Below are positions 1 through 64,000 of a DNA stretch of 64,000 nt, in pieces. Position numbers and translations under genes: made by a program. Under the pieces are notes generated by a model. The model did not search any database. It was not told the DNA's origin and was given only the letters and a program-made list of their open reading frames with translations. The stretch spans positions 2,046,001-2,110,000 of the forward strand of contig NC_014377.1 in NCBI RefSeq assembly GCF_000144645.1. Direction: 5' to 3'. Positions within the stretch are counted from its first letter, which is position 1. Each line of letters starts with the position of its first letter. Source of the stretch: Thermosediminibacter oceani DSM 16646. Lineage in GTDB: Bacteria; Bacillota; Thermosediminibacteria; Thermosediminibacterales; Thermosediminibacteraceae.

Positions 1-70
1 ATGGATTCAGATTTCCGTTTTCTACGAAATCTCTCCAGGCCTTTTTAATAAATTTCAGGTAATTTTCCAA
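1..70 (-). CDS. 5' end of a probable sigma-54-dependent transcriptional regulator (partial)
   Basis: Only the first 23 codons lie in the window; the gene runs off the left edge. It starts with TTG at 70-68, six bases after a GAGGTG ribosome site (77-82). The visible protein includes KKAWRDFVENGNLNP. The pattern W..F+..G.l.p is what I know from the N-terminus of AcoR-like sigma-54 activators, just before the VR.EI..SW.R block. The start is well supported; the family call rests on few residues and is an inference. Confidence 0.45.
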   Translation of the reverse strand, partial: MENYLKFIKKAWRDFVENGNLNP

Positions 71-195
71 AACATTCACCTCTTTATGAGGCGCCGTATC
101 TTATATATCTATCTCATTAATTTACTGTAATCTTAACTTTTCGTGCCATATTTTGTCTTGTAAACGAAATGTTTTTCAAATAGATTCGAACTGAC
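71..195. other. intergenic region, no gene seen
   Basis: AT-rich sequence between the partial regulator gene and the left end of the decayed IS21 element. It should hold the promoter of the regulator gene, but I see no convincing -24/-12 or -35/-10 pair. Confidence 0.4.
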
Positions 196-266
196 TATTT
201 TTTACAAGGGGAAATTCCCCATTTTTGCGAAGATTTTTCCCCAGGCACCGGTGGGGAATTTTTATG

Positions 267-996
267 TTAACTTAATTGCCTCATGAGTGATTGCCTCATC
301 CGGTAACTTTGACCATCAAAGATCAACAGGTAACTGTGATGTATCAGCCGGTCAATCATTGCTGCTGTCATCTGCTCATCGTAGAAAATGCCCGCCCAGC
401 GGCTGAATTCCAGGTTAGTGGTAATTACTACACTGCGACGTTCATAGCAGTCCAAAATCACCTGAAACAGTAGCTGCGCCCCTTCGCGGTCCAAAGGAAC
501 ATAGCCCCATTCGTCGCAAATTAGAAGATCCGGTTTGGAAAGCTGTTTCAGTAACCCGGAAAGTTCACCTCCCTTCCTGGCTTCTACCAGCCGGTTTACC
601 AGTGCTGCAGTGCGGAAAAACTTTACGCTGAATCCTTTTTTACAGGCCTCCACACCGATGGCGGTGGCAAGATGGGTTTTGCCGGTTCCCACGTTGCCGT
701 AAAGGATCAGGTTTTTCTTTTCTTCGAAAAATTTGCATTCTTTTAGGTCCTGCGGTGTAAGCCCCTGCGGCAGCTTGATTTCATCGAATATGTAGTCGGC
801 AAAGGTCTTTATCGTGTAAAAGCCTGCTTTTCAAAAGCCTGTCCTTTCGGCTTGCGTCTCTATGCTCCAGTTCTAATCTTAGCAGCTTTAGCAGGTATTC
901 TTCATGGCTTTGAGCTTCGATCTTGTCGCAGTTTTCCACTAGATTGCGGCTGAGTTTTAATGCTTTACAGCAGGCGGCGATTTCGTTCTTCAGCAT
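267..996 (-). pseudogene. istB: IS21 ATPase helper IstB, frameshifted
   Basis: IstB is the AAA+ helper protein of IS21 transposition. The N-terminal part (MLKNEIAACC, start at 996) and the ATPase part (ending at 267) are in different frames. Against the intact istB at 23197-23928, two bases are missing near 825-833, within the stretch that reads CATTTTTCAAAAGCC in the intact copy. The Walker A region (GTGKT) and the downstream ATPase motifs survive, but no full protein can be made. Identity to the intact copy is otherwise very high, so inactivation looks fairly recent. Confidence 0.85.
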
Positions 997-999
997 ACA

Positions 1000-2214
1000 T
1001 TGACACCGCCTTTCAGAGCAATAGCCCTTGAGCGCTTTGCCGCGTTCGCTTTTGCCTAAGCCGTCCAGGTATTCCCGGAGTGGATCCGGCAGCATGCTGT
1101 ATATTCCCGAATACTTAAGGGCTCCAGGACAGCGGGAAAGCTGAGTGAGGTAGGGTAGCCAATCCATGCTTTCTTGCTTGTTGTCCCCGTAAAGCCGCTG
1201 GTGGCGTACGATTTCCCGGTGGCTTTCATCCAGCGGTATGACCTCATGGGCTGTTATCTTTACCAGCACCCGGCTGTTGGCGTATTTGGGGGCGGTAGAG
1301 TAGAGGTGCTTTCCGCCATTTAAACCGAATTTGGCGTAGGCGTTGGTTTTGACTGTTATGTAAGGTGCATGTCCTGGTGGCATAATCGTAAAAGTCCCAG
1401 GTTAAAATCCTCCAGCCTTTCAAACCTGGAGACCGGGACCAGAAGGTTGCGCCGGTGGTATCCGACCTTGTTTTCCACATTTCCCTTTTCGTGGCCGGAA
1501 GCAGGGTTACAGAATACCGCCTCAAAACCATAGTGCTGCTTGAATCTCAGGAAGGCGTCGGTTAGTTTGCGCTCGCCATTTTTCAAGAGTTTCACAATAG
1601 TGCTGGCGTTATCGAACCATAGCTTATGAGGCACTCCACCAATATGTTCAAATATGTCCTTCAGCCCCTGAAACAGGCATTCCTGATTTTTTCCCTTGAA
1701 AAGCTGGGTATAGCCCGCGTTACTGTAGGGAAACGGCAGGTTCAGATAAAAGCCGTGGTACAACAGCATTCCATTTTCGTAAAAATCGGCTTCGCCGAAA
1801 TCTACCTGTGCTTCACCGGGGATATGTTCTAGCGGCAGACGGCAGGAGTTGTCCTGATACAATTCTTTTTTTCTCATGGTTACGTAACCTGCTACGGTGC
1901 GGTAAGAACAGTTAAACTGATCTTGGTATTTTTCACAGAGCCTGTCGTAAATCCTTTTGGCGGTATGCCGCTGCTTTTTGCGGGCTTTTTTTATCTTCTT
2001 CAAGCCATTGGTCTATATCCGCCTTGAAAGGGTCGAGTTTTGGGAAGGTATTTTTAACTTCTTCAACTTTAACCCTGGTGTTCCAGTCCTCTTGATAGAT
2101 ACACTCGCGTATCGTTTTTCGGGCTTTTTGGAACTCCCGGGCTATCTCACTGATATTTTGCCCTTTGACAAAGAATGCTTTTCTGATATTATCAATTTGG
2201 GTCATTGTGAGCAT
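1000..2214 (-). pseudogene. istA: IS21 transposase IstA, multiply disrupted
   Basis: IstA is the DDE transposase of IS21. Against the intact gene at 23922-25445 this copy has an extra T in the T-run near 1985-1991 (frameshift), a loss of about 100 bp near 1380 (roughly 33 residues missing before YITVKTNAY) and a loss of about 200 bp near 1030 that removes the C-terminus and joins it to istB. The HTH region (NISEIAREFQKARKTI) and parts of the DDE core (VDFGEADF, WFDNAST) can still be read in three separate frames. Confidence 0.85.
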
Positions 2215-2379
2215 CCTCCATTCCTCCCTTGCAGTTAAGTTGTCCCTAACTACAAGGGTAAAGGTTTTTAGGGGTGCCTGCAATGACCTTTACAAATTTG
2301 GGGATTTTTGAGTTGCAAAATGAACTGCCCCCTGTCAAGTAGACAGTGGAAATAATATAAAATCTATTTAAAGCACCAA

Positions 2380-3252
2380 TCAAAAATGGTTGGTGCTTTC
2401 TTTATGCTGCATACCGGCAAGATAGTTGCGATACTCAATTGGCGTCATGCATTTTAAACGTTTCTGATATCTCCTTGTATTGTAGTAATCTATGTATTCC
2501 TCAATCGCTTTTTTCAAGCTATCATAGTCATCAAACTTATGTAAGTAATACATCTCCGATTTCAGAATTCCCCAGAATCCCTCCATAGGGCCATTATCTA
2601 TGCAGCGGCCTACCCTAGACATACTCTGGGTCATTCCTGCCTTATCCAGTTTTGACTTAAAGGTTTTATTGGTATATTGGAAGCCACGGTCACTATGGAA
2701 GATGGGTTTTGCATCAGGATGGCTAGCAACTGCCAAATCAAAAGTCTCAAACACAAGTGCATTGTTGTTTGAATGGCCAATAACGTAAGATACTATGCTT
2801 CTATCTGCAAGGTCAAGAATTGCGCTAAGATATGCTTTCTGGCCATTACCATATTTGAATTCCGTTACATCCGTAAGCCATTTCTCACATGTATGTTCTG
2901 CCTTGAAATCCCGATTTAGTACATTCTCTGCGATAACTTCTGGAGTTGACTTTATGTAGTTATATTTCTTTTTCCTGCATACTGATTTTAAACCCATTAC
3001 TTTCATCAGTCGATAAATTCGTTTATGATTAACCTTAAGTTGATGTTCACGGCGAAGCTTGATTGTCATTTGCCTGTAACCTAGTATACCATCTCTTTCC
3101 TCGTATGCTTCCCTGATAAGAACAAGCAGCTTCTCATTTTGAAGTTCATTTTGGCTTTTTTCCCTATGTCTCCACTTGTAGTAGGCAGATCTGCTGATTC
3201 CTGTGATTTTACATAGAGCTGAAACAGGGTAGTGTTTTTGTTCTAAAAGCAT
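2380..3252 (-). CDS. IS3-family transposase OrfB (DDE integrase core)
   Basis: The 290-residue OrfB has the rve/integrase fold typical of IS150-like elements: an N-terminal SRSAYYKWRHR segment, DVTEFKY (first Asp), FHSDRGFQYTN (second Asp), the Glu in DNGPMEGFWGILKSE, and the closing YYNTRRYQKRL..MTPIEYR. The protein is normally made as an OrfAB fusion by -1 frameshifting. The orfB frame is open upstream of its ATG and overlaps the end of orfA across a run of six G (minus strand, 3300-3305), a plausible slippery site. OrfB itself looks intact. Confidence 0.9.
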   Translation of the reverse strand: MLLEQKHYPVSALCKITGISRSAYYKWRHREKSQNELQNEKLLVLIREAYEERDGILGYRQMTIKLRREHQLKVNHKRIYRLMKVMGLKSVCRKKKYNYIKSTPEVIAENVLNRDFKAEHTCEKWLTDVTEFKYGNGQKAYLSAILDLADRSIVSYVIGHSNNNALVFETFDLAVASHPDAKPIFHSDRGFQYTNKTFKSKLDKAGMTQSMSRVGRCIDNGPMEGFWGILKSEMYYLHKFDDYDSLKKAIEEYIDYYNTRRYQKRLKCMTPIEYRNYLAGMQHKESTNHF

Positions 3253-3290
3253 CTGGATAACCAGGTATATTTCTTCATGCTTAACCAGGC

Positions 3291-3974
3291 TTAATACCGC
3301 CCCCCTTCTATTTCTTGGAGTTTTTTTAGGACTTCGTTCTCCATTTCAAGCCACCTATTCCTTGCTTCCAGAAGCTTGTTCTGGGCTTTTAACCTATGTA
3401 TCTCTGTAAATTCATCTTCAGATTTGCGTTTGCCCCTTCTATCAATTAGGGCGTCTACACCGGATTTATCGTATTTTATTACCCAACTGCGAACCTGTTG
3501 ATAGGAAACCTGATATTTCTCGGCGGTTTCAATGTAGTTTCTGTTATGCTCTAAACAGTATTTTACGATTTGTATACGTTCTTCCAATGTGGTATTACGT
3601 CCTTTGGTCATGATTGGTTTTCCTCCTGATCCCGAAGATTTTAGCCTCTCATGACCATTATACTTCAAAACCCAATCGGATAGTTGCTTTGTTGAGCGAA
3701 TTTTATATTTCTTGCATATATCTAGTTTTGAAGCATTACCTGAAAGATATTCCTTAACGGCTGTATATTTCAGTTCTTGGGAATAGCTTGTATTTTTTGA
3801 GGAAGTAATTAATCCCGATTCTCCCATTGCTTGATAGTTAGAAATCCATCGCCGTACTGAAGAATGGTCAACATTATATTCTTTTGCTATCTGCCTTTAG
3901 GTTTTCCTGCCTTTTAGATAATCTTTTACAGCAGATAATTTTTGCTCAAAAGAAACTTTTGGTTTTCGACTCAT
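3291..3974 (-). pseudogene. IS3 OrfA (HTH protein) with an in-frame stop at codon 26
   Basis: The full reading frame begins with ATG at 3974 (MSRKPKVSFEQKLSAVKDYL) and is in frame with the remaining 178 codons, but codon 26 is TAA (3899-3897). The protein is a DNA-binding OrfA with repeated helix-turn-helix units (for example EDKTAxKYxVSxxxVRxW-type, readable as KYQVSYQQVRSWV) and a C-terminal leucine-rich coiled coil. An internal ATG at 3827 could still give a shortened OrfA, so partial activity cannot be excluded. Confidence 0.8.
3300..3305 (-). other. predicted -1 ribosomal frameshift site between orfA and orfB
   Basis: On the minus strand orfA ends GAA GGG GGG CGG TAT TAA. A slip of -1 on the six G enters the orfB frame (GCG GTA TTA AGC...), which has no stop before the orfB ATG at 3252. 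OrfAB fusion by -1 slippage is the known strategy of the IS3 family; the exact site is an inference. Confidence 0.5.
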
Positions 3975-4092
3975 AAACTAAGCCCCCCTTGAAGTAACAG
4001 TTTTTATTATTTCAATTGTCTACTACAAGGGGAGCATATCAAAAGTGGCGATTTTATTTTGCAACTCTGTCCATTTTAATTATGCAATAAAC

Positions 4093-4125
4093 AAGTTGGA
4101 CAAGAAGCCGTCCCCTGTCCAACTT
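4093..4125 (-). terminator. hairpin downstream of the lipoprotein gene
   Basis: Perfect 10-bp arms, AAGTTGGACA (4093-4102) and TGTCCAACTT (4116-4125), overlap the lipoprotein stop codon. No T-run follows on the minus strand; the sequence after the hairpin is the IS21 end, so the original T-run was probably displaced by the insertion. Confidence 0.6.
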
Positions 4126-4525
4126 ACTTATTTACATTTTCAAATATATCATCAAGCGTTTTTACTATTTCATAATTTCCTTCGTAATATTTATTATTAT
4201 AAATAAAATAAGTCTTATTAAAAGTGATTGATATATAATCATCCGAATTTTTGATATCATTTTCAAGGTAAATTTTCAAAGAATAAATCCAGCCATTTAT
4301 ATCCTCTTTTGTCTCAAATTCTTTAGCTTTTATGGTATTTAAAAAATTTAATATCTTGACTATATCTTCCTTATCCTCAACAACTTTTAATTCTGGCCCT
4401 TTCCGTATTTCAATTTTTTTAGCATTTGTAATAAAAAATATTTGTTTTTCTTTAGTGCACCCCGATAAAGATAAACTAGTAGTTACAAAAAATGCAAGTA
4501 AATATATAAAAATTTTTTTAATCAT
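4124..4525 (-). CDS. small lipoprotein of unknown function
   Basis: The 133-residue product starts with a lipoprotein signal peptide: charged MIKK, a hydrophobic stretch, and the lipobox LSGC with Cys at about residue 23. It should be lipid-anchored on the outer face of the membrane. The mature part is Lys/Glu/Ile-rich with no family I recognise. It lies 26 bp downstream of the secreted peptidase gene on the same strand, so the two are probably co-transcribed. Base composition is much more AT-rich than in the core genes nearby, which suggests acquisition. Confidence 0.75.
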   Translation of the reverse strand: MIKKIFIYLLAFFVTTSLSLSGCTKEKQIFFITNAKKIEIRKGPELKVVEDKEDIVKILNFLNTIKAKEFETKEDINGWIYSLKIYLENDIKNSDDYISITFNKTYFIYNNKYYEGNYEIVKTLDDIFENVNK

Positions 4526-4551
4526 TTGATATATCCATCCTATAAATTAAT

Positions 4552-5538
4552 TTAATACTGTAAATATACCATATCATCTAATGATGATCTATCTGCTTCT
4601 AACCAAACATCATTATTTCCCCATCCGTCATTTACTATAACATATTTATCAATATTATTGCCATGAACATAATATCCGTGAGCTATTATCCAATGTTCAT
4701 TATAAGTCGGATCGTTATCAGTATCAATAATTATCGGTCTATTATTGTTAATTTTGGTTTTTATAGTTGAAAAACTGTAAGAAGATGTACTGATAGCCGT
4801 ATTTGAAAAATTCCTAACACGCAAGTAAGCTGTAAGACCATTGGTAAGGTCAGAAGTAGAACTTCCAGGTTCACTTCCATCTATATACGGAATCATGAAA
4901 TCAATCAAATTTTCGTTTTCCAAATTAGAATCAACATAATTATCATTTACAGCTTCATCATAAAACATCATTACAATAGCCCCTGCTATAGAACCACAGT
5001 ATCCCCCTGGCTTATACCACGTATGTAATGGAATGCTAAGATATTTTTCAATTGTTATGCCTTGAATGGATATTTCCTGTTTTAAATCATTCAATTTTTT
5101 TATTTTATCAATTTTGTCTTTGTAATACTTAAATTTGAATTTATTTTTTACTACTTGGCCGCTTTTTAATGAAATTAAATCTTCACCGACTTTTTCAAAG
5201 TATGCAAGTGGACCATTATATATATATGTACCATTCAAATTTTTAAATGGACTTTGATTTTTAAACGATAATTCTGGGATAGATAAGTCATTAATATTAA
5301 TAATAAGATATCCCCCGTTATCAATAGTAAAACAAAGTGCTTCTAATTTACCATCAATATTTTTTAATTGAATTGGATTACTTACAGTAGATGGATGACC
5401 AATTTTAGATAAAAATAGTTCAGCATATTCTTTTTCAACAGAAAAATAATACTTATCAACCGCATCACTGGCAAAACTCAAATTAGAAAAATTAAAAATA
5501 AACGAGAAAATTAATATAAATACCGAAATTTTTCTCAT
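4552..5538 (-). CDS. secreted cysteine peptidase, C10/C39-like fold
   Basis: The 328-residue protein begins at ATG 5538, eight bases after AGGAGG, with a signal peptide (MRKISVFILIFSFIFNFSNLSFA). The mature part has an N-terminal propeptide-like region with YLSFTV/ENYxxxL-type features (FSVEKEYAELFLSKIG), then a papain-like core: GGYCGSIAGAIVMMFY (candidate nucleophile Cys at about residue 180), EHWIIAHGYYV (His) and VNDGWGNND (Asn/Asp). This order matches streptopain/C39-like peptidases. It is likely exported and processed. Upstream of the lipoprotein gene and equally AT-rich. The substrate is unknown; inhibitor- or defence-related roles are possible but unsupported. Confidence 0.65.
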   Translation of the reverse strand: MRKISVFILIFSFIFNFSNLSFASDAVDKYYFSVEKEYAELFLSKIGHPSTVSNPIQLKNIDGKLEALCFTIDNGGYLIININDLSIPELSFKNQSPFKNLNGTYIYNGPLAYFEKVGEDLISLKSGQVVKNKFKFKYYKDKIDKIKKLNDLKQEISIQGITIEKYLSIPLHTWYKPGGYCGSIAGAIVMMFYDEAVNDNYVDSNLENENLIDFMIPYIDGSEPGSSTSDLTNGLTAYLRVRNFSNTAISTSSYSFSTIKTKINNNRPIIIDTDNDPTYNEHWIIAHGYYVHGNNIDKYVIVNDGWGNNDVWLEADRSSLDDMVYLQY

Positions 5539-5610
5539 AATTTTTCCCTCCTTTTTAATACAGAATTTTTTATCTATTAAAATTGTAATAAAAAATAAAT
5601 TAACTGTCAA

Positions 5611-5923
5611 TATACAATTTTAAAAAAATAAATAAATAAACAAGAAGGTTTAATCAGTATTAAATCTATACGAAGAAAAATATCTTGAAAACTGGAATGA
5701 AAACTTCACTTTTTACTATTTTGAAGAAGAAGGGGATAAACCCACAGATTGCTAGGCAAATGTTTTAGGCTGGTTTCTGATATCACCCAAGTTTTCTTGC
5801 GCCATACTTCGCAGGGGTTTGAAGCACTTACAATACTTAATTCAAAAGCGCGGAGAAAAGTATTACCCGGCCAGAATCTTCAGTACAAAACAAATTCTAT
5901 ACTCGTTAGAATAACTTCGGTCA
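5611..5923. other. intergenic region with a short coding remnant
   Basis: No complete gene is seen. On the plus strand about 5663-5756 reads VLNLYEEKYLENWNENF and on to a TAG, with no start codon or ribosome site; it looks like the tail of a lost gene. The promoter of the peptidase gene should lie just upstream of 5540, but the A/T bias makes it impossible to choose one. Confidence 0.35.
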
Positions 5924-5963
5924 TAAAAAAACAGGCTAGACAGCTATATTGCCGTCTAGCCTG
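5924..5963 (-). terminator. terminator of the V-ATPase operon
   Basis: Perfect 10-bp arms CAGGCTAGAC (5932-5941) and GTCTAGCCTG (5954-5963), followed on the minus strand by seven T (5924-5930). It lies 10 bp after the last gene (subunit D). Confidence 0.9.
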
Positions 5964-5973
5964 CTTGATGTTG

Positions 5974-6600
5974 TTATCCCTGCATCACCATTTCCTTTAT
6001 CTTCATCAGCCTTGTGCGGCTGGAACGTTCGTTTTCGTCCAGCTTCATGGTGATGTATTTTATGGTATTTTCGAGCTGCGGTATCAGGACGTATTCCAGG
6101 GCGTTTACCCTGCGGCGGGTCTTTTCTATCTCATCGGCCATGAGCTGGCAAGCCTTCTCGATTTCCGCCAGCTTCAACATCTTCGGCAGCATGGCCGACA
6201 GGGTGCGGATGGCCGAGTCCATTTCCGCCGAAGTGCTCGCCAGGCCGTAAGGGAAAAGGTTTTTCCCCTCTTCCCGGGATATCTCTATCCTGGGCACGTT
6301 GACGCTCATAATGTTTTCCTTTTTGACGTCTATGCTGACCCTGGCCGAGGGAATCATGAGACTTTCTTCCACCACGTTGGCGGGCATCTGGCTTCTTGCC
6401 ATGGTGAAACTTTTGAAAGCACCGGCAAGCTCGCGCTCGACCTCCTCGCGCAGGGCCTTATTCTGCTTGACCATGTCCATAAACTTCTTTATGAGCTCAT
6501 CCTGCTTGTCTTTCAGGAGCTTGTGGCCGCGTTTTGCGGTCACAAGCCTCTTTTTCAACCTTGTAAGCTCCATCCGGGTAGGATTTACCCGTATTTCCAT
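5974..6600 (-). CDS. ntpD: V-type ATP synthase subunit D
   Basis: The 208-residue subunit D is the central rotor stalk linking the catalytic A3B3 head to the membrane ring. Start is ATG at 6600 (MEIRVNPTRMELTRLKKRL), directly after the subunit B stop; the N-terminal NPTRMEL..LK.RL..A..GH.LLK.K motif is the family signature. Long N- and C-terminal helices form the expected coiled coil (DELIKKFMDMV and NALEYVLIPQLENTIKYI). It is the last gene of the operon. Confidence 0.93.
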   Translation of the reverse strand: MEIRVNPTRMELTRLKKRLVTAKRGHKLLKDKQDELIKKFMDMVKQNKALREEVERELAGAFKSFTMARSQMPANVVEESLMIPSARVSIDVKKENIMSVNVPRIEISREEGKNLFPYGLASTSAEMDSAIRTLSAMLPKMLKLAEIEKACQLMADEIEKTRRRVNALEYVLIPQLENTIKYITMKLDENERSSRTRLMKIKEMVMQG

Positions 6601-6602
6601 AT

Positions 6603-7985
6603 CTATTCTTCTCCTTTTTCTGGAAGGTATTTTTCGATATATTCGTCCCGTACCCTCTTGAGCTCGGCCTTCGGCAGGATCGTCAGGAGCTCCCACCCTA
6701 TCGTCAACGTTTCCTCAATGCTCCTGTCCTCGTCTTCCCTCTGGGCCACGTATCTTGCCTCGAACTCGTCGGCGAATTTTGCATAAAGCTTATCCGTATC
6801 GGAAAGGGCGGCCTCTCCCAGGATTACCGCCAGCTCCTTCGCCTGCTTACCGCGGGCGTACGATGCAAACAGCTGGTTCATGGTGTCCGCATGGTCTTCC
6901 CGGGTCTTGCCGCGGCCGATACCCTTATCCTTAAGTCGCGACAGGGACGGAAGCACGTCTATCGGAGGATAGATGCCCTTCCTGTGGAGTTCGCGGCTTA
7001 AGATTATCTGCCCTTCTGTAATATACCCGGTGAGGTCGGGTATCGGGTGGGTCTTGTCGTCTTCGGGCATGGTCAAAATGGGTATCTGGGTGATGGACCC
7101 CTTCCTGCCCCTTATTCGACCCGCCCTCTCGTATATGGTCGAAAGGTCGGTGTAGAGGTAACCGGGATAGCCCCTGCGGCCGGGAACTTCCTTCCTGGCT
7201 GCCGATACTTCGCGCAGGGCCTCGCAGTAGTTTGTCATGTCCGTCAGGATGACGAGCACGTGCATGTCTTTCTCGAATGCCAGGAATTCCGCACAGGTCA
7301 AGGCCATACGCGGGGTTGCTATACGCTCGATGGCCGGATCGTTGGCCAGGTTAATGAACAGCACCGTTCGGTCGATGGCGCCGGTGCGCCTGAAATCCGA
7401 AATGAAATAGTCGGCTTCCTCGAAGGTTATACCCATCGCCGCAAACACTACGGCGAACTTGCTATCGGTGCCGAGCACCTTGGCCTGCCTTGCTATCTGC
7501 GCTGCCAGCTGGGCGTGGGGCAGACCGGAACCCGAGAATATCGGGAGCTTCTGCCCCCTTACCAGGGTGTTCAGCCCGTCGATGGCGGATATTCCCGTCT
7601 GGATGAACTCGGAAGGATAGTCGCGGGCCGTCGGGTTGATGGGGCTTCCGTTTATATCCAGCCGTTTTTCCGGTATGATCATGGGTCCTTTGTCCCTTGG
7701 ACGGCCGAAGCCATCGAAAACCCTGCCCAGCATGTCGGTTGAAACTCCGAGTTCGATGCTCTTTCCGACAAACCTTACCTTGCAGTCGTTTATATTAAGC
7801 CCCGTGGAACCTTCAAACAGCTGAACCAGCGCTTTGTCGCCGTTGACCTCCAGCACCTGTCCCCGGCGGATTTCTCCGTCCCCGGTCTCGATTTCCACGA
7901 GCTCGTTGTACTTGACGCCTTCCACGTTTTCGACCAGCATCAGCGGTCCTACGATTTCCCGGGCGGTTTTATACTCCCTAAGCAT
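6603..7985 (-). CDS. ntpB: V-type ATP synthase subunit B (non-catalytic)
   Basis: The 460-residue non-catalytic nucleotide-binding subunit alternates with A in the head. Start chosen at ATG 7985, eight bases after AGGAGG; a GTG three codons earlier is less likely. It has the F1/V1 beta barrel, a degenerate P-loop ([13 protein letters not shown]) that replaces the Walker A of subunit A, and the signature PSLSRLKD near residue 345. The closing segment [15 protein letters not shown] is typical. It follows subunit A with a short overlap. Confidence 0.95.
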
Positions 7986-9750
7986 CGGCTCCACCTCCTT
8001 CGGCGAGGTCCTGCATAGCCTTCTTTATCTCCTTCTCTATTTCATCGAATTCGGCGAGATTCGATTCCTCGATAAATTTAGCACGGGCGATTCTCTCGCG
8101 CACCGGGTGCTTTTCTATTTCCGAGAACAGAGCGCCTTTTTCAAGCGCTTTCTGGGCTTCTTCGTAGAACATCAGTATCAGCTTGAGCATCCTGTACTGT
8201 TTATTCATCGAAGAGTAGGTATCGACCTCGTGGAAAGCGTTCTGGTGCAGGAAGTCTTCCCTGATGGATCTTGCGACTTCCAGCACGAGGCGGTCCCTAG
8301 TGGAAAGGGCGTCGATACCTACCAGCCTTACGATCTCCTGGAGACTGGCCTCTTCCTGCAATAGCTTCATAGCCTCGCTGCGAAGCTCTCCCCAATCGCT
8401 ACTCACGTTTTTGTTCATGTAGTTTTCCACGACGTCGGAATACAGCGAATAGCTCGTCAGCCAGTTAATGGCCGGGAAGTGGCGTGCGTAGGCCAGTTGA
8501 GAGTCCAGAGCCCAGAACACTTTCACTACGCGAAGGGTAGCCTGGGTAACCGGCTCCGACAGGTCGCCGCCCGGCGGAGACACGGCGCCTACTACCGTAA
8601 GGGCACCTTCGCGGTTGTCGCTGCCCAGGCATATGACCCTGCCGGCTCTCTCGTAGAACTCCGCAAGCCTCCTCGCGAGGTAGGCCGGATAACCTTCTTC
8701 ACCCGGCATTTCTTCGAGCCTTCCGGACATCTCTCGCAGGGCCTCGGCCCACCGGGACGTGGAATCGGCCATCAAGGCCACGCTGTAGCCCATGTCCCTG
8801 AAGTACTCGGCTATTGTTATGCCGGTGTATATCGAAGCTTCACGGGCCGCCACAGGCATGTTGGACGTATTGGCGATCAGCACCGTGCGCTTCATGAGCG
8901 GTTCCCCGGTCTTCGGGTCCTTGAGTTCCGGGAACTCTAAAAGCACGTCGGTCATCTCGTTGCCGCGCTCGCCGCACCCGATATATACGACTATCTCGGC
9001 GTCGGCCCACTTGGCCAACTGGTGCTGGACTACAGTTTTACCGCTGCCGAAAGGTCCGGGTATGCACGCGGTGCCGCCCTTGGTGACCGGGAAAAGGGTA
9101 TCGATGACCCTCTGGCCCGTAGACATCGGAATTTCAGGCGGCAGTTTCTCCTTGTACGGCCTGGTCTTTCGTACCGGCCACTTCTGCATCATCGTAACTT
9201 TCACTACCTGCCCGGAATCGGTCTTTATCCTGGCAACGGGTTCTGTTACGGTAAATTCGCCTTCCTTAATGTCCTCGACGACGCCCGAAACTCCGGGGGG
9301 TACCATGATGCGGTGCTCGACTATAACGGTCTCCTGCACCGTGCCGATAATATCGCCGCCGGTAACCCTGTCCCCGGGTCTTACTCTGGGTGTAAATCCC
9401 CACTTTTTCTCGCGGTTCAATGCGGGGACGTCTATACCTCTTGTTATAAAGCTTCCAACTTTTTTCTCGATAACATCAAGAGGTCTCTGGATTCCATCGA
9501 AAATACCTTCAATCATTCCCGGTCCCAGTTCGACGCTGAGGGGTTCTCCCGTGGATACCACCGGATCCCCGGGACCCAGTCCGGAAGTCTCTTCGTATAC
9601 CTGAATGGATACTTTATCATTGCGTATTTCTATAATTTCACCTATAAGGCCCTGAGTGCCCACCTTTACCACGTCGAACATCTTGGCTTCGGGGAGGCCT
9701 GTCGCCACCACGAGGGGACCGGAAACCTTGGCTATTACACCTTGGCTCAT
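7978..9750 (-). CDS. ntpA: V-type ATP synthase catalytic subunit A
   Basis: The 590-residue catalytic subunit hydrolyses (or makes) ATP. Visible features: N-terminal beta barrel, the V/A-type non-homologous insertion (about 110-190), Walker A GPFGSGKT at 232-239, the [11 protein letters not shown] segment with the catalytic Glu, [16 protein letters not shown], and a C-terminal helical domain. Length is normal for the family. ATG at 9750 lies next to a GAGGGAAGGG ribosome site and overlaps the end of subunit F by a few bases, suggesting coupled translation. Confidence 0.97.
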
Positions 9751-10076
9751 TCCCTTCCCTCTCTTTCAAAAATGATATCCACTCCAATGGCTTTTTCAAC
9801 AGATTTTCTTACATCACTTATACCGATTCCCAGAGTACCGCGGTTGCTGGGAATCAACGTAATGATAGGCAACATTTTATCCCTGTAAAGGTCGATTCTC
9901 TCCCTTACCTTTTCGGCCAACTGTTCGGTTATAAAGATAACGGCGTAATTCTCGCGAACAAGTTTCATGAGTCTGTCCGCGGCTTCTTTCTCGTCGACGG
10001 CGGGGAAGGTTTCAATACCCGTTGACTTAAATGAAAGCACCGTATCGTGGTCTCCGATAACTCCGATCTTATACAT
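9747..10076 (-). CDS. ntpF: V-type ATP synthase subunit F
   Basis: The 109-residue Rossmann-like central-stalk subunit binds subunit D. It begins [21 protein letters not shown], the family hallmark, and has the typical [17 protein letters not shown] middle. Start is taken at the second ATG (10076), seven bases after GAGG; ATG 10082 is too close to the ribosome site. It overlaps both neighbours slightly. Confidence 0.92.
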
Positions 10077-11073
10077 ATACATCCCTCAACCTTTCCCTTA
10101 TCATATCTTCAGAAATACCGTTAATCTTCCCCACCATCAGGACCCGCAGGATTTTGAGCTCGTTCTCCCTGGCTCCGAGATATCCCACGACTGTTTCCAG
10201 CCCGAAGGGCTTATAAAGCCCCTTCCGCAGCATGCTGAGCAGGAAATCGTCGGACAATCTCTCGTAGACCGCCGGGCTGTTCGTGGAGACCCAGCTTTCT
10301 AGGCCTTCCCTAACAACCTCGGAGTACCTGGAAAAGGCCAGGGCATCGATTACGGCTGACACCGGTTCCTGGAACATCTTCTTGAAAAACCCGGTATCGA
10401 TGCTGCCCCCCGGCAGGAGGGATTTTTCCAGGGTTCTGAGATCGGCCTGCATATACTTTAACCTGACCAGCGTTTTTATATTGGTGAGGTCCACCAATGC
10501 GTCCAGGTAACTTTTAAGAAAATCGTGGCCGATCTCCCGGACGAGCATATTGAGTTCATCGTATAAGGCCCTGTCCAGTACGAGGTCCACCTGCTGCGGG
10601 TCCCGGGTTTCTTCGTAGGCTTCAGCGGCCTTCTCAAAAGCAGCCCGCATGCGTTTCGGAACGGCCGCATCGCTTTCACCCTTGCTCAGCTTGAAAAGTT
10701 CCTCGGCCGGGACTTCTCCCAGGGTCGAGAGTTTTTCCGGCGCCTCAACGCCGAGTATCCTGCTTTTTAAAACGACCTTTAGATTATGGTAATCGTACTT
10801 GAGGGTGAAAAACCTCACCACTCTATGGTCTTTGAGCGATTCTCTTATTACGCCCAAAGTCCTTTTCATGCTGTTTTCCAGCGCTTTTTCGAAATCGTAC
10901 ACACTTTCCAGTTCCTCGAAATCCTGGGCATAATCGGTCTCGCCGAGGACCCTGAGGGCAGCGTCCAGGTCCTGCGCCTCAAGGACCCTCTGGACGATGT
11001 TCCTGCTCAAGAGCCTGGTCTCCAGGGCCTTTATCCTGCCCGATGCGTATAGGAAATCCTCATCCCGGGCCAT
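10069..11073 (-). CDS. ntpC: V-type ATP synthase subunit C (d-type)
   Basis: The 334-residue subunit sits as a funnel on the membrane ring and carries the D/F stalk. All-helical, with the family features DEDFLYASGRIKALETRLL at the N-terminus and YDYHNLKVVLKSRILG near residue 95. Start chosen at ATG 11073 (eight bases after AGGAG); ATG 11079 is possible but too close to the ribosome site. It lies between subunits E and F. Confidence 0.92.
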   Translation of the reverse strand: MARDEDFLYASGRIKALETRLLSRNIVQRVLEAQDLDAALRVLGETDYAQDFEELESVYDFEKALENSMKRTLGVIRESLKDHRVVRFFTLKYDYHNLKVVLKSRILGVEAPEKLSTLGEVPAEELFKLSKGESDAAVPKRMRAAFEKAAEAYEETRDPQQVDLVLDRALYDELNMLVREIGHDFLKSYLDALVDLTNIKTLVRLKYMQADLRTLEKSLLPGGSIDTGFFKKMFQEPVSAVIDALAFSRYSEVVREGLESWVSTNSPAVYERLSDDFLLSMLRKGLYKPFGLETVVGYLGARENELKILRVLMVGKINGISEDMIRERLRDVYV

Positions 11074-11078
11074 CGCCA

Positions 11079-11681
11079 TCACTCCTCAAAAAGTATTCGG
11101 GCCACTTCGGTCTCCAGCTCTTCCCTCTGGATCTTGAGCAGGTAATCGAAGGTGCAATTGATCTCCACCGTCGCCGATTTTAATATAAATCCGCCTTTTA
11201 TAGGTCTTTTCTCTCCCGAAAGCCTGATATTGCCTGCTTTGCCCTGCTTTTTCAGGGCGTTGTTAACCTTTTCTAGCAGCTCCGGAGTTATCCTCTTCTT
11301 ATCAGCCTCGGAGACTACGATCTCCTCATTGCCGTCAATGGCGGAGGTCAGTATAAGGCGGTAGACCAGGTCTTGGTACCTTTCGGCATCCAGATTCAAA
11401 AGCTTATCTTCTGCCCCGGCAAAGGCCTGGTCTATCAGGGCCTGTTTGGCTTCCAGATACCGCTTTCTCTCTTCCAATTCGGCCATGGACAGGATTTTCC
11501 TCTTTTCCTCCCCGGCCGCCTTTCTGGCCCTCCCCTCGGTATGGGCTTCCAGTTCTGCGGCTTTTTTCTTGGCCTTTTCCAGGATTTCGGCCGCTTCCTT
11601 TTTCGCATTTTCAATTATTCGGTTTTTTCCCTCTGCGGCTTCCTCCAGGATCTTTTCTTTTATCTTTGCAATGCCCTGCAT
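11079..11681 (-). CDS. ntpE: V-type ATP synthase subunit E
   Basis: The 200-residue peripheral-stalk subunit. The N-terminal half is one long charged helix ([20 protein letters not shown]..) that should form a coiled coil with the G/H-type subunit; the C-terminal half is globular ([20 protein letters not shown]), as in other E subunits. ATG 11681 follows AAGGAG with ideal spacing, so an upstream GTG is rejected as start. Confidence 0.92.
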
Positions 11682-11693
11682 TATAAGCACTCC

Positions 11694-12191
<498 letters not shown>

Positions 12192-12227
12192 TTAAAAAAT
12201 TAAATTATTAAAATAAAATCAATTATT

Positions 12228-14159
12228 TCAAGCGTCTTCCAGATCCACATACTTCGTCTCCATCCTCAGGGGGTCAAAGGGTCTGCCCCCGCCGTCGTAA
12301 AACTTGCCGAAGAATTCTATATACTGCAGACGGCTGTCGTGGACGTAAGCGCCCAGGACGTTTACCGCAATGTTGAATATGTGCCCCCCTACCATCACCA
12401 GTACCATAGCGATATAACCGAATATATTTACTCCGAGCATTCTCGCCATGGTATTGATGACCGTGGCTATAACGCCCGTCGCCAGGCCCAGCGCCAGCAG
12501 TCGGGAATAGGAGAGCACGTCGCTTAGGTAACCGGTCACGTTATAGAGGCTCAAAAGCCCCGAAGTGAACTTTTTTACGATGCTCTTTTCAGACCTGCCC
12601 TGCGTAAGCACTAGACCCACGGCGCCGACGAGAGCTACGTATTTTGCCGTCCCGGCCAAACCGGGAAACGCCATCATAATGAGCCCCGTTAGCAGCACCA
12701 GCCACAGCCCCTGGTCCATGAGGGCGTCAGCAATATTTCCGCTTCTTATATTTTTACAAGCGCTTAGAATTATCCCGACATATATCTGTATGATGCCCAG
12801 GGCAAAGCTTAAAAACAGCACCGTCATGGGATCATCTAAGGGATTCATCCAGAGGGGTTTTATTTTTATAAGGTCACCGAACCAGCTGCCGAACAAAATC
12901 CCCCAGATAAAAGTCGATATCCCGCCCAGGAACAGCAGCCCAGCCAGTTTCTTGCCCATTCCTTTCAGTTTGAGTTTCCAGAGGGCAAGGCCTGTCATCA
13001 GCGACAGCACCAGTCCGTAAGCCGCATCGCTGACCATCATGCCGAAAAATACGAAGTAAAAGAGTGCCATGAATGCATTCGGGTCTATTTCTCTGGGGTT
13101 GGGAAGGCTGTAAAGCTCGGTCACAAGCTCGAAAGGCTGCAATATCCTCGGGTTGGACAGGACCACCGGAATGTCGTCTTCTTCCGACGGTTCGGCTAAA
13201 ACTATATGGACGGCGTCGGTGACTGAGGTGACCGCCTTTTTTACGGTTTCCACCGAAGGCTCGGGAACCCAGGCTTTCATAAGGAAGACTTTTTCGGTAC
13301 CCACCATCTTCAGAAAGTTCTCCTTTTTCTGTTTTCCCAGGAACCAGTAATCGTAGAGGGTTTCAAAGTCCAGGAGCCGGTCCGCCAGAGCGGAAATCTC
13401 CGTCTTTATTTTCTGCCTTTCAGCTTCGATGGCTTTTAACCTCTCCTGAAGCTGTTCGACTATCCGTGCCGGAGTCCCCGTAAACCCCGAAAATTCTTCT
13501 ATATTTACTGAAAATTCCTTAAACAATTCCTGTATTTCGGATTTAGCCGAATGGTGATAGACCATTAATAAAAGGCTGTCTTCCCGGCCTTCTCCCACCG
13601 GGATTATTTCCGCGGGAAGGTCTTTTTCAGCTGCTTTATCCCTGAAAGACATGAGGTTTTTCTTGGGGACCGCTAGAGCCCTTACTTCCACCTTGCCGGT
13701 GGAACCCAGTTCCTCTACGGGGACGTCGAGCCGCTCCCAGGGTTTCATTGATTCAATCTGATTTTTTATTCTGGATTCTTCCGTCTTAAGCCTGGAAAGC
13801 TTCTGATCAAGGTCGGAAAGCGAATCTACGAGCGTTAAAATCTCGCTCTCTCTCTTCAGGAGGCCCTCCAGCTTTTTCACATCGACCCTTGGCCTGCCGT
13901 GGATAAGAGGGTTTGGCTCCCGGCCGTAAGGCTTCAGGAAATCGATGGCGAATTTCAGCCTGCCGAGCTTCAGTTCGAGCTTCGATAGCTCTTTACCTAC
14001 TTGCTCCGGGAGCTTTTCGTTGGTGGCATTAATGTCTATATTTTCCCCTTTCAAATCTATGATTTCGGCCGCTCCCAGTTTCTGCAAGGCGCTCAGTATC
14101 TGATCCCGCTCTTTGTGCAGGCCAAAGAGGTACATTTTTTTCATCTTAACAATTGCCAT
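12228..14159 (-). CDS. ntpI: V-type ATP synthase subunit I (a-type stator)
   Basis: The 643-residue stator subunit forms the ion half-channels. The N-terminal soluble half (1 to about 330) contains coiled coils that meet the peripheral stalks; the C-terminal half has about seven or eight membrane helices (ALFYFVFFGMMVSDAAYG, LLFLGGISTFIWGILFGSWFG, LSYSRLLALGLATGVIATVIN). The essential Arg is probably in SYSRLLALGLA. The start overlaps the end of the H/G-type subunit by 14 bp; ATG 14159 and the Met five codons later are both possible. Confidence 0.93.
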   Translation of the reverse strand: MAIVKMKKMYLFGLHKERDQILSALQKLGAAEIIDLKGENIDINATNEKLPEQVGKELSKLELKLGRLKFAIDFLKPYGREPNPLIHGRPRVDVKKLEGLLKRESEILTLVDSLSDLDQKLSRLKTEESRIKNQIESMKPWERLDVPVEELGSTGKVEVRALAVPKKNLMSFRDKAAEKDLPAEIIPVGEGREDSLLLMVYHHSAKSEIQELFKEFSVNIEEFSGFTGTPARIVEQLQERLKAIEAERQKIKTEISALADRLLDFETLYDYWFLGKQKKENFLKMVGTEKVFLMKAWVPEPSVETVKKAVTSVTDAVHIVLAEPSEEDDIPVVLSNPRILQPFELVTELYSLPNPREIDPNAFMALFYFVFFGMMVSDAAYGLVLSLMTGLALWKLKLKGMGKKLAGLLFLGGISTFIWGILFGSWFGDLIKIKPLWMNPLDDPMTVLFLSFALGIIQIYVGIILSACKNIRSGNIADALMDQGLWLVLLTGLIMMAFPGLAGTAKYVALVGAVGLVLTQGRSEKSIVKKFTSGLLSLYNVTGYLSDVLSYSRLLALGLATGVIATVINTMARMLGVNIFGYIAMVLVMVGGHIFNIAVNVLGAYVHDSRLQYIEFFGKFYDGGGRPFDPLRMETKYVDLEDA

Positions 14160-14469
14160 AGGAAGTCACTATCCTCTCCAAAATTAAGTCTACAGCTTTT
14201 TGAATGCGGCCTTCCGCCTTTCCCCGAAGTTTTTTAATTTTGTCTTCATACTGCTCCCTCAAAACCAGAGCTTCTTTTTGCGCCTCTTTTTTTGCAGCTT
14301 CTATAATATTTTTAGAGGTCTCTTCGCCCTTTTTGCGGGCCTTTGAAATCAGTTCCTCGGCTTCGCGGTTGGCTTCAGCGAGTATCAACTTTGCTTCCCT
14401 CTCAGCTTCTTCCACCATTGCTCTGGCCCTGTTCTCCGCATCTTTGATATCATTCAGGATTTCCTTCAA
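14146..14469 (-). CDS. ntpH: V-type ATP synthase subunit H/G (peripheral stalk)
   Basis: The 107-residue protein is almost wholly a charged helix (NRARAMVEEAEREAKLILAE..), as expected for the V-type G/H subunit that forms the peripheral stalk with subunit E. The start is TTG at 14469, after GGAGGTGGAGGACGG. It is the first structural ATPase gene and overlaps the next gene (subunit I). Confidence 0.85.
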   Translation of the reverse strand: MKEILNDIKDAENRARAMVEEAEREAKLILAEANREAEELISKARKKGEETSKNIIEAAKKEAQKEALVLREQYEDKIKKLRGKAEGRIQKAVDLILERIVTSYGNC

Positions 14470-14496
14470 CCGTCCTCCACCTCCCCTAAAAAATAT

Positions 14497-14724
14497 TTAT
14501 TTCTTTTTTTTGAATTCAATGCTTACCAACCGGTATACACCTGCTACCCCTGAAAGTAATCCAAGTATTACCCCCAATATCAAAAAAGCGCTACCGGTTG
14601 AAAACCTTCTGTCCAGATAGGCTCCAGTATAAACACCGCCCATTATAGGCAGTGCTATATTCAATCCTATTTGTGTTAAAAGTACAGCATATTGTAATAT
14701 TTTGATGTCTTTCATATAGGTCAT
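14497..14724 (-). CDS. AtpZ/AtpI-like membrane protein
   Basis: The 75-residue protein has two membrane helices joined by GAYLDRRFSTGS (YLD and similar residues are the hallmark of AtpZ/AtpI family proteins). AtpI/AtpZ usually lies at the head of F-type ATPase operons and is thought to help assembly or Mg2+ supply. Here it is 27 bp upstream of a V-type operon and under the same promoter. The start is unsure: ATG 14724 or ATG 14715, and neither has a strong ribosome site. Confidence 0.7.
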   Translation of the reverse strand: MTYMKDIKILQYAVLLTQIGLNIALPIMGGVYTGAYLDRRFSTGSAFLILGVILGLLSGVAGVYRLVSIEFKKKK

Positions 14725-14823
14725 TATACTATATTAATTCATAAAATTCAAACCACATATTCGCTGTTTATTTTTCAATTTCTCACATTTCCTCCGTCTA
14801 TCTCTCGGTTATGCCTTTTGTGA

Positions 14824-14852
14824 ATTATATCACATAAAATCATGCCAGTCTA
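14824..14852 (-). promoter_or_regulatory. sigma-A promoter of the ATPase operon
   Basis: On the minus strand: -35 TAGACT (14847-14852), 17-bp spacer, -10 TATAAT (14824-14829). It lies about 100 bp upstream of the first gene, leaving a leader of roughly 95 nt in which I see no clear structure. Confidence 0.65.
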
Positions 14853-14938
14853 CCATCTCTATAATAACTCACCATACGTTATATTAACGGCCCTTTGATT
14901 AATGCCTATTGTAACCGGCATCCTTTATCCAGGCGGGC

Positions 14939-14966
14939 AAAAAAGAACCCGCCTGTTAAGCGGGTT
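14939..14966 (-). terminator. terminator of sigI-rsgI
   Basis: Arms AACCCGC (14946-14952) and GCGGGTT (14960-14966), followed on the minus strand by six T. It lies just after the rsgI stop at 14971. Confidence 0.85.
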
Positions 14967-14970
14967 GAAC

Positions 14971-16080
14971 TCAGCGTCCTCGGCCAGGCCGGGGCCTCCG
15001 GTATCTTCCGGCTGACCTGTCTTTTTTATCATTATCGTCGTTTTTGCGGTGGCCGGCGGGGACATATTTTTTACCTTCCTTTTCCTGCGAATCCGGAATC
15101 CTAAACTGGAGTTTGCTGAAGAGTTTCTCCCGCTCTTTCCCGCCCCTCGCTGATAAACTCACGATCCTCCTGTTGTCGAAATGGTCACTGTCCCTTTCGT
15201 CCCGGACTAAACCTGACGGATTGCCCCGGAACTCGCTCCAGTCTCCTTTTTTGATTTCCCCGCGCACCCTGTCTTTTACCGGCTTTTCTTGTTCTTTCGA
15301 ATCGTTTCCCCTTTCTTCTATCAAATCCTCACCGGTTTTTGCTTTAAGTTCATCAAGCATCTCTCTGACGCGCATCTTTTTTATGCGTTCAACGTCCAGC
15401 GCCGGATCCGCTTTCTTTAGCTTTTCAAAAAGCAGAAGCTTGCCCTGGGATATCCCCATTTTCTTGGCTTCCTGGTGTTTTTCTATGGATGCTTCCTGAA
15501 CAAGTACTTTTACTTCTCGCGAGTCATTTTGCTGAATGGAAATACCAGTGTTTCCCTTCAGTTCCTTCCGTGCCGTCTCCTCTAACTTTTTTTCGAGTTC
15601 CGGCATCTTTTTGTCGTGCACGTTTGATACGGTGAACATCACGACCGAATCCGGCCCGAGGAGGTTCTGTTCTTTAGCCCGGTAAAGCAGCATCCTGACG
15701 ACCTTCTCCGGAGGCTTGGCTCTGAACGAAGTCCGGTCTCCCACAAGGCGGGCACCGTCGTCATTAAGGCCTTCGACATCTATCACGCGGTTGAACCGGT
15801 TCAGGGACATCTCCACACTGGGGTTCACGTCCATTGTCACATAGGTCACCGGGTGGAAAAACGCGGCAAATCCGTATCCCGCCGTAACCGCTAAAATTAC
15901 AAATACTGCGGCCAGGGACGCTATTTTCCAGAATACGGGGCGGTTTGCGGCGGTCTCGGGGAAATCTACTTCATCGCCGATCTGCCGGCCTTTATACGCA
16001 TTGTATATTCTTTTAAAATCGCCCCTTGGAGTTACGACTATGATGTGTTCTCCCTCGATGTCGACAATTACACCCTTCAC
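14971..16080 (-). CDS. rsgI: RsgI-type anti-sigma-I factor
   Basis: The 369-residue membrane-spanning anti-sigma factor should hold SigI at the membrane. The cytosolic N-terminal domain (residues 1-45, MKGVIVDIEGEHIIVVTPRG) matches the RsgI_N family. One membrane helix follows at about 49-74, then the outer domain with DVNPSVEMSLNRFNRVI; the Asn86-Pro87 bond lies where RsgI proteins are reported to self-cleave. The C-terminal third (about 260-369) is very basic, low-complexity and rich in Arg/Lys/Asp/Gly, with no carbohydrate-binding domain, unlike the polysaccharide-sensing RsgI set of cellulolytic clostridia. It follows sigI by 4 bp. Confidence 0.85.
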   Translation of the reverse strand: MKGVIVDIEGEHIIVVTPRGDFKRIYNAYKGRQIGDEVDFPETAANRPVFWKIASLAAVFVILAVTAGYGFAAFFHPVTYVTMDVNPSVEMSLNRFNRVIDVEGLNDDGARLVGDRTSFRAKPPEKVVRMLLYRAKEQNLLGPDSVVMFTVSNVHDKKMPELEKKLEETARKELKGNTGISIQQNDSREVKVLVQEASIEKHQEAKKMGISQGKLLLFEKLKKADPALDVERIKKMRVREMLDELKAKTGEDLIEERGNDSKEQEKPVKDRVRGEIKKGDWSEFRGNPSGLVRDERDSDHFDNRRIVSLSARGGKEREKLFSKLQFRIPDSQEKEGKKYVPAGHRKNDDNDKKDRSAGRYRRPRPGRGR

Positions 16081-16084
16081 CTTT

Positions 16085-16789
16085 TTACCCCCACTTGATG
16101 TACTCTTTTATGTATCTGTAATCCCCCGATAAAATAATCACCGCTGCTATTATATAATTTCGCCCTCGCTCGATCTTCTTTCGGGGTATTTTAGTCGCTT
16201 TTACAATTTTATCTACCGGCAGGTATTTTTTCTGTTTTATCGTATCCAGTATTTCCGGTGACGACATTATGAAGTCGATTACCTGAAGATAAATCCGGCG
16301 GGTGCCTTCCTGTTTGGGGGAACTTTTGGCCACATCGGAAAAGGTTAGCCCCCATTTTTCCAGTTCCTTCTTTATTTCGAGGATTTCCAGCCTTCTTTGT
16401 TCGCTTATCTCTTCTTCCCTGTGTTTTTTTATAGATTCCTCAATGCTGATGTCCAGCTCGTATTCCTCATCCTCCTGATTCTGTACGATGTACATTACCG
16501 TTTCCCTGTTTTTCCGTTCCCGCCGGTAGTAATCGACAAGCCGGCTTCTTATCACGTTTCTGGCAAAGGCGAGAAAATTACCTTTTTTTATGTCGTATCT
16601 CTGAACGGCTTCGTCGAAGGCGATCATGGCTACGCTCAGCTCGTCGTCTATTCCGTATTCAACCCGGCGGCCCAGGTACTTTTCTACAACCGAAGCAATG
16701 AAAGGCCTGTACTCCTCAATTAACCGGTTTACTTCATCCTTGTTACTCTTTATCATCATGACCCTTTCGTTTATAGAAGGATGCGACAT
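16085..16789 (-). CDS. sigI: RNA polymerase sigma factor SigI
   Basis: The 234-residue sigma factor of the SigI type: sigma-70 region 2 (INERVMMIKSNKDEVNRLIEEYRPFIASVV..DELSVAMIAFDEAVQRYD..FLAFARNVIRSRLVDYYRRE) followed by the SigI-specific C-terminal domain ending in KIPRKKIERGRNYIIA. Start at ATG 16789, after GGAGGT; upstream codons in the same frame lack a ribosome site. SigI controls heat or cell-envelope stress in bacilli and polysaccharide sensing in clostridia. The single rsgI partner is downstream. Confidence 0.92.
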   Translation of the reverse strand: MSHPSINERVMMIKSNKDEVNRLIEEYRPFIASVVEKYLGRRVEYGIDDELSVAMIAFDEAVQRYDIKKGNFLAFARNVIRSRLVDYYRRERKNRETVMYIVQNQEDEEYELDISIEESIKKHREEEISEQRRLEILEIKKELEKWGLTFSDVAKSSPKQEGTRRIYLQVIDFIMSSPEILDTIKQKKYLPVDKIVKATKIPRKKIERGRNYIIAAVIILSGDYRYIKEYIKWG

Positions 16790-16822
16790 GGCGACCTCCA
16801 GATACCATAATGAACCATTTTC

Positions 16823-16853
16823 ATTATAGCACAAAGTTATAGGGTAAAGGCAA
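16823..16853 (-). promoter_or_regulatory. possible promoter of sigI
   Basis: On the minus strand a perfect -10 TATAAT (16823-16828) with a weak -35 TTGCCT (16848-16853) at a long 19-bp spacing. I do not see a SigI-type ACCCCC/CGAA pair. Confidence 0.4.
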
Positions 16854-16861
16854 ATAAAAAA

Positions 16862-16881
16862 AGCGGGGAATAATCCCCGCC
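16862..16881. repeat. terminator hairpin duplicated as target site (left copy)
   Basis: 20-bp sequence AGCGGGGAATAATCCCCGCC, a stem-loop with 6-bp arms (GCGGGG/CCCCGC). The same 20 bp occur at 18479-18498 on the other side of the IS1182-type element. Here it still has its run of seven A/T (16855-16861), so this is the far half of the original uraA terminator. It also serves as a minus-strand terminator reading toward sigI. Confidence 0.85.
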
Positions 16882-18478
16882 TCAGCTTGTAGACAAAGCC
16901 GCTTTTAGGATGCATAACCTAAAAGCGGCTTTTTGTTGAAGGCGAAGAAAATTTTTAAGAAAAACGAATGTAAAGCGGGGACTGTTGGCGGAAACGTTCC
17001 CCGTCTTTTCTTCCATAAAGCCAGCTTTTTTAAATTCATGCATGCGAAAAGAAGCGTGAGGTAATGTCCAACTTTCCTCAAGCCTCGTAGATTTGTATAG
17101 CGCATGCCATGCTTTTCCTTCGCATCGGCAAATACCCGCTCGATGGTCTGGCCGCGCATTTTGTATAGTTCTTTACCCCATTGGGTGTGTCTTATATCTT
17201 CCGCTATTTCTATGTAATGCTCCCATATATGCCGAGTTATGATTTTTGTGTAATTTTTACTTTTGGTGCACTGTAGGCGCATGGGACATTTACAGCATAT
17301 TTGGGGGTTGCTCCTATATTCCCGGTATCCCGCCCGGTTGGTGGTGCTGTATTCTAATATTTGGTTGTTGGGGCATATGTAACAATCATAATATTCGTCA
17401 TAGACGTATTCGCGTTTTTTAAAGTAGCCATCTTTGGTCATCGGCCTCTTGTAGGGCATAACGGGAAGCGCTCCTGCCTCAATGATTTCTCTGCATATCC
17501 CGGGGGTTTTGTAGCCTGCATCAACCACTACCGCCTCTATTTTAGAAAATTTATCGTTTACTTCTTGAAATAAATCGGAGAATACCTGGCTGTCATGAAC
17601 ATTTCCAGGTGCTATTTTGACACCAAGGACAAAGTTGTTCCGGTCACAGGCTACAGAAGCTGTGTAGGCAAAGCAGCGCTCTTTTTCCCCTTTTTGAAAC
17701 ATCCCACTTTCAGGATCTGTGGTGCTTACCCTGACTTTTTTAGAGCTATTTTCTCCTTTGTTGTTATCGTCATCATCATCTTCTTCTTCAAAGGGCTTTT
17801 TACCGTTTGCTTCCCGTTCGGCGTTGATTTCTTTTAAAAGTTCTTCCTTATATTTTTGAGTCCGTTGCTTAGCGACTTTCTCGATATATTTATTCTTATT
17901 GGCACTGGCTTTTATGTGAGTAGCATCGATAAATACTGCATCTGTTTTAACAAACCCGCATTCTATTGCTTCCATCAACACCCGCTCGAATATCTTTTCA
18001 AATAGATCACTTTCCTTAAACCGCCGTTCATAGTTTTTTCCAAAAGTTGAAAAGTGAGGTATTTTTTCTTGTAATCCATAGCCTAAAAACCAACGGTAAG
18101 CTACATTGACTTCTACTTCTCTGATGGTTTGGCGCATGGAGCGGATTCCATACAATGCTTGGAGCATGAGTAGCTTAATTAACACTACCGGGTCAATACT
18201 AGGTCTTCCTGTATTTTCGCTATATAGGTCTTTTACTTCATCATAAATGAAATTAAAGTCGATGCTTTCTTCTACTGCCCTAAGGAGATGGTCTTGAGGT
18301 ACTAAGCTATCGATGCTTACTAATTCTACCTGCTCTATTATTTCTCGATTTTTCTTCGTTAACATTTCATCGCCCCACAATATTTTTGTATCTTCTTTAA
18401 TTTTACTAAAAAGCTGATGATTTTTGTACTAGCTTTTGCAAAAAAAGACTGTCGACAGTTACTTTGTCGACAGTCTGA
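16882..18478 (-). mobile_element. IS1182-type insertion sequence inside the uraA terminator
   Basis: A 1597-bp element. The ends are imperfect inverted repeats: TCAGCTTGTAGACAAAG at the left, and the complement of the right end reads TCAGACTGTCGACAAAG (14 of 17 match). It carries one transposase gene. Each end also has a hairpin with a T-run pointing inward: arms around 16896-16933 with TTTTT on the plus strand, and GACTGTCGA/TCGACAGTC (about 18448-18476) followed by T on the minus strand. The target duplication is the whole 20-bp host stem-loop. Confidence 0.85.
16905..18365 (-). CDS. IS1182-family DDE transposase
   Basis: The 486-residue transposase has the N-terminal DUF772-type domain (RPSIDPVVLIKLLMLQALYGIRS), then a DDE core: VFIDATHIKASANKNK (Asp), VVVDAGYKTPG (Asp), a Cys-rich insertion (CYICPNNQ..CCKCPMRLQC) and ERVFADAKEKHGMRYTNLRG (Glu). 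Start is ATG 18365. A very acidic linker (EEEDDDDDNN) sits between the first two Asp. The last codons overlap the left-end hairpin. It looks intact and could act on the related element at 25630-26335. Confidence 0.92.
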   Translation of the reverse strand: MLTKKNREIIEQVELVSIDSLVPQDHLLRAVEESIDFNFIYDEVKDLYSENTGRPSIDPVVLIKLLMLQALYGIRSMRQTIREVEVNVAYRWFLGYGLQEKIPHFSTFGKNYERRFKESDLFEKIFERVLMEAIECGFVKTDAVFIDATHIKASANKNKYIEKVAKQRTQKYKEELLKEINAEREANGKKPFEEEDDDDDNNKGENSSKKVRVSTTDPESGMFQKGEKERCFAYTASVACDRNNFVLGVKIAPGNVHDSQVFSDLFQEVNDKFSKIEAVVVDAGYKTPGICREIIEAGALPVMPYKRPMTKDGYFKKREYVYDEYYDCYICPNNQILEYSTTNRAGYREYRSNPQICCKCPMRLQCTKSKNYTKIITRHIWEHYIEIAEDIRHTQWGKELYKMRGQTIERVFADAKEKHGMRYTNLRGLRKVGHYLTLLFACMNLKKLALWKKRRGTFPPTVPALHSFFLKIFFAFNKKPLLGYAS

Positions 18479-18498
18479 AGCGGGGAATAATCCCCGCC
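18479..18498. repeat. terminator hairpin duplicated as target site (right copy)
   Basis: The same 20 bp as 16862-16881, directly after the uraA stop codon region. The stem-loop is intact, but on the minus strand it is now followed by the IS end instead of the T-run, so uraA termination may be weakened. Confidence 0.85.
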
Positions 18499-18508
18499 TC
18501 TATAAATC

Positions 18509-19738
18509 TTACTCCTCCGGCAGTACCTGGTTCAAGATTACACCAAGTATGGCGGCCAGACCCATGCCTCCTATCTGAATCCCGCCCCAGAGGTTTATTA
18601 CGGCGCCGCCTATACCCACAACCAGAATTACGCTGGATATTATGAGGTTCCTTGTCTTTTTGAAATCCACAGCGTTCTCGACAACGGTCCTAACGCCGAT
18701 GCTGGCTATCATGCCGAACAGGATTATGGAGATACCGCCTATAACCGGCTCCGGCACGGTCCTTATGAGAGCGGTGAGCTTCTGGAAGCAGGAAAGTAGT
18801 ATGGCCATCACCGCCGCAACCCTCATCACTTCAGGTTTCCATACCCCGGTCAGCGCCAGAACACCGGTGTTTTCGGAATATGTGGTGTTTGCCGGCCCGC
18901 CGAATAATCCCGCCAAAGATGTGGCTATGCCGTCGCCAATGAGCGTCCTGTGGAGCCCGGGGTCTTTTACGAAGTCCTTCTCCACCGTTGCTCCCACGGC
19001 GAGCACGTCGCCCACGTGTTCCACCATAGTGGCCACCGCCACCGGCGCAATAAGACCGATCGCCGCTAGGTTGAATTCGGGTTTTGTAAAGGCCGGCATG
19101 GCAAACAGCGCCGCCTCCTGTACGGGTTTCAGGTCCACGATGCCCATAATCAAACACACCGCATAACCTGCAATTAATCCCACGAGCACCGGTACCAGTT
19201 TAAAAAATCCCCTGCCGTACATGCTGACCATCATTACCGCAAGAAGCACTATCAAGGCTACCGTCCAGTTCTGAGAGGCGCTTTTAATTGCCACCGGCGC
19301 AAGGTTGAGGCCTATGACCATTATTATCGGGCCGGTCACCACCGGCGGGAGAAGGTTTTCCATAAATTCGCGCCCCAGAAAGTAAACCAGCGCCGCCATC
19401 AACACGTAAAGCAAACCGGCCACAATGATGCCGCCCTGGGCCGCCGGAACCCCCCACTGTTTTACCACCAGTGCTACCGGCGCGATGAACGCGAAGGAAG
19501 AACCAAGGAAAACCGGAACCTTTCTTTTCGTGACCAGGTGGAACCACAGGGTGCCCACCCCCGCCGTGAAAAGGGCCACTCCCACGTCAAGCCCGGTAAG
19601 CAGCGGCACCAGCACCGTGGCCCCGAACATGGTAAAAGTATGCTGGAGTCCCAGGATGAAAAGCTGAATGAGTGAAATCCTGTCTCCCTCTCTAATCGGA
19701 CCCGACAGTTCTCTTGCGCCTGCAGTAAGTTCTCTCAT
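18509..19738 (-). CDS. uraA: uracil permease (NCS2 family)
   Basis: The 409-residue membrane transporter imports uracil with protons. ATG 19738 follows AGGAGG with seven-base spacing. About 14 membrane helices with family motifs: QHTFTMFGATVLVP, FLGSSFAFIAPVA, and VATMVEHVGDVLAVG with the conserved Glu/His, then NTTYSENTGVLALTGV. It is a single-gene unit under a PyrR-type leader, so expression should fall when UMP is plentiful. Its terminator was the target of the IS1182-type insertion. Confidence 0.93.
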   Translation of the reverse strand: MRELTAGARELSGPIREGDRISLIQLFILGLQHTFTMFGATVLVPLLTGLDVGVALFTAGVGTLWFHLVTKRKVPVFLGSSFAFIAPVALVVKQWGVPAAQGGIIVAGLLYVLMAALVYFLGREFMENLLPPVVTGPIIMVIGLNLAPVAIKSASQNWTVALIVLLAVMMVSMYGRGFFKLVPVLVGLIAGYAVCLIMGIVDLKPVQEAALFAMPAFTKPEFNLAAIGLIAPVAVATMVEHVGDVLAVGATVEKDFVKDPGLHRTLIGDGIATSLAGLFGGPANTTYSENTGVLALTGVWKPEVMRVAAVMAILLSCFQKLTALIRTVPEPVIGGISIILFGMIASIGVRTVVENAVDFKKTRNLIISSVILVVGIGGAVINLWGGIQIGGMGLAAILGVILNQVLPEE

Positions 19739-19760
19739 AATTTTCCTCCTTTCAAAAATT

Positions 19761-19899
19761 AAGCCCCTGCTGTGAGACATAGACAGCAGAGGCTTTTTTC
19801 TTTATCAAAAAAGCCCTTCCCCGTCAGGCGGAGAAAGGCTTTCCTTCATATTTATGTCAAACCCCTTCGCCTTACTAGCCTCACAGGACCAGTTTAAAG
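19761..19899 (-). promoter_or_regulatory. PyrR-type attenuator in front of uraA
   Basis: Reading on the minus strand, a candidate PyrR-binding stem-loop comes first (19865-19899; it contains GGTCCTGTGAGGCTAGTAAGG, close to the pyr anti-antiterminator loop consensus). It is followed by a hairpin with TTTTTT (19807-19841; GCCTTTC..GGGCTTTTTT) and a second one (19761-19796; GCCTCTGCTGT..ACAGCAGGGGC). The layout fits UMP/PyrR-dependent termination. No pyr biosynthesis genes are in the window. Confidence 0.7.
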
Positions 19900-19939
19900 G
19901 CTGACTATATTCACTTTCACTTCCTTTGTATATTACCAT

Positions 19940-20282
19940 CCTCGGAGAAAGTTGTCAAGGGGAAATTAATTCCCGCCAAATCATTTTTGTCATGCAGTAA
20001 ACATTCATCTCCTTAATTTTTTCACAATATCTTCTTTTGACATTGAAATTGTGACGAGATACTTATCCCCGGGCATCTCAAAGATTTTATCATTGATCGA
20101 GTATATTATCTTAGGCTTAAGGGCGTATTGTGCCGGGATTTTTTGATTCCATTAAAACAGCTACGGCCTTTGAAGAAAAAGGCGCTAAAGTCAATCCACC
20201 GCCGGGGAAATCCTTCCATTCGTCGTTTTATGCTTACAAAAAGTTCCCGTTAAATTAAAATTTTTTTAATAGGTGCAATCGA
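19940..20282. other. degenerate region with a coding remnant
   Basis: No gene is intact. On the plus strand about 20125-20260 reads a short frame containing FFDSIKTATAFEEKGAKVNPP and ending with a stop at KKFPLN, without start or ribosome site. I do not recognise it. The remainder is AT-rich. Confidence 0.35.
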
Positions 20283-20811
20283 ATGGAAGATTTTATCTTT
20301 TAGAGATTCTCTACCGTATGTAGTTTACAAGACGGCTTTCCTAGTCGCCCAGGACGAGAACATTACCCAGGATTCCGTTCAGAAGGCTTTTTGGGCTGCC
20401 TACAAAATTTTGAAAAAAACCAGTAGACCTTTCCCGGTTCCCCGCGCTGGTCAGCGCTATCACAACCAAAAAAGCCATAGGCCTTATACGGAAGAAAGCA
20501 AAGTATGTGCTCACGGATGAGGACTTTATGGATAAGATAGTTTCCATGATACCGCCCTGGAAGTTTCGCTCGATTCGATTATGGATGCTGAAAATAAAAT
20601 AGATATGGATAAAGCTTTAAAGCAGTTGAACCCAATTTACAGGCAGATCGTGGTGTTGAAGTACTACAACGACCTTTCCGAAGGTGAAATATCGAAGTAT
20701 CTCGGGGTGCCCGTGGGAACCGTCAAAAGCAGGCTTTACCGCGCCAGTCTGTTTTTAAGTAATATTATGGAAGAGCAGAATGAAGGGGTAGGATACGATG
20801 AAGAAAGATAA
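20283..20811 (+). pseudogene. ECF-type RNA polymerase sigma factor, frameshifted
   Basis: Region 2 is readable from about 20312 (YVVYKTAFLVAQDENITQDSVQKAFWAAYKIL), the linker in a second frame (KKAIGLIRKKAKYVLTDEDFMDKIV) and region 4 in a third (20581-20811; LNPIYRQIVVLKYYNDLSEGEISKYLGVPVGTVKSRLYRA, a clear HTH). At least two frameshifts separate them, so no whole sigma factor is made, although the region 4 part could be translated from ATG 20581. The gene overlaps the anti-sigma remnant by 14 bp, as in active ECF pairs. Confidence 0.8.
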
Positions 20812-21052
20812 GGATGCTTTCGACCTTTACCTGTCCAAAAAAATAAAGGAATGCGCTGAAGACGTCCCCGTTCCGAAACATATCGAAGATGAAACCTGGC
20901 TCGGTATAGAAAAAGAACCCGAGACCAAAAAGAATAAAAAAACTACCATCGCGAAAAGAATGGTCAATGCAGCTTTTGTCCTGCTGTATTTTTCATGGGG
21001 TGTATGGCGTATTAAGGCAGCTTTTATATGGAAACGGAGAGGATATAATTAG
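20798..21052 (+). pseudogene. truncated anti-sigma factor of the ECF pair
   Basis: An 84-codon frame whose start overlaps the end of the ECF sigma gene. It has a charged cytosolic N-terminus (DAFDLYLSKKIKECAEDVPVPKHIED) and the start of a membrane helix (FVLLYFSWGVW), then stops. Anti-sigma proteins of this kind normally continue with a large outer domain of 200 or more residues; none is found in the next 400 bp. Judged a remnant that died with its sigma factor. Confidence 0.6.
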
Positions 21053-21457
21053 GGTGGCCAAAAGCATGAGGTCTTAGAAGTAACTTACTCTTTTACGCCT
21101 ATTTCTCGTATAGATTCAGATTAAATACCGGATTGTATGGTAACCCACATAATAATACTCAATTTTAAAAAAAGCCTGGGTCGGTCAATTTAAATCCGCT
21201 ATTGACACCATCAATAAAACAAAACATCTCCCTATAAAACTGGATTTTTAATTTCGATGTATAAAATTATGTCACATGGGACTTGCCTATATAATTTCAA
21301 GCCCCTTGTGACAATTATTTGTTAATGAATATACCCGTTAATATAATTTTCTATATAGTCCATAGCTCCCTATAAAATAATCCAGCTCTAGTAGATGTGC
21401 CACAGCTTGTGAGTATACCACCAGCATTAATGTTATGGTATCTTGCCGATTTACTTC
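21053..21457. other. AT-rich region, no gene seen
   Basis: About 400 bp between the anti-sigma remnant (plus) and a small minus-strand gene. I find no ORF with a ribosome site, no tRNA and no clear hairpin terminator. Confidence 0.4.
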
Positions 21458-21907
21458 TTACTGAAGGCGTCTCAAAATATCAAGTATGCGGCGATTACTT
21501 TTATAACCAAGCATATTTCCTATCTTCAAATCCATGTTCGCCCTCGCTTCGTATTCTGCTATCCAATCCCTCTTACCGTCTGGGTTGGCTTTTGTTAAGA
21601 ATATATTGGGTCTTACTTTTTGTGGGGATTTACTCGGATCAAAAATTAATACCCCCAAATCAAAAAATGAAATTTCTCCTGTATCATATAGCTTAAAGGC
21701 TATATCATGAAGTTCCTCGAAAGAAGCATTTCTAATGTCATATTCTTTAGCAAGTTCTTCCCAAATATTTGAAGAATACTCCGTTTTATACTCCGTCTTT
21801 ACATTTTCCTGCGTCAAGGAATATGTTTTCGGATTATTCCGTACATTAGATTTCATATTTGCTCTGACATATGGCGTCGTTTGATAATAATTTGTGTTGA
21901 CTCTCAT
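21458..21907 (-). CDS. hypothetical protein, 149 residues
   Basis: Soluble protein with a polar, Asn/Thr/Tyr-rich N-terminal third (NTNYYQTTPYVRANMKSN) and a compact C-terminal part (WEELAKEYDIRNASFEELHDIAFKLYDTGEISFFDLGVLIFD). I recall similar ..DIRNATFEEL..ISxxLYxAGEIS.. proteins in Bacillota without known function. ATG 21907 follows AGGAG. It lies in a region of broken genes but looks intact. Confidence 0.6.
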   Translation of the reverse strand: MRVNTNYYQTTPYVRANMKSNVRNNPKTYSLTQENVKTEYKTEYSSNIWEELAKEYDIRNASFEELHDIAFKLYDTGEISFFDLGVLIFDPSKSPQKVRPNIFLTKANPDGKRDWIAEYEARANMDLKIGNMLGYKSNRRILDILRRLQ

Positions 21908-21933
21908 TTTTTTCTTCACTCCTATCTTGATTG

Positions 21934-22162
21934 TTATTTTATATATATTGAATCGGTCATTTTATTCCATGGATAATTTGATGAGGTGTTTTCATAACTA
22001 AAATTACCTTGCTCATATCCACTGGCATCCCACCAATAAAACCAACCATCGATTATTGAGTCATTATCTACGTCGATAGCCTGTGATTTAATTGAGTCCA
22101 GAAGATAGCCGTTCATCCTCGCAAAGCGAAGATGTCCATACCCTAGTTCGACAGTAACTATT
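21934..22162 (-). pseudogene. C-terminal fragment of an unknown protein
   Basis: A frame that is open from the deletion junction with cstA and ends at 21934: GYGHLRFARMNGYLLDSIKSQ, then DVDNDSIIDGWFYWWDASG. The DxDNDxIxDGW segment resembles a calcium-binding or dockerin-like loop of secreted proteins. The upstream part is missing, replaced by the cstA fragment. An internal ATG at 22116 would give 60 residues but has no good ribosome site. Confidence 0.45.
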
Positions 22163-22765
22163 TTTCGTGTATTTCAGCAATAAGCCCATGATCACAGGTA
22201 GGATCAAATACAGAATAGAAGAAGTAGTGATTGCGCCTCCACCGACGACTTTACCGTCAGCCAATTCGATTGTGTTGACGAAGGACGAAGTTGTAATATC
22301 CGTGAAAGCGACAATAATCATTACCAGTGTAAAGAAAATGAAAAGGTTGAAAAGAATCCAGACTCGCTTAGATACATAATTTCTCATAGTATCTGCGATA
22401 CCTGCCGCTTTATGACGAATCGAAGCGACCAAAGCGCCCATGTCATGCACACAGCCGATAAAAATAGTACCAAAAAGAATCCAAAGTAAGGTTGGGAACC
22501 AACCATAGGTCATACCTGCGATGACCGGACCTGTTACCGGACCTGTACCGGCGATGGCTGAGAAGTGCTGACTTGCTAAATATTTTGCATCTGTGGGAAC
22601 GTAGTCAACACCGTCTTCTATTTCGACGGATGGAACCACTCTTGCATCGTCAAGTTCGAACACTTTCTCGCTGAGGAACTTTCCGTGGGTAAAATACGCT
22701 AAAACAAGAATAAGTGCACCAATACCAACAACGACAAGAATATTCTTTAGCGTATATCTGCGCAA
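22163..22765 (-). pseudogene. cstA: carbon starvation protein CstA, truncated after about 200 residues
   Basis: The first 201 residues of CstA (peptide or pyruvate uptake) are present: an N-terminal membrane helix, the VPSVEIEDGVDYVPTDAKYLASQHFSAIAGTGPVTGP signature, and helices to LPVIMGLLLKYTK. Full-length CstA has some 500-700 residues; here the frame runs into unrelated sequence (NSYCRTRVW..) and stops at 22088. A deletion fused it to the next fragment. The helix count left is too low for transport. Confidence 0.8.
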
Positions 22766-23118
22766 TTATTTTGATTTATAAAAATATACCTCCAACTAAT
22801 ATTAAAATATACCTCTAGTTTCTATTTGTCAATTCCTATTTATCATAAAATTCTATTTATCAATTCCCCACATGATTGTGTAAAAAGGAAGTTATAAAAA
22901 AAAAGAGGTTGAGCCACCCTCATCCCTCTAGTATCCACAACTTCTCTACCATTTTTCCTGCAAATCTCTTCGCGCTATGAACAATGATGCCGTTTAACTC
23001 GGTTTAAATCTTATATTTTTCGCCTAATACCATCCCTTTATCAAACATTCTTCTCTTATCTTCGATATGGCTTCCTCTTTTTCCTTCATAAAAAGAAAGA
23101 CCATATAGTTCATTTAAA
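22766..23118. other. intergenic region with a C-terminal gene remnant
   Basis: The minus strand between about 23118 and 23000 reads LNELYGLSFYEGKRGSHIED..FDKGMVLGEKYKI followed by a stop; its 5' part is lost and it ends at the IS21 junction. A GAGG..CCTC hairpin with nine T (minus strand, about 22898-22923) may be its terminator. The promoter of the cstA fragment should lie near 22770-22860. Confidence 0.35.
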
Positions 23119-23196
23119 GAAAAAATGTTTTTTGCAAGAGGAAATTCCCCATTTTTGCAAAGGTTTTTCCCCAGGCACCGGTGGGGAATTTTTATG

Positions 23197-23928
23197 TTAA
23201 CTTAATTGCCTCATGAGTGATTGCCTCATCCGGTAGCTTTGACCATCAAAGATCAATAGGTAACTGTGGTGTATTAGCCGGTCAATCATTGCTGCTGTCA
23301 TCTGCTCATCGTAGAAAATGCTCGCCCAGCGGCTGAATTCCAGGTTAGTGGTAATTACTACACTGCGACGTTCATAGCAGTCCGAAATCACCTGAAAAAG
23401 TAGCTGCGCTCCTTCGCGGTCCAAAGGAACATAGCCCCATTCGTCGCAGATCAGAAGATCTGGTTTGGAAAGCTGTTTCAGTAACCCGGAAAGTTCACCT
23501 CCCTTCCGGGCTTCCACCAGCCGGTTTACCAGCGCTGCAGTGCGGAAAAACTTTACGTTGTAGCCTTTTTTACAGGCCTCCACACCGATGGCGGTGGCAA
23601 GATGGGTTTTGCCGGTTCCCACGTTGCCGTAAAGGATCAGGTTTTTCTTTTCTTCGAGAAATTTGCAATCTTTTAGGTCCTGCGGTGTAAGCCCCTGCGG
23701 GAGTTTGATTTCATCGAATATGTAGCCGGCAAAGGTCTTTATCGTGTAAAAGCCCGCATTTTTCAAAAGCCTGTCCTTTCGGCTTGCGTCTCTGTGCTCC
23801 AGTTCTAATCTTAGCAGCTTCAGCAGGTATTCTTCATGGCTTTGAGCCTCGATCTTGTCGCAGTTTTCCACTAGATTGCGGCTGAGTTTTAATGCTTTAC
23901 AGCAGGCGGCGATTTCGTCCTTCAGCAT
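23197..23928 (-). CDS. istB: IS21 helper ATPase IstB
   Basis: The 243-residue AAA+ ATPase selects target DNA for IstA. It has the N-terminal helical domain (MLKDEIAACCKALKLSRN), Walker A GNVGTGKTHLA near residue 112, Walker B LLICDEWGYVPLD near 165, and sensor 1 VITTN. Its start overlaps the end of istA by 7 bp, as in other IS21 elements where the two are translationally coupled. Confidence 0.95.
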   Translation of the reverse strand: MLKDEIAACCKALKLSRNLVENCDKIEAQSHEEYLLKLLRLELEHRDASRKDRLLKNAGFYTIKTFAGYIFDEIKLPQGLTPQDLKDCKFLEEKKNLILYGNVGTGKTHLATAIGVEACKKGYNVKFFRTAALVNRLVEARKGGELSGLLKQLSKPDLLICDEWGYVPLDREGAQLLFQVISDCYERRSVVITTNLEFSRWASIFYDEQMTAAMIDRLIHHSYLLIFDGQSYRMRQSLMRQLS

Positions 23929-25445
23929 AAATTGGCACCGCCTTTCAGAAAGGCTTTGTCATAGTCTTCTGCATTGAAGCGGAATGCAGTGAGTTCAGGA
24001 ACCCCTTCCGGAATCTTTACCGGCTCCAACTGCGGGGTTATACCCGTTATCCTGTTATGGATGGCTACGAGGCTGTCTAAATCCTGCACTCCGTAAAGGA
24101 GAGCCTCGGCTACAGCGTTCACAGCCTGTTCAAAACTGCTTTTGGTACAAAGCACAGCCAAAGCCTTGAGCGCTTTGCCGCGCTCACTTTTGCTTAAGCC
24201 GTCGAGGTATTCCCGGAGTGGGTCCGGCAGCATGCTGTATATTCCCGAATACTTAAGGGCTCCCGGACAGCGGGAAAGCTGGGTAAGATATGGCAGCCAG
24301 TCCATGCTTTCTTGCTTGTTGTCCCCGTAAAGCCGCCGGTGGCGCACGATTTCCCGGTGGCTCTCATCCAGCGGTATGACCTCATGGGCTGTTATCTTTA
24401 CAAGCACCCGGCTGTTGGCGTATTTGGGGGCGGTAGAGTATAGGTGCTTTCCACCGTTCAAGCTGAATTTGGCGTAGGCGTTGGTTTTGACTGTTATGTA
24501 ACCGGCTACCTCGTAAGGAACGGTAGGCAGCTCAAGCAGAGCCTTACGGTCTTCATTAAAAAGTTCGGCTATGGATGCCTCCTTCCGGTAGTGTTCGCGG
24601 TGCATGTCCCGGTCGCACAATCGTAAAAGTTCGCGGTTAAAATCCTCCAGCTTTTCAAACCTGGGGACCGGGACAAGGAAGTTGCGCCGGTGGTATCCCA
24701 CCTTGTTTTCCACATTACCCTTTTCATGGCCGGAAGCAGGGTTACAGAATACCGCTTCAAAACCATAGTGCTGCTTGAACCTCAGGAAGGCGTCGGTTAG
24801 TTTGCGCTCTCCATTTTTCGAGAGTTTCACGATAGTGCTGGCGTTATCAAACCATAGCTTACGGGGTACTCCCCCCAAGTGTTCAAATATGTCCTTAAGT
24901 CCCTGAAACAGGCATTCCTGGTTTTCTCCCTTGAAAAGCTGGGTATATCCTACGTTACTGTAGGGAAACGACAGGTTCAGATAAAATCCGTGATGCAGCG
25001 TCCCGTTTTCGTAAAAGTCTGCCTCACCGAAATCCACCTGCGCTTCACCCGGGATATGTTCCAGCGGCAGACGACATGAGTTGTCCTGGTACAATTCTTT
25101 TTTTCTCATGGCTACGTAGCCTGCTACGGTGCGGTAAGAACAGTTAAACTTATCTTGGTATTTTTCACAGAGCCTGTCATAAATCCTTTTGGCGGTATGC
25201 CTCTGCTTTTTGCGAGCTTTTTTATCTTCTTCAAGCCACTGATCTATATCCGCCTTGAAAGGGTCGAGTTTTGGGAAGGTATGTTTAACTTCTTCAACTT
25301 TAACCCTGGTGTTCCAGTCTTCTTGATAAATATACTTGCGTATAGTTTTTCGGTCTTTTTGGAATTCCCGGGCTATCTCGCTGATATTTTGCCCTTTCAT
25401 AAAGAACGCTTTTCTGATATTATCAATATGGGTCATTGTGAGCAT
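23922..25445 (-). CDS. istA: IS21 transposase IstA
   Basis: The 507-residue DDE transposase. N-terminal HTH (NISEIAREFQKDRKTIRKYI), second HTH-like segment (TAKRIYDRLCEKYQ..NCSYRTVAGYV), then the rve core with QVDFGEADF (Asp), KLWFDNASTIV (Asp) and GHEKGNVENKVGYHRRN (Glu), and a C-terminal beta region. ATG 25445 lies directly after GGGAGGATTGGAGG; an ATG three codons further in is also possible. It looks functional and could move the decayed copy only if the ends of that copy were still good. Confidence 0.95.
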   Translation of the reverse strand: MLTMTHIDNIRKAFFMKGQNISEIAREFQKDRKTIRKYIYQEDWNTRVKVEEVKHTFPKLDPFKADIDQWLEEDKKARKKQRHTAKRIYDRLCEKYQDKFNCSYRTVAGYVAMRKKELYQDNSCRLPLEHIPGEAQVDFGEADFYENGTLHHGFYLNLSFPYSNVGYTQLFKGENQECLFQGLKDIFEHLGGVPRKLWFDNASTIVKLSKNGERKLTDAFLRFKQHYGFEAVFCNPASGHEKGNVENKVGYHRRNFLVPVPRFEKLEDFNRELLRLCDRDMHREHYRKEASIAELFNEDRKALLELPTVPYEVAGYITVKTNAYAKFSLNGGKHLYSTAPKYANSRVLVKITAHEVIPLDESHREIVRHRRLYGDNKQESMDWLPYLTQLSRCPGALKYSGIYSMLPDPLREYLDGLSKSERGKALKALAVLCTKSSFEQAVNAVAEALLYGVQDLDSLVAIHNRITGITPQLEPVKIPEGVPELTAFRFNAEDYDKAFLKGGANLC

Positions 25446-25608
25446 CCTCCAATCCTCCCTTGCAGTTAAGATTTCCCTAACTACAAGGGTAAAGGTTTTT
25501 AGGGGTGCCTGCAATGACCTTTGCAAATTTGGGGATTTTTGAGTTGCAAAAGTGGGGATTTTATTTTGCAACTCTGTCCATTTTAATTATGCAATAAACA
25601 GAAAAAAA

Positions 25609-25629
25609 GACCATCAAATGAGGATGGTC
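25609..25629. repeat. wecB terminator hairpin duplicated as target site (left copy)
   Basis: 21 bp, GACCATCAAATGAGGATGGTC, a stem-loop with 7-bp perfect arms. The same 21 bp occur at 26336-26356. On the minus strand this copy keeps the T-run (25602-25608) and so is the working half of the original wecB terminator. Confidence 0.9.
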
Positions 25630-25722
25630 TCAGCTTGTAGACAAAACCGCTTTTAGGACGCACTACCTAAAAACGGTTTTTGTTGGAAGCGAAAAATGTA
25701 TTTTGTGAATAGAGTTTTAATG

Positions 25723-25728
25723 TATAAT
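25723..25728 (+). promoter_or_regulatory. -10 element of the passenger gene
   Basis: A perfect TATAAT about 45 bp before the start codon. The -35 region is weak (TTTTGT at 25701-25706). It lies inside the element, so the gene would be expressed wherever the element lands. Confidence 0.45.
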
Positions 25729-25772
25729 GATAGAGAATCTACTTTTTTTAGAATATTAAGAAATGGAGTGGA

Positions 25773-26255
25773 TTGAAAGTGGAAAATAATATTAAAGCAC
25801 TGATAGCACATTTTATTCTTGTAGTGGCCTCTTTCATCCTTCTTCTGATAATTTTTTTTGTAACTGGACAGATAATTTGGAAATATATAATTCATATAGC
25901 AATTAGAGTACCTTTAGCAATAGTGCTGATGCTCTCCTATGTATATGTAGGTACGCTTTTAGATACTAAAATGGATAAAAAATACCACTTTCTTGCAGGG
26001 AGTCTTATTGCGGTTATTGGACTTGGATTATGGTTATACACCTTTTCTATAACCCGCGAAAAAGTAAATATACTACCTGAGGAATTTATAGACGAATACT
26101 GGATACCATTCTATCTTTACTACATGCCAATTCTCATGAGTTGTTTTCTTTTAGGTATACCTTTTCGGTCATTAACTTTCTTTGCGAATTTCATTCCATC
26201 TTTGCTTATAGGTATTGGTCTATCATATAAGAGGTTGAAAATGCAAAGAAAGTAA
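25773..26255 (+). CDS. passenger membrane protein of the IS1182-type mini-element
   Basis: A 160-residue hydrophobic protein with four likely membrane helices: about 10-30 (ALIAHFILVVASFILLLI), 45-62 (RVPLAIVLMLSYVYVGTLL), 74-92 and 118-150. It ends in a positive tail (KRLKMQRK). Start is TTG 25773 with GGAG four bases upstream, or GTG 25779. I do not recognise the family; no resistance or toxin motif is evident. It runs against the strand of its neighbours and is very AT-rich. Being enclosed by transposon ends makes it cargo. Confidence 0.65.
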   Translation: MKVENNIKALIAHFILVVASFILLLIIFFVTGQIIWKYIIHIAIRVPLAIVLMLSYVYVGTLLDTKMDKKYHFLAGSLIAVIGLGLWLYTFSITREKVNILPEEFIDEYWIPFYLYYMPILMSCFLLGIPFRSLTFFANFIPSLLIGIGLSYKRLKMQRK

Positions 26256-26335
26256 AAACAAAGATAATGGATCCCACTTGATCTTGAGGATCATCGAAGA
26301 AAAAACTGCCGACAGCTACTTTGTCGACAGTCTGA

Positions 26336-26356
26336 GACCATCAAATGAGGATGGTC
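26336..26356. repeat. wecB terminator hairpin duplicated as target site (right copy)
   Basis: Identical to 25609-25629. It lies 36 bp downstream of the wecB stop. On the minus strand it is followed by the element end rather than by a T-run. Confidence 0.9.
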
Positions 26357-26392
26357 AATAGTTATTTTCCGTGATAAACTTTAGGTCCTATA

Positions 26393-27550
26393 TCACATTT
26401 CAGGCCTGAACTCCTCGGGCCTTTTGTCCGAAAGTCCAAAGTAGTACAGGATACTCTCCACTATCCGCCTGGAGGCGAATCCGTCTCCGTAGGGGTTCAC
26501 CGCATTTGCCATGCGGGCGTATTCGTCTTCATCGCTCAGGAGTACCTCTGCTTCCCTTAGGACGTTCTCCCTCGCTGTGCCTATGACCTTCACGGTGCCC
26601 GCCTTCACCGCCTCGGGCCGCTCGGTCTCGTTTCTCAACACCAACACAGGCTTGCCTAACGAAGGCGCCTCTTCCTGCAGGCCGCCGGAGTCGGTCAAGA
26701 CCATGTAGCACCTGGCCATCAGGTTATGTAGCTCGTCGGTGTCCAGGGGTGACAGAAGTATTATGCGCTCGTGATTTCCCAGGATCTCATGAGCTGTATC
26801 CCAGACTGCAGGATTCAGGTGGACCGGATATACCAGTACCACATCCGGATTCCGGTTAACCACATCCAGAAGGCCGCAGCATATATCTTTTAGGGGCTGT
26901 CCCAGGTTCTCCCTCCTGTGGGCGGTAACAAGGATGACCCGGTTTTTCTTAAAATCAAGGGTGTTCAGGACGGGCTCGTTGAAAACGTAGTCCTTTTTGA
27001 CGGTGGTCTTCAGGGCGTCTATTACCGTATTCCCGGTCACGAAAATGGATTTGGGATCGACGCCTTCCCTTATCAGGTTTTCCCTGGCGGTCATCGTGGG
27101 TGCAAAGTGAAGGTCGGAAAGGGCTCCGGTGAGCTTGCGGTTCATCTCTTCCGGGAAGGGCAGCCACTTATTGTGGGTCCTCAACCCGGCTTCCACGTGT
27201 CCCACCTTTATGTGCATGTAAAAAGAGGCGAGAGCTCCTACAAAGGTGGTGGTCGTATCCCCGTGGACCAGAACCAGGTCGGGCTTCGATTTTTCCAGCA
27301 CTTCCTTTAACCCGATGAGCGCCCTTTGGGTAATGTCAAACAGGGTCTGCCTGTCTTCCATTATATCCAGGTCGTAATCGGGTACTACATCAAAAAGGCT
27401 CAACACCTGGTCGAGCATCTGGCGGTGTTGAGCTGTCACTGCCACTTCGCAGTCTATTAAATTGGTTTTCTTGAGCTCCTGCACCAGAGGGGCCATTTTA
27501 ACAGCCTCGGGTCTGGTGCCGAAGACGGTTAAAGCCTTTATCTTCTTCAA
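26393..27550 (-). CDS. wecB: UDP-N-acetylglucosamine 2-epimerase (non-hydrolysing)
   Basis: The 385-residue enzyme converts UDP-GlcNAc to UDP-ManNAc for wall teichoic acid or other surface polymers. GT-B fold: N-terminal VFGTRPEAVKMAPLVQEL, VHGDTTTTFVGALASFY, VGHVEAGLRTHNKWLPFPEEMNR, and C-terminal VTAHRRENLGQP..LTDSGGLQEEAPSLGKPVLVLRNETERPE. All substrate-binding signatures are present. It is the last gene of the upp-comEB-wecA-wecB run; its terminator holds the mini-element. Confidence 0.95.
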   Translation of the reverse strand: MKKIKALTVFGTRPEAVKMAPLVQELKKTNLIDCEVAVTAQHRQMLDQVLSLFDVVPDYDLDIMEDRQTLFDITQRALIGLKEVLEKSKPDLVLVHGDTTTTFVGALASFYMHIKVGHVEAGLRTHNKWLPFPEEMNRKLTGALSDLHFAPTMTARENLIREGVDPKSIFVTGNTVIDALKTTVKKDYVFNEPVLNTLDFKKNRVILVTAHRRENLGQPLKDICCGLLDVVNRNPDVVLVYPVHLNPAVWDTAHEILGNHERIILLSPLDTDELHNLMARCYMVLTDSGGLQEEAPSLGKPVLVLRNETERPEAVKAGTVKVIGTARENVLREAEVLLSDEDEYARMANAVNPYGDGFASRRIVESILYYFGLSDKRPEEFRPEM

Positions 27551-27576
27551 AGGTCCATACCCCTTTATTCAGTGTT

Positions 27577-28608
27577 CTATAGCTGCTGGGATTTTTTATT
27601 CTGGGAAGCCGCCATCTGGCGACCTACCATCACAAAGGCCGGAAGTAAGGCAAAAAGCGTCAGCAAAGCCTGTTTTACCCCGACCCATATGAGGATCACC
27701 GCGCAAAGCCCGAGAGCAAGGCTCATTAAATACATGTAAACTACCGCCTGCCTCTGGGAAAAGCCTACATCTAAGAGCCTGTGGTGGATGTGGCCCCTGT
27801 CGGCCTGCATTATGGGCTTTCCTTTGAGGAACCTCCTCACTATTGCAAAGGCTGTATCGAAAATGGGCAGCCCCAGGGCCAAGATAGGGACTACTAACGC
27901 GATGGTTGTGGCGCTCTTTACGGCTCCGTCAACAGCGACGGCGGCTAAAACGAAACCCAGGAACATAGCTCCGGTATCGCCCATGAAAATCTTGGCCGGG
28001 TTGAAATTATAGGGCAGGAATCCCAGAGCAGCACCGGCCAGTAGGGCTGTCACCAGGGTTGCGTTAACCTGTCCGAGGCTTATATTCACTAGCATCATGG
28101 TCACCGACGCTATGGCTGCAATACCAGCCGCCAAACCGTCGAGACCGTCGATGAAATTCAATGTATTGGTTATGCCTACCACCCAAAAGAGGGTAACGGG
28201 TATGCTCCACTTACCCAGATAAAACATGCCCCCGAGGGGGTTTGTGACCCACTCTACCTTCAATCCGAAAAGTACCAGGATAAAGGCCGCAGCAGTCTAA
28301 AAGAGAAGCTTTACCTTCGCGGGGAGCCCGTAAATATCGTCCAGAACGCCAACCGCTGCTATGAAAGCTCCTCCCACCAGTATGCCGCGGATTGAGCTGT
28401 ACTCGAGGGGCAGCGTGATGAGGCCTACTGCCGTGAAGGCTATGAAGATGGCCAGCCCGCCGAGCCGCGGCATGGGCTTTTTATGAATCCGGCGGGCATC
28501 CTTTGGGACGTCGACGGCTCCCACCTTCCACGCGAGTTTCATTACCTTCGGCGTGGCAAGGTAAGCAACTGCCATCGCCATAAAAAAGGCGTATATGTAT
28601 AATGGCAC
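27577..28608 (-). pseudogene. wecA: undecaprenyl-phosphate N-acetylaminosugar-1-phosphate transferase with in-frame amber codon
   Basis: This MraY/WecA/TagO-type enzyme starts lipid-linked polymer synthesis by transferring GlcNAc-1-P to undecaprenyl phosphate. The complete reading frame is 343 codons but codon 104 is TAG (28299-28297), after LPAKVKLLF and before TAAAFILVLFGLK. Relatives usually have Gln there (KLL.Q..AA), so one C-to-T change (CAG to TAG) explains it. Downstream motifs are all intact: NFIDGLDGLAAG, FMGDTGAMFLGF, DRGHIHHRLLDVG. It is either a recent nonsense mutation, a read-through codon or a sequencing error. The intact remainder argues against an old pseudogene. Confidence 0.85.
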
Positions 28609-28671
28609 TTTAATCGCCCCTTTGCTTTCTTACTTTCGTCTTTTTAATTTTATTCTACAAGAGCTCACTTG

Positions 28672-31015
<2,344 letters not shown>

Positions 31016-31032
31016 GAAGTTACACCCCACTT

Positions 31033-31473
31033 TTATCGGTTTTCATAGGAGCTTATTTTATCGATCCGCCTCTTATGTCGGCCTCCCTCAAACCCGGTTT
31101 CCAGCCATTCCTCAACGATCGTCCGAGCCAGGCCCGGTCCTATTACCCTAGCTCCCATCGCCAGCACGTTGGCGTCGTTGTGAAGCCGCGACATCCTGGC
31201 CGAATATACATCGTGGCAAAGGGCGGCGCGGATGCCCTTCACTTTGTTGGCCGCAATAGAGACGCCTATTCCCGTGCCGCATATAACGATACCCCTGTCG
31301 TACTCCCCCCGGGCCACCGCTTCGGCCAGCGAAAGGGCTATATCGGGGTAATCTACCGGTTCGTCGGAAAAAGTGCCTAAATCCTCGTATTCGATACCCT
31401 TGTGTTCCAGCAGCTTTATAACTTCGACCTTTAGGTTCAGTCCGCCGTGGTCGCAGGCTACAGCTATTTTCAT
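31033..31473 (-). CDS. rpiB: ribose 5-phosphate isomerase B
   Basis: The 146-residue enzyme interconverts ribose 5-phosphate and ribulose 5-phosphate. Start ATG 31473 ([15 protein letters not shown]). Active-site signatures: [40 protein letters not shown] with the catalytic Cys, and [15 protein letters not shown]. Part of the ywlC-ywlE-rpiB-glyA-upp run. Confidence 0.95.
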
Positions 31474-31521
31474 GTTTTTTCCTCCCATTTTATATGTTCA
31501 ACTAAATTATATTTAAAAATA

Positions 31522-31998
31522 TCAGGCCTTGTCCAGTTCTTTCTCCAGCCTTTCCAAAACCTTCTCGAGCTTTTCCCTTATCATATCCGCCACCCGGCGG
31601 TAGGTTTCCTCGTCACCACCGTAGGGGTCGGCTATATCGGCGTCACCGTCGACCTGTCCTTCGGCGAATTCCGAGAGCACAAAAACCCTACCTTTAGTAT
31701 GCGGAAATTTATTTATAATATAATCCCTGTGGCTCCTGGTCATGGTGAGTATGAGGTCGGCGTTTAAAAGGGCTTCGGAGAGCATCTTCGCCCTGTGGGA
31801 GGAAAGGTCCACGCCCTGCTCTTCCATCACTTTTCGGGCCTGGGGTGATGCGGGCATTCCTTCCACAGCGGCTATACCGCAGGAGTCCACCTTAATATCC
31901 TTATCTTTGCCGCGCTCACGCAGCATCTTCCTGAAAAGACCCTCGGCCATGCTGCTCCGGCAGGTGTTGCCCGTACACACAAAAACTACCCTTTTCAT
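31522..31998 (-). CDS. ywlE: low-molecular-weight protein-tyrosine (arginine) phosphatase
   Basis: The 158-residue phosphatase has the N-terminal P-loop VCTGNTCRSSMAE (nucleophile Cys, Arg) and the C-terminal acid loop DPYGGDEETY. In the same chromosomal place B. subtilis has YwlE, which removes phosphate from arginine; the Thr in CTGNTCRS is the residue said to favour phosphoarginine over phosphotyrosine. No mcsB is in the window. Confidence 0.88.
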   Translation of the reverse strand: MKRVVFVCTGNTCRSSMAEGLFRKMLRERGKDKDIKVDSCGIAAVEGMPASPQARKVMEEQGVDLSSHRAKMLSEALLNADLILTMTRSHRDYIINKFPHTKGRVFVLSEFAEGQVDGDADIADPYGGDEETYRRVADMIREKLEKVLERLEKELDKA

Positions 31999-32019
31999 TG
32001 AGAAAACCTCCCGAAAATT

Positions 32020-33063
32020 TCATTCCAGTTTAATTATATTATACCCTGCGGCTTTTCTTAGCCTATTCATCACCGCCAGGCCCAAGCCTGTTTCCGGGAT
32101 ACCTTCGGCCAGTACTTCCTCGACCCCCAGCTTATCGAACTTCCGCAGAACGGAAAAGAGGTTTGAGGATATGGTGAGAGGGGCCTCCCGATCTCCTACG
32201 GAAAGCACGCACCCGGTCTCATAATATCCCCGCGTCTGAACCGTGGCCATTATCCCCACCTTTTTCCCTTCGGCGGTAAGTTTTTTTGCAAGTTCGGTGA
32301 TCTTCCTTACCTGAGCTTCGATGGGCCCTTCCACGACCAGCACCCGCGCCTTGGGTGAATAGTGCTTGTACTTCTGTCCGGGGGATTTGGGTTTTTGTCC
32401 CTCGGCCAGGCCCGGGTCCAGCTCCACCCTTCCGAGAACCGCCTCCAGCTCCTCCCGGGTCACTCCGCCCGGTCTCAAGATTACGGGCACTTCTCCGGTC
32501 AGGTCCAGCACGGTGGATTCTACACCAACCTCGCAGGGACCTCCATCCAAAATTATATCCACCCTGCCCGCCAGGTCTTCGTATACGTCCCCGGCAGTGG
32601 TGGGGCTGGGCCTGCCGGAAATATTGGCGCTAGGTGCGGCTATGGGAACTCCCGATTCCCTTATGAGGGCTAGGGCCACGGGGTGCCTGGGCATCCTTAC
32701 GGCGACGGTGTCGAGCCCGCCGGTGGTGCCGTAGGGAACCGCCCCCGACTTTTCAAGCACGATGGTGAGCGGGCCCGGCCAGAATTTTTCCATCAGTATA
32801 CGGGCAGTACGGGGAACATTGCTTGCGAGTTTATCCAGTTCCCCGGGAGAATGTATGTGGACGATAAGAGGGTTATCCTGGGGCCTTTTCTTGGCCTGGT
32901 ATATTTTAAAAGCCGCCTTTTCGTCCAGCGCATTTGCCCCGAGGCCGTAAACGGTTTCTGTAGGGAAAGCCACCAGGCCACCGTTTTTTATGACCCGCGC
33001 TGCCAGATTTATGCTTTCAGGTTCCGGATTTTCTGGATTTACTTTTATCAATTTCGTCTCCAT
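32020..33063 (-). CDS. ywlC: L-threonylcarbamoyladenylate synthase (Sua5/YwlC)
   Basis: The 347-residue enzyme makes threonylcarbamoyl-AMP for the t6A base in tRNA. The N-terminal YrdC domain (1 to about 205) has LVAFPTETVYGLGANAL, KRPQDNPLIVHI, and APSANISGRPSPT; the C-terminal Sua5 domain (about 225-347; SPGQKYKHYSPKARVLVVEG) marks the long form. It lies 18 bp downstream of the chromate-type transporter genes. Confidence 0.93.
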   Translation of the reverse strand: METKLIKVNPENPEPESINLAARVIKNGGLVAFPTETVYGLGANALDEKAAFKIYQAKKRPQDNPLIVHIHSPGELDKLASNVPRTARILMEKFWPGPLTIVLEKSGAVPYGTTGGLDTVAVRMPRHPVALALIRESGVPIAAPSANISGRPSPTTAGDVYEDLAGRVDIILDGGPCEVGVESTVLDLTGEVPVILRPGGVTREELEAVLGRVELDPGLAEGQKPKSPGQKYKHYSPKARVLVVEGPIEAQVRKITELAKKLTAEGKKVGIMATVQTRGYYETGCVLSVGDREAPLTISSNLFSVLRKFDKLGVEEVLAEGIPETGLGLAVMNRLRKAAGYNIIKLE

Positions 33064-33081
33064 GCTATCACGTTCCTCAAA

Positions 33082-33600
33082 TTAATAGATCAGAATGCCG
33101 GCGGCCGCCGCCAGAGCTATTATCAGGATTGGGTTCAGCTTGAAAATGTAAAGCCCGGCCAGCACTGCAAGGGCTAAAATTATATCTTTTATGCCGAGAA
33201 TGGAACCCCTCCCGAGCGAATAGGCTGCTTTCACAATTAGGGCTATCACGGCGGGCCTGACTCCGGAGAAGAAGGCATCGACCCAGGCAAGCCCCCTGTA
33301 TTTCTTAATGAGAAACGCTAAAAGCAGGATGATGATAAGGGACGGGGCGGTAACGCCCGCCGTGGCCGCCGCAGCCCCCCAGAAACCCGCGATCCGGTAG
33401 CCCACGAAAGTAGCCGCGTTTACAGCGATGGGCCCGGGGGTCATCTGGGAGATGGCTATTATGTCCATGAACTGTTCTAAGGTAAGCCACCCGTTTATAT
33501 CTATTATTTCCTTCTGGATGAGGGGTATCATGGCGTAGCCGCCGCCGAAACTGAAAAGGCCTATTTTAAAAAAGGACAAGAAGAGGACTCTGTATATCAC
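33082..33600 (-). CDS. chromate transporter family protein, second half-size subunit
   Basis: The 172-residue membrane protein is one of two half-length ChrA/CHR-family proteins; in bacteria with short forms both are needed. Motifs: FFKIGLFSFGGGYAMIPLIQKEII and SQMTPGPIAVNAATFVGYRIAGF. About five or six helices. It overlaps the preceding half by 4 bp. Chromate or sulfate as substrate is family knowledge only; short pairs in Bacillota are rarely tested. Confidence 0.85.
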   Translation of the reverse strand: MIYRVLFLSFFKIGLFSFGGGYAMIPLIQKEIIDINGWLTLEQFMDIIAISQMTPGPIAVNAATFVGYRIAGFWGAAAATAGVTAPSLIIILLLAFLIKKYRGLAWVDAFFSGVRPAVIALIVKAAYSLGRGSILGIKDIILALAVLAGLYIFKLNPILIIALAAAAGILIY

Positions 33601-34193
33601 CCGCCGGCACTCCTTTCCCTCCGGCCTCCGGCAAAATAACGGATTAATCCCGTAATCCCCGAAGCCAGAATCACCAGGATGGGGTGCACGTCGAAAACCA
33701 CCAGAGCTATCAGGCCGGTGATCGCCACCGCCACGTCGATTCGGTTTTTAAAGGCAGCCTTTTGCAGGTTGAAAACAGCGGCCAGTATCAGCACGACCAG
33801 TGCCGGGTATATTCCCCTGAATGCCTTTTGAACGGCGGGGTACGCCCGGACCCCGGTGTAAACAAGGGCGATACTCAGAATGGAAAGAAAAGAAGGCAGC
33901 ACCGTCCCGAGAGTCGCTATAACCGCACCTGCAAGCCCGAACAGCCTGTATCCTATGTAAACGGAAGAATTTATCGCCACAGCTCCCGGCGAGCACTGGG
34001 CAACCGCTATTATGTCCAGGAATTCTTTTTCCTCAAGCCAGTTTTGCCTGTCCACTATTTCCACCTTCATCAGGGGTATCATTGCATAGCCGCCCCCTAA
34101 GGTGAAGGCTCCGATTTTAAAAAAGACCCAGAACATGGAAAGAAGCTGCCGGGGGGAAAGTCTTCTTTCACCCAATGCTCCCATCTCCCGCAT
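33597..34193 (-). CDS. chromate transporter family protein, first half-size subunit
   Basis: The 198-residue partner of the gene at 33082. Motifs: FFKIGAFTLGGGYAMIPLMKVEIV and AQCSPGAVAINSSVYIGYRLFGL. Its start overlaps the end of prmC by up to 26 bp; Met1 (34193) and Met4 (34184) are both possible. The two halves insert with opposite topology in characterised pairs. Confidence 0.85.
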   Translation of the reverse strand: MREMGALGERRLSPRQLLSMFWVFFKIGAFTLGGGYAMIPLMKVEIVDRQNWLEEKEFLDIIAVAQCSPGAVAINSSVYIGYRLFGLAGAVIATLGTVLPSFLSILSIALVYTGVRAYPAVQKAFRGIYPALVVLILAAVFNLQKAAFKNRIDVAVAITGLIALVVFDVHPILVILASGITGLIRYFAGGRRERSAGG

Positions 34194-35040
34194 GTAAGGA
34201 TGCCGCTATAACTCGCTCCAGGCCGGCGTAATCCTTCAATATCTTTATGCCGCCGAACCCCGCCCGCTTCAATAGATCGGCGATTTGGCCTGCCTGATCC
34301 TTTCCGAACTCCAGGACTATACTGCCGCCCGGCTTTAAAAACCGCGGCGCACCGGCTATAATGCGCCTGTAAAATTTAAGGCCGTCGGGGCCGCCGTCCA
34401 GGGCCACCCTCGGTTCGTATTTTACGTCCTCCGGCAGGTTTTCTATTTCCCCCGACGGGATGTACGGCGGATTCGCTGCCACCACATCGAAGTCTCCGAG
34501 GCCTTCCGCTTCAAAAGGTTCCCAGAGGTCCCCCTTAAGGAAAAGAACCCGATCTTCGACTCCGTGTTTGACAGCGTTCAAGAGGGTAACATCCCCTGCC
34601 GTCTCCGATATATCGGAGGCGTATACCACCGCATCTTTTTTGAAGAACGCCACCGACACCGCAACGGCTCCGCTGCCGCAGCAAAGCTCAACGACTTTTG
34701 GTTTTGTTACCCACGATATGCGGCGGAGTATCTCTTCCACCAGAAATTCGGTCTCCGGCCTGGGGATTAAAACGCCCTCCCTGACGTGAAAATCCAGGGT
34801 GAAAAACTCCTTACTGCCGGTTATATAAGCCACAGGCACCCGGGAAGATCGCTTTTCCACGAGTGCCCTGTAGGTTCGGATTTCTTCCGCGCAGAGCCGC
34901 CTTTCCGGATGAATAAAAAGGTCTATCCGCCTTACCCCGAGCACATTGGCCAGGATTACTTCGGCGTCCAGGGATGGGCTTTCTACACCGGCCGTAGTAA
35001 GCCTTTTTCTGCCGTAGTCAAGAGCTTCTTTTACGTTCAC
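34168..35040 (-). CDS. prmC: release factor glutamine methyltransferase
   Basis: The 290-residue SAM-dependent enzyme methylates the Gln of the GGQ motif in release factors. N-terminal helical domain ([28 protein letters not shown]), SAM loop [16 protein letters not shown], and the substrate motif [13 protein letters not shown]. Directly follows its substrate gene prfA, overlapping by 4 bp. Confidence 0.95.
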
Positions 35041-36140
35041 TGAGCCGCCCTCATTTCGATATCATCGGCCTCGGCGAGTCTCCTTGCCTGGTCTTCCGCT
35101 ATGAGCCTTTCTATCAGCTCGTCCAGTTCCCCGTCCAGTATGTTCTCCAGCTGGTGCGTGGTGAAGCCTATGCGGTGGTCGGTAACCCTCCCCTGCGGGA
35201 AATTGTAGGTCCTGATCCTCTCGCTCCTGTCGCCGGTGCCCACCTGGCTCCTGCGGCTCTGGGCAATCTTTTCGTTCTGTTCCCGCTGCTTCATCTCCAG
35301 GAGCTTGGCCCTCAGTATCTTCATCGCCTTGTCGCGGTTTTTGAGCTGCGAACGCTCATCCTGGCAGGTGACAACGATACCGGTGGGGAGGTGGGTTATC
35401 CTCACCGCCGAGTCGGTGGTGTTGACCGACTGCCCTCCGTGGCCCGAAGACCTGAACACGTCTATCCTGAGCTCGTTGGGGTTTATTTCCACATCCACTT
35501 CTTCGGCCTCCGGCAGCACCGCCACCGTAGCCGTGGAGGTATGGATGCGGCCTCCGGCCTCGGTCACCGGTATCCTCTGCACCCGGTGGACACCGGACTC
35601 GTATTTCAGGCGGCTGTAAGCGCCCCTGCCCATTACTTCGAAAATGACCTCTTTAAAGCCGCCCAGTTCTGTCGGGCTGGAACTCATAAGCTCCACCTTC
35701 CAGCCCTGCCGCTCGGCGTAGCGGGTGTACATTCTGAAAAGGTCCCCGGCAAACAGAGCCGCTTCCTCACCTCCGGCCCCGGCCCTTATCTCCATTATGA
35801 CGTCCTTCTCATCGTTGGGGTCCTTCGGCAGGAGAAGTATTTTGAGCCTTTCCTGCAGCTCCTTTTCCCTTTTCTGAAGGTTTTCCAATTCTTCCTTTAT
35901 AAACTCCTCCATTTCCCTGTCGTTGGAGGTCTCCTTTAAGAGCTCCCTGCTCTCTTTTATCTCGCTTACGACTTTTTTGTACTCCCTGTAACACGATACT
36001 ATCTCTTCCAGGGAAGCGTGTTCCTTGGCTAGCTTTCTCCACTCTTCTTGTCTCGCGATCACGGCGGGCTCGCTTATTTCACGGGTGAGTTCTTCGTATC
36101 TTTCTTCTATGGCATCGAGTTTATCCAGCAAGGGTATCAC
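35037..36140 (-). CDS. prfA: peptide chain release factor 1
   Basis: The 367-residue factor reads UAA and UAG stop codons. The PEVT-type specificity region (about residue 190, [23 protein letters not shown]) and [27 protein letters not shown] with the GGQ motif are complete. RF1 is relevant to the amber codon in wecA: with RF1 present TAG should normally terminate. The start overlaps the gene upstream by 20 bp. Confidence 0.96.
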
Positions 36141-36996
36141 CTCCTGATAAAACGCACTTCAAAGCCTCCAAGGCCACTTCGAGCTGGGAATCGTCGGGCT
36201 CGCGCGTGGTGAGCTTCTGGAGCCACATCCCCGGCGCGCTGATGGCTTTGATAATCGGCGACCGGCTCCTTCCGGCCAGCCTTATAAATTCGTACGATAT
36301 CCCGGCCACCAGCGGAAAAAGCAATACCCTGGAGGTTATTCGAGCGAGTATCCCGGGCCATCCCAGCAGGGAAAACAAAAGGATGCTCACGATCATCACC
36401 ACCAGCAGGAAGCTGGTGCCGCACCGGGGGTGAAGGGTGGTGTATTTTCTTGCGTTTTCGACGGTCAGCTCCTCGCCGTTTTCGTAACAGTACACGGCCT
36501 TATGTTCGGCCCCGTGGTACTCGAAGAACCTCCTGACATCCTTCATAGAAGAGACGAATATCAGATACAATAAAAAAACAGCTATGCGGATAAGCCCCTC
36601 TATGAGATTTAAAAAAAGGTGGCTTTTTACGTCTCCCGCAATCAATTTGACCAGAACCGTTGGAACAACGATAAAAAGAAGTACAGCAAATCCGATGGCC
36701 AATGCCACCGCATAGAAAATGTCCCTGCCGGTAAGCTCTTCCTCCTCGCCGGCCACTATCCCTGCCGAGTAAGACAGAGCCCTTACGCCTATGACCAGCA
36801 TTTCGATGAGCGCCACAGCCCCCCTCAGTACCGGGAGCTTTAAAACCGGGTATTTATCGGCTATCGAGCTGTTTTCCTCTTTCTTCACTATTATTTCATC
36901 GTTTTTCCGGACGGCAATAGCGGTAAATTTCGGGCTCCTCATCATGACTCCTTCCATAACCGCCTGGCCGCCGATGGTGGGCTTTGTTCTGCCCAT
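36121..36996 (-). CDS. DUF1385 family membrane protein
   Basis: The 291-residue protein starts [22 protein letters not shown], the DUF1385 signature, and has about four membrane helices and [24 protein letters not shown]. Genes of this family typically sit between rpmE and prfA in clostridia, as here, so a link with translation is often suspected, but the function is unknown. Confidence 0.9.
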
Positions 36997-37020
36997 TTCT
37001 TTCTCCCTTCCTAATAATAT

Positions 37021-37053
37021 GAATAAAGGCTAGAGTGAAAACTCTAACCTTTA
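37021..37053 (-). terminator. hairpin downstream of rpmE
   Basis: On the minus strand AAAGGTTAGAG, a four-base TTTT loop region, then CTCTAGCCTTT followed by ATTC. The arms contain one G-T pair. The T-run is short, so it may only reduce read-through into the DUF1385-prfA operon. Confidence 0.6.
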
Positions 37054-37055
37054 AA

Positions 37056-37265
37056 TTATTCCTCGTCCTTTATGCCGAACTTTTTCTTGAAACGCTCCAC
37101 GCGGCCGCCGGTGTCAACGAGCTTCTGCTTTCCGGTGAAGAAAGGATGGCACTTGGAGCAAATTTCTACGTGAATCTCGGGTTTTGTAGAACCGGTCTCG
37201 AAGGTCTCGCCGCAGGCGCACCTTACTATGGCTTTCCCGTACTTGGGGTGGATGCCTTCCTTCAT
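37056..37265 (-). CDS. rpmE: ribosomal protein L31 (zinc-binding type)
   Basis: The 69-residue protein has the four Cys of zinc-type L31: the pair in CACGETF and [13 protein letters not shown]. Begins [16 protein letters not shown]. It has a promoter of its own (37349-37377). Confidence 0.95.
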
Positions 37266-37348
37266 TTATATCACCTCTTTTGAATATATTTTCCGTACTC
37301 TTTTTTTACTCTTGAGAAAATAAAAAACAACGGTACCTAACCTTTGTT

Positions 37349-37377
37349 ATTATAGCATACGTGATTTTTTTACACAA
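37349..37377 (-). promoter_or_regulatory. promoter of rpmE
   Basis: On the minus strand -35 TTGTGT (37372-37377), 17-bp spacer, -10 TATAAT (37349-37354), about 85 bp before the start codon. Confidence 0.6.
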
Positions 37378-37407
37378 GGGTTACGGCTAAAATGAAAGTT
37401 TTTTTTG

Positions 37408-38580
37408 TTATACGTACTGCCTGTCGATTATTATCACGGGATTATACCCCGGGTAAGCTTCCTTTATTCTCTTCGCAAGCCTCCGTTTTAGTGCCTTCTC
37501 CTCCTGCTCCCTGACGTCGCCGGATACCACCGCATCGAAGATTACATTTTTCCTGCTACCCGAACCGACCACCCTCAGGTCGTGAATCGAAAGCACCTCG
37601 GGAAATTCCCGGAGGACCTTCTCGATATTTCTTCTCGTCCTTTCGACCTCTTCGTCGTCCACGCTGACCGGGTCCATGTGAATCGTGAGGAACACACCCA
37701 GTTCTTCCGAAAGTTCCCTCTCGGCGGTATCAATGATGTCGTGGGCCTTCATCGCCGGCATGTCTTCGGGAACTTCGGCGTGCAGCGACACCACGCACCT
37801 GCCCGGGCCGTAGTTGTGCACCATAAGGTCGTGGACTCCTATTATCCCCTCATACGACAATATCCGCCGCTTTATTTCTTCCACTAATTCCGGATCGGGC
37901 CGTCCTCCTATCAGGAGGTCCACCGATTCCCTGACCAGGTTGTAGCCCGAATACATTATGAAAAGGGAAACCAGGATTCCCAGGTACCCGTCCAGGGGAA
38001 GAGTCGTAAACCTCGAGAGCAGCAGAGCCATTGCCGCCGTGGAGGTCGATATGACGTCACCGTAACTGTCAAGGGAACTGGCGTCTAAGGCTTTTGAGTC
38101 GATCTTTTCAGCGAGCTTTTCGGTAAATTTGCCCAGCCATAACTTTGCGGCAATGGCAAAAAGCAGTATTATGAAGGATACCAGATTGAACTCGACGGCT
38201 GCCGGGTTTAGCACCCTGCCGATGGAGTCCCTCAGCAGCTCGAAACCCATAAGTACTACGATAATTGATATTATAAGGCTCGTTATATACTCGATTCTTC
38301 CGTGGCCGAAGGGGTGTTCCCTGTCGGGAGGCATAGAAGCTATTTTAAACCCTATTATCGTCACCACCGAAGAACCTATATCGCCCAGGTTGTTGAAGGC
38401 ATCGGCGGAGACGGCTATGCTGTTCGTGATCCTTCCTATTGCAAACTTTACCACAAACAGCAGCGCATTCACGGCTATACCCATGACGCCGCTCAAGATT
38501 CCGTATGCGTTTCTTTTAGCTTTTTCCTTATCATTTTCCGCGCCGGAAAATAATTTTTCGGCCAGTCTTTCCAGAATCAT
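37408..38580 (-). CDS. cation diffusion facilitator (CDF) exporter
   Basis: The 390-residue transporter has six membrane helices (AYGILSGVMGIAVNALLFVVK, SVVTIIGFKIASMPPDREHPFGHGRIEY and others) with metal-site residues in SADAFNNLGD and ALDASSLDSYGDVIST. The Asn/Asp pattern (DAFNN, not HxxxD) suggests Mn2+- or Fe2+-like rather than Zn2+ preference; this is inference. The C-terminal half holds two cytosolic dimerisation-type domains instead of one, longer than the usual 300 residues. Confidence 0.88.
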   Translation of the reverse strand: MILERLAEKLFSGAENDKEKAKRNAYGILSGVMGIAVNALLFVVKFAIGRITNSIAVSADAFNNLGDIGSSVVTIIGFKIASMPPDREHPFGHGRIEYITSLIISIIVVLMGFELLRDSIGRVLNPAAVEFNLVSFIILLFAIAAKLWLGKFTEKLAEKIDSKALDASSLDSYGDVISTSTAAMALLLSRFTTLPLDGYLGILVSLFIMYSGYNLVRESVDLLIGGRPDPELVEEIKRRILSYEGIIGVHDLMVHNYGPGRCVVSLHAEVPEDMPAMKAHDIIDTAERELSEELGVFLTIHMDPVSVDDEEVERTRRNIEKVLREFPEVLSIHDLRVVGSGSRKNVIFDAVVSGDVREQEEKALKRRLAKRIKEAYPGYNPVIIIDRQYV

Positions 38581-39083
38581 CTTTCATCCCCTTTTGAAGG
38601 CAGAAGAGGCAGTTCCAGTTCTATTTCATCGCGCAGGGGAATACCGTCAATTCCTATCAAGGGTATCTGAGGTTTTAGCTTTCGAGCCTGTTCCAGGGCG
38701 TTTCTATGAACAGCCACAAGTAAGAAACCTCTTTTCTGGTAAAACTTCAGAGCCCTCATATTGTCGTTGGTGGTAATGAGCCAGAGCCTCCTGCATCCTG
38801 CGGAAGCGGCTGCCTTTTTGACGGCTTCCACCAGCGCCGACCCTATGCCCCTGTTCTCGGCTGTACTTTCCAGTACCACGATTTCGCACTGGTCGCCTTC
38901 AATGCTGTAAATAATGACACCCAGTGGATTTCCTTCCTCTACAGCAAGGAATCCGGGAAGATTAACGGCCTCATGAATCCGGTTTCTGCTGACTATTTTT
39001 GTCGAACCCCAGTTTTTTTCTAAGAACCGGGCTACCCATTCTCTGTCGCCCGCCGTTATTTCCCTAACGGTAAAGTTCCCCAT
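38577..39083 (-). CDS. GNAT family N-acetyltransferase
   Basis: The 168-residue protein has the acetyl-CoA loop RGIGSALVEAVKKAA and the C-terminal NDNMRALKFYQKRGFLLVAVHRNALEQARKLKP. Start ATG 39083 (MGNFTVREITAGDREWVARFL). Substrate not predictable. Its end overlaps the CDF gene by 4 bp. Confidence 0.88.
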   Translation of the reverse strand: MGNFTVREITAGDREWVARFLEKNWGSTKIVSRNRIHEAVNLPGFLAVEEGNPLGVIIYSIEGDQCEIVVLESTAENRGIGSALVEAVKKAAASAGCRRLWLITTNDNMRALKFYQKRGFLLVAVHRNALEQARKLKPQIPLIGIDGIPLRDEIELELPLLPSKGDER

Positions 39084-39174
39084 AAACTCTTTCCCCCCCC
39101 TATGCGTATAACGAAACGACATTTTACCCTACATTTCCCGGGAAATAGACATACCGTTCTGTCGCATTTTCGAA

Positions 39175-40188
39175 TCATGTAACCACAGAAATTTTATAAC
39201 CGCACTTTCCGCATTTGCCGTCGTCCATCTCTACCTGCACCCTGTAGTTATACCGCCGTATAACAACTTCCCCGCACCGGGGACAGTAGGTGTTGCTGCC
39301 CTCCTCATCGGCGACGTTCCCGATGTATACGTAGTCCAGGTACTTCGAGGCTGTCTCCCTCGCCCTTTTCAGGCTGCTCACGGGGGTTGGCGGCAGGTCC
39401 ATCCTGTAATTGGGGAAATACCGCGTAAGGTGCAGCGGGATATCCCGCCGGATTGAAGAAAGCCAGCGGGCCAGGGCTTCTATTTCTTTTTCGCCGTCGT
39501 TGAGCCCGGGGATGAGCAGGGTGGTTATCTCCACGTGGCAGGCCTCCCGGGCCAGCTCCACGGTCCGTTTGACCGCCGAAAGGCTCCCCGAGGTCAGGTC
39601 CCTGTAGAAATCTTCGGTGTAAGCCTTGACGTCGATGTTCATGGCGTCCACATAGGGAAGCAGCTGCTCCAGCGGCTCTTTCTCTATAAATCCGTTGGTG
39701 ACCAGCACGTTTTTCAGCCCTTCTCTTTTTGCGAGCATTGCGCACTCGATCACGTACTCATACCATATGGAGGGCTCGTTGTAGGTGTAGGCTATGCCGA
39801 TATTCCCGGTCTGTTTTTTCGCTACTTCCACAAGCTGCTTTGCCGAAACCCCTTCGGTAGGAACATCTTCCACCTGGGCGATCTGCCAGTTCTGGCAGAA
39901 TTTGCACCGGAAGTTGCACCCGAAGCTGCCCACCGAAAAAATCCAGCTCCCCGGGTAAAAGTGATAGAGGGGTTTTTTCTCTATCGGGTCCATGCCCCAG
40001 GAGGATACCCTGCCGTAGTTCATCGAATTAAGCCTGCCGTCGATGTTTTTCCTCACCCTGCATATACCCGACCTTCCCGGTAAAATCCTGCAGTGGTGGG
40101 GGCAGAGAAAACATTGAACGTGACCATCCCCCACCTTCTCGTAATACATGGCTTCTTTCCTGGCTCCCGAATCAACCGGAGTAGTCAC
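39175..40188 (-). CDS. AmmeMemoRadiSam system radical SAM enzyme
   Basis: The 337-residue protein has an N-terminal Cys motif (CFLCPHHCRILPGRSGICRVRKN), the radical SAM triad CNFRCKFCQNWQIAQ, SAM-binding TGNIGIAYTYNEP, and a C-terminal zinc ribbon (CPRCGEVV..CGKCGYKI). It lies 21 bp downstream of the Memo-AMMECR1 fusion gene. These three domains are conserved together from bacteria to archaea, and the reaction is not established. Start GTG 40188 (ribosome site AGGGGTG) or ATG 40149. Confidence 0.92.
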   Translation of the reverse strand: MTTPVDSGARKEAMYYEKVGDGHVQCFLCPHHCRILPGRSGICRVRKNIDGRLNSMNYGRVSSWGMDPIEKKPLYHFYPGSWIFSVGSFGCNFRCKFCQNWQIAQVEDVPTEGVSAKQLVEVAKKQTGNIGIAYTYNEPSIWYEYVIECAMLAKREGLKNVLVTNGFIEKEPLEQLLPYVDAMNIDVKAYTEDFYRDLTSGSLSAVKRTVELAREACHVEITTLLIPGLNDGEKEIEALARWLSSIRRDIPLHLTRYFPNYRMDLPPTPVSSLKRARETASKYLDYVYIGNVADEEGSNTYCPRCGEVVIRRYNYRVQVEMDDGKCGKCGYKISVVT

Positions 40189-40209
40189 GGCTTAACACCC
40201 CTTGATCTT

Positions 40210-41607
40210 TTAATGGTGCCGTATGACCTCAAACCTGAAAAGTTCGTAACTCTCGTCGGGCCTTATACCCGCCTTCCTCAGGGCTATGTTTATCTGTTCT
40301 TCAACGGTATCGATGCCCTCCAGGTCAGGCAGCAAAAGCCCGGTCCTGTTTCCCCTCTTCACGATAACGCCGTATTTTTTGGGGTCCAGCTTATCCGGCG
40401 AATCGATGGGCTCCGGAGGAGTAAGAACGTCTACCGAGTAAATGAGCTCCGGAAGTTCTTCTGGTTCCACCGGGAAAAATCTGGGGTCCTCGCATCCGGC
40501 GCTGATAGCGTTTTTTATGATCTCTTCGGCTATATTCCTCCTGGTTGGCATGATAGTGCCGATACACCCCCGGAGCTGACCGTGTTTTTTTATTGAAACG
40601 AAAACTCCGGCTCTTTGCTCTAGCATCTCCCGGGGTAGATCCTCGGGTACTTCCATTACCCTGCCGGTCTTGACGTAAGTCTCCAGGCTCTGGCGGGCCA
40701 GCTTTACGTAGATATCCTCCTTTTCCCGGCGCATTTTAATCTTTTCCGACCTCTTTTGGTAAAACTTTTCCACCCAGCTTTCGGCTTTACCCTCAGGCCG
40801 GAACCGGGCAACGCAGTATCCTACTCCGAAGGGGCCTTCGTAGGACAGCACCCTGGAATTTACGCTCAAACCGTCCAGAGCCCCCAGCATTATCCATATG
40901 GACCTCAAGCCGCACTCCCCCGCCTTCTCCACCAGTGCAGGGTCCAGGTTGTATAGTGCTTCGAGGTCGAAGCCTTCCAGGATCGAAACCAGCTTTTCGT
41001 CGAAGGCCCTGCCCTGGGGGTTGAAACCGGCCGGTGCGTCGGGAGTTAGCCTGTGGGAAAGGTCGCCGCTTGCCACTACCACAACATTCTTTCCCAGAGC
41101 ATCGGCGGATTCGCGGATAACCCTTCCGAAGGCGTAAAGGTCCTCGTAGGGCAGCATACCGAAGGCCAGGGGAAGCAGTTTAAAATCCTTGGCATGCTGG
41201 GTTATGAAGTAAAGCGGAACCATCGCACCGTGGTCCAGCTCTTCCCTCATGCCGTAACGGGAAAGGCGCACGCTGCTGGACTTTACCACGGGAATTCCGG
41301 TCCTACCGGCCCTTTCTATGATCTCCTTCTTGAGCTCCTCGTCGGGTTCAAATTTGAGCCTCACCTCCGGAGCTCCGAAGGAAGCTAAACTTCCCTTTAA
41401 AGGGAAATCATAGATGCAAACGGCATCCTGAAAAACCGGGCCGTGGGGTGAAATCAGCACCAGGGTATCCGGTTTTAAGTCCCGGATTTCCCTTCCAACT
41501 TCACTAGCAGCCTCAATGGACTTGTCGACTTTCCGCGCTTCATCCCTGCCCACTTCGGGGACCATTATCGGGGGGTGGGGCATCAGGTAACAGCCTACTA
41601 TACCCAT
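40210..41607 (-). CDS. AmmeMemoRadiSam protein B/A fusion (Memo-AMMECR1)
   Basis: The 465-residue protein fuses two families. Residues 1 to about 270 are Memo-like (LigB-type dioxygenase fold): CYLMPHPPIMVPEVG, SPHGPVFQD, DHGAMVPLYFI and SGDLSHRLTPDAP hold the conserved His/Asp residues. Residues about 290-465 are AMMECR1: LARQSLETYV.., then the hallmark LRGCIGTIMPT and FPVEPEELPELIYSVDVLTPPEP. Fusion supports a shared reaction with the radical SAM enzyme encoded next. Preceded by a long structured leader. Confidence 0.92.
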   Translation of the reverse strand: MGIVGCYLMPHPPIMVPEVGRDEARKVDKSIEAASEVGREIRDLKPDTLVLISPHGPVFQDAVCIYDFPLKGSLASFGAPEVRLKFEPDEELKKEIIERAGRTGIPVVKSSSVRLSRYGMREELDHGAMVPLYFITQHAKDFKLLPLAFGMLPYEDLYAFGRVIRESADALGKNVVVVASGDLSHRLTPDAPAGFNPQGRAFDEKLVSILEGFDLEALYNLDPALVEKAGECGLRSIWIMLGALDGLSVNSRVLSYEGPFGVGYCVARFRPEGKAESWVEKFYQKRSEKIKMRREKEDIYVKLARQSLETYVKTGRVMEVPEDLPREMLEQRAGVFVSIKKHGQLRGCIGTIMPTRRNIAEEIIKNAISAGCEDPRFFPVEPEELPELIYSVDVLTPPEPIDSPDKLDPKKYGVIVKRGNRTGLLLPDLEGIDTVEEQINIALRKAGIRPDESYELFRFEVIRHH

Positions 41608-41785
41608 AACCGGCCTTCTTTACCCGGGCTCAGCCCGGGGCTGGGGTATTTTTATTCCGCCCTTTCTGTTGGGGGATCCCCAGCAGGCGGATTTTCCCCC
41701 GTTTTTTTAGAACATCTTTCAGGCCTCATTTCAAGTATTTCCAAAATATGTCCAACGATAATAAAAAGGCCGCATACATATTATA
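41608..41785 (-). promoter_or_regulatory. extended -10 promoter and structured leader of the AmmeMemoRadiSam operon
   Basis: On the minus strand TGGTATAAT is an extended -10 (TATAAT at 41780-41785) with a poor -35. The transcript would start near 41773, leaving about 165 nt before the ATG. The leader is GC-rich and folds strongly: TCCGCC..GGCGGA (about 41653-41695) enclosing TGGGGATCCCCCA, then CCCGGGCTGAGCCCGGG (about 41619-41640). No U-run follows either hairpin. I do not match it to a riboswitch class. Confidence 0.45.
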
Positions 41786-41797
41786 CCATTTTTGTAT

Positions 41798-41821
41798 AAA
41801 AAAAGGCGCCTTTTCGGCGCC
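41798..41821 (-). terminator. terminator of the acyl-ACP-reductase-like operon
   Basis: Arms GGCGCC (41805-41810) and GGCGCC (41816-41821), followed on the minus strand by seven T (41798-41804). It ends 4 bp before the stop codon region of the gene at 41826. Confidence 0.88.
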
Positions 41822-41825
41822 CTTC

Positions 41826-42920
41826 TTATATAGCTTTGCTCTCCCACTTTGCGAGATTTTTTCTTGCGTTTTCCTTTATCCTCTCTATTTGTTCTTCCGT
41901 CACCGGCCGCTCGAAGCTCCTGAAACCGGCCAGTTTGAAGCCGTGCTTTTTGGCAAGCCTTGAAATCTCTTCCACCTGCTCCACCGTCAGGTCCCTGCCC
42001 AGGGTGAAGCACTCGTACCGCTGTTCCAGCGCCAGTATCATTGTCTCCGCCATGCAGGCGTAACTGGTCTTCGGCGGGAATCCAAAATTGAAGTTAAAGT
42101 TTACGTCTCCGGGTACTTCCACGACACCGCCCTCGATTATAAGCACGTCGTCGCGCTTTTCCGCCACCTCTTTAGAAACGTCCCTGGGCCTTGCCACATC
42201 GCACACCACGGCCCCCGGCTTCAGGTCTTCAGCATCTATTACGGAATCTACGCTGCTCGTAACGGTGATTATCACGTCGGCCTTCTTAAGGGCGTTCTTC
42301 ACGTTAGAGGTTATCCTCACCGAAAGCCCGGTTTCGCGCAGTATCTTTTCAGCAATGCTCTCGAGCCTCTGGGTATTCCTGCCTACCAGAGTGAGAAACC
42401 TGGCGTCTCTAGCCAGAATCTCGGCGCACACCTTTCCTATGGAACCCGTGGCACCTATCACAACAACCTCGGCATTCTTAATATCCTTACCCATTATTTC
42501 GGCCGCTTTCACGGCACCCTCGATGGCGGTGGCCACCGTATAGCTGTTACCCGTTGTGACCGGAATGTTTAAGTTTTTGGATATGGTTATGCCGGCATCG
42601 CCCACCACCGACGTGAAGGCGCCCAGTCCCACTATTTTCGCCCCCAGCTTTTCCGCCAGCTTACCGGCCTTAATTATCTTTTGGATCACGAATTCTTCAG
42701 GAAGGGTCATCATCTGCCTGGTCGTGAGAGGACATCCCACAAACCAGCCCTCCACCTCGTTGTAGGGGGATCTGACCCCCGTTATGTGGGAGACTTTTAC
42801 AGGGGGTAGGTGCTTCATCACGCCTTCTATAACTTTTTCGGGCCAATTTTTCATGAATTTGAACTTTCTAGCCACATCGTAGGTATCTATTGGATGGATT
42901 ATAAACGCGAAACTGTCCAT
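41826..42920 (-). CDS. long-chain acyl-ACP-reductase-like Rossmann enzyme
   Basis: The 364-residue protein aligns by eye with cyanobacterial acyl-ACP reductase (AAR): GLGAFTSVV (AAR ALGGFTSII), VTTGNSYTVATAIEGA (FTTGNTHTAY..), NADP loop VVVIGATGSIGKVCAEIL at 153-170, IIEGGVVEVPGDV, and SYACMAETMILALEQ, where Cys289 falls on the catalytic Cys294 of Synechococcus AAR. This suggests reduction of an acyl thioester to an aldehyde. ATG 42920 follows GAGGTG. Often mislabelled as shikimate dehydrogenase. It has a C-terminal extension of about 35 residues. The third gene of an operon; no aldehyde-deformylating oxygenase is present. Confidence 0.7.
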   Translation of the reverse strand: MDSFAFIIHPIDTYDVARKFKFMKNWPEKVIEGVMKHLPPVKVSHITGVRSPYNEVEGWFVGCPLTTRQMMTLPEEFVIQKIIKAGKLAEKLGAKIVGLGAFTSVVGDAGITISKNLNIPVTTGNSYTVATAIEGAVKAAEIMGKDIKNAEVVVIGATGSIGKVCAEILARDARFLTLVGRNTQRLESIAEKILRETGLSVRITSNVKNALKKADVIITVTSSVDSVIDAEDLKPGAVVCDVARPRDVSKEVAEKRDDVLIIEGGVVEVPGDVNFNFNFGFPPKTSYACMAETMILALEQRYECFTLGRDLTVEQVEEISRLAKKHGFKLAGFRSFERPVTEEQIERIKENARKNLAKWESKAI

Positions 42921-42940
42921 ATTTAAACACCTCGAATATC

Positions 42941-43843
42941 TCAATTTAATTTTTCTATCCGCGGCAGAAATGCGAGTTTATCCAGAAGTTCTTCGTAGTC
43001 CCGGGGGGTCAACTCTTTATACGGCTTTTGCGAAAGGGATACGAGCACCGCCTCCATCACGTTGGTGCCGAAGGACCTGCCCTCCAGTTCCGGGGTAGTG
43101 GTTATGAGCATGGAGGCGCCCCTCTCGGCCAGCATTTTAACGTCCTCGGAAGTGACCGTATTCGTGATTATCACCTTGCCGGGTATTTTCGAAGGCAAAT
43201 ACCTTTTTATGTAGTGAAAATCCCCGGCTATTATGTCCGCTTCTTCAAAAAACCTGCCATACTTGGATTTTGTGCTCTCCTGCTTTTCGCCGGTGGGATA
43301 TATCATCTCGAAGGGCAATCGGGCGACCACAGGAATGATGATCCTTGCCAGGATGTCTATGGTCCTCAGGGAATGAAGGGGAATGGGTATCCCGAGAGCA
43401 AAAATCAAATCGCCGTACGTCATCGCGGCGCCGGTTTTTTCCAGAGCCTCCGCCATGCCGAAGCGGTCGGTGGCCGAAACCACCAGCACCTTTTTACCCC
43501 TGAATTCCACCAGGTTTTCCCTCTGCAGGTATTCTATGACCCTTCTTTCCAGGGTGTTTTTAAGTCCCGAACCATCAACGACGGGGGAGATTTTGGCGGC
43601 ATTGGCAAAATGGAGGGCGTCTCTTATTATATACCTCCGGTTGCCGGCCCAGAGATAAAGATCAATACCTCCAAGGCCGAAAGCACTAACCCTGCCGTCA
43701 TATTCCCTGATCAGTTCTATGGCCTTCTTCTTGTCTCCGTCGGTACCGACGCGCTCTATTATAAAATCCTCTCCCAGTATATTAATCTCCACCTTGTGGT
43801 TTCTTTTGGAGGAACCCAGGCTGACACTCATCACGTGTTTCAA
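42941..43843 (-). CDS. Rossmann-like protein, often annotated quinate 5-dehydrogenase
   Basis: A 300-residue soluble protein. It has a Gly-rich N-terminal part (FGLGGIDLYLWAGNRRYIIRD), KVLVVSATDRFGMAEALEKTGA (a Rossmann-like segment with Asp), and a C-terminal half with GDFHYIKRYLP..KVIITNTVTSEDVKMLAERGASMLITTTPELEGRSFGTNVMEA. I recall database entries that call such proteins quinate 5-dehydrogenase, but I see no quinate-binding motif. Second gene of the operon: 7 bp after the regulator, 20 bp before the AAR-like gene. The real role is unknown. Confidence 0.6.
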   Translation of the reverse strand: MKHVMSVSLGSSKRNHKVEINILGEDFIIERVGTDGDKKKAIELIREYDGRVSAFGLGGIDLYLWAGNRRYIIRDALHFANAAKISPVVDGSGLKNTLERRVIEYLQRENLVEFRGKKVLVVSATDRFGMAEALEKTGAAMTYGDLIFALGIPIPLHSLRTIDILARIIIPVVARLPFEMIYPTGEKQESTKSKYGRFFEEADIIAGDFHYIKRYLPSKIPGKVIITNTVTSEDVKMLAERGASMLITTTPELEGRSFGTNVMEAVLVSLSQKPYKELTPRDYEELLDKLAFLPRIEKLN

Positions 43844-43850
43844 AGGGTAA

Positions 43851-44387
43851 TCACCTCTCCTTTACCTTCCTTATGATTTCCCTCAGGTATTCCGGTTCTA
43901 CGTAAGCGTCGTCCTTCATGGGAGACTTGCCTATCTCTACGGCCACAACCTCGTTGTCCAGCAAAGCCCTGAAGAGCTTTATCCTCTGGTCGGAGCCCAG
44001 GATTATCACCACATCGTGCTGCCTGACCCTGTAGATCCAGTTCATTATTTCATTGATGAGCTCTATACCCGATTTCTTGTAGACGAAATCCCACCGTTCC
44101 CGGTCCGTCATAAGAAGGATGAAATCGACCCCTTCCTCCCGGGCAACCCGCTCGATCTCGTCGGTATTCTTCAAAGGAAACCCCACCAGGGCTATAGTCC
44201 TTCCCTTCCTTATCTCTCCCAGGGTTTCAACCCTTGAAAGAAACGACCTGTCAATGCCGAATTTTCTGGCCACCTCTGCCTGGGACATGCCCTTTTGCCT
44301 GAGCGCCAGCATTTCTTCCAGCGCACCCGTTATCTTTGCGAGGCTAATGAGCTTGTCGCCTATACGAATGAGATCCAATAGCTTCAC
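43851..44387 (-). CDS. HTH regulator of the acyl-ACP-reductase-like operon
   Basis: The 178-residue protein has an Xre-like HTH at about 30-52 (KGMSQAEVARKFGIDRSFLSRVETLG), then an effector-type domain (GRTIALVGFPLKNTDEIERVAREEGVDFILLMTDRERWDF) and VVIILGSDQRIKLFRALLDNEVVAVEIGKSPM. First gene of the operon, next to a palindromic operator, so it probably controls itself and the two enzymes. Start GTG 44387, or TTG 44378, which has better spacing from GAAGGTG. Confidence 0.75.
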   Translation of the reverse strand: MKLLDLIRIGDKLISLAKITGALEEMLALRQKGMSQAEVARKFGIDRSFLSRVETLGEIRKGRTIALVGFPLKNTDEIERVAREEGVDFILLMTDRERWDFVYKKSGIELINEIMNWIYRVRQHDVVIILGSDQRIKLFRALLDNEVVAVEIGKSPMKDDAYVEPEYLREIIRKVKER

Positions 44388-44394
44388 CTTCTGT

Positions 44395-44441
44395 GCACAA
44401 TTTTGTGCTCATCAAATTATATTTTATACCATCCCGCACAA
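44395..44441 (-). promoter_or_regulatory. operator and -10 region of the HTH operon
   Basis: Inverted repeat GCACAA-TT-TTGTGC at 44395-44408, just downstream of a -10 TATAAT (minus strand, 44416-44421). A further GCACAA half-site lies at 44436-44441, upstream of the -10. The repeat lies 8 bp before the regulator start. The arrangement fits autorepression. Confidence 0.55.
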
Positions 44442-44450
44442 GAAATCAAT

Positions 44451-44478
44451 AAAAAAGACCCATTTAATGCCATGGGTC
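44451..44478 (-). terminator. terminator of the gene at 44464
   Basis: Arms GACCCAT (44457-44463) and ATGGGTC (44472-44478) with six T on the minus strand (44451-44456). The stop codon of the gene lies in the loop. Confidence 0.85.
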
Positions 44479-45426
44479 TTGCGGAAATCTCTTCAGTATG
44501 TCTTTTAATTTTTTCATCTCTCCGGGAGAGTCGTCGTGAAACATACCCTTCTTAAGCCCCTGGAGAGCCCTCACACCTTTTTCGGTGGATATGTCCATAT
44601 CCCGGGTGAGCCGGGACACGGTCTTTCTCCTTGCTTCACTCAGGGATTCGAAAATATCGAGGCCCTTTTTGAGCTGTTTTCTAAGCTCTTCGGTCAAATA
44701 CATTGATGCCATCTGGGTCATGGGGTTGCCGCAAACGCCGCTCCTTGTGACGCCGAAAACCTCCGGCAGCTTGTGGGCGATGCCGACCTCCACCGACCAT
44801 TTGAGTTCCTCGGTTTCCCTCCTCATGCACTCCCGCAGGGTTTTCGGCGTGCAAATGGCGTAGTTTTTCAAAGACCGGATTATGGCGTGCTCTATGGTGT
44901 GGGCCTGCTCCGGCTCCACCTGCCCGTTCAGACGGCCCACTATGGCCACATCCCTGCCGGTCTCGTATTCCCAGCCGTAAATGGTTATCTCTATGCTCTT
45001 CCTGTCGGAGCCAAAGGTGGTATAGCCACCGGTGGGTCGCCACCCTGCTCCGCAAATCACCGGATAACCTAAGGCCCTCAGTTCCCTAAAGTCGATCTTT
45101 TCCACGCCGTAAGCCACCAGGCCTTCGTCCCGGAACTCAAATCCTCCGGCCCTGCACCTTTCCCTGCCCGATACCCTGGCACAAAGCCCGACAATGTTTT
45201 TTTCCGGTACAACCTGCTGGGTCCAGAGGTCCTCTATTCTGGCCAGCACACCTACCGGGTAGAAATCCCTGTCTTCGACGGATATGGGAAACAGGAAGAT
45301 TTCGTTTCCGACTCCCGCCCGGACCAGCATCTTTGAAAAGTACGGGTCCAGAAAAAGGCCCTGCAGCACTCCGCCGTCGACCCGGGGAAAAACTCCGTTG
45401 GTGATGGGAAGCGCAAACATTTCCAA
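44464..45426 (-). CDS. conserved hypothetical protein, 320 residues
   Basis: A soluble protein I do not recognise. Features: RAGVGNEIFLFPISVEDRDFYPVGVLARIEDLW near the N-terminus, GAGWRPTGGYTTFGSDRKSIEITIYGWEYE in the middle, a possible metal site HTIEHAIIRSLKNY, and CTPKTLRECMRRETEELKWSVEVGIAHKLPEVFGVTRSGVCGNPMTQM. The C-terminal 70 residues are basic and helical. The start is TTG 45426, exactly eight bases after GGAGG and directly after the dusB stop, so it is translated with dusB. That context hints at RNA or nucleotide metabolism, without proof. Confidence 0.7.
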   Translation of the reverse strand: MEMFALPITNGVFPRVDGGVLQGLFLDPYFSKMLVRAGVGNEIFLFPISVEDRDFYPVGVLARIEDLWTQQVVPEKNIVGLCARVSGRERCRAGGFEFRDEGLVAYGVEKIDFRELRALGYPVICGAGWRPTGGYTTFGSDRKSIEITIYGWEYETGRDVAIVGRLNGQVEPEQAHTIEHAIIRSLKNYAICTPKTLRECMRRETEELKWSVEVGIAHKLPEVFGVTRSGVCGNPMTQMASMYLTEELRKQLKKGLDIFESLSEARRKTVSRLTRDMDISTEKGVRALQGLKKGMFHDDSPGEMKKLKDILKRFPQDPWH

Positions 45427-46449
45427 TTAAATCACCTCCTGCCCGGCGGCAAGACCAAGCTTTCGAAAATATTCATCCAGTAAATATTTTATTTCATCAG
45501 CATGTTTGCTTTGCTGGATTTTCTGTTTTACAGCCGAAGAATGAGGAAGGCCCTTCAGGTACCAGGCTATGTGTTTTCTCATTTCAAGGATGCCTACCCG
45601 CTCGCCGTGAAACTCCAGGGCCATATCCAGGTGTTTAAAAATCACTTCTTTCTTTTCTTCCAGCGCCGGCGGTGGGAGCTTTTCCCCGGTCTTCAGAAAG
45701 TGCTTTATTTCCCGGAAGATGAAGGGGTTGCCAAGAGCCCCGCGGCCGACCATGACACCGTCGCATCCTGTATATTCCAGCATCTTGGCCGCATCCTGAG
45801 CCGAAAAAACGTCGCCGTTGCCTATAACCGGGATGCTCACCGCTTCTTTCACCCTTCTTATTATATCCCAGTCGGCCTTGCCGCTGTAAAACTGCTCTCT
45901 TGTCCTGCCGTGGATTATAACCATGGCGGCACCGCTCTCCTGGGCCATCCTTGAGAATTCCACGGCGTTGGCGCTGTCTTCGTCCCAGCCCTTGCGGATT
46001 TTCACCGTTACCGGCCTATCCGAGGCTTTAGCGGTAGCTTCTATTATTTTACCGGCCAGTTCCGGATCCTTCATCAAAGCACACCCGTCGCCGTTTTTGA
46101 CGATCTTCGGAGTGGGACATCCCATATTTATATTTATAAAATCGAAGGGTATGTCCTCGATCTTTTTAACTGCATGTGCAAAAAACTCCGGATCGTTACC
46201 GAAGAGCTGGACGCCTATCGGATGTTCACAGGGGTCTATTGTAAGGAGAGCCGCCGTCTTGGAGTCGTTGTAGTATATTCCGCGGGTGCTGACCATTTCT
46301 GTTATCACCACATCGGCGCCGAGTTCCTTACATATAGTCCTAAAGGGAAGGTCCGTTATGCCCGCCATCGGCGCTAGAAAAACCGGGTAAAAATCAAGGA
46401 AAGGGAAAACCCCCTGGTTTTCCCTATACCGATTCGGCGTTCTTTTCAT
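45427..46449 (-). CDS. dusB: tRNA-dihydrouridine synthase
   Basis: The 340-residue FMN enzyme reduces uridine in the tRNA D-loop. TIM barrel motifs: [40 protein letters not shown] with the catalytic Cys, [27 protein letters not shown] and [25 protein letters not shown]. Start ATG 46449 follows TGAGGA inside coaX; the two overlap by 26 bp. Confidence 0.93.
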
Positions 46450-47200
46450 AGATTATCCTCAGCCCCTCTAAAGTCAGCATGGGGTCCACTTTATCTACGG
46501 TCCTGGTCTCGCTGCATATAAGGGATGCCAGGCCTCCCGTAGCCACCACAAAGACGTTGTCTTCACCCATTTCCTTCTTCATCCGTTCGACTATGTGGTC
46601 CACCAGCCCCACGTAGCCGTAAAATATCCCCGCCTGCATGCTGGAAGCGGTATTCCTGCCGATTACCTTCTCGGGTTTGGCTATCTCCACCCGGTAGAGC
46701 CTCGCCGCCCTCCTAAAGAGGGCTTCGGTGGAGATCCCCAGACCCGGCGCTATGGCGCCTCCCAGGTAGTCCAGGTTGGAGCTGACCGCGTCGAAGGTGG
46801 TGGCGGTGCCGAAATCGACGATTATAAGAGGGCCGCCGTATTTATGGTACGCCCCGACGGCGTTGACTATTCTATCAGCCCCGACCTCCCGGGGATTTTC
46901 GTACTTTATATTTATACCGGTTTTTATTCCCGGCCCCACCACCAGGGGTTTAATCCCAAGGTATTTCCTACTCATTTTTTCCAGATAGGGCGTAATCGTG
47001 GGGACCACCGACGATATTATCACTCCCTTTATTTTCCGAAAGTCTATTCCGGCGTCCGCTATAAGGCTTTTCAGAATTATGCCATACTCATCTTCCGTCT
47101 GTTCCTTGTGGGTGGAGATCCTCCAGTGGGTAAGCAGGTCCTTACCGCTGTATATTCCGAATACTATATTGGTATTTCCCACGTCAATCGTGAGAAGCAT
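46424..47200 (-). CDS. coaX: type III pantothenate kinase
   Basis: The 258-residue enzyme phosphorylates pantothenate in CoA synthesis. ASKHA motifs: [32 protein letters not shown], and [18 protein letters not shown] 47200 (MLLTIDVG) preferred over GTG 47209 because the ribosome site GAAGG lies at good distance from the former. Directly downstream of a vitamin-type ECF S component. Confidence 0.94.
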
Positions 47201-47205
47201 GTTTT

Positions 47206-47727
47206 TCACCTTCTCGTTCTTTTCAAACTCTTATATACCAGGGTGGTTAATAAAACAGCGACCACTACCTCGGGGAACCCGTGAGTCACGGCTATACCCC
47301 AGGCTACCGGTGCGGCGATATAACCCCTCACCACCGCCAGGCCCAGAACGCCGGCCGTATTGGTCACGGTGCCGAGGGCCGCCGCAAGGGCAACGCTGCC
47401 GGTCAGCCGGTAGGCAAGGTGCGCCACCACCCCGATCATGATCCTGGGCAAAACGGCAATTACGGGATCGGCAAAAAGCGGGGAACCCATCCTGATGAAG
47501 CTGTGAAGGCCGAAGATCAAGCCCACAAGGCCGCCTGTAACCGGTCCTTCCAGCACTCCTGCCAGCACGGCCGGGATATGCATTATGGTGGCATGTCCCG
47601 CCGCCGTAGGAACGGGTATGAACCCCAGGGGAGTCATCCCCAGCACTATGGAGACGGCACCTAAAACCCCCGCTATCGCCAGGGACTTGGCCCGCAGTAC
47701 CGTTCCCTTAGTCCTGCTGCTATTCAT
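47206..47727 (-). CDS. ECF transporter S component, probably pantothenate (PanT-like)
   Basis: The 173-residue membrane protein with about five or six helices: [57 protein letters not shown], ending in [15 protein letters not shown]. The [14 protein letters not shown] region is a known S-component pattern. Substrate assignment rests on the overlap with coaX, the next step in CoA synthesis. The shared EcfAAT module is not in the window. Confidence 0.82.
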
Positions 47728-47797
47728 TTTTTCACCTCCGTTCCGGCTCCTTCCGGATGCCGGACAAAATTACAGCACTATTTTATCATATATATAT

Positions 47798-47822
47798 GAA
47801 AAATCAACGCCGAGGAGCGTTG
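47798..47822 (-). terminator. hairpin upstream of panT-like gene
   Basis: Arms CAACGC (47805-47810) and GCGTTG (47817-47822) with five A/T on the minus-strand 3' side (47799-47803). A second minus-strand stop after the rubrerythrin gene. A closely similar sequence is at 50638-50660. Confidence 0.6.
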
Positions 47823-47919
47823 ACGTGTGTATTCAATCGGACTGAGACAATGGATTACATTCATAAACTGGAAAATGACCTGTGGGAGGGAACCTGCAGA
47901 TCTTTAAAACATAGAAAAT

Positions 47920-47960
47920 GCTCCTTTCCGGTCTTATATCAACCCTTCCCGGAAAGGAGC
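47920..47960 (-). terminator. hairpin downstream of rubrerythrin
   Basis: Perfect 12-bp arms GCTCCTTTCCGG (47920-47931) and CCGGAAAGGAGC (47949-47960). On the minus strand ATTTTCT follows. It lies 25 bp after the rbr stop. Confidence 0.75.
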
Positions 47961-47984
47961 GTGGGAATTTAATATACTAACCTG

Positions 47985-48413
47985 TCATTTGGCATATCTC
48001 ATTAAAATTCCTTCTAACATTCTCGCATGTCTTGCTTCATCCTTGGCCGATTCGTTGAAGTAATCTCTAGCCGTGTCCAATCCTAAAGCAGCAGCTTTAT
48101 CGGCAGCCTGTTTTTTGCCTTCATTGGCGGCGGTCTCTCCATCTAGCATTTGTCTGATGTTTTCAAATAAGTCTTCATGTATCATGCCGTTGAGTTCTGC
48201 AAATCTTGCAGCATGCTGGGCTTCTTCCCAAGCGATGGTTTTGAGCACTTCAGCAATTTCGGCATAGCCCTGGCGCTGGGCTAATCTTGCCATGGCCAAG
48301 TAAATACCCGTTTCTTTTGTTTCACCCGTAAAATTCTGTTTTACGATTCCTTCAAGTTCGGTTCCTTTCGTCTCCCCTATCAAATTTTCTACTGTCAACT
48401 TCCTCTTTTCCAT
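47985..48413 (-). CDS. rubrerythrin-type ferritin-like diiron protein without rubredoxin domain
   Basis: The 142-residue four-helix protein has the diiron ligands: Glu in [26 protein letters not shown] (ExxH), Glu in [15 protein letters not shown] (ExxH). Full rubrerythrins end in a rubredoxin domain (two CxxC); none is present here, so electrons must come from a separate donor. Peroxide reduction is the likely role in an anaerobe. Start ATG 48413 follows GGAGGAGAAG. The IS110 element begins about 70 bp upstream and may disturb its promoter. Confidence 0.88.
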
Positions 48414-48481
48414 CTCAACTTCTCCTCCTTTGTACAATATAGTTAGCTTTAATAATGTAATTAAGGGTCATTCAAAGTTTT

Positions 48482-48510
48482 TTGACAACCACACAGGAAT
48501 TCTGATAAAA
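48482..48510 (+). promoter_or_regulatory. promoter for the IS110 non-coding RNA and transposase
   Basis: A perfect -35 TTGACA (48482-48487) with GATAAA (48504-48509) or ATAAAA (48505-48510) as -10, at 16-17-bp spacing. It overlaps the terminal repeat. Transcription would begin near 48517. Confidence 0.55.
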
Positions 48511-48514
48511 CTTA

Positions 48515-48731
48515 GCTAATATTTCTCGTAGCGGCAGGGGACTTCGATCTTCCTCCTTGGGAAGCTCTTTCGCTGTCCCGAAATTAAGAGTGAAGCCCCT
48601 CCTCTATGAGATGTCTCGAATGAGCACGTTGCGGATGTAGCTTGCTGCATGCCTCGAGTTACGCGCAAGGTTGAGACTTATAGAGGATTGCGGGAACCCT
48701 GCCTAATTCAGTGAAAGCGAGGATGTAAATC
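48515..48731 (+). ncRNA. predicted IS110 bridge RNA region
   Basis: About 215 nt between the promoter and the transposase ATG. It folds into several hairpins: GGGAC..GTCCC enclosing CTTCC..GGAAG (about 48537-48585), and a long one CCTCTAT..ATAGAGG (about 48598-48686) with inner stems CTCGA..TCGAG and ATGTAGC..GCTGCAT, and with internal loops. IS110-subgroup elements are known to carry such a bridge RNA in the 5' end, with loops that pair to target and donor DNA. Exact loops not assigned. Confidence 0.6.
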
Positions 48732-49955
48732 ATGTTCTATGGCGGTATTGATGTGGCTAAACACAGTCACGAAGTATGCCTCGTAAACGACTCCGGTGAT
48801 ATAGTCTTAAAGATGCATCTAGACAATAACCATAAAGGGATGAATAAGCTTTTGCAGGCATTGGAAAGACTCGGTTTAAAGCCTGATGACGTAAAGTTCT
48901 GCTTAGAGGCCACCGGCCATTACTGGCTCCCTATCTACTGCTACCTCACTAACCAGGGATTTGAACTTCATGTCATCAATCCCATTCAGTCGGATGCTTT
49001 GCGGAATCTCTATGTGCGTAAAACTAAAACCGACCAAAAAGATGCTCTGCTCCTTGCTGACTTGCTGCGATTGGGAAGAGCCCCCGAGACCAGACTCCCT
49101 TCCGAAACAACCCTCAAATTGCAGTCGCTCTCCCGACTCCGCTTTGAGTTCGTACGCCAGGTCGGTGGCCTTAAGAACAGGGTGCTTGGTATTTTGGATA
49201 GGATTTTCCCTGAATACCCAGACTGCTTCTCCGATGTGTTTATCCGGACTTCAAGGGAGCTGCTTAAATCTTACCCGGAGCCGGAAGAATTAGCCGAAGT
49301 GGACCTTTCAGAGTTATCTGCTTTCCTGAAAGAACATTCCCGCGGTCGGTTCGGTGAAGAAAGAGCTAAAAAGATTCAATCTCTGGCTAAGGGGACCTTC
49401 GGTATCACAATGGCTTTAGACGCTTTCACATTACAGCTTCGTTTGTTGGTTGAGCAAATTGAATTTATTGAAGAACAGATAAAGGTTATTGAAGATGCAA
49501 TTAACGAGGTTATGGAGGAGCTTCGTCCTAGTAAGGATACCCCTTATCGCCACGTAATTGAAACTATTCCAGGTATTGGCCCTGTCCTGGCTGCCGCAAT
49601 TATCGGTGAGATAGGTGATATTTCTCGTTTCCCTAACCCCCGGGCTCTCGTAGCTTATGCCGGTTTAGATGCTACAGTCAGGGCTTCAGGATTGTTTGAG
49701 GGTACTCGTAACCGTATGTCTAAACGCGGTTCCCCTGTTTTAAGAAACAGCTTGTGGTTAGCCGCTGTTTCAGCCCGCCGTTTTAACCCGGAGTTGAGGG
49801 CTTATTATGAGCAAAAACGCAGCCAGGGAAAGCACTCGAATGTTGCTACAGGAGCCGTTGCAAGAAAACTTGTTCACCTGATCTACTCTCTCTGGAAGGA
49901 TAACCGGCCGTATGACCCGGATTATCAATGGTCTCCTCCCGGCAAAAATGCGTGA
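48732..49955 (+). CDS. IS110-family recombinase (DEDD transposase)
   Basis: The 407-residue protein has an N-terminal RuvC-like DEDD domain (FYGGIDVAKHSHEVCLV, FCLEATGHYWLPIYCYL, VRKTKTDQKDALLLADLL) and a C-terminal Tnp_20 domain (IPGIGPVLAAAIIGEIGDISRFPNPRALVAYAGLD..NRMSKRGSPVLRNSLWLAA) with the candidate nucleophile Ser in KRGSPVLR. GAGGATGTAAATC precedes the ATG. It looks intact. Confidence 0.95.
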   Translation: MFYGGIDVAKHSHEVCLVNDSGDIVLKMHLDNNHKGMNKLLQALERLGLKPDDVKFCLEATGHYWLPIYCYLTNQGFELHVINPIQSDALRNLYVRKTKTDQKDALLLADLLRLGRAPETRLPSETTLKLQSLSRLRFEFVRQVGGLKNRVLGILDRIFPEYPDCFSDVFIRTSRELLKSYPEPEELAEVDLSELSAFLKEHSRGRFGEERAKKIQSLAKGTFGITMALDAFTLQLRLLVEQIEFIEEQIKVIEDAINEVMEELRPSKDTPYRHVIETIPGIGPVLAAAIIGEIGDISRFPNPRALVAYAGLDATVRASGLFEGTRNRMSKRGSPVLRNSLWLAAVSARRFNPELRAYYEQKRSQGKHSNVATGAVARKLVHLIYSLWKDNRPYDPDYQWSPPGKNA

Positions 49956-50037
49956 ACAGAATTTCTATGTGATTGTCAAGAAATTTTTGCTCTAGCCTAT
50001 TGACTTTTCATAGCACGTCTTAATTAATAAAAATTTT

Positions 50038-50493
50038 TTAGCCAACCTCATCGGTCGTTTGTTTATTTTTCCTTCGGTTAAAAGCTTCAAAAATCTTATC
50101 CGCAACTTTTTCATTTACTTTTTTAATATCGTTAAGGTAGATCAAAACGCTTCCCTTATATTCCTGGGCATCTCCCAGCAATATAATTTCTAAAGCACTT
50201 CTTACGATATTGATTATGCAATTTTCATCATGGTAAAGGTTGCAGTTTCTGCACTGATTGAGCAGATATCCAATAGCATCCGTAATAACAACATCGTCAT
50301 AAATCTTCGTATCGTAATAAGGCAAGTTATCAATACCGCCATCAATAAATTCGCTTCGCTGCTTTAAGGAAGTTGTGAGCATTTTTTTACAATACCCGAT
50401 TAAACAATTCTCCCTATCACATTTACCGCATACGCTCTCTCCCAAACAGCATTTTGAAACCTCATTGATCAAGCCCTCAATATCTACGCCCAT
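50038..50493 (-). CDS. cysteine-rich hypothetical protein, 151 residues
   Basis: A soluble protein with two Cys clusters: SKCCLGESVCGKCDRENCLIGYC (six Cys) and NQCRNCNLYHDENC (three Cys). The spacing suggests a metal or Fe-S site. The remainder is helical (IINIVRSALEIILLG). ATG 50493 follows a run containing GGGAGAGGGGGGTGATC. I recall small Cys-rich proteins of this sort in clostridia, without known function. Confidence 0.7.
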   Translation of the reverse strand: MGVDIEGLINEVSKCCLGESVCGKCDRENCLIGYCKKMLTTSLKQRSEFIDGGIDNLPYYDTKIYDDVVITDAIGYLLNQCRNCNLYHDENCIINIVRSALEIILLGDAQEYKGSVLIYLNDIKKVNEKVADKIFEAFNRRKNKQTTDEVG

Positions 50494-50630
50494 GATCACC
50501 CCCCTCTCCCTGAGCGCAGTTAAATATTGGTTTTTAATATTGATTACTATTATTAATATACACAACCGACCAATTAAAGTCAAGTAATTTATAATTTTTT
50601 TCTTTTGAATTCTAAAGGCCAGGGCACAAG

Positions 50631-50655
50631 CAAAAAACAACGCCGAAGAACATTG
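50631..50655 (-). terminator. hairpin similar to 47798-47822
   Basis: Arms CAACG (50638-50642) and CATTG (50651-50655, with a G-T pair) with six T on the minus strand (50632-50637). CAACGCCGA(G/A)GA(G/A)C(G/A)TTGACGT is shared with 47805-47827. Confidence 0.5.
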
Positions 50656-50717
50656 ACGTTATTTTTCTGGGAACATTTTGAGGGGATTAAACGACTATAT
50701 TATGAGGGGGAAAAAAT

Positions 50718-50807
50718 ATGCAGCTTATTGAATCTCATGAGGTTGTAAATTATTTTAAGAGTCTTATAAAAGACGACACTAACGAAATATTATATGGAGC
50801 AAGATAG
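50718..50807 (+). CDS. possible 29-residue peptide
   Basis: ATG 50718 follows GAGGGGG with eight-base spacing and opens a 29-codon frame (starts MQLIESHEVVNYFKSL, ends NEILYGAR) that stops 17 bp before a strong terminator hairpin. A TATATT at 50696-50701 could be part of a promoter, but it is too close to the start for a usual leader. It might be a true small protein, a leader peptide or a gene remnant. Confidence 0.35.
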   Translation: MQLIESHEVVNYFKSLIKDDTNEILYGAR

Positions 50808-50824
50808 CCCCTCAATACCTTTTG

Positions 50825-50853
50825 GCCGGGTGAACTTAAATTCACCCGGCTTT
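50825..50853. terminator. strong hairpin terminator
   Basis: Perfect 10-bp arms GCCGGGTGAA (50825-50834) and TTCACCCGGC (50841-50850), then TTT. It serves the plus-strand peptide and probably also the minus-strand gene at 50866. A near-identical hairpin is at 52107-52136. Confidence 0.8.
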
Positions 50854-50865
50854 AATGACAGCAAT

Positions 50866-51129
50866 TTAACTCTCTAAGCTTAGTACAGCCAAAAACAGAA
50901 ACACCAGAAAGCCCAGGCTCGTGAGCTGGTCTATCACCGGCCAGTATTTAGGACTTACCCGGCGCATGAGCAAGTCTTCCAGAGGACCCGCGGTAATTAT
51001 GGCTAGCGCTATAAATAGAGGTGACAGGCTTTTGTTTTTAAAAAATAGGCAGAAAGAATATAATACGGTTAAAGCCCCCATGCCAAAATTCATTAATCTC
51101 AATAACACAAGCAAATCTTCCGTTTTCAT
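50866..51129 (-). CDS. small membrane protein of unknown function
   Basis: The 87-residue protein has three likely membrane helices: VLLRLMNFGMGALTVLYSFCLFF, LSPLFIALAIITAG and LTSLGFLVFLFLAVLSL. Start ATG 51129 (MKTEDLLVLL) or 51150. No known family seen. Confidence 0.6.
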   Translation of the reverse strand: MKTEDLLVLLRLMNFGMGALTVLYSFCLFFKNKSLSPLFIALAIITAGPLEDLLMRRVSPKYWPVIDQLTSLGFLVFLFLAVLSLES

Positions 51130-51240
51130 TCCCGTCTTTACCGGCCTCACCGATCAACCCCTCTTTCCCCTCTCTCCATGTGGCGCCAGTATTTAAAGCG
51201 ATCGCCGTAAGGCTGACCAAACATTTATGAGGAAAAAACG

Positions 51241-51867
51241 GTATCATGTTCTTTGATGTTAAATAAAGTTAGGATTCCTGCAAGCAATACCATTAACCCT
51301 GCGACAATTAACACGAATCTTACGCTTGTGATCTCGGCCAAAAAACCGGAGGTACTCAAATTCATAACTGAAGCGATGTTGACGAACATCGAATTTGTGC
51401 TGAAAACTCTGTATTCAGTACTCCTCCCGCAAGCCCGAGGATGATGATATTAAGCAGCACAATATTGAATAAATTCTTATTGTTTATTATATATTCAATT
51501 CCCCCATAGAAGGTGTAACGGCTTTTTTGATGATCATCCTCTAATTTAACGGGGAAATAATCCAAAAAGGCGATACCTATAATTGAGGTGATGAAAGTTA
51601 AAGCATCTATCAATAAACACGAGTCGATACCAATTCCCGCCACGATAATTCCAGATAATATAGGCCCAATTACCATTAGACCAACGAACAGAAGATTACC
51701 AGAGACAGGATATACGATTTACAGAAAATCATCAGCAAAATTAATATGGCCCTTAGAAAATCACACAAAATCATTAAATGTTTTTTATTGTAAGTATCTA
51801 CGACCCTACCTGCATACGGTCCCAGAATCACGTAGTGCAACATCAAGGCAATAGATAATTTACTCAT
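51241..51867 (-). pseudogene. MFS transporter remnant
   Basis: Three frames read consecutive parts of a major facilitator (macrolide-efflux-like) protein: GPYAGRVVDTYNKKHLMILCDFLRAILILLM (51676-51867, loop 2-3 signature), VIGPILSGIIVAGIGIDSCLLIDALTFITSIIGI (51362-51676) and a C-terminal piece (SVMNLSTSGFLAEITSVRFVLIVAGLMVLLAGILTLF) down to 51241. Frameshifts separate them, and the first and last thirds are missing. Confidence 0.75.
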
Positions 51868-52106
51868 GTCCGATGGCTACTAAGAGTGAAAATATAATCG
51901 AAGAGCGCTATCCTGAAAATCCAATCATCTATTTTGGATAAAAATTGACTTGCTATTAATAAATTGAAATTTTTATTATCCCAAATAATACTGGACATCC
52001 CGATTTCGCTCCGCCTTAAATTATGTTTTGCGAAAACCCAACCCGGCTAAATAATATTATCATTTATTTATATATTTTTAATATTTTTTAAGAGCGAGCA
52101 GTTCCG
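51868..52106. other. AT-rich intergenic region, no gene seen
   Basis: About 240 bp after the MFS remnant, without an ORF supported by a ribosome site. Probably decayed N-terminal MFS sequence. Confidence 0.35.
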
Positions 52107-52136
52107 GCCGGGTGAATTAAAAGTCACCCGGCTTTT
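52107..52136 (+). terminator. hairpin related to 50825-50853
   Basis: Arms GCCGGGTGA (52107-52115) and TCACCCGGC (52124-52132) followed by TTTT. No obvious gene ends here on the plus strand, so it may be a leftover of the decayed region. Confidence 0.65.
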
Positions 52137-52312
52137 ACAATGGCAAGCCGGCCTTTTCAACGATAACTGGCATTAACAAAGGCTTCGAGTGCGCCTCAAG
52201 TTTTGTAGAAAGTATACATATTCTTACATGCAAAATTGCGATTATTAAAGAATTGTGTTGTATTATTTGCCGATTAACATAATTTTATATAGCACATTAA
52301 GTCTTATTATGA

Positions 52313-52318
52313 TATAAT
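52313..52318 (+). promoter_or_regulatory. -10 element of gap
   Basis: A perfect TATAAT about 40 bp before the gap ATG. No good -35 at 16-18 bp. Confidence 0.45.
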
Positions 52319-52357
52319 ATTTATGCCAACAAAAAATTTAAGGGAGGCTTTTTATTC

Positions 52358-53407
52358 ATGAAGGTTCGGGTTGCTATAAACGGTTTTGGAAGGATAGGAA
52401 AAAACGCCTTGCGAATCTGGTTGGAAGACAAACATCCCGAGATAGAAGTGGTGGCCATCAACAGCACTAGCGGCCCAAGGCCTCATGCTCACCTCTTTAA
52501 ATACGACTCCGTCTACGGCATTTTCCCCGGCAGCGTAGAGGCATCCGATGATGCTCTGATAATAAACGGAAAATCAATTCCTTTCTTTGCCGAAAAAGAC
52601 CCCGAGAAGCTGCCCTGGGATGAGCTGGGAATAGATATTGTTATCGAATCCTCGGGCAAATTTAGAAAACGCCAAGATGCGGAAAAACATTTAAAAGCCG
52701 GCGCTAAAAGAGTCTTAATCACCGCTCCGGCCGAGGGTGTCGACAACACCATTGTCATGGGCGTAAATGAAGGAGATTTTTGCCCTGAAAAAGATTTCAT
52801 CGTGTCTTCAGCGTCCTGCACCACAAACTGCCTTGCACCGGTGGTCAAGGTACTGGACGAAAATTTAAAGATGATCAACGGGTCGATGACCACAGTCCAC
52901 GCTTATACCGCCGATCAGAGTCTGGTGGACAAGACTCACAAAGACCTCAGGCGGGCGAGGGCAGCGGCGATGTCTATAATCCCCACTACCACCGGGGCTG
53001 CTAAGGCCATAGGCCTTGTAATTCCTCATCTTTCGGGGAAATTGAACGGCTGTGCCCTCAGAGTTCCTACTCCTGCGGTGTCAATAATAGATCTTGTCGC
53101 TAATGTGGAGAAACCTACCACGAAGGAAGAGGTAAACGGTTTATTTAAAGAAGCAGCTCAGGGAGAGCTAAAGGGCATATTGGATTATACCGAAGATCCT
53201 CTGGTTTCCACAGACTTTTTGAAAAATCCCCACTCTTCCATTGTCGACGGCCTTTCCACCATGGTTATAGATAGCAAAGTGGTAAAAGTCCTGGCATGGT
53301 ACGATAATGAGTATGGCTATACTATGAGAGTCCTGGAACTCGCAACATATATCGGCAGGGCTTGCCGCAACTATGAAAAAGCAGAAGCTATCGCAACTTG
53401 TAAGTAA
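52358..53407 (+). CDS. gap: glyceraldehyde-3-phosphate dehydrogenase, GapB-like cofactor pocket
   Basis: The 349-residue enzyme has the NAD(P) loop INGFGRIGKNA, catalytic Cys154 in SSASCTTNC, and HAYTADQSLVDKTHKDLRRARAA. In NAD-specific GapA an Asp follows strand 2 (VNDLTD); here the stretch is VAINSTSGPRPHAHLFKYDSVYG, with Ser/Thr in place of Asp, as in NADP-preferring GapB (INASYS). This suggests NADP use or dual use and a gluconeogenic or NADPH-forming role. GGGAGG precedes the ATG. It stands alone rather than with pgk-tpi. Confidence 0.93.
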   Translation: MKVRVAINGFGRIGKNALRIWLEDKHPEIEVVAINSTSGPRPHAHLFKYDSVYGIFPGSVEASDDALIINGKSIPFFAEKDPEKLPWDELGIDIVIESSGKFRKRQDAEKHLKAGAKRVLITAPAEGVDNTIVMGVNEGDFCPEKDFIVSSASCTTNCLAPVVKVLDENLKMINGSMTTVHAYTADQSLVDKTHKDLRRARAAAMSIIPTTTGAAKAIGLVIPHLSGKLNGCALRVPTPAVSIIDLVANVEKPTTKEEVNGLFKEAAQGELKGILDYTEDPLVSTDFLKNPHSSIVDGLSTMVIDSKVVKVLAWYDNEYGYTMRVLELATYIGRACRNYEKAEAIATCK

Positions 53408-53492
53408 TCCGGCGCTCAATGAAGCTAGGCCAAAATGCCCGGTAAGGTAAATTCGATAATTTAGCGATCTTCGGCGAAATATCGATGAATAT

Positions 53493-53537
53493 GAGAAGGG
53501 AAGCCCGGCTCATACGCCTTCCAGGGCTTCCCTTCTC
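53493..53537. terminator. bidirectional terminator between gap and arsR
   Basis: Perfect 14-bp arms GAGAAGGGAAGCCC (53493-53506) and GGGCTTCCCTTCTC (53524-53537). It overlaps the last codons of the convergent arsR gene. Confidence 0.75.
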
Positions 53538-53818
53538 ATAATTGCGAGCATGTCCTCAAGTTTCGTGAGAAAATCGGCGATAGCACTGCTGCTCAAACTA
53601 TAATAAACATACTTACCTTCCTGGCGGCTTTTTATTATACCGCTTATTTTCAGGAGTCTCAGATGCCCGGAAATATTTGACTGGGTGGCTCCCAACTCTT
53701 GGACCAGCTGGCTTACTGTCTTTTCTCTTTCTTTTAAAGCTTCTACAATTCTCAATCTGGTCTTGTCGGCGAGACTTTCCAAAAACCGCACTTTCGATTC
53801 CGTAAGATTCAACGTCAA
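53510..53818 (-). CDS. ArsR-family regulator without cysteines
   Basis: The 102-residue winged-helix protein: ESLADKTRLRIVEALKEREKTVSQLVQELGATQSNISGHLRLLKISGIIKSRQEGKYVYYSLS. Classical ArsR/CzrA metal sites need Cys in helix 3 or Asp/His in helix 5; this protein contains no Cys and lacks the His/Asp set, so a different signal is likely. It overlaps the radical SAM gene upstream by 4 bp (ATGA), so both are made from one transcript. Confidence 0.85.
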   Translation of the reverse strand: MTLNLTESKVRFLESLADKTRLRIVEALKEREKTVSQLVQELGATQSNISGHLRLLKISGIIKSRQEGKYVYYSLSSSAIADFLTKLEDMLAIMRREALEGV

Positions 53819-55191
53819 TTAGTTCCCTCCCTGCAAGCGACTTCATCTACACGTTTATTATCATACCAGATTTTATCCGCAATTTCACCCCATTTTTCTG
53901 CATAGGGCTTCAATTTTTCAGCGAATTCCGAAGCCGTTTCGTTAGCGGTAAGCTGGGTGCTGTAGGCCCCGCTTTCCTCGACGATTTCCCTCAGCATGTC
54001 GGGGTTATCTATCAGGGGACACGGCCTCCTCATGTTCATGTTGAAGGGCTGTCGCTTCTGATACGCCTTCATCAGAGGAGAACACAGGGCTTCCTTCAGG
54101 CTCACGTTCTTGATGTTGCACGTAGAATAATGCACGAAAGCGCAAGGCTCTACTTCTCCCTGGGCATTTATGTGAAGGTACCTACGCCCTCCCGCTATGC
54201 AGCCGTTAGAAGCTTCGCCGTCGTTCCAGAAATCTACTATCAATATGGGTTTGGTCTTCCTGTACTCCAAAATTTTGTCGTAGATGTAGGCCCTCTGTTC
54301 CGGCGTCGCCATCATGTCCAGGTCCACATCCTTGCCGATTGGGATGTATGTGAAGTACCAAGCGAACGCCGCACCCTTTTCCACCAACATATCTACGAAT
54401 TCCGGGCTGGCCAGCTCTTCGGTATTGTGCCTCGTATAAGTGACGGATGCCCCGTATACAAGGCCGGCTTCCTTCATTTTTTCCATGGCTTCCATTACCT
54501 TTTTGAAAACGCCCCTACCCCGCCGACGATCCGTGGCTTCCTCGAATCCTTCGATGCTGAAGGCAAGGGTTATATTCCCCAACCTCTTCATGTCTTCGAT
54601 CAGTGCATCATCCACGAGGGTACCGTTGGTGAAAAGGTGGAACACCATGGAACTGTGTTTCTCGGCAAGTTTGACTATATCGTTCTTCCTCAGCAGTGGT
54701 TCGCCGCCGGACATGGCCATAAAGTATATACCGAGTTCCTGAGCTTCAGTGCAAATCCTGTCAAGCAGTTCGAAGCTCAGCTCTTCTTTTTTCTGGTAAT
54801 CACCCGCCCAGCACCCGATACAGTTCAGGTTGCACCTTTCCGTCGGATCTACCAACAGCGCCCACGGAACCGAGCAGCCCAGCTTTTTTGCATTCTCTAT
54901 CTGCTTGGGTACCCCGAGGAAGCTTGCATTTACGAAAAAGTTTATGGCCATTTTCTGTCTGACGCTGGGATGCGTCTTGGTGAGGAGCCTCTCCGCCAGT
55001 CTGTACCAGTTGGTATCCTTGTTTTGCAGGAATTTTTTCACAGAGGCTACATTTTTCCTGTGGTGTTCGGGCATCGGAATTTTCTCTACCCATTCGATCA
55101 ACTTTTCCATATTATTTATCGGTTCCTTCATAAGAAATTTTATTCCCTGCTCCAATACCTTTTCGCCAAGGTATGCCCTGGCAGCTTCCAT
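53815..55191 (-). CDS. radical SAM/SPASM-type protein
   Basis: The 458-residue enzyme has an N-terminal helical region (about 1-110), the triad CNLNCIGCW (about 132-140), SGGEPLLR for SAM binding, AFSIEGFEEATDRRRG, and a C-terminal SPASM-like Cys set (CIAGGRRYLHINAQGEVEPCAFVHYSTCNIKNV..CPLIDNP). Such proteins often modify peptides or cofactors; no precursor peptide gene is seen nearby. ATG 55191 follows GGAGGGGG. Co-transcribed with the ArsR gene. Substrate unknown. Confidence 0.88.
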   Translation of the reverse strand: MEAARAYLGEKVLEQGIKFLMKEPINNMEKLIEWVEKIPMPEHHRKNVASVKKFLQNKDTNWYRLAERLLTKTHPSVRQKMAINFFVNASFLGVPKQIENAKKLGCSVPWALLVDPTERCNLNCIGCWAGDYQKKEELSFELLDRICTEAQELGIYFMAMSGGEPLLRKNDIVKLAEKHSSMVFHLFTNGTLVDDALIEDMKRLGNITLAFSIEGFEEATDRRRGRGVFKKVMEAMEKMKEAGLVYGASVTYTRHNTEELASPEFVDMLVEKGAAFAWYFTYIPIGKDVDLDMMATPEQRAYIYDKILEYRKTKPILIVDFWNDGEASNGCIAGGRRYLHINAQGEVEPCAFVHYSTCNIKNVSLKEALCSPLMKAYQKRQPFNMNMRRPCPLIDNPDMLREIVEESGAYSTQLTANETASEFAEKLKPYAEKWGEIADKIWYDNKRVDEVACREGTN

Positions 55192-55281
55192 TTTAAGACC
55201 CCCTCCGGATATTTTATCATATCTACATATAATGATATGTTTGATACTATTATATGTTTCCAAGGTAAATATTGTCAAGCT

Positions 55282-55731
55282 TTATTTATTGAGCAACAGC
55301 TTCGCCCCTATAGCCAATAGGATAAGGCCGAGAAAACGCATCCACGTTAAGGGCATTTTTTCAAGGCCGAATAAGCCGAAATGGTCCAGGAGGCATGCAG
55401 TCAGTACCTGCCCTACGATGATAGCGGTGGTCGCTACGGCCGCTCCGAGTCTCGGTATGCTCATCACCACGGTGTACGTGATCAGAACACCTATAGCGCC
55501 ACCCAGGTAATCGTACCAGGGGACTCTGGTGTAATTCGCCCAGGTGCTCTTGCCGATGCCCGTAAGGAGAACCGCGATCATTATGATGGTAGCCGTAAGA
55601 TGGACGATAAAAGTAGCCCCCGAAAGTCCTATAGCTCGGCTCACCACCGAGTTCATGGCGCCCTGGACGGCCATCAAAACTCCCGCTATAAGTGCTACCA
55701 GGAGGAAAAAAAGTTCTCCCGAAATGTTCAA
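55282..55731 (-). CDS. YdcZ/DUF606 family membrane protein (DMT superfamily)
   Basis: The 149-residue protein has five helices: LVALIAGVLMAVQGAMNSVVSRAIG (YdcZ signature), FIVHLTATIIMIAVLL, YLGGAIGVLITYTVVMSIPRLGAAVATTAIIVGQVLTACLLDHFGLFG, and WMRFLGLILLAIGAKLLL. Half-size relative of drug/metabolite transporters that works as a dimer. Substrate unknown. 90 bp upstream of the radical SAM gene; may share its transcript. Confidence 0.88.
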   Translation of the reverse strand: MNISGELFFLLVALIAGVLMAVQGAMNSVVSRAIGLSGATFIVHLTATIIMIAVLLTGIGKSTWANYTRVPWYDYLGGAIGVLITYTVVMSIPRLGAAVATTAIIVGQVLTACLLDHFGLFGLEKMPLTWMRFLGLILLAIGAKLLLNK

Positions 55732-55840
55732 ACCGGATCACCTTCCCGCTAATCGATACTTGTTACGGAAAATTATGGTAGTACTGCTACTGAGTGAACC
55801 TGCCATATATTATTTCACCCATTCCGATTTGTATTCCCAA

Positions 55841-55882
55841 AAATAAAATAGACCCACCGCGATGGGTGAGTCTATTTTATTT
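55841..55882 (-). terminator. terminator of ftsH
   Basis: 13-bp arms AAATAAAATAGAC (55841-55853) and GTCTATTTTATTT (55870-55882), with CCCACC..GGGTGA extending the stem. The arms supply the T-run on both strands. Confidence 0.85.
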
Positions 55883-55886
55883 CTTT

Positions 55887-57686
55887 TCAGGCGCTGGCAA
55901 AAACTTCGAGAAATTCCTCTTCCGTGAGCTTCTCGCGCTCCAGCAGGGCTTCAGCCACCTTGTGGAGCTTATTTATATTTTCACTGAGCAGGGTTTTGGC
56001 TTTGCTGTAACACATGTCTATGATGTTGCGCACTTCCTTGTCTATCGTAGCAGCAACTTCTTCGCTGTAGTTTCTGCCTCTTGCCAGGTCCCGACCCAGG
56101 AATACTTCTTCCTGTTTGTGACCCAAGGTCATGGGACCTAGGATTTCGCTCATGCCGTACTCCATGACCATCCTCCGGGCTATATCCGTAGCCCGTTCCA
56201 GATCGTTCTGGGCACCGGTGCTCACTTCCTGCAGCACCAGCTCTTCGGACGCCCTGCCGCCCAGTAGGTGGGTCACATGGTCCAGCAGTTCGCTTTTAGC
56301 CATGAAGAAGCGGTCTTCTTTCGGGAGTATCAGTGTATAGCCTCCAGCCCTTCCCCTTGGGATGATGGATACTTCGTGGACCGGGTCCACGTTGGGCAAA
56401 AGCTGGGCCACCACTGCGTGGCCCGCCTCGTGGTAAGCCACCAGGCGCCTTTCCCGCTCGGTCATGATGCGGCTCTTTTTCTCCGGCCCGGCTATAACCC
56501 TGGTTATAGCCTCTTCCAGCTCCTCCATAGTGATCCTTTTCTTGTTTCTGCGGGCAGCCAGGAGCGCCGCCTCGTTCATCAGATTTTCCAGGTCGGCTCC
56601 CGTAAACCCCGGGGTTCTCCGGGCCAGCACCGACAGGTTCACGTCTTCAGCAATGGGTTTATTCCTGGCGTGAACCTTCAGGATCTCTTCCCTCCCCTTG
56701 ACGTCCGGGCGGTCCACCACCACCTGGCGGTCGAACCTGCCGGGCCTTAAAAGGGCCGGATCAAGGATATCCGGCCTGTTGGTGGCCGCGATTATTATGA
56801 TACCCTCGTTTACTGTAAAACCGTCCATTTCGACGAGGAGCTGGTTCAACGTCTGTTCCCTTTCGTCGTGACCGCCGCCCAGACCCGCTCCCCTCTGCCT
56901 GCCGACGGCGTCGATTTCATCGATGAAGACGATACACGGAGCGTTTTTCTTGGCTTGGTCGAACAGATCCCTCACCCTGGCGGCGCCGACGCCGACGAAC
57001 ATCTCCACAAAATCCGAGCCGCTTATACTGAAGAATGGGACGCCCGCTTCTCCGGCCACGGCCCGGGCCAATAGGGTCTTGCCGGTACCTGGAGGGCCAA
57101 CGAGAAGCACTCCCTTGGGTATTCTCGCCCCCATCTCTATGAACTTCTTGGGGTGTTTCAAAAACTCCACGACTTCCTGAAGCTCTTCCTTGGCCTCATC
57201 CACACCGGCCACGTCCTTGAAGGTAACCCTTCTCTTGTCGTCGGTATGGAGTCTGGCTCTGCTCCTTCCGAAGCTCATTACCCTGCTTCCCCCGCCCTGG
57301 CTCTGCTGCATTATGAAGAACCAGGCGCCGACGAAGAGCAAAGCCATCAAAACCGAAGGCAGTATCTGAGACCACCAGGGCACTGCCGGCACCGGTTGAG
57401 CAGTGAGGGTAAGTTCCCCTTTTTCTATCCTGGGCTGAATCCTCTCTATGAACACCGTTTTATCGGGGACATAGCTCGAGAATTTGCGCCCGTCTTTTAA
57501 AGCCCCCTCTATATTGCTGTCCATCATTTTGATTTCTTTGACCTGGCCATTGTTGATCATCTGGATAAGCTCTGTATAGCCCACCCTGGTCTGGATTTCG
57601 TTCTTGGTGGAGTACCACTGAACCAGGGATAAAATCAAAATGAATATCAGCAGGTAGAAACTGGCGTTGCGAAAAAAATTGTTCAA
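55887..57686 (-). CDS. ftsH: ATP-dependent zinc metalloprotease FtsH
   Basis: The 599-residue membrane protease degrades misfolded and regulatory membrane proteins. Two N-terminal helices (about 8-25 and 105-125) flank the outer domain, then AAA+ Walker A GPPGTGKT near residue 200, Walker [13 protein letters not shown], the second region of homology ([20 protein letters not shown]), and the zinc site HEAGH with a downstream Asp. Start TTG 57686, seven bases after GGAGG. Own promoter. Confidence 0.96.
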
Positions 57687-57725
57687 AACTGCTCCTCCCT
57701 TCAGAGCATGAATAATTCTCCTGAT

Positions 57726-57754
57726 ATTCTATCACAGTATTATAATATTTGCAA
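57726..57754 (-). promoter_or_regulatory. promoter of ftsH
   Basis: On the minus strand -35 TTGCAA (57749-57754), 17-bp spacer, -10 TAGAAT (57726-57731), about 40 bp before the TTG start. Confidence 0.6.
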
Positions 57755-57783
57755 AACCCAAAACTTTTGCCATTACACCGGTT

Positions 57784-58341
57784 TTAGTCGGGATTATCCG
57801 CGGGCTTTACAACTTCCGGCTTTAAAATTCCTATAAACGGGAGGTTCCTGTATTTTTCGTTGTAATCAAGGCCGTATCCTACAACGAAAAGGTCGGGTAT
57901 CTCAAAGCCCAGGTAGTCCACCTCTATATCCACCTTGCGCCTGCTGGGCTTGTCGAGCAGCGTGCAGATTTTTATGCTGGCGGGTTTCCTGGACTTAAGC
58001 ATGCTGTAAAGGTAACTCAGGGTAAGACCTGAATCGATGATGTCCTCTACTATGAGAATGTGTTTGCCTTCGACCTCCTCATCCAGATCCTTTAATATTC
58101 TAACAACTCCCGAAGACTTGGTTGAAGCGCCGTAGCTGGAGACCGCCATGAAATCCAGCTGAACCGGGAGCTGTATGTGCCTTATCAGGTCCGCTATGAA
58201 AAGCACCGCTCCCTTTAAAACTCCCACTACGAGCACATTGTCCTTGTCTTTGTAATCCCGGGTTATTTTTTCCCCGAGCTCCCTGAGTTTGTTTTTTATT
58301 TCTTCCTCCGTTATCAATATTTCCTTTATGTCTTCTAACAC
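57784..58341 (-). CDS. hpt: hypoxanthine phosphoribosyltransferase
   Basis: The 185-residue purine-salvage enzyme: [19 protein letters not shown], the PRPP loop [17 protein letters not shown], and [48 protein letters not shown]. Start GTG 58341, overlapping the end of tilS. The tilS-hpt-ftsH order is classical for Bacillota. Confidence 0.95.
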
Positions 58342-59750
58342 GTCGACTCCTCCTGACCCCCGTTTTTTCTTTGTATTTCCAGCACCAGGATTTTTTTGGT
58401 ATCCCCGGTGACCTTGAACCTGTCGTCGATTCTCATGCCGCCGACCCAGAGTATCCGGTCTCCCGCTACGACAATAGGCACCCGGTCCCTCTCGCCGGCG
58501 GGTACTTTGTTATCCACAAAAAAGTCTTGGAGCTTCTTTGAAAACCGGCTCCCGAAGGGGATGAACCGGTCTCCCGGTCGCCGCTTCCTCACGGCTAAAT
58601 TACCTTTTATTTTATCATAATCCAGATATGCCTTCAAGGGACTGGTTTTAAAGGAAGTATATACATCTCTTTCTACAATTCGGGAGGTAATGGTAACTCC
58701 CGCTTCAGGAACATCTATTTTCCCCGGCACCGGAAGTTCGTAATAAAAATCGGCCGCTACCGGGGGATCGCCCCTGTAAATGTAAAAGCATTCGTAACTT
58801 TTTACTCCTGTAAGGCCGCCGGGAAGATCGAGCCTGCTACCGGTTGGTTTTTCCGCGATAAATTCCACGGTCATTCTGGCGTGCCTGTATTCAAAATCTC
58901 TCAGGTCCCCCAGAATTCGCTCCACGGCCTTTCTCACCACCCTGTATTTGAGGGCTTCGTGAAGCTCATTAAATTTCTTTGTGTCTATCATCACCCCGTC
59001 CGGCATTGCCCTGACCACCCTGGCAAAGGCCTCATCCGTCAGTTTCCCCAGGAGGGAAATGTCTACGGACGCGATTTCGGAAAGCCTTTTCAGCGCGGCC
59101 GAAAGGTGGGGGCAGTACTCCCTTTTTATCAACGGGATCAACTCCAGCCTCAGCTTATTCCTGTAGTAAAAAGTTTGAAGGTTGGTGCTGTCAATCCGGT
59201 AAGGAATTCCTTCCCGCTTCAGGTAGTCCTCTATGGAGTCCCTCTCCACTTCAATAAGAGGCCGGATGTAGTGGTCTCTTACGGCCTCTATCCCCACCAG
59301 CCCCTCCAAACCCGTGCCTCTGAATATGTTCATGAGCACGGTCTCCTCGCGGTCGTTGCTATTGTGGGCCAGCGCCACCTTTCCGGCCCCGGTTTCCCTC
59401 CTGACCCTTTCGAAAAAGGCGTACCTAACCCGCCGGGCTGCATCTTCAGGCGACAGCCCGGTCTTTTTTATATAGGCGGGCACGTCCACCTTTTCCCCGT
59501 AAAACGGCAGCCCCCACTGACCGGCCAGGTCCCTCACAAAGGTTTCATCTTCATCCGACTCTTGACCGCGAAAGCAGTGGTTGAGATGCGCCACCGCAAG
59601 GCTTATGCCGAACTCTTCCCGGTGGCGGAGTAAAAGGTGCAGGAGGCACACCGAATCCGGCCCTCCCGAAACACCGACCAGCACCTTGTCTCCTTTTTGC
59701 AGCATGCCGTATTTATCGACAGTATCCTTAAAGACGCTGATAATGTCCAT
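58335..59750 (-). CDS. tilS: tRNA(Ile)-lysidine synthase
   Basis: The 471-residue enzyme makes lysidine in the CAU anticodon of tRNA-Ile2. N-terminal PP-loop [18 protein letters not shown], then [16 protein letters not shown] and ARRVRYAFF; middle TilS domain; C-terminal TilS_C ([31 protein letters not shown]). Start ATG 59750 preferred to the in-frame codon at 59762. Confidence 0.94.
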
Positions 59751-59875
59751 ACTACCCACCATGAAATTAACAGCAGGAGAAAGCTCTTTACCTGCCCTTT
59801 AAATTTGTGAATCCGTTATTTTAAATGATATCAGAACCGCCCTTCAAACACAAGCCACCGGCGCAAACAAAATGA

Positions 59876-59893
59876 AAGGGCCTTGCGGCCCTA
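59876..59893 (-). terminator. short GC hairpin after spoIIE
   Basis: GGGCC (59878-59882) and GGCCC (59887-59891) with a TTTCATTTTG tail on the minus strand. It overlaps the spoIIE stop codon. Weak terminator. Confidence 0.5.
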
Positions 59894-62215
59894 CCGGTAC
59901 TGCTGGTGCCATATCCGGCCCACCAGCACCGTCATGTCATCCCTTACGGTTTTTCTCTTTTCCCTCACCTTTTCCAGTATCCTGTTGGCGAGTTCCTGAG
60001 GGTTGGTGGTGTTGGTCGACGCCAGGAATTCCATCATCTCGGCTTCCTTATCGTCTCCGTCTGAGAAGGAATCCAGCGCGCCGTCGCTTAACAGCACAAT
60101 CATATCACCCGGTTTGAGGCGCTTTTTCACGGTGCTCGCCGTTATGCTGTCGACAATCCCGACGGGCAGCGAACCCCCTCTTACAGTATCCACCAGCTTA
60201 CCCCGCTTGATGAACCCGGTCACCGCCCCGGCTTTTATGAACTCCACCTGACCCGAATACATGTCTATCAGAGCAAGATCCAGGGTGGAAAAAGTATCGT
60301 CGTTCCTTGCTATCTGCATCGCCGAATTCAGAATGTCCAGGGCTGTCTTATGGTCGTAGCCGGCTTCCAGAAGCTCTTCCAGGATGGAAAGAGTTCGCTC
60401 GCTCTCCTTCCTGGCCTTTTCCCCCACCCCCATTCCATCGCTAATGGCGAGCATAAATTTACCGTCATCCAGTTCCATAAACGAGAAGCTGTCGCCCGAA
60501 ACTTCGGCACTTTCTTTGGGAACGCTGACTACTCCTACGCTCACCCTGTAGCTGCCTGCGGGCACCGCTTTAAGTCTGCACCTGGTGCTCCCGCTTCTAA
60601 GCGGACAGTCTACAATTTTGACCGCCGCGTCGGTACCTAAGGCCTCAGCCACGCAGGAGGGTATGTCGCTCTCGCACTGGCGGCCGCTTATACAGGGTCC
60701 CTTGACTATATTGATCTGCAACCTGTCCGCCTGCTTTACACTGTATACGTGTTCGACTCTTATACCCATTTCCGAAAGCCTGTGTTTTATCTTTTCTTCT
60801 ACGCCGTCGCCGGCATTCTCGGGGAAAGCTCCGTCGGCCAGCGCTCTTACAACCCCGGCCGTTTCTCTGTACTTTTTAAGAATGATCTCCTGGTGGCGCT
60901 TTACTATGGAATCCATCTGGAGTTCCAGGCTCCTTAAAAAGTTCATGTCTCTTATCAGTTTCCTTATTTCCTCGGTCCTCCCGCAGCGACCTTTGAAAAA
61001 CTTGGGCAGACCTTCGCGCGAGGGGTCTTCCTCGCTCCTCATCATTTCATAAAAAGCCCGGACCGTGGCCTTGAACTCCCTTTCCCAGCACGTCTTCTGA
61101 AGCCCGCAGTCGGTACATATTTCGCCTTTAGCCTTTTGGTAAACCCTCGTAAAATACCCCTGGCGGTTTTCCTCCTTCAGCGGGAGGGTGAAAGCCGCCG
61201 CCATGTCTTCAAAAAGCCTGGCAAGCTCGTAAAGCCTGTCCCTGAACATTTCGTGCCTGTAAATCAGGTCCTCTTCGCTGCTATCGCTCGAAAAGTACTC
61301 GGTAACCTTTCTCAAGATACCGGACGGCAGCAGAGCGAAAGCTGCAAGAGCCAAAACCATCGAAGAAACTTGAATTGCCACTTTTCCAATAGAGCCTGCG
61401 TAAAGGTTTAAAATCAGGTATCCCATCACAAATCCCGCTATTGTACCGTATTTGCCCAGCCTGTGAAAAGCTCCTGCTACAAGCCCGGCAAACGCCATGA
61501 TTCCACTAGACCAGGGCGCCACCCCAGCAGGAGATCCGATCATCCCTATTACGGCACCCGCCGCGGCCCCGGCTCCGGAACCTGTCGCAAAGGCCGCGAC
61601 CAGGATAACGAGGACACTCAGGAATTCCTTTATACCGGTGCCGTACGGTTCCCAGAGGCCCACGAATCTGAGGATGGCACCCGTCATTAGTATGAGGCAC
61701 AGGCTCCTTTCTATCCTCGTTGTCCGGGTCTTGAATACGCCGGGAAGGCCGAAGGGTATTATATAGGTCATTACCAGGGCCAGCGCCGCTTCAATGAAAA
61801 CCAGAAAATAATCGTAGAAGCTCGTCCCTTTTATAGATAAAATTAAAAACCCCGGAACCATGTAAGATACCAAAATACTGCCGCCGATCAGAAGGTTCTT
61901 ATTGACGACCCACTTTTCAAACGTATAGTAAATCACTGCAAAAAGGATCATTGCCGCCGCATACCTTCCCGCTGTCAAGTCACGGGTAGCGGTCAGGTTG
62001 CCGAAAAGAGCCGCCAGCCCTACCGAAAAAAACCTGCCGCGGTACAATGCGGCCGCAGCCGTTATTGAAATCCCCAGGGGGTAAATGCCCATGACCGGCG
62101 CCCTCCCGAAGATAAAGGCTACGAGGTGAACCAGGAAGCTGTCGGGAGTAAAAGACAAAAGCGGGACGGCAAGTCCGGGTCTGTTTAAACGTGTCTTACT
62201 TATCAATTCGATCAC
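59891..62215 (-). CDS. spoIIE: stage II sporulation protein E (SpoIIE serine phosphatase)
   Basis: The 774-residue protein dephosphorylates SpoIIAA to activate sigma-F in the forespore and helps place the polar septum. Residues 1 to about 300 hold some ten membrane helices (YPLGISITAAAALY, IGMIGSPAGVAPWSSGIMAFAG and others), the middle is regulatory with paired Cys (CTDCGLQKTCWEREF), and the C-terminal PP2C domain has FMELDDGKFMLAISDGMGVGEKA and VLLSDGALDSFSD. The start is GTG 62215 by frame, close to GAGG. Confidence 0.95.
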   Translation of the reverse strand: MIELISKTRLNRPGLAVPLLSFTPDSFLVHLVAFIFGRAPVMGIYPLGISITAAAALYRGRFFSVGLAALFGNLTATRDLTAGRYAAAMILFAVIYYTFEKWVVNKNLLIGGSILVSYMVPGFLILSIKGTSFYDYFLVFIEAALALVMTYIIPFGLPGVFKTRTTRIERSLCLILMTGAILRFVGLWEPYGTGIKEFLSVLVILVAAFATGSGAGAAAGAVIGMIGSPAGVAPWSSGIMAFAGLVAGAFHRLGKYGTIAGFVMGYLILNLYAGSIGKVAIQVSSMVLALAAFALLPSGILRKVTEYFSSDSSEEDLIYRHEMFRDRLYELARLFEDMAAAFTLPLKEENRQGYFTRVYQKAKGEICTDCGLQKTCWEREFKATVRAFYEMMRSEEDPSREGLPKFFKGRCGRTEEIRKLIRDMNFLRSLELQMDSIVKRHQEIILKKYRETAGVVRALADGAFPENAGDGVEEKIKHRLSEMGIRVEHVYSVKQADRLQINIVKGPCISGRQCESDIPSCVAEALGTDAAVKIVDCPLRSGSTRCRLKAVPAGSYRVSVGVVSVPKESAEVSGDSFSFMELDDGKFMLAISDGMGVGEKARKESERTLSILEELLEAGYDHKTALDILNSAMQIARNDDTFSTLDLALIDMYSGQVEFIKAGAVTGFIKRGKLVDTVRGGSLPVGIVDSITASTVKKRLKPGDMIVLLSDGALDSFSDGDDKEAEMMEFLASTNTTNPQELANRILEKVREKRKTVRDDMTVLVGRIWHQQYR

Positions 62216-62239
62216 CTACCTCACTTTCTGGTAGGCTTT

Positions 62240-62287
62240 ATTATACACCCTGATAATAACAAAAATTGTCAATATGATGATGTCGAG
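62240..62287 (-). promoter_or_regulatory. Spo0A-type sigma-A promoter of spoIIE
   Basis: On the minus strand a perfect -35 TTGACA (62267-62272) and a perfect -10 TATAAT (62240-62245) are 21 bp apart. That over-long spacing is the hallmark of B. subtilis spoIIE/spoIIG promoters, which need Spo0A~P. A 0A-box-like TGTCGAG (62281-62287, consensus TGTCGAA) lies nine bases upstream of the -35. Confidence 0.75.
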
Positions 62288-62305
62288 CAAAAAAATCGTT
62301 AGACA

Positions 62306-62341
62306 AAAAAAAATAAAAGTCGCAACCTGCGACTTTTTTTG
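62306..62341. terminator. bidirectional terminator after the tRNA cluster
   Basis: AAAAGTCGCA..TGCGACTTTT stem with A- and T-runs on both sides. It ends the tRNA transcript (minus strand) and insulates spoIIE. Confidence 0.85.
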
Positions 62342-62356
62342 GTCGTAAAAATAAAA

Positions 62357-62431
62357 TGGTGACCCTGAGGGGAGTCGAACCCCTGTTACCGCCTTGAAAG
62401 AGCGGTGTCTTAACCACTTGACCACAGGGCC
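62357..62431 (-). tRNA. tRNA-Glu (anticodon TTC)
   Basis: 75 nt including encoded CCA. Acceptor GGCCCTG pairs CAGGGTC; the anticodon loop is CTTTCAA; T-arm GGGGTTCGACTCCCC. Third and last gene of the cluster. Confidence 0.95.
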
Positions 62432-62436
62432 ACTTC

Positions 62437-62513
62437 TGGTAGCGGCGCAGGGATTTGAACCCCGGACACTGCGGGTATGAACCGCATGCTCTAGCCACCT
62501 GAGCTACGCCGCC
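62437..62513 (-). tRNA. tRNA-Met, elongator (anticodon CAT)
   Basis: 77 nt with CCA encoded. Acceptor GGCGGCG pairs CGCCGCT (one G-T pair); the anticodon stem-loop TGCGG-TTCATAC-CCGCA and Watson-Crick acceptor top fit the elongator form, close to B. subtilis elongator tRNA-Met. Confidence 0.92.
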
Positions 62514-62525
62514 GTATTTTCACTT

Positions 62526-62602
<77 letters not shown>

Positions 62603-62715
62603 TCGTAATTCGCAATGCATTTTATATTTTATAATAAAAAACTTCTTTCGTCAAGAGTTTCGTTAAAAAGCGCCGCGGGCACGCCCCAGGGACGCGCCCG
62701 CAATTTTTAGACCTC

Positions 62716-63093
62716 TTATTTTATCTCGACAGTAGCGCCGACTTCGGCAAGTTTCGCTTTGATCTGCTCGGCTTCTTCCTTGCTGACCTTTTCCTTTATT
62801 GGTTTCGGAGCTCCGTCTACCAGGTCCTTGGCTTCCTTCAGCCCGAGGCCTGTGAGCTCTCTTACAACCTTGATTACCTTGATCTTTTCAGCGCCGGGGT
62901 TGGCCAGGATCACGTCAAATTCGGTCTGCTCGGGAGCTGCAGCCTCAGCAGCGCCGGGAGCAGCAGGACCGGCAGCCACGGCCACCGGAGCGGCGGCGGT
63001 CACACCGAATTTCTCTTGAAGGGCTTTCACCAGTTCGGAAAGCTCTAAAACGGTCATATTCTCTATAGCAGCAATGATTTCATCTTTTGTCAT
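62716..63093 (-). CDS. rplL: ribosomal protein L7/L12
   Basis: The 125-residue stalk protein: N-terminal dimer domain ([30 protein letters not shown]), Ala/Pro hinge (about 35-55), and C-terminal factor-binding domain ([35 protein letters not shown]). Follows rplJ after 142 bp, which contain several short hairpins but no clear terminator. Confidence 0.97.
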
Positions 63094-63235
63094 TTTTTTA
63101 CATCCTCCTTAAAAATTTTTTATTTGTCGTTTCCTCGACTCACTGCAAAACCTTCCGCTTACCGTCAGGCAGCGGTCTGCGACCGTCTGCTACGCTGACC
63201 GCATGAAGCCCTGCAGTGAATCGTTTTCAAAGTGA
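63094..63235 (-). other. rplJ-rplL spacer
   Basis: 142 bp with a ribosome site (AGGAGG) for rplL and palindromic CTGCAGGGC/GCAGTG-type segments that can pair around 63145-63215. It may be a processing or attenuation site; no T-run terminator. Confidence 0.35.
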
Positions 63236-63754
63236 TTAAGACGCCTTTTTGTCCTGAATGGCCTGCAGAGTGTATACCAGGTCGAGAATGGGCCCCTGCA
63301 GCACCCAGACGATGCCGTAGAGGGGCGACTGGACGGCTCCCACGGCTTTGGCAATGAGTTCCTCCTTCCGGGGAAGCTTTGCCAGTTGCTCTATCATGGC
63401 CTTGTCGGCCACCCGGCCTTCCACGACGCCGCCCTTTATCTCCAGCTGCTTATGGTCTTTGGCGAAATCCACCAGTACCTTGGCCGGAGCAACAGGGTCG
63501 TCGAAGCCGAAAGCCACTGCCGTAGGACCCTCTAAGTACTCATCCAGGTTGTATTCAAAGTCCTTTACAGCAATTTTGGTGAGGGTGTTTTTTACTACCT
63601 TGTATTCGACGCCCTGTTCTCTCAGCTTTCTGCGAAGCTCGGTGATCTCCGCCACATTGAGGCCTTTGTAGTCGGTCAATATGGCTGCTCTAGCCCTGCT
63701 GAACTTATCCTTCAGCTCAGCAACCAGCTGCTGTTTTTCCTCCCTGGTTCCCAC
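63236..63754 (-). CDS. rplJ: ribosomal protein L10
   Basis: The 172-residue protein anchors L7/L12 on the ribosome. N-terminus REEKQQLVAELKDKFSRARAAILTDYKGLNVAEITELRRKLRE and KNTLTKIA are typical; the C-terminal helix binds L7/L12 dimers. Preceded by its own autoregulatory leader. Confidence 0.97.
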   Translation of the reverse strand: MGTREEKQQLVAELKDKFSRARAAILTDYKGLNVAEITELRRKLREQGVEYKVVKNTLTKIAVKDFEYNLDEYLEGPTAVAFGFDDPVAPAKVLVDFAKDHKQLEIKGGVVEGRVADKAMIEQLAKLPRKEELIAKAVGAVQSPLYGIVWVLQGPILDLVYTLQAIQDKKAS

Positions 63755-63780
63755 CTTCTCACCTCCTTAAGCAAACTTAA

Positions 63781-63882
63781 AAGGCCTTCCTGCAGAGGTA
63801 CAGAAAGGCCTTGTATTCCCACTTGATACATTGCCTTCGCCTCGGTAGGATATTAAGCCTTCCAGCACCTACTGTCTGCAGC
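63781..63882 (-). promoter_or_regulatory. L10 leader (rplJL autoregulation)
   Basis: The minus-strand RNA starts and ends with pairing CTGCAGA/TCTGCAG and contains the AAGGCTTAATATCCTACCGAGGC..GGCAATGTATCAAGTGGG core and AAGGCCTTTCTG..CAGGAAGGCCTT hairpin, the layout of the Bacillota L10 leader bound by L10(L12)4. I judge this by layout; no covariance search was possible. Confidence 0.8.
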
Positions 63883-63896
63883 GAATGGATTCTTTA

Positions 63897-63927
63897 TTTC
63901 ACCGCAAACTCACCACAGGCGGTGAAA
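63897..63927 (-). terminator. hairpin between rplA and rplJ
   Basis: Arms TTTCACCGC (63897-63905) and GCGGTGAAA (63919-63927) with a weak TAAAG tail on the minus strand. It separates rplA from the L10 leader; with so short a T-run some read-through is likely. Confidence 0.55.
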
Positions 63928-63939
63928 TAAATTATTTAA

Positions 63940-64000
63940 TTACTTTTTCTCAACTACTTTCAACGGATTTATTTTAATCCCCGGACCCATGGTACTGGAG
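63940..64000 (-). CDS. rplA: ribosomal protein L1, C-terminal end (partial)
   Basis: The last 19 codons before the TAA at 63942-63940 read SSTMGPGIKINPLKVVEKK, the typical C-terminus of L1. The gene continues beyond the right edge; rplK-rplA-rplJ-rplL is the standard order. Confidence 0.92.
   Translation of the reverse strand, partial: SSTMGPGIKINPLKVVEKK

Follow-up and report, generated by a model that had tools for sequence, protein, structure and literature searches.

A 704-bp element in the genome of Thermosediminibacter oceani DSM 16646 is, with a probability that we put at about 0.82, a mobile insertion cassette (MIC) of the IS1182 family, in which a membrane-protein gene and its promoter region lie between IS1182-type ends that have no transposase. 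It was identified in a stretch of 64,000 nucleotides, here called the window, to which all positions refer unless a genome or locus is named. The ends are of a known IS kind, a transposase gene of its own is absent, the target duplication on its flanks is of the kind made by the helper IS, and the passenger is unrelated to transposition and has homologues in loci without such ends. An initial reading of the DNA, the first-pass annotation, had proposed a non-autonomous cargo element with IS1182-type ends, and this proposal is borne out. The passenger matches both a stand-alone gene in a related genome and a broken copy elsewhere in its own genome; the element is therefore best described as a MIC with a captured gene.

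The cassette, its ends and its target

The cassette (25631..26334, beginning with CAG and ending with CTG) is 704 bp long; the 706 bp given for it originally include one flanking base per side, its location having been correct. Its left tip, CAGCTTGTAGACAAA, and its inverted right tip, CAGACTGTCGACAAA, each of 15 bp, recur without change in an autonomous IS1182-family element at 16883..18477 on the minus strand (1595 bp, transposase at 16905-18380). The transposase of this IS is assigned to the IS1182 family by its match to NF033551 (E 3.3e-139; 464.9 bits against a cut-off of 270). Identical ends of 17 bp had been claimed, but the identity holds for 15 bp, base 16 of the left tip differing between cassette and IS (A for G). 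Likeness to the IS reaches inward from the left tip at 87% over 68 bp and from the right tip at 92% over 36 bp; blastn of the cassette against the IS returned these two ends only, with no match between 25697 and 26299, and neither this comparison nor the list of open reading frames revealed a transposase gene within 25631-26334.

The left end (25631..25696, 87% identical to the IS) consists of the 15-bp tip and a hairpin at 25646-25677 and retains, on the minus strand, the final codons of the transposase frame (..QKPFLGSAS, as against ..KKPLLGYAS in the IS). The right end (26300..26334) has its tip at 26320-26334 and an inward hairpin followed by a T run, an arrangement that is terminator-like on the minus strand. 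Inward hairpins like those of the IS are thus present in both ends, as had been noted, and beat shuffled sequences in folding (z -4.2 and -3.1, DNA energies), but they are weaker than the corresponding IS hairpins (z -7.6 and -4.8, on the same energies and again against shuffles).

Both flanks carry the direct repeat AGACCATCAAATGAGGATGGTC, identical over 22/22 bp, with its left copy at 25608..25629 and its right copy at 26335..26356. The repeat is a terminator hairpin (AGACCATC..GATGGTC in the left copy), so the hairpin-type target duplication reported earlier is confirmed, with a length of 22 bp instead of 21. One extra base, T, completes the hairpin at the left copy; the corresponding base at the right copy is A. 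Together with an A run on its left, the left copy reads as the minus-strand terminator of the host gene that was targeted, which lies at 26393..27550 on the minus strand and encodes what we take to be a UDP-GlcNAc 2-epimerase of the WecB type. Because one hairpin still stands beside the T run, and because the right end adds an inward hairpin that a scan rated as terminator-like, transcription from the wecB-type gene probably still stops, and the cassette probably leaves termination working. Directly to the left of the cassette lies an IS21-family element (23197-25571).

An empty site, the search for which had been suggested as a check, is seen in a second species of the same genus (G001). Its orthologue of the wecB-type gene (91% identical DNA) has downstream, behind an A run, a single uninterrupted hairpin, AGACCATCAAAAAGAATGGTCT, and no element. 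This hairpin is not identical to the cassette repeat, and the comparison covers the gene-side flank, the far flank falling outside it because the IS21 element abuts the cassette on the left. With one intact hairpin in G001, the cassette is most likely a real insertion and, within the limit of that comparison, one that would postdate the separation of the two species, barring a precise loss in G001. A comparable hairpin was not seen by eye in the compared stretches of other relatives. The membrane gene was nowhere encountered in the same neighbourhood without transposon ends: in three other genomes (G003, G008 and G020), passenger homologues are located on other contigs than the wecB-type gene, and in G001 neither a sequence search nor a profile search detected a passenger homologue.

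Hairpin targets of the resident IS1182 copies

The genome, available as a single contig of 2,280,035 bases, was searched for the tips. The tip pattern, with at most two mismatches, gave 95 matches, as against 12 with a reversed control; 68 of these were paired by hand into 34 elements, and the other 27 stayed unpaired (one with one mismatch, 26 with two). The paired elements comprise 29 full-length copies of the IS, each about 1595 bp long and sharing 98-100% identity with the window copy, four IS copies interrupted by IS21, and the cassette. The interrupted copies (L026, L039, L042 and L054), at 4.04-4.08 kb, were considered as cargo carriers and rejected, being IS copies with nested IS21; their insertion points differ, and the IS21 is the same as that at 23197-25571.

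Some members of the IS1182 family are said by Siguier and colleagues to target palindromes. Here, exact direct repeats flank 32 of the 34 paired elements, and in a further element (L042) the two 22-bp repeats differ at one position. The remaining one (L036) has no repeat and, by eye, different hairpins on its two sides, and it would for that reason fit recombination between two copies. The claim that terminators are targeted and their hairpins duplicated has thus held up, with a duplicated hairpin flanking 33 of the 34 elements. All 33 target repeats, 17-35 bp in length, are hairpins with stems of 6-13 bp, according to a rule that demanded a stem of at least 6 bp, allowed it a single mismatch and let it begin no more than two bases from the outer ends. 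Under the same rule, stems of at least 6 bp occurred in 1.5% of 20,000 random stretches of the same lengths, all drawn from the 64-kb window; with 33/33 on the other side, chance was rejected as the source of these repeats. A terminator-like neighbour, A-rich on the left or T-rich on the right, accompanies 29 of the 33 repeats, a count that comes without a control figure. One genome thus offers 33 natural insertions in which the direct repeat is the target hairpin, and the variation of repeat length with the hairpin fits a cutting site that is set by DNA structure rather than by a constant stagger.

A related IS, 84% identical, is found in a genome of another genus (G012), where exact repeats, palindromic by eye, flank seven of eight elements. 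All eight were rejected as cargo carriers because they are full-length IS copies. Two of them stand in tandem at one site (L084, G012:C1:2060500-2066000) with one hairpin between them, and the second insertion there seems to have used an already duplicated target.

The cassette itself presumably moved in trans. An IS1182-family transposase would have bound its two tips, the 3' ends of which would have been joined to both strands at the 5' feet of the terminator hairpin, probably present as a cruciform; gap repair would then have copied the entire hairpin, leaving one copy on each side. The IS at 16883..18477 is likely the kind of helper involved. For the transposase at 16905-18380 in particular, such a role is no more than plausible, since the resident IS copies show 8-13% difference from the cassette ends, which are about as near to the G012 IS (left, 88% over 69 bp; right, 94-97% over 36 bp), so that a helper of another lineage may have acted. 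As a counterpoint, the cassette is single-copy (one full passenger match and one remnant in its own genome), so that no second transposition of the finished cassette is in view.

The passenger gene and the origin of the cassette

The passenger (25773..26255) is an intact open reading frame on the plus strand, opposite to the IS transposase, and encodes a small membrane protein of 160 aa from TTG 25773 or of 158 aa from GTG 25779, the start that we prefer. The protein is strongly hydrophobic, with four to five hydrophobic segments by hydropathy. In the first-pass annotation it had appeared as a 160-residue, four-helix membrane protein on the other strand; strand and hydrophobicity agree with this description, the length and the number of segments being less definite. 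At 32%, the passenger is lower in GC content than either the IS (40%) or the window (48%). Searches with its sequence in Pfam, NCBIfam, PHROGs, PADLOC and the PDB gave nothing below E 0.02, the family searches found no transposase or recombinase family for it, and its structure model is poor (mean pLDDT 53). Relatives of the passenger were not found among viral contigs, plasmids and phages, and the left-end sequence of the cassette was not found in viral contigs. Upstream of the gene, a -10-like box, TATAAT (25723..25728, plus strand), lies in a 12-base stretch, GTATAATGATAG, that is common to a stand-alone homologue (L067), and the passenger may be expressed from this region. A -10 box of the gene's own had been noted earlier. 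A promoter scan left this box out, yielding three sites where shuffles yield 3.8, and a -35 box to match it was not found.

Passenger homologues occur in four of 149 genomes by single-sequence search and in six of 398 with a small profile, the own genome being included in both counts and two of the genomes found with the profile being distant ones (E ~1e-7). A GTDB scan with two peptide patterns, by which distant homologues can be missed, found five loci: two in a Thermosediminibacteraceae MAG and one each in Tissierella simiarum, a Tissierellia MAG and a Thermoanaerobacterales MAG. IS1182-type tips are absent around the homologues at 12 loci, which partly overlap, are in some cases cut by contig ends and include the remnant in the own genome; the sole match with two mismatches, in L067, falls within a terminator-like T run. 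Some copies are damaged: that of G008 has three stops, one of those in G003 lacks its middle, and that of Tissierella simiarum seems to have a frameshift near its start. The remnant in the own genome, at 1978.5 kb (L002, L118), adjoins a stretch that is 91% identical to a gene, presumably VanZ-like, that also neighbours the G003 copies, and this shared neighbour suggests that the locus is an old resident one.

The stand-alone G003 copy (L067:522-1087) matches the captured segment, 25692..26256 on the plus strand, at 72% in a permissive blastn. In cassette coordinates the match covers positions 62-626 and the IS-like left end covers positions 1-66; the join therefore lies at about 25692-25696, and the promoter region travelled along with the gene. 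By a simple count on these short sequences, dN/dS of the passenger comes to 0.80 and 0.72 for the pair of closest relatives, as compared with about 0.3 for copies that are more distant. The raised values may reflect relaxed constraint or fast change, and the passenger could be degenerating. As a tentative guess, more likely wrong than right, the passenger might be a protective membrane protein of an immunity or resistance type, because its relatives are sporadic, some of them multiple or broken, and because one copy lies near genes that we take to be VanZ-like and cytidine-deaminase-like.

Other cargo elements were sought among the tip matches listed for 398 genomes, 107 of which had a match, with a further search of six genomes; elements beyond the matches listed may have escaped notice there. 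A 2573-bp candidate in G135 was rejected as a cargo element, since it consists of two MITEs flanking a CooS-like gene. Any cargo elements in the draft genome G001 would escape detection, since its 13 reverse tip matches all lie less than 700 bp from the beginning of a contig and its 12 forward matches are all without a partner in the next 5 kb downstream. A 64-bp palindrome in the same draft (L094, G001:C26) joins two left-end sequences of the cassette subtype (94% to the left end of the cassette over 54 bp) and has different hairpins on either side. MITE families with IS1182-type tips are present in G161, G141 and G135 (115-264 bp in 13 loci, many in hairpins), and a 133-bp MITE is present in G003. 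Across these 13 loci and the 2573-bp locus, an exact repeat of at least 17 bp was found at 6/14, and imperfect hairpins were seen by eye on both sides at seven of the remaining eight.

Several other accounts of the cassette may be weighed against movement of a MIC in trans. That the membrane gene is an old resident with unrelated flanking repeats, or with a chance likeness to IS ends, would suit the homologues without such ends at the 12 partly overlapping loci and the remnant elsewhere in the own genome; yet both tips are perfect over 15 bp, inverted and bounded by a direct repeat, and the G001 site is without the gene, which makes this account extremely improbable. A closer rival supposes that a complete IS1182 element landed in the terminator and that the membrane gene took the place of its interior at a later time, the cassette never having moved. 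The repeat and the single G001 hairpin fit this course of events equally well, and it would explain why the cassette is single-copy and why final codons of the transposase frame survive in its left end. It requires, however, an illegitimate swap that ended near both ends, with no IS match by blastn from 25697 to 26299, and we regard it as quite unlikely.

A further proposal is compatible with the MIC reading and concerns how such a cassette could come about, namely that two MITEs, derivatives that have no transposase, inserted in the terminators on either side of a resident gene, and that their outer ends then moved jointly. We consider it a genuine possibility, though a minority one. In its favour, two such MITEs enclose the G135 gene, the distance from tip to tip being 2573 bp, and among the matches listed there are at least 14 tip pairs spanning 173-180 bp in G161 and similar short pairs in G141; against it, the cassette has no inner MITE ends, and the G135 unit has no outer repeat and hence no sign of movement as a unit. 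At that locus (L122, G135:C1:1942800-1945900), the gene, which presumably encodes a CooS-like carbon monoxide dehydrogenase, is preceded and followed by IS1182-type MITEs set in hairpins, and an outer target repeat is absent. The terminator preference offers this group a simple route by which an entire gene might readily be captured along with its promoter. Near-exclusive landing in terminators, with undamaged duplication of the hairpin, would mean that the ends tend to bracket complete promoter-to-terminator units. An unlikely extension would be to see in the IS1182 group a shuttle running from terminator to terminator, by which individual genes are picked up together with their promoters and set down at neutral sites, with the cassette as a finished product and the MITE-bracketed gene of G135 as an intermediate.

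Comparison with known systems

The first-pass annotation knew of no described element of this make-up, and here it has to be corrected. To judge from the available portions of the papers, MICs are a named class, exemplified by MIC231 of Bacillus cereus (PMC3129680, PMC2266710, PMC6542083, PMC3281130), and passenger capture at hairpins and terminators within the IS1182 family has been published for IS1272/TnSha1 (PMC4923244). As described in those portions, MIC231 resembles the cassette in having IS ends, a passenger gene, no transposase gene and presumed movement in trans; its ends are of the IS231/IS4 type, whereas the cassette combines IS1182-type ends with a hairpin target and an orphan membrane protein. 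Transporter IS (tIS) likewise carry a passenger gene but, according to the sections at hand, keep their transposase (PMC3129680), and the combination of transposase and passenger that marks tIS and TnSha1-like elements is not found in 25631-26334. IS1182-type MITEs, so named from their tips (G003, G135, G141, G161), share tips and hairpin targets with the cassette, but those examined, at about 64-410 bp, are too short for such a gene, whereas the cassette carries an intact 160-codon reading frame with homologues in other genomes.

The staphylococcal elements IS1272 and TnSha1/TnSha2 have in common with the cassette the IS1182 family, a hairpin target that is often a terminator, and passenger capture, as far as the accessible text goes (PMC4923244, PMC5678879). 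IS1272 and TnSha1 are there described as sitting in hairpins, several of them terminators, with the hairpin sequence deleted, the passenger having been captured via a false end (PMC4923244). In these accounts the stem-loop is deleted wholly or partly and no repeat is left; in the T. oceani genome, by contrast, the whole hairpin is kept and duplicated, at 33 of 34 elements. TnSha1, moreover, is described as retaining its IS1272, whereas the cassette is without a transposase. In the IS1272 model, as outlined in the excerpted text, the IS uses its 3' ends to attack a cruciform, with the stem-loop lost when attack is at the 3' feet and duplicated when it is at the 5' feet, and this 2017 paper drew the hairpin-duplicating outcome as a possible branch (PMC5678879). 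The elements described here behave as that 5'-feet branch would. Other sources, likewise seen in excerpt, state that movement of IS1182-type elements may or may not involve a passenger and may or may not duplicate the target (PMC12056078), and that IS1182 is one of several families found in excess where convergent genes have their 3' ends facing each other (PMC9208149), an excess that fits terminator targeting.

Among the best-ranked papers, with subscription papers and ISfinder entries outside the scope, neither an IS1182-type MIC nor a genome-wide set of hairpin-duplicating IS1182 elements was found. MICs, passenger capture in the IS1182 family and the targeting of palindromes are, on the evidence of the portions available, already published. 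What is added here, as far as we have seen, is a MIC whose ends are of the IS1182 type and whose passenger is an orphan membrane protein, together with genome-wide duplication of whole hairpins, unlike the deletion known from IS1272. The IS1182 family, of which one member, IS1272, removes the hairpin that it targets, thereby gains a cargo-bearing element that is without a transposase.
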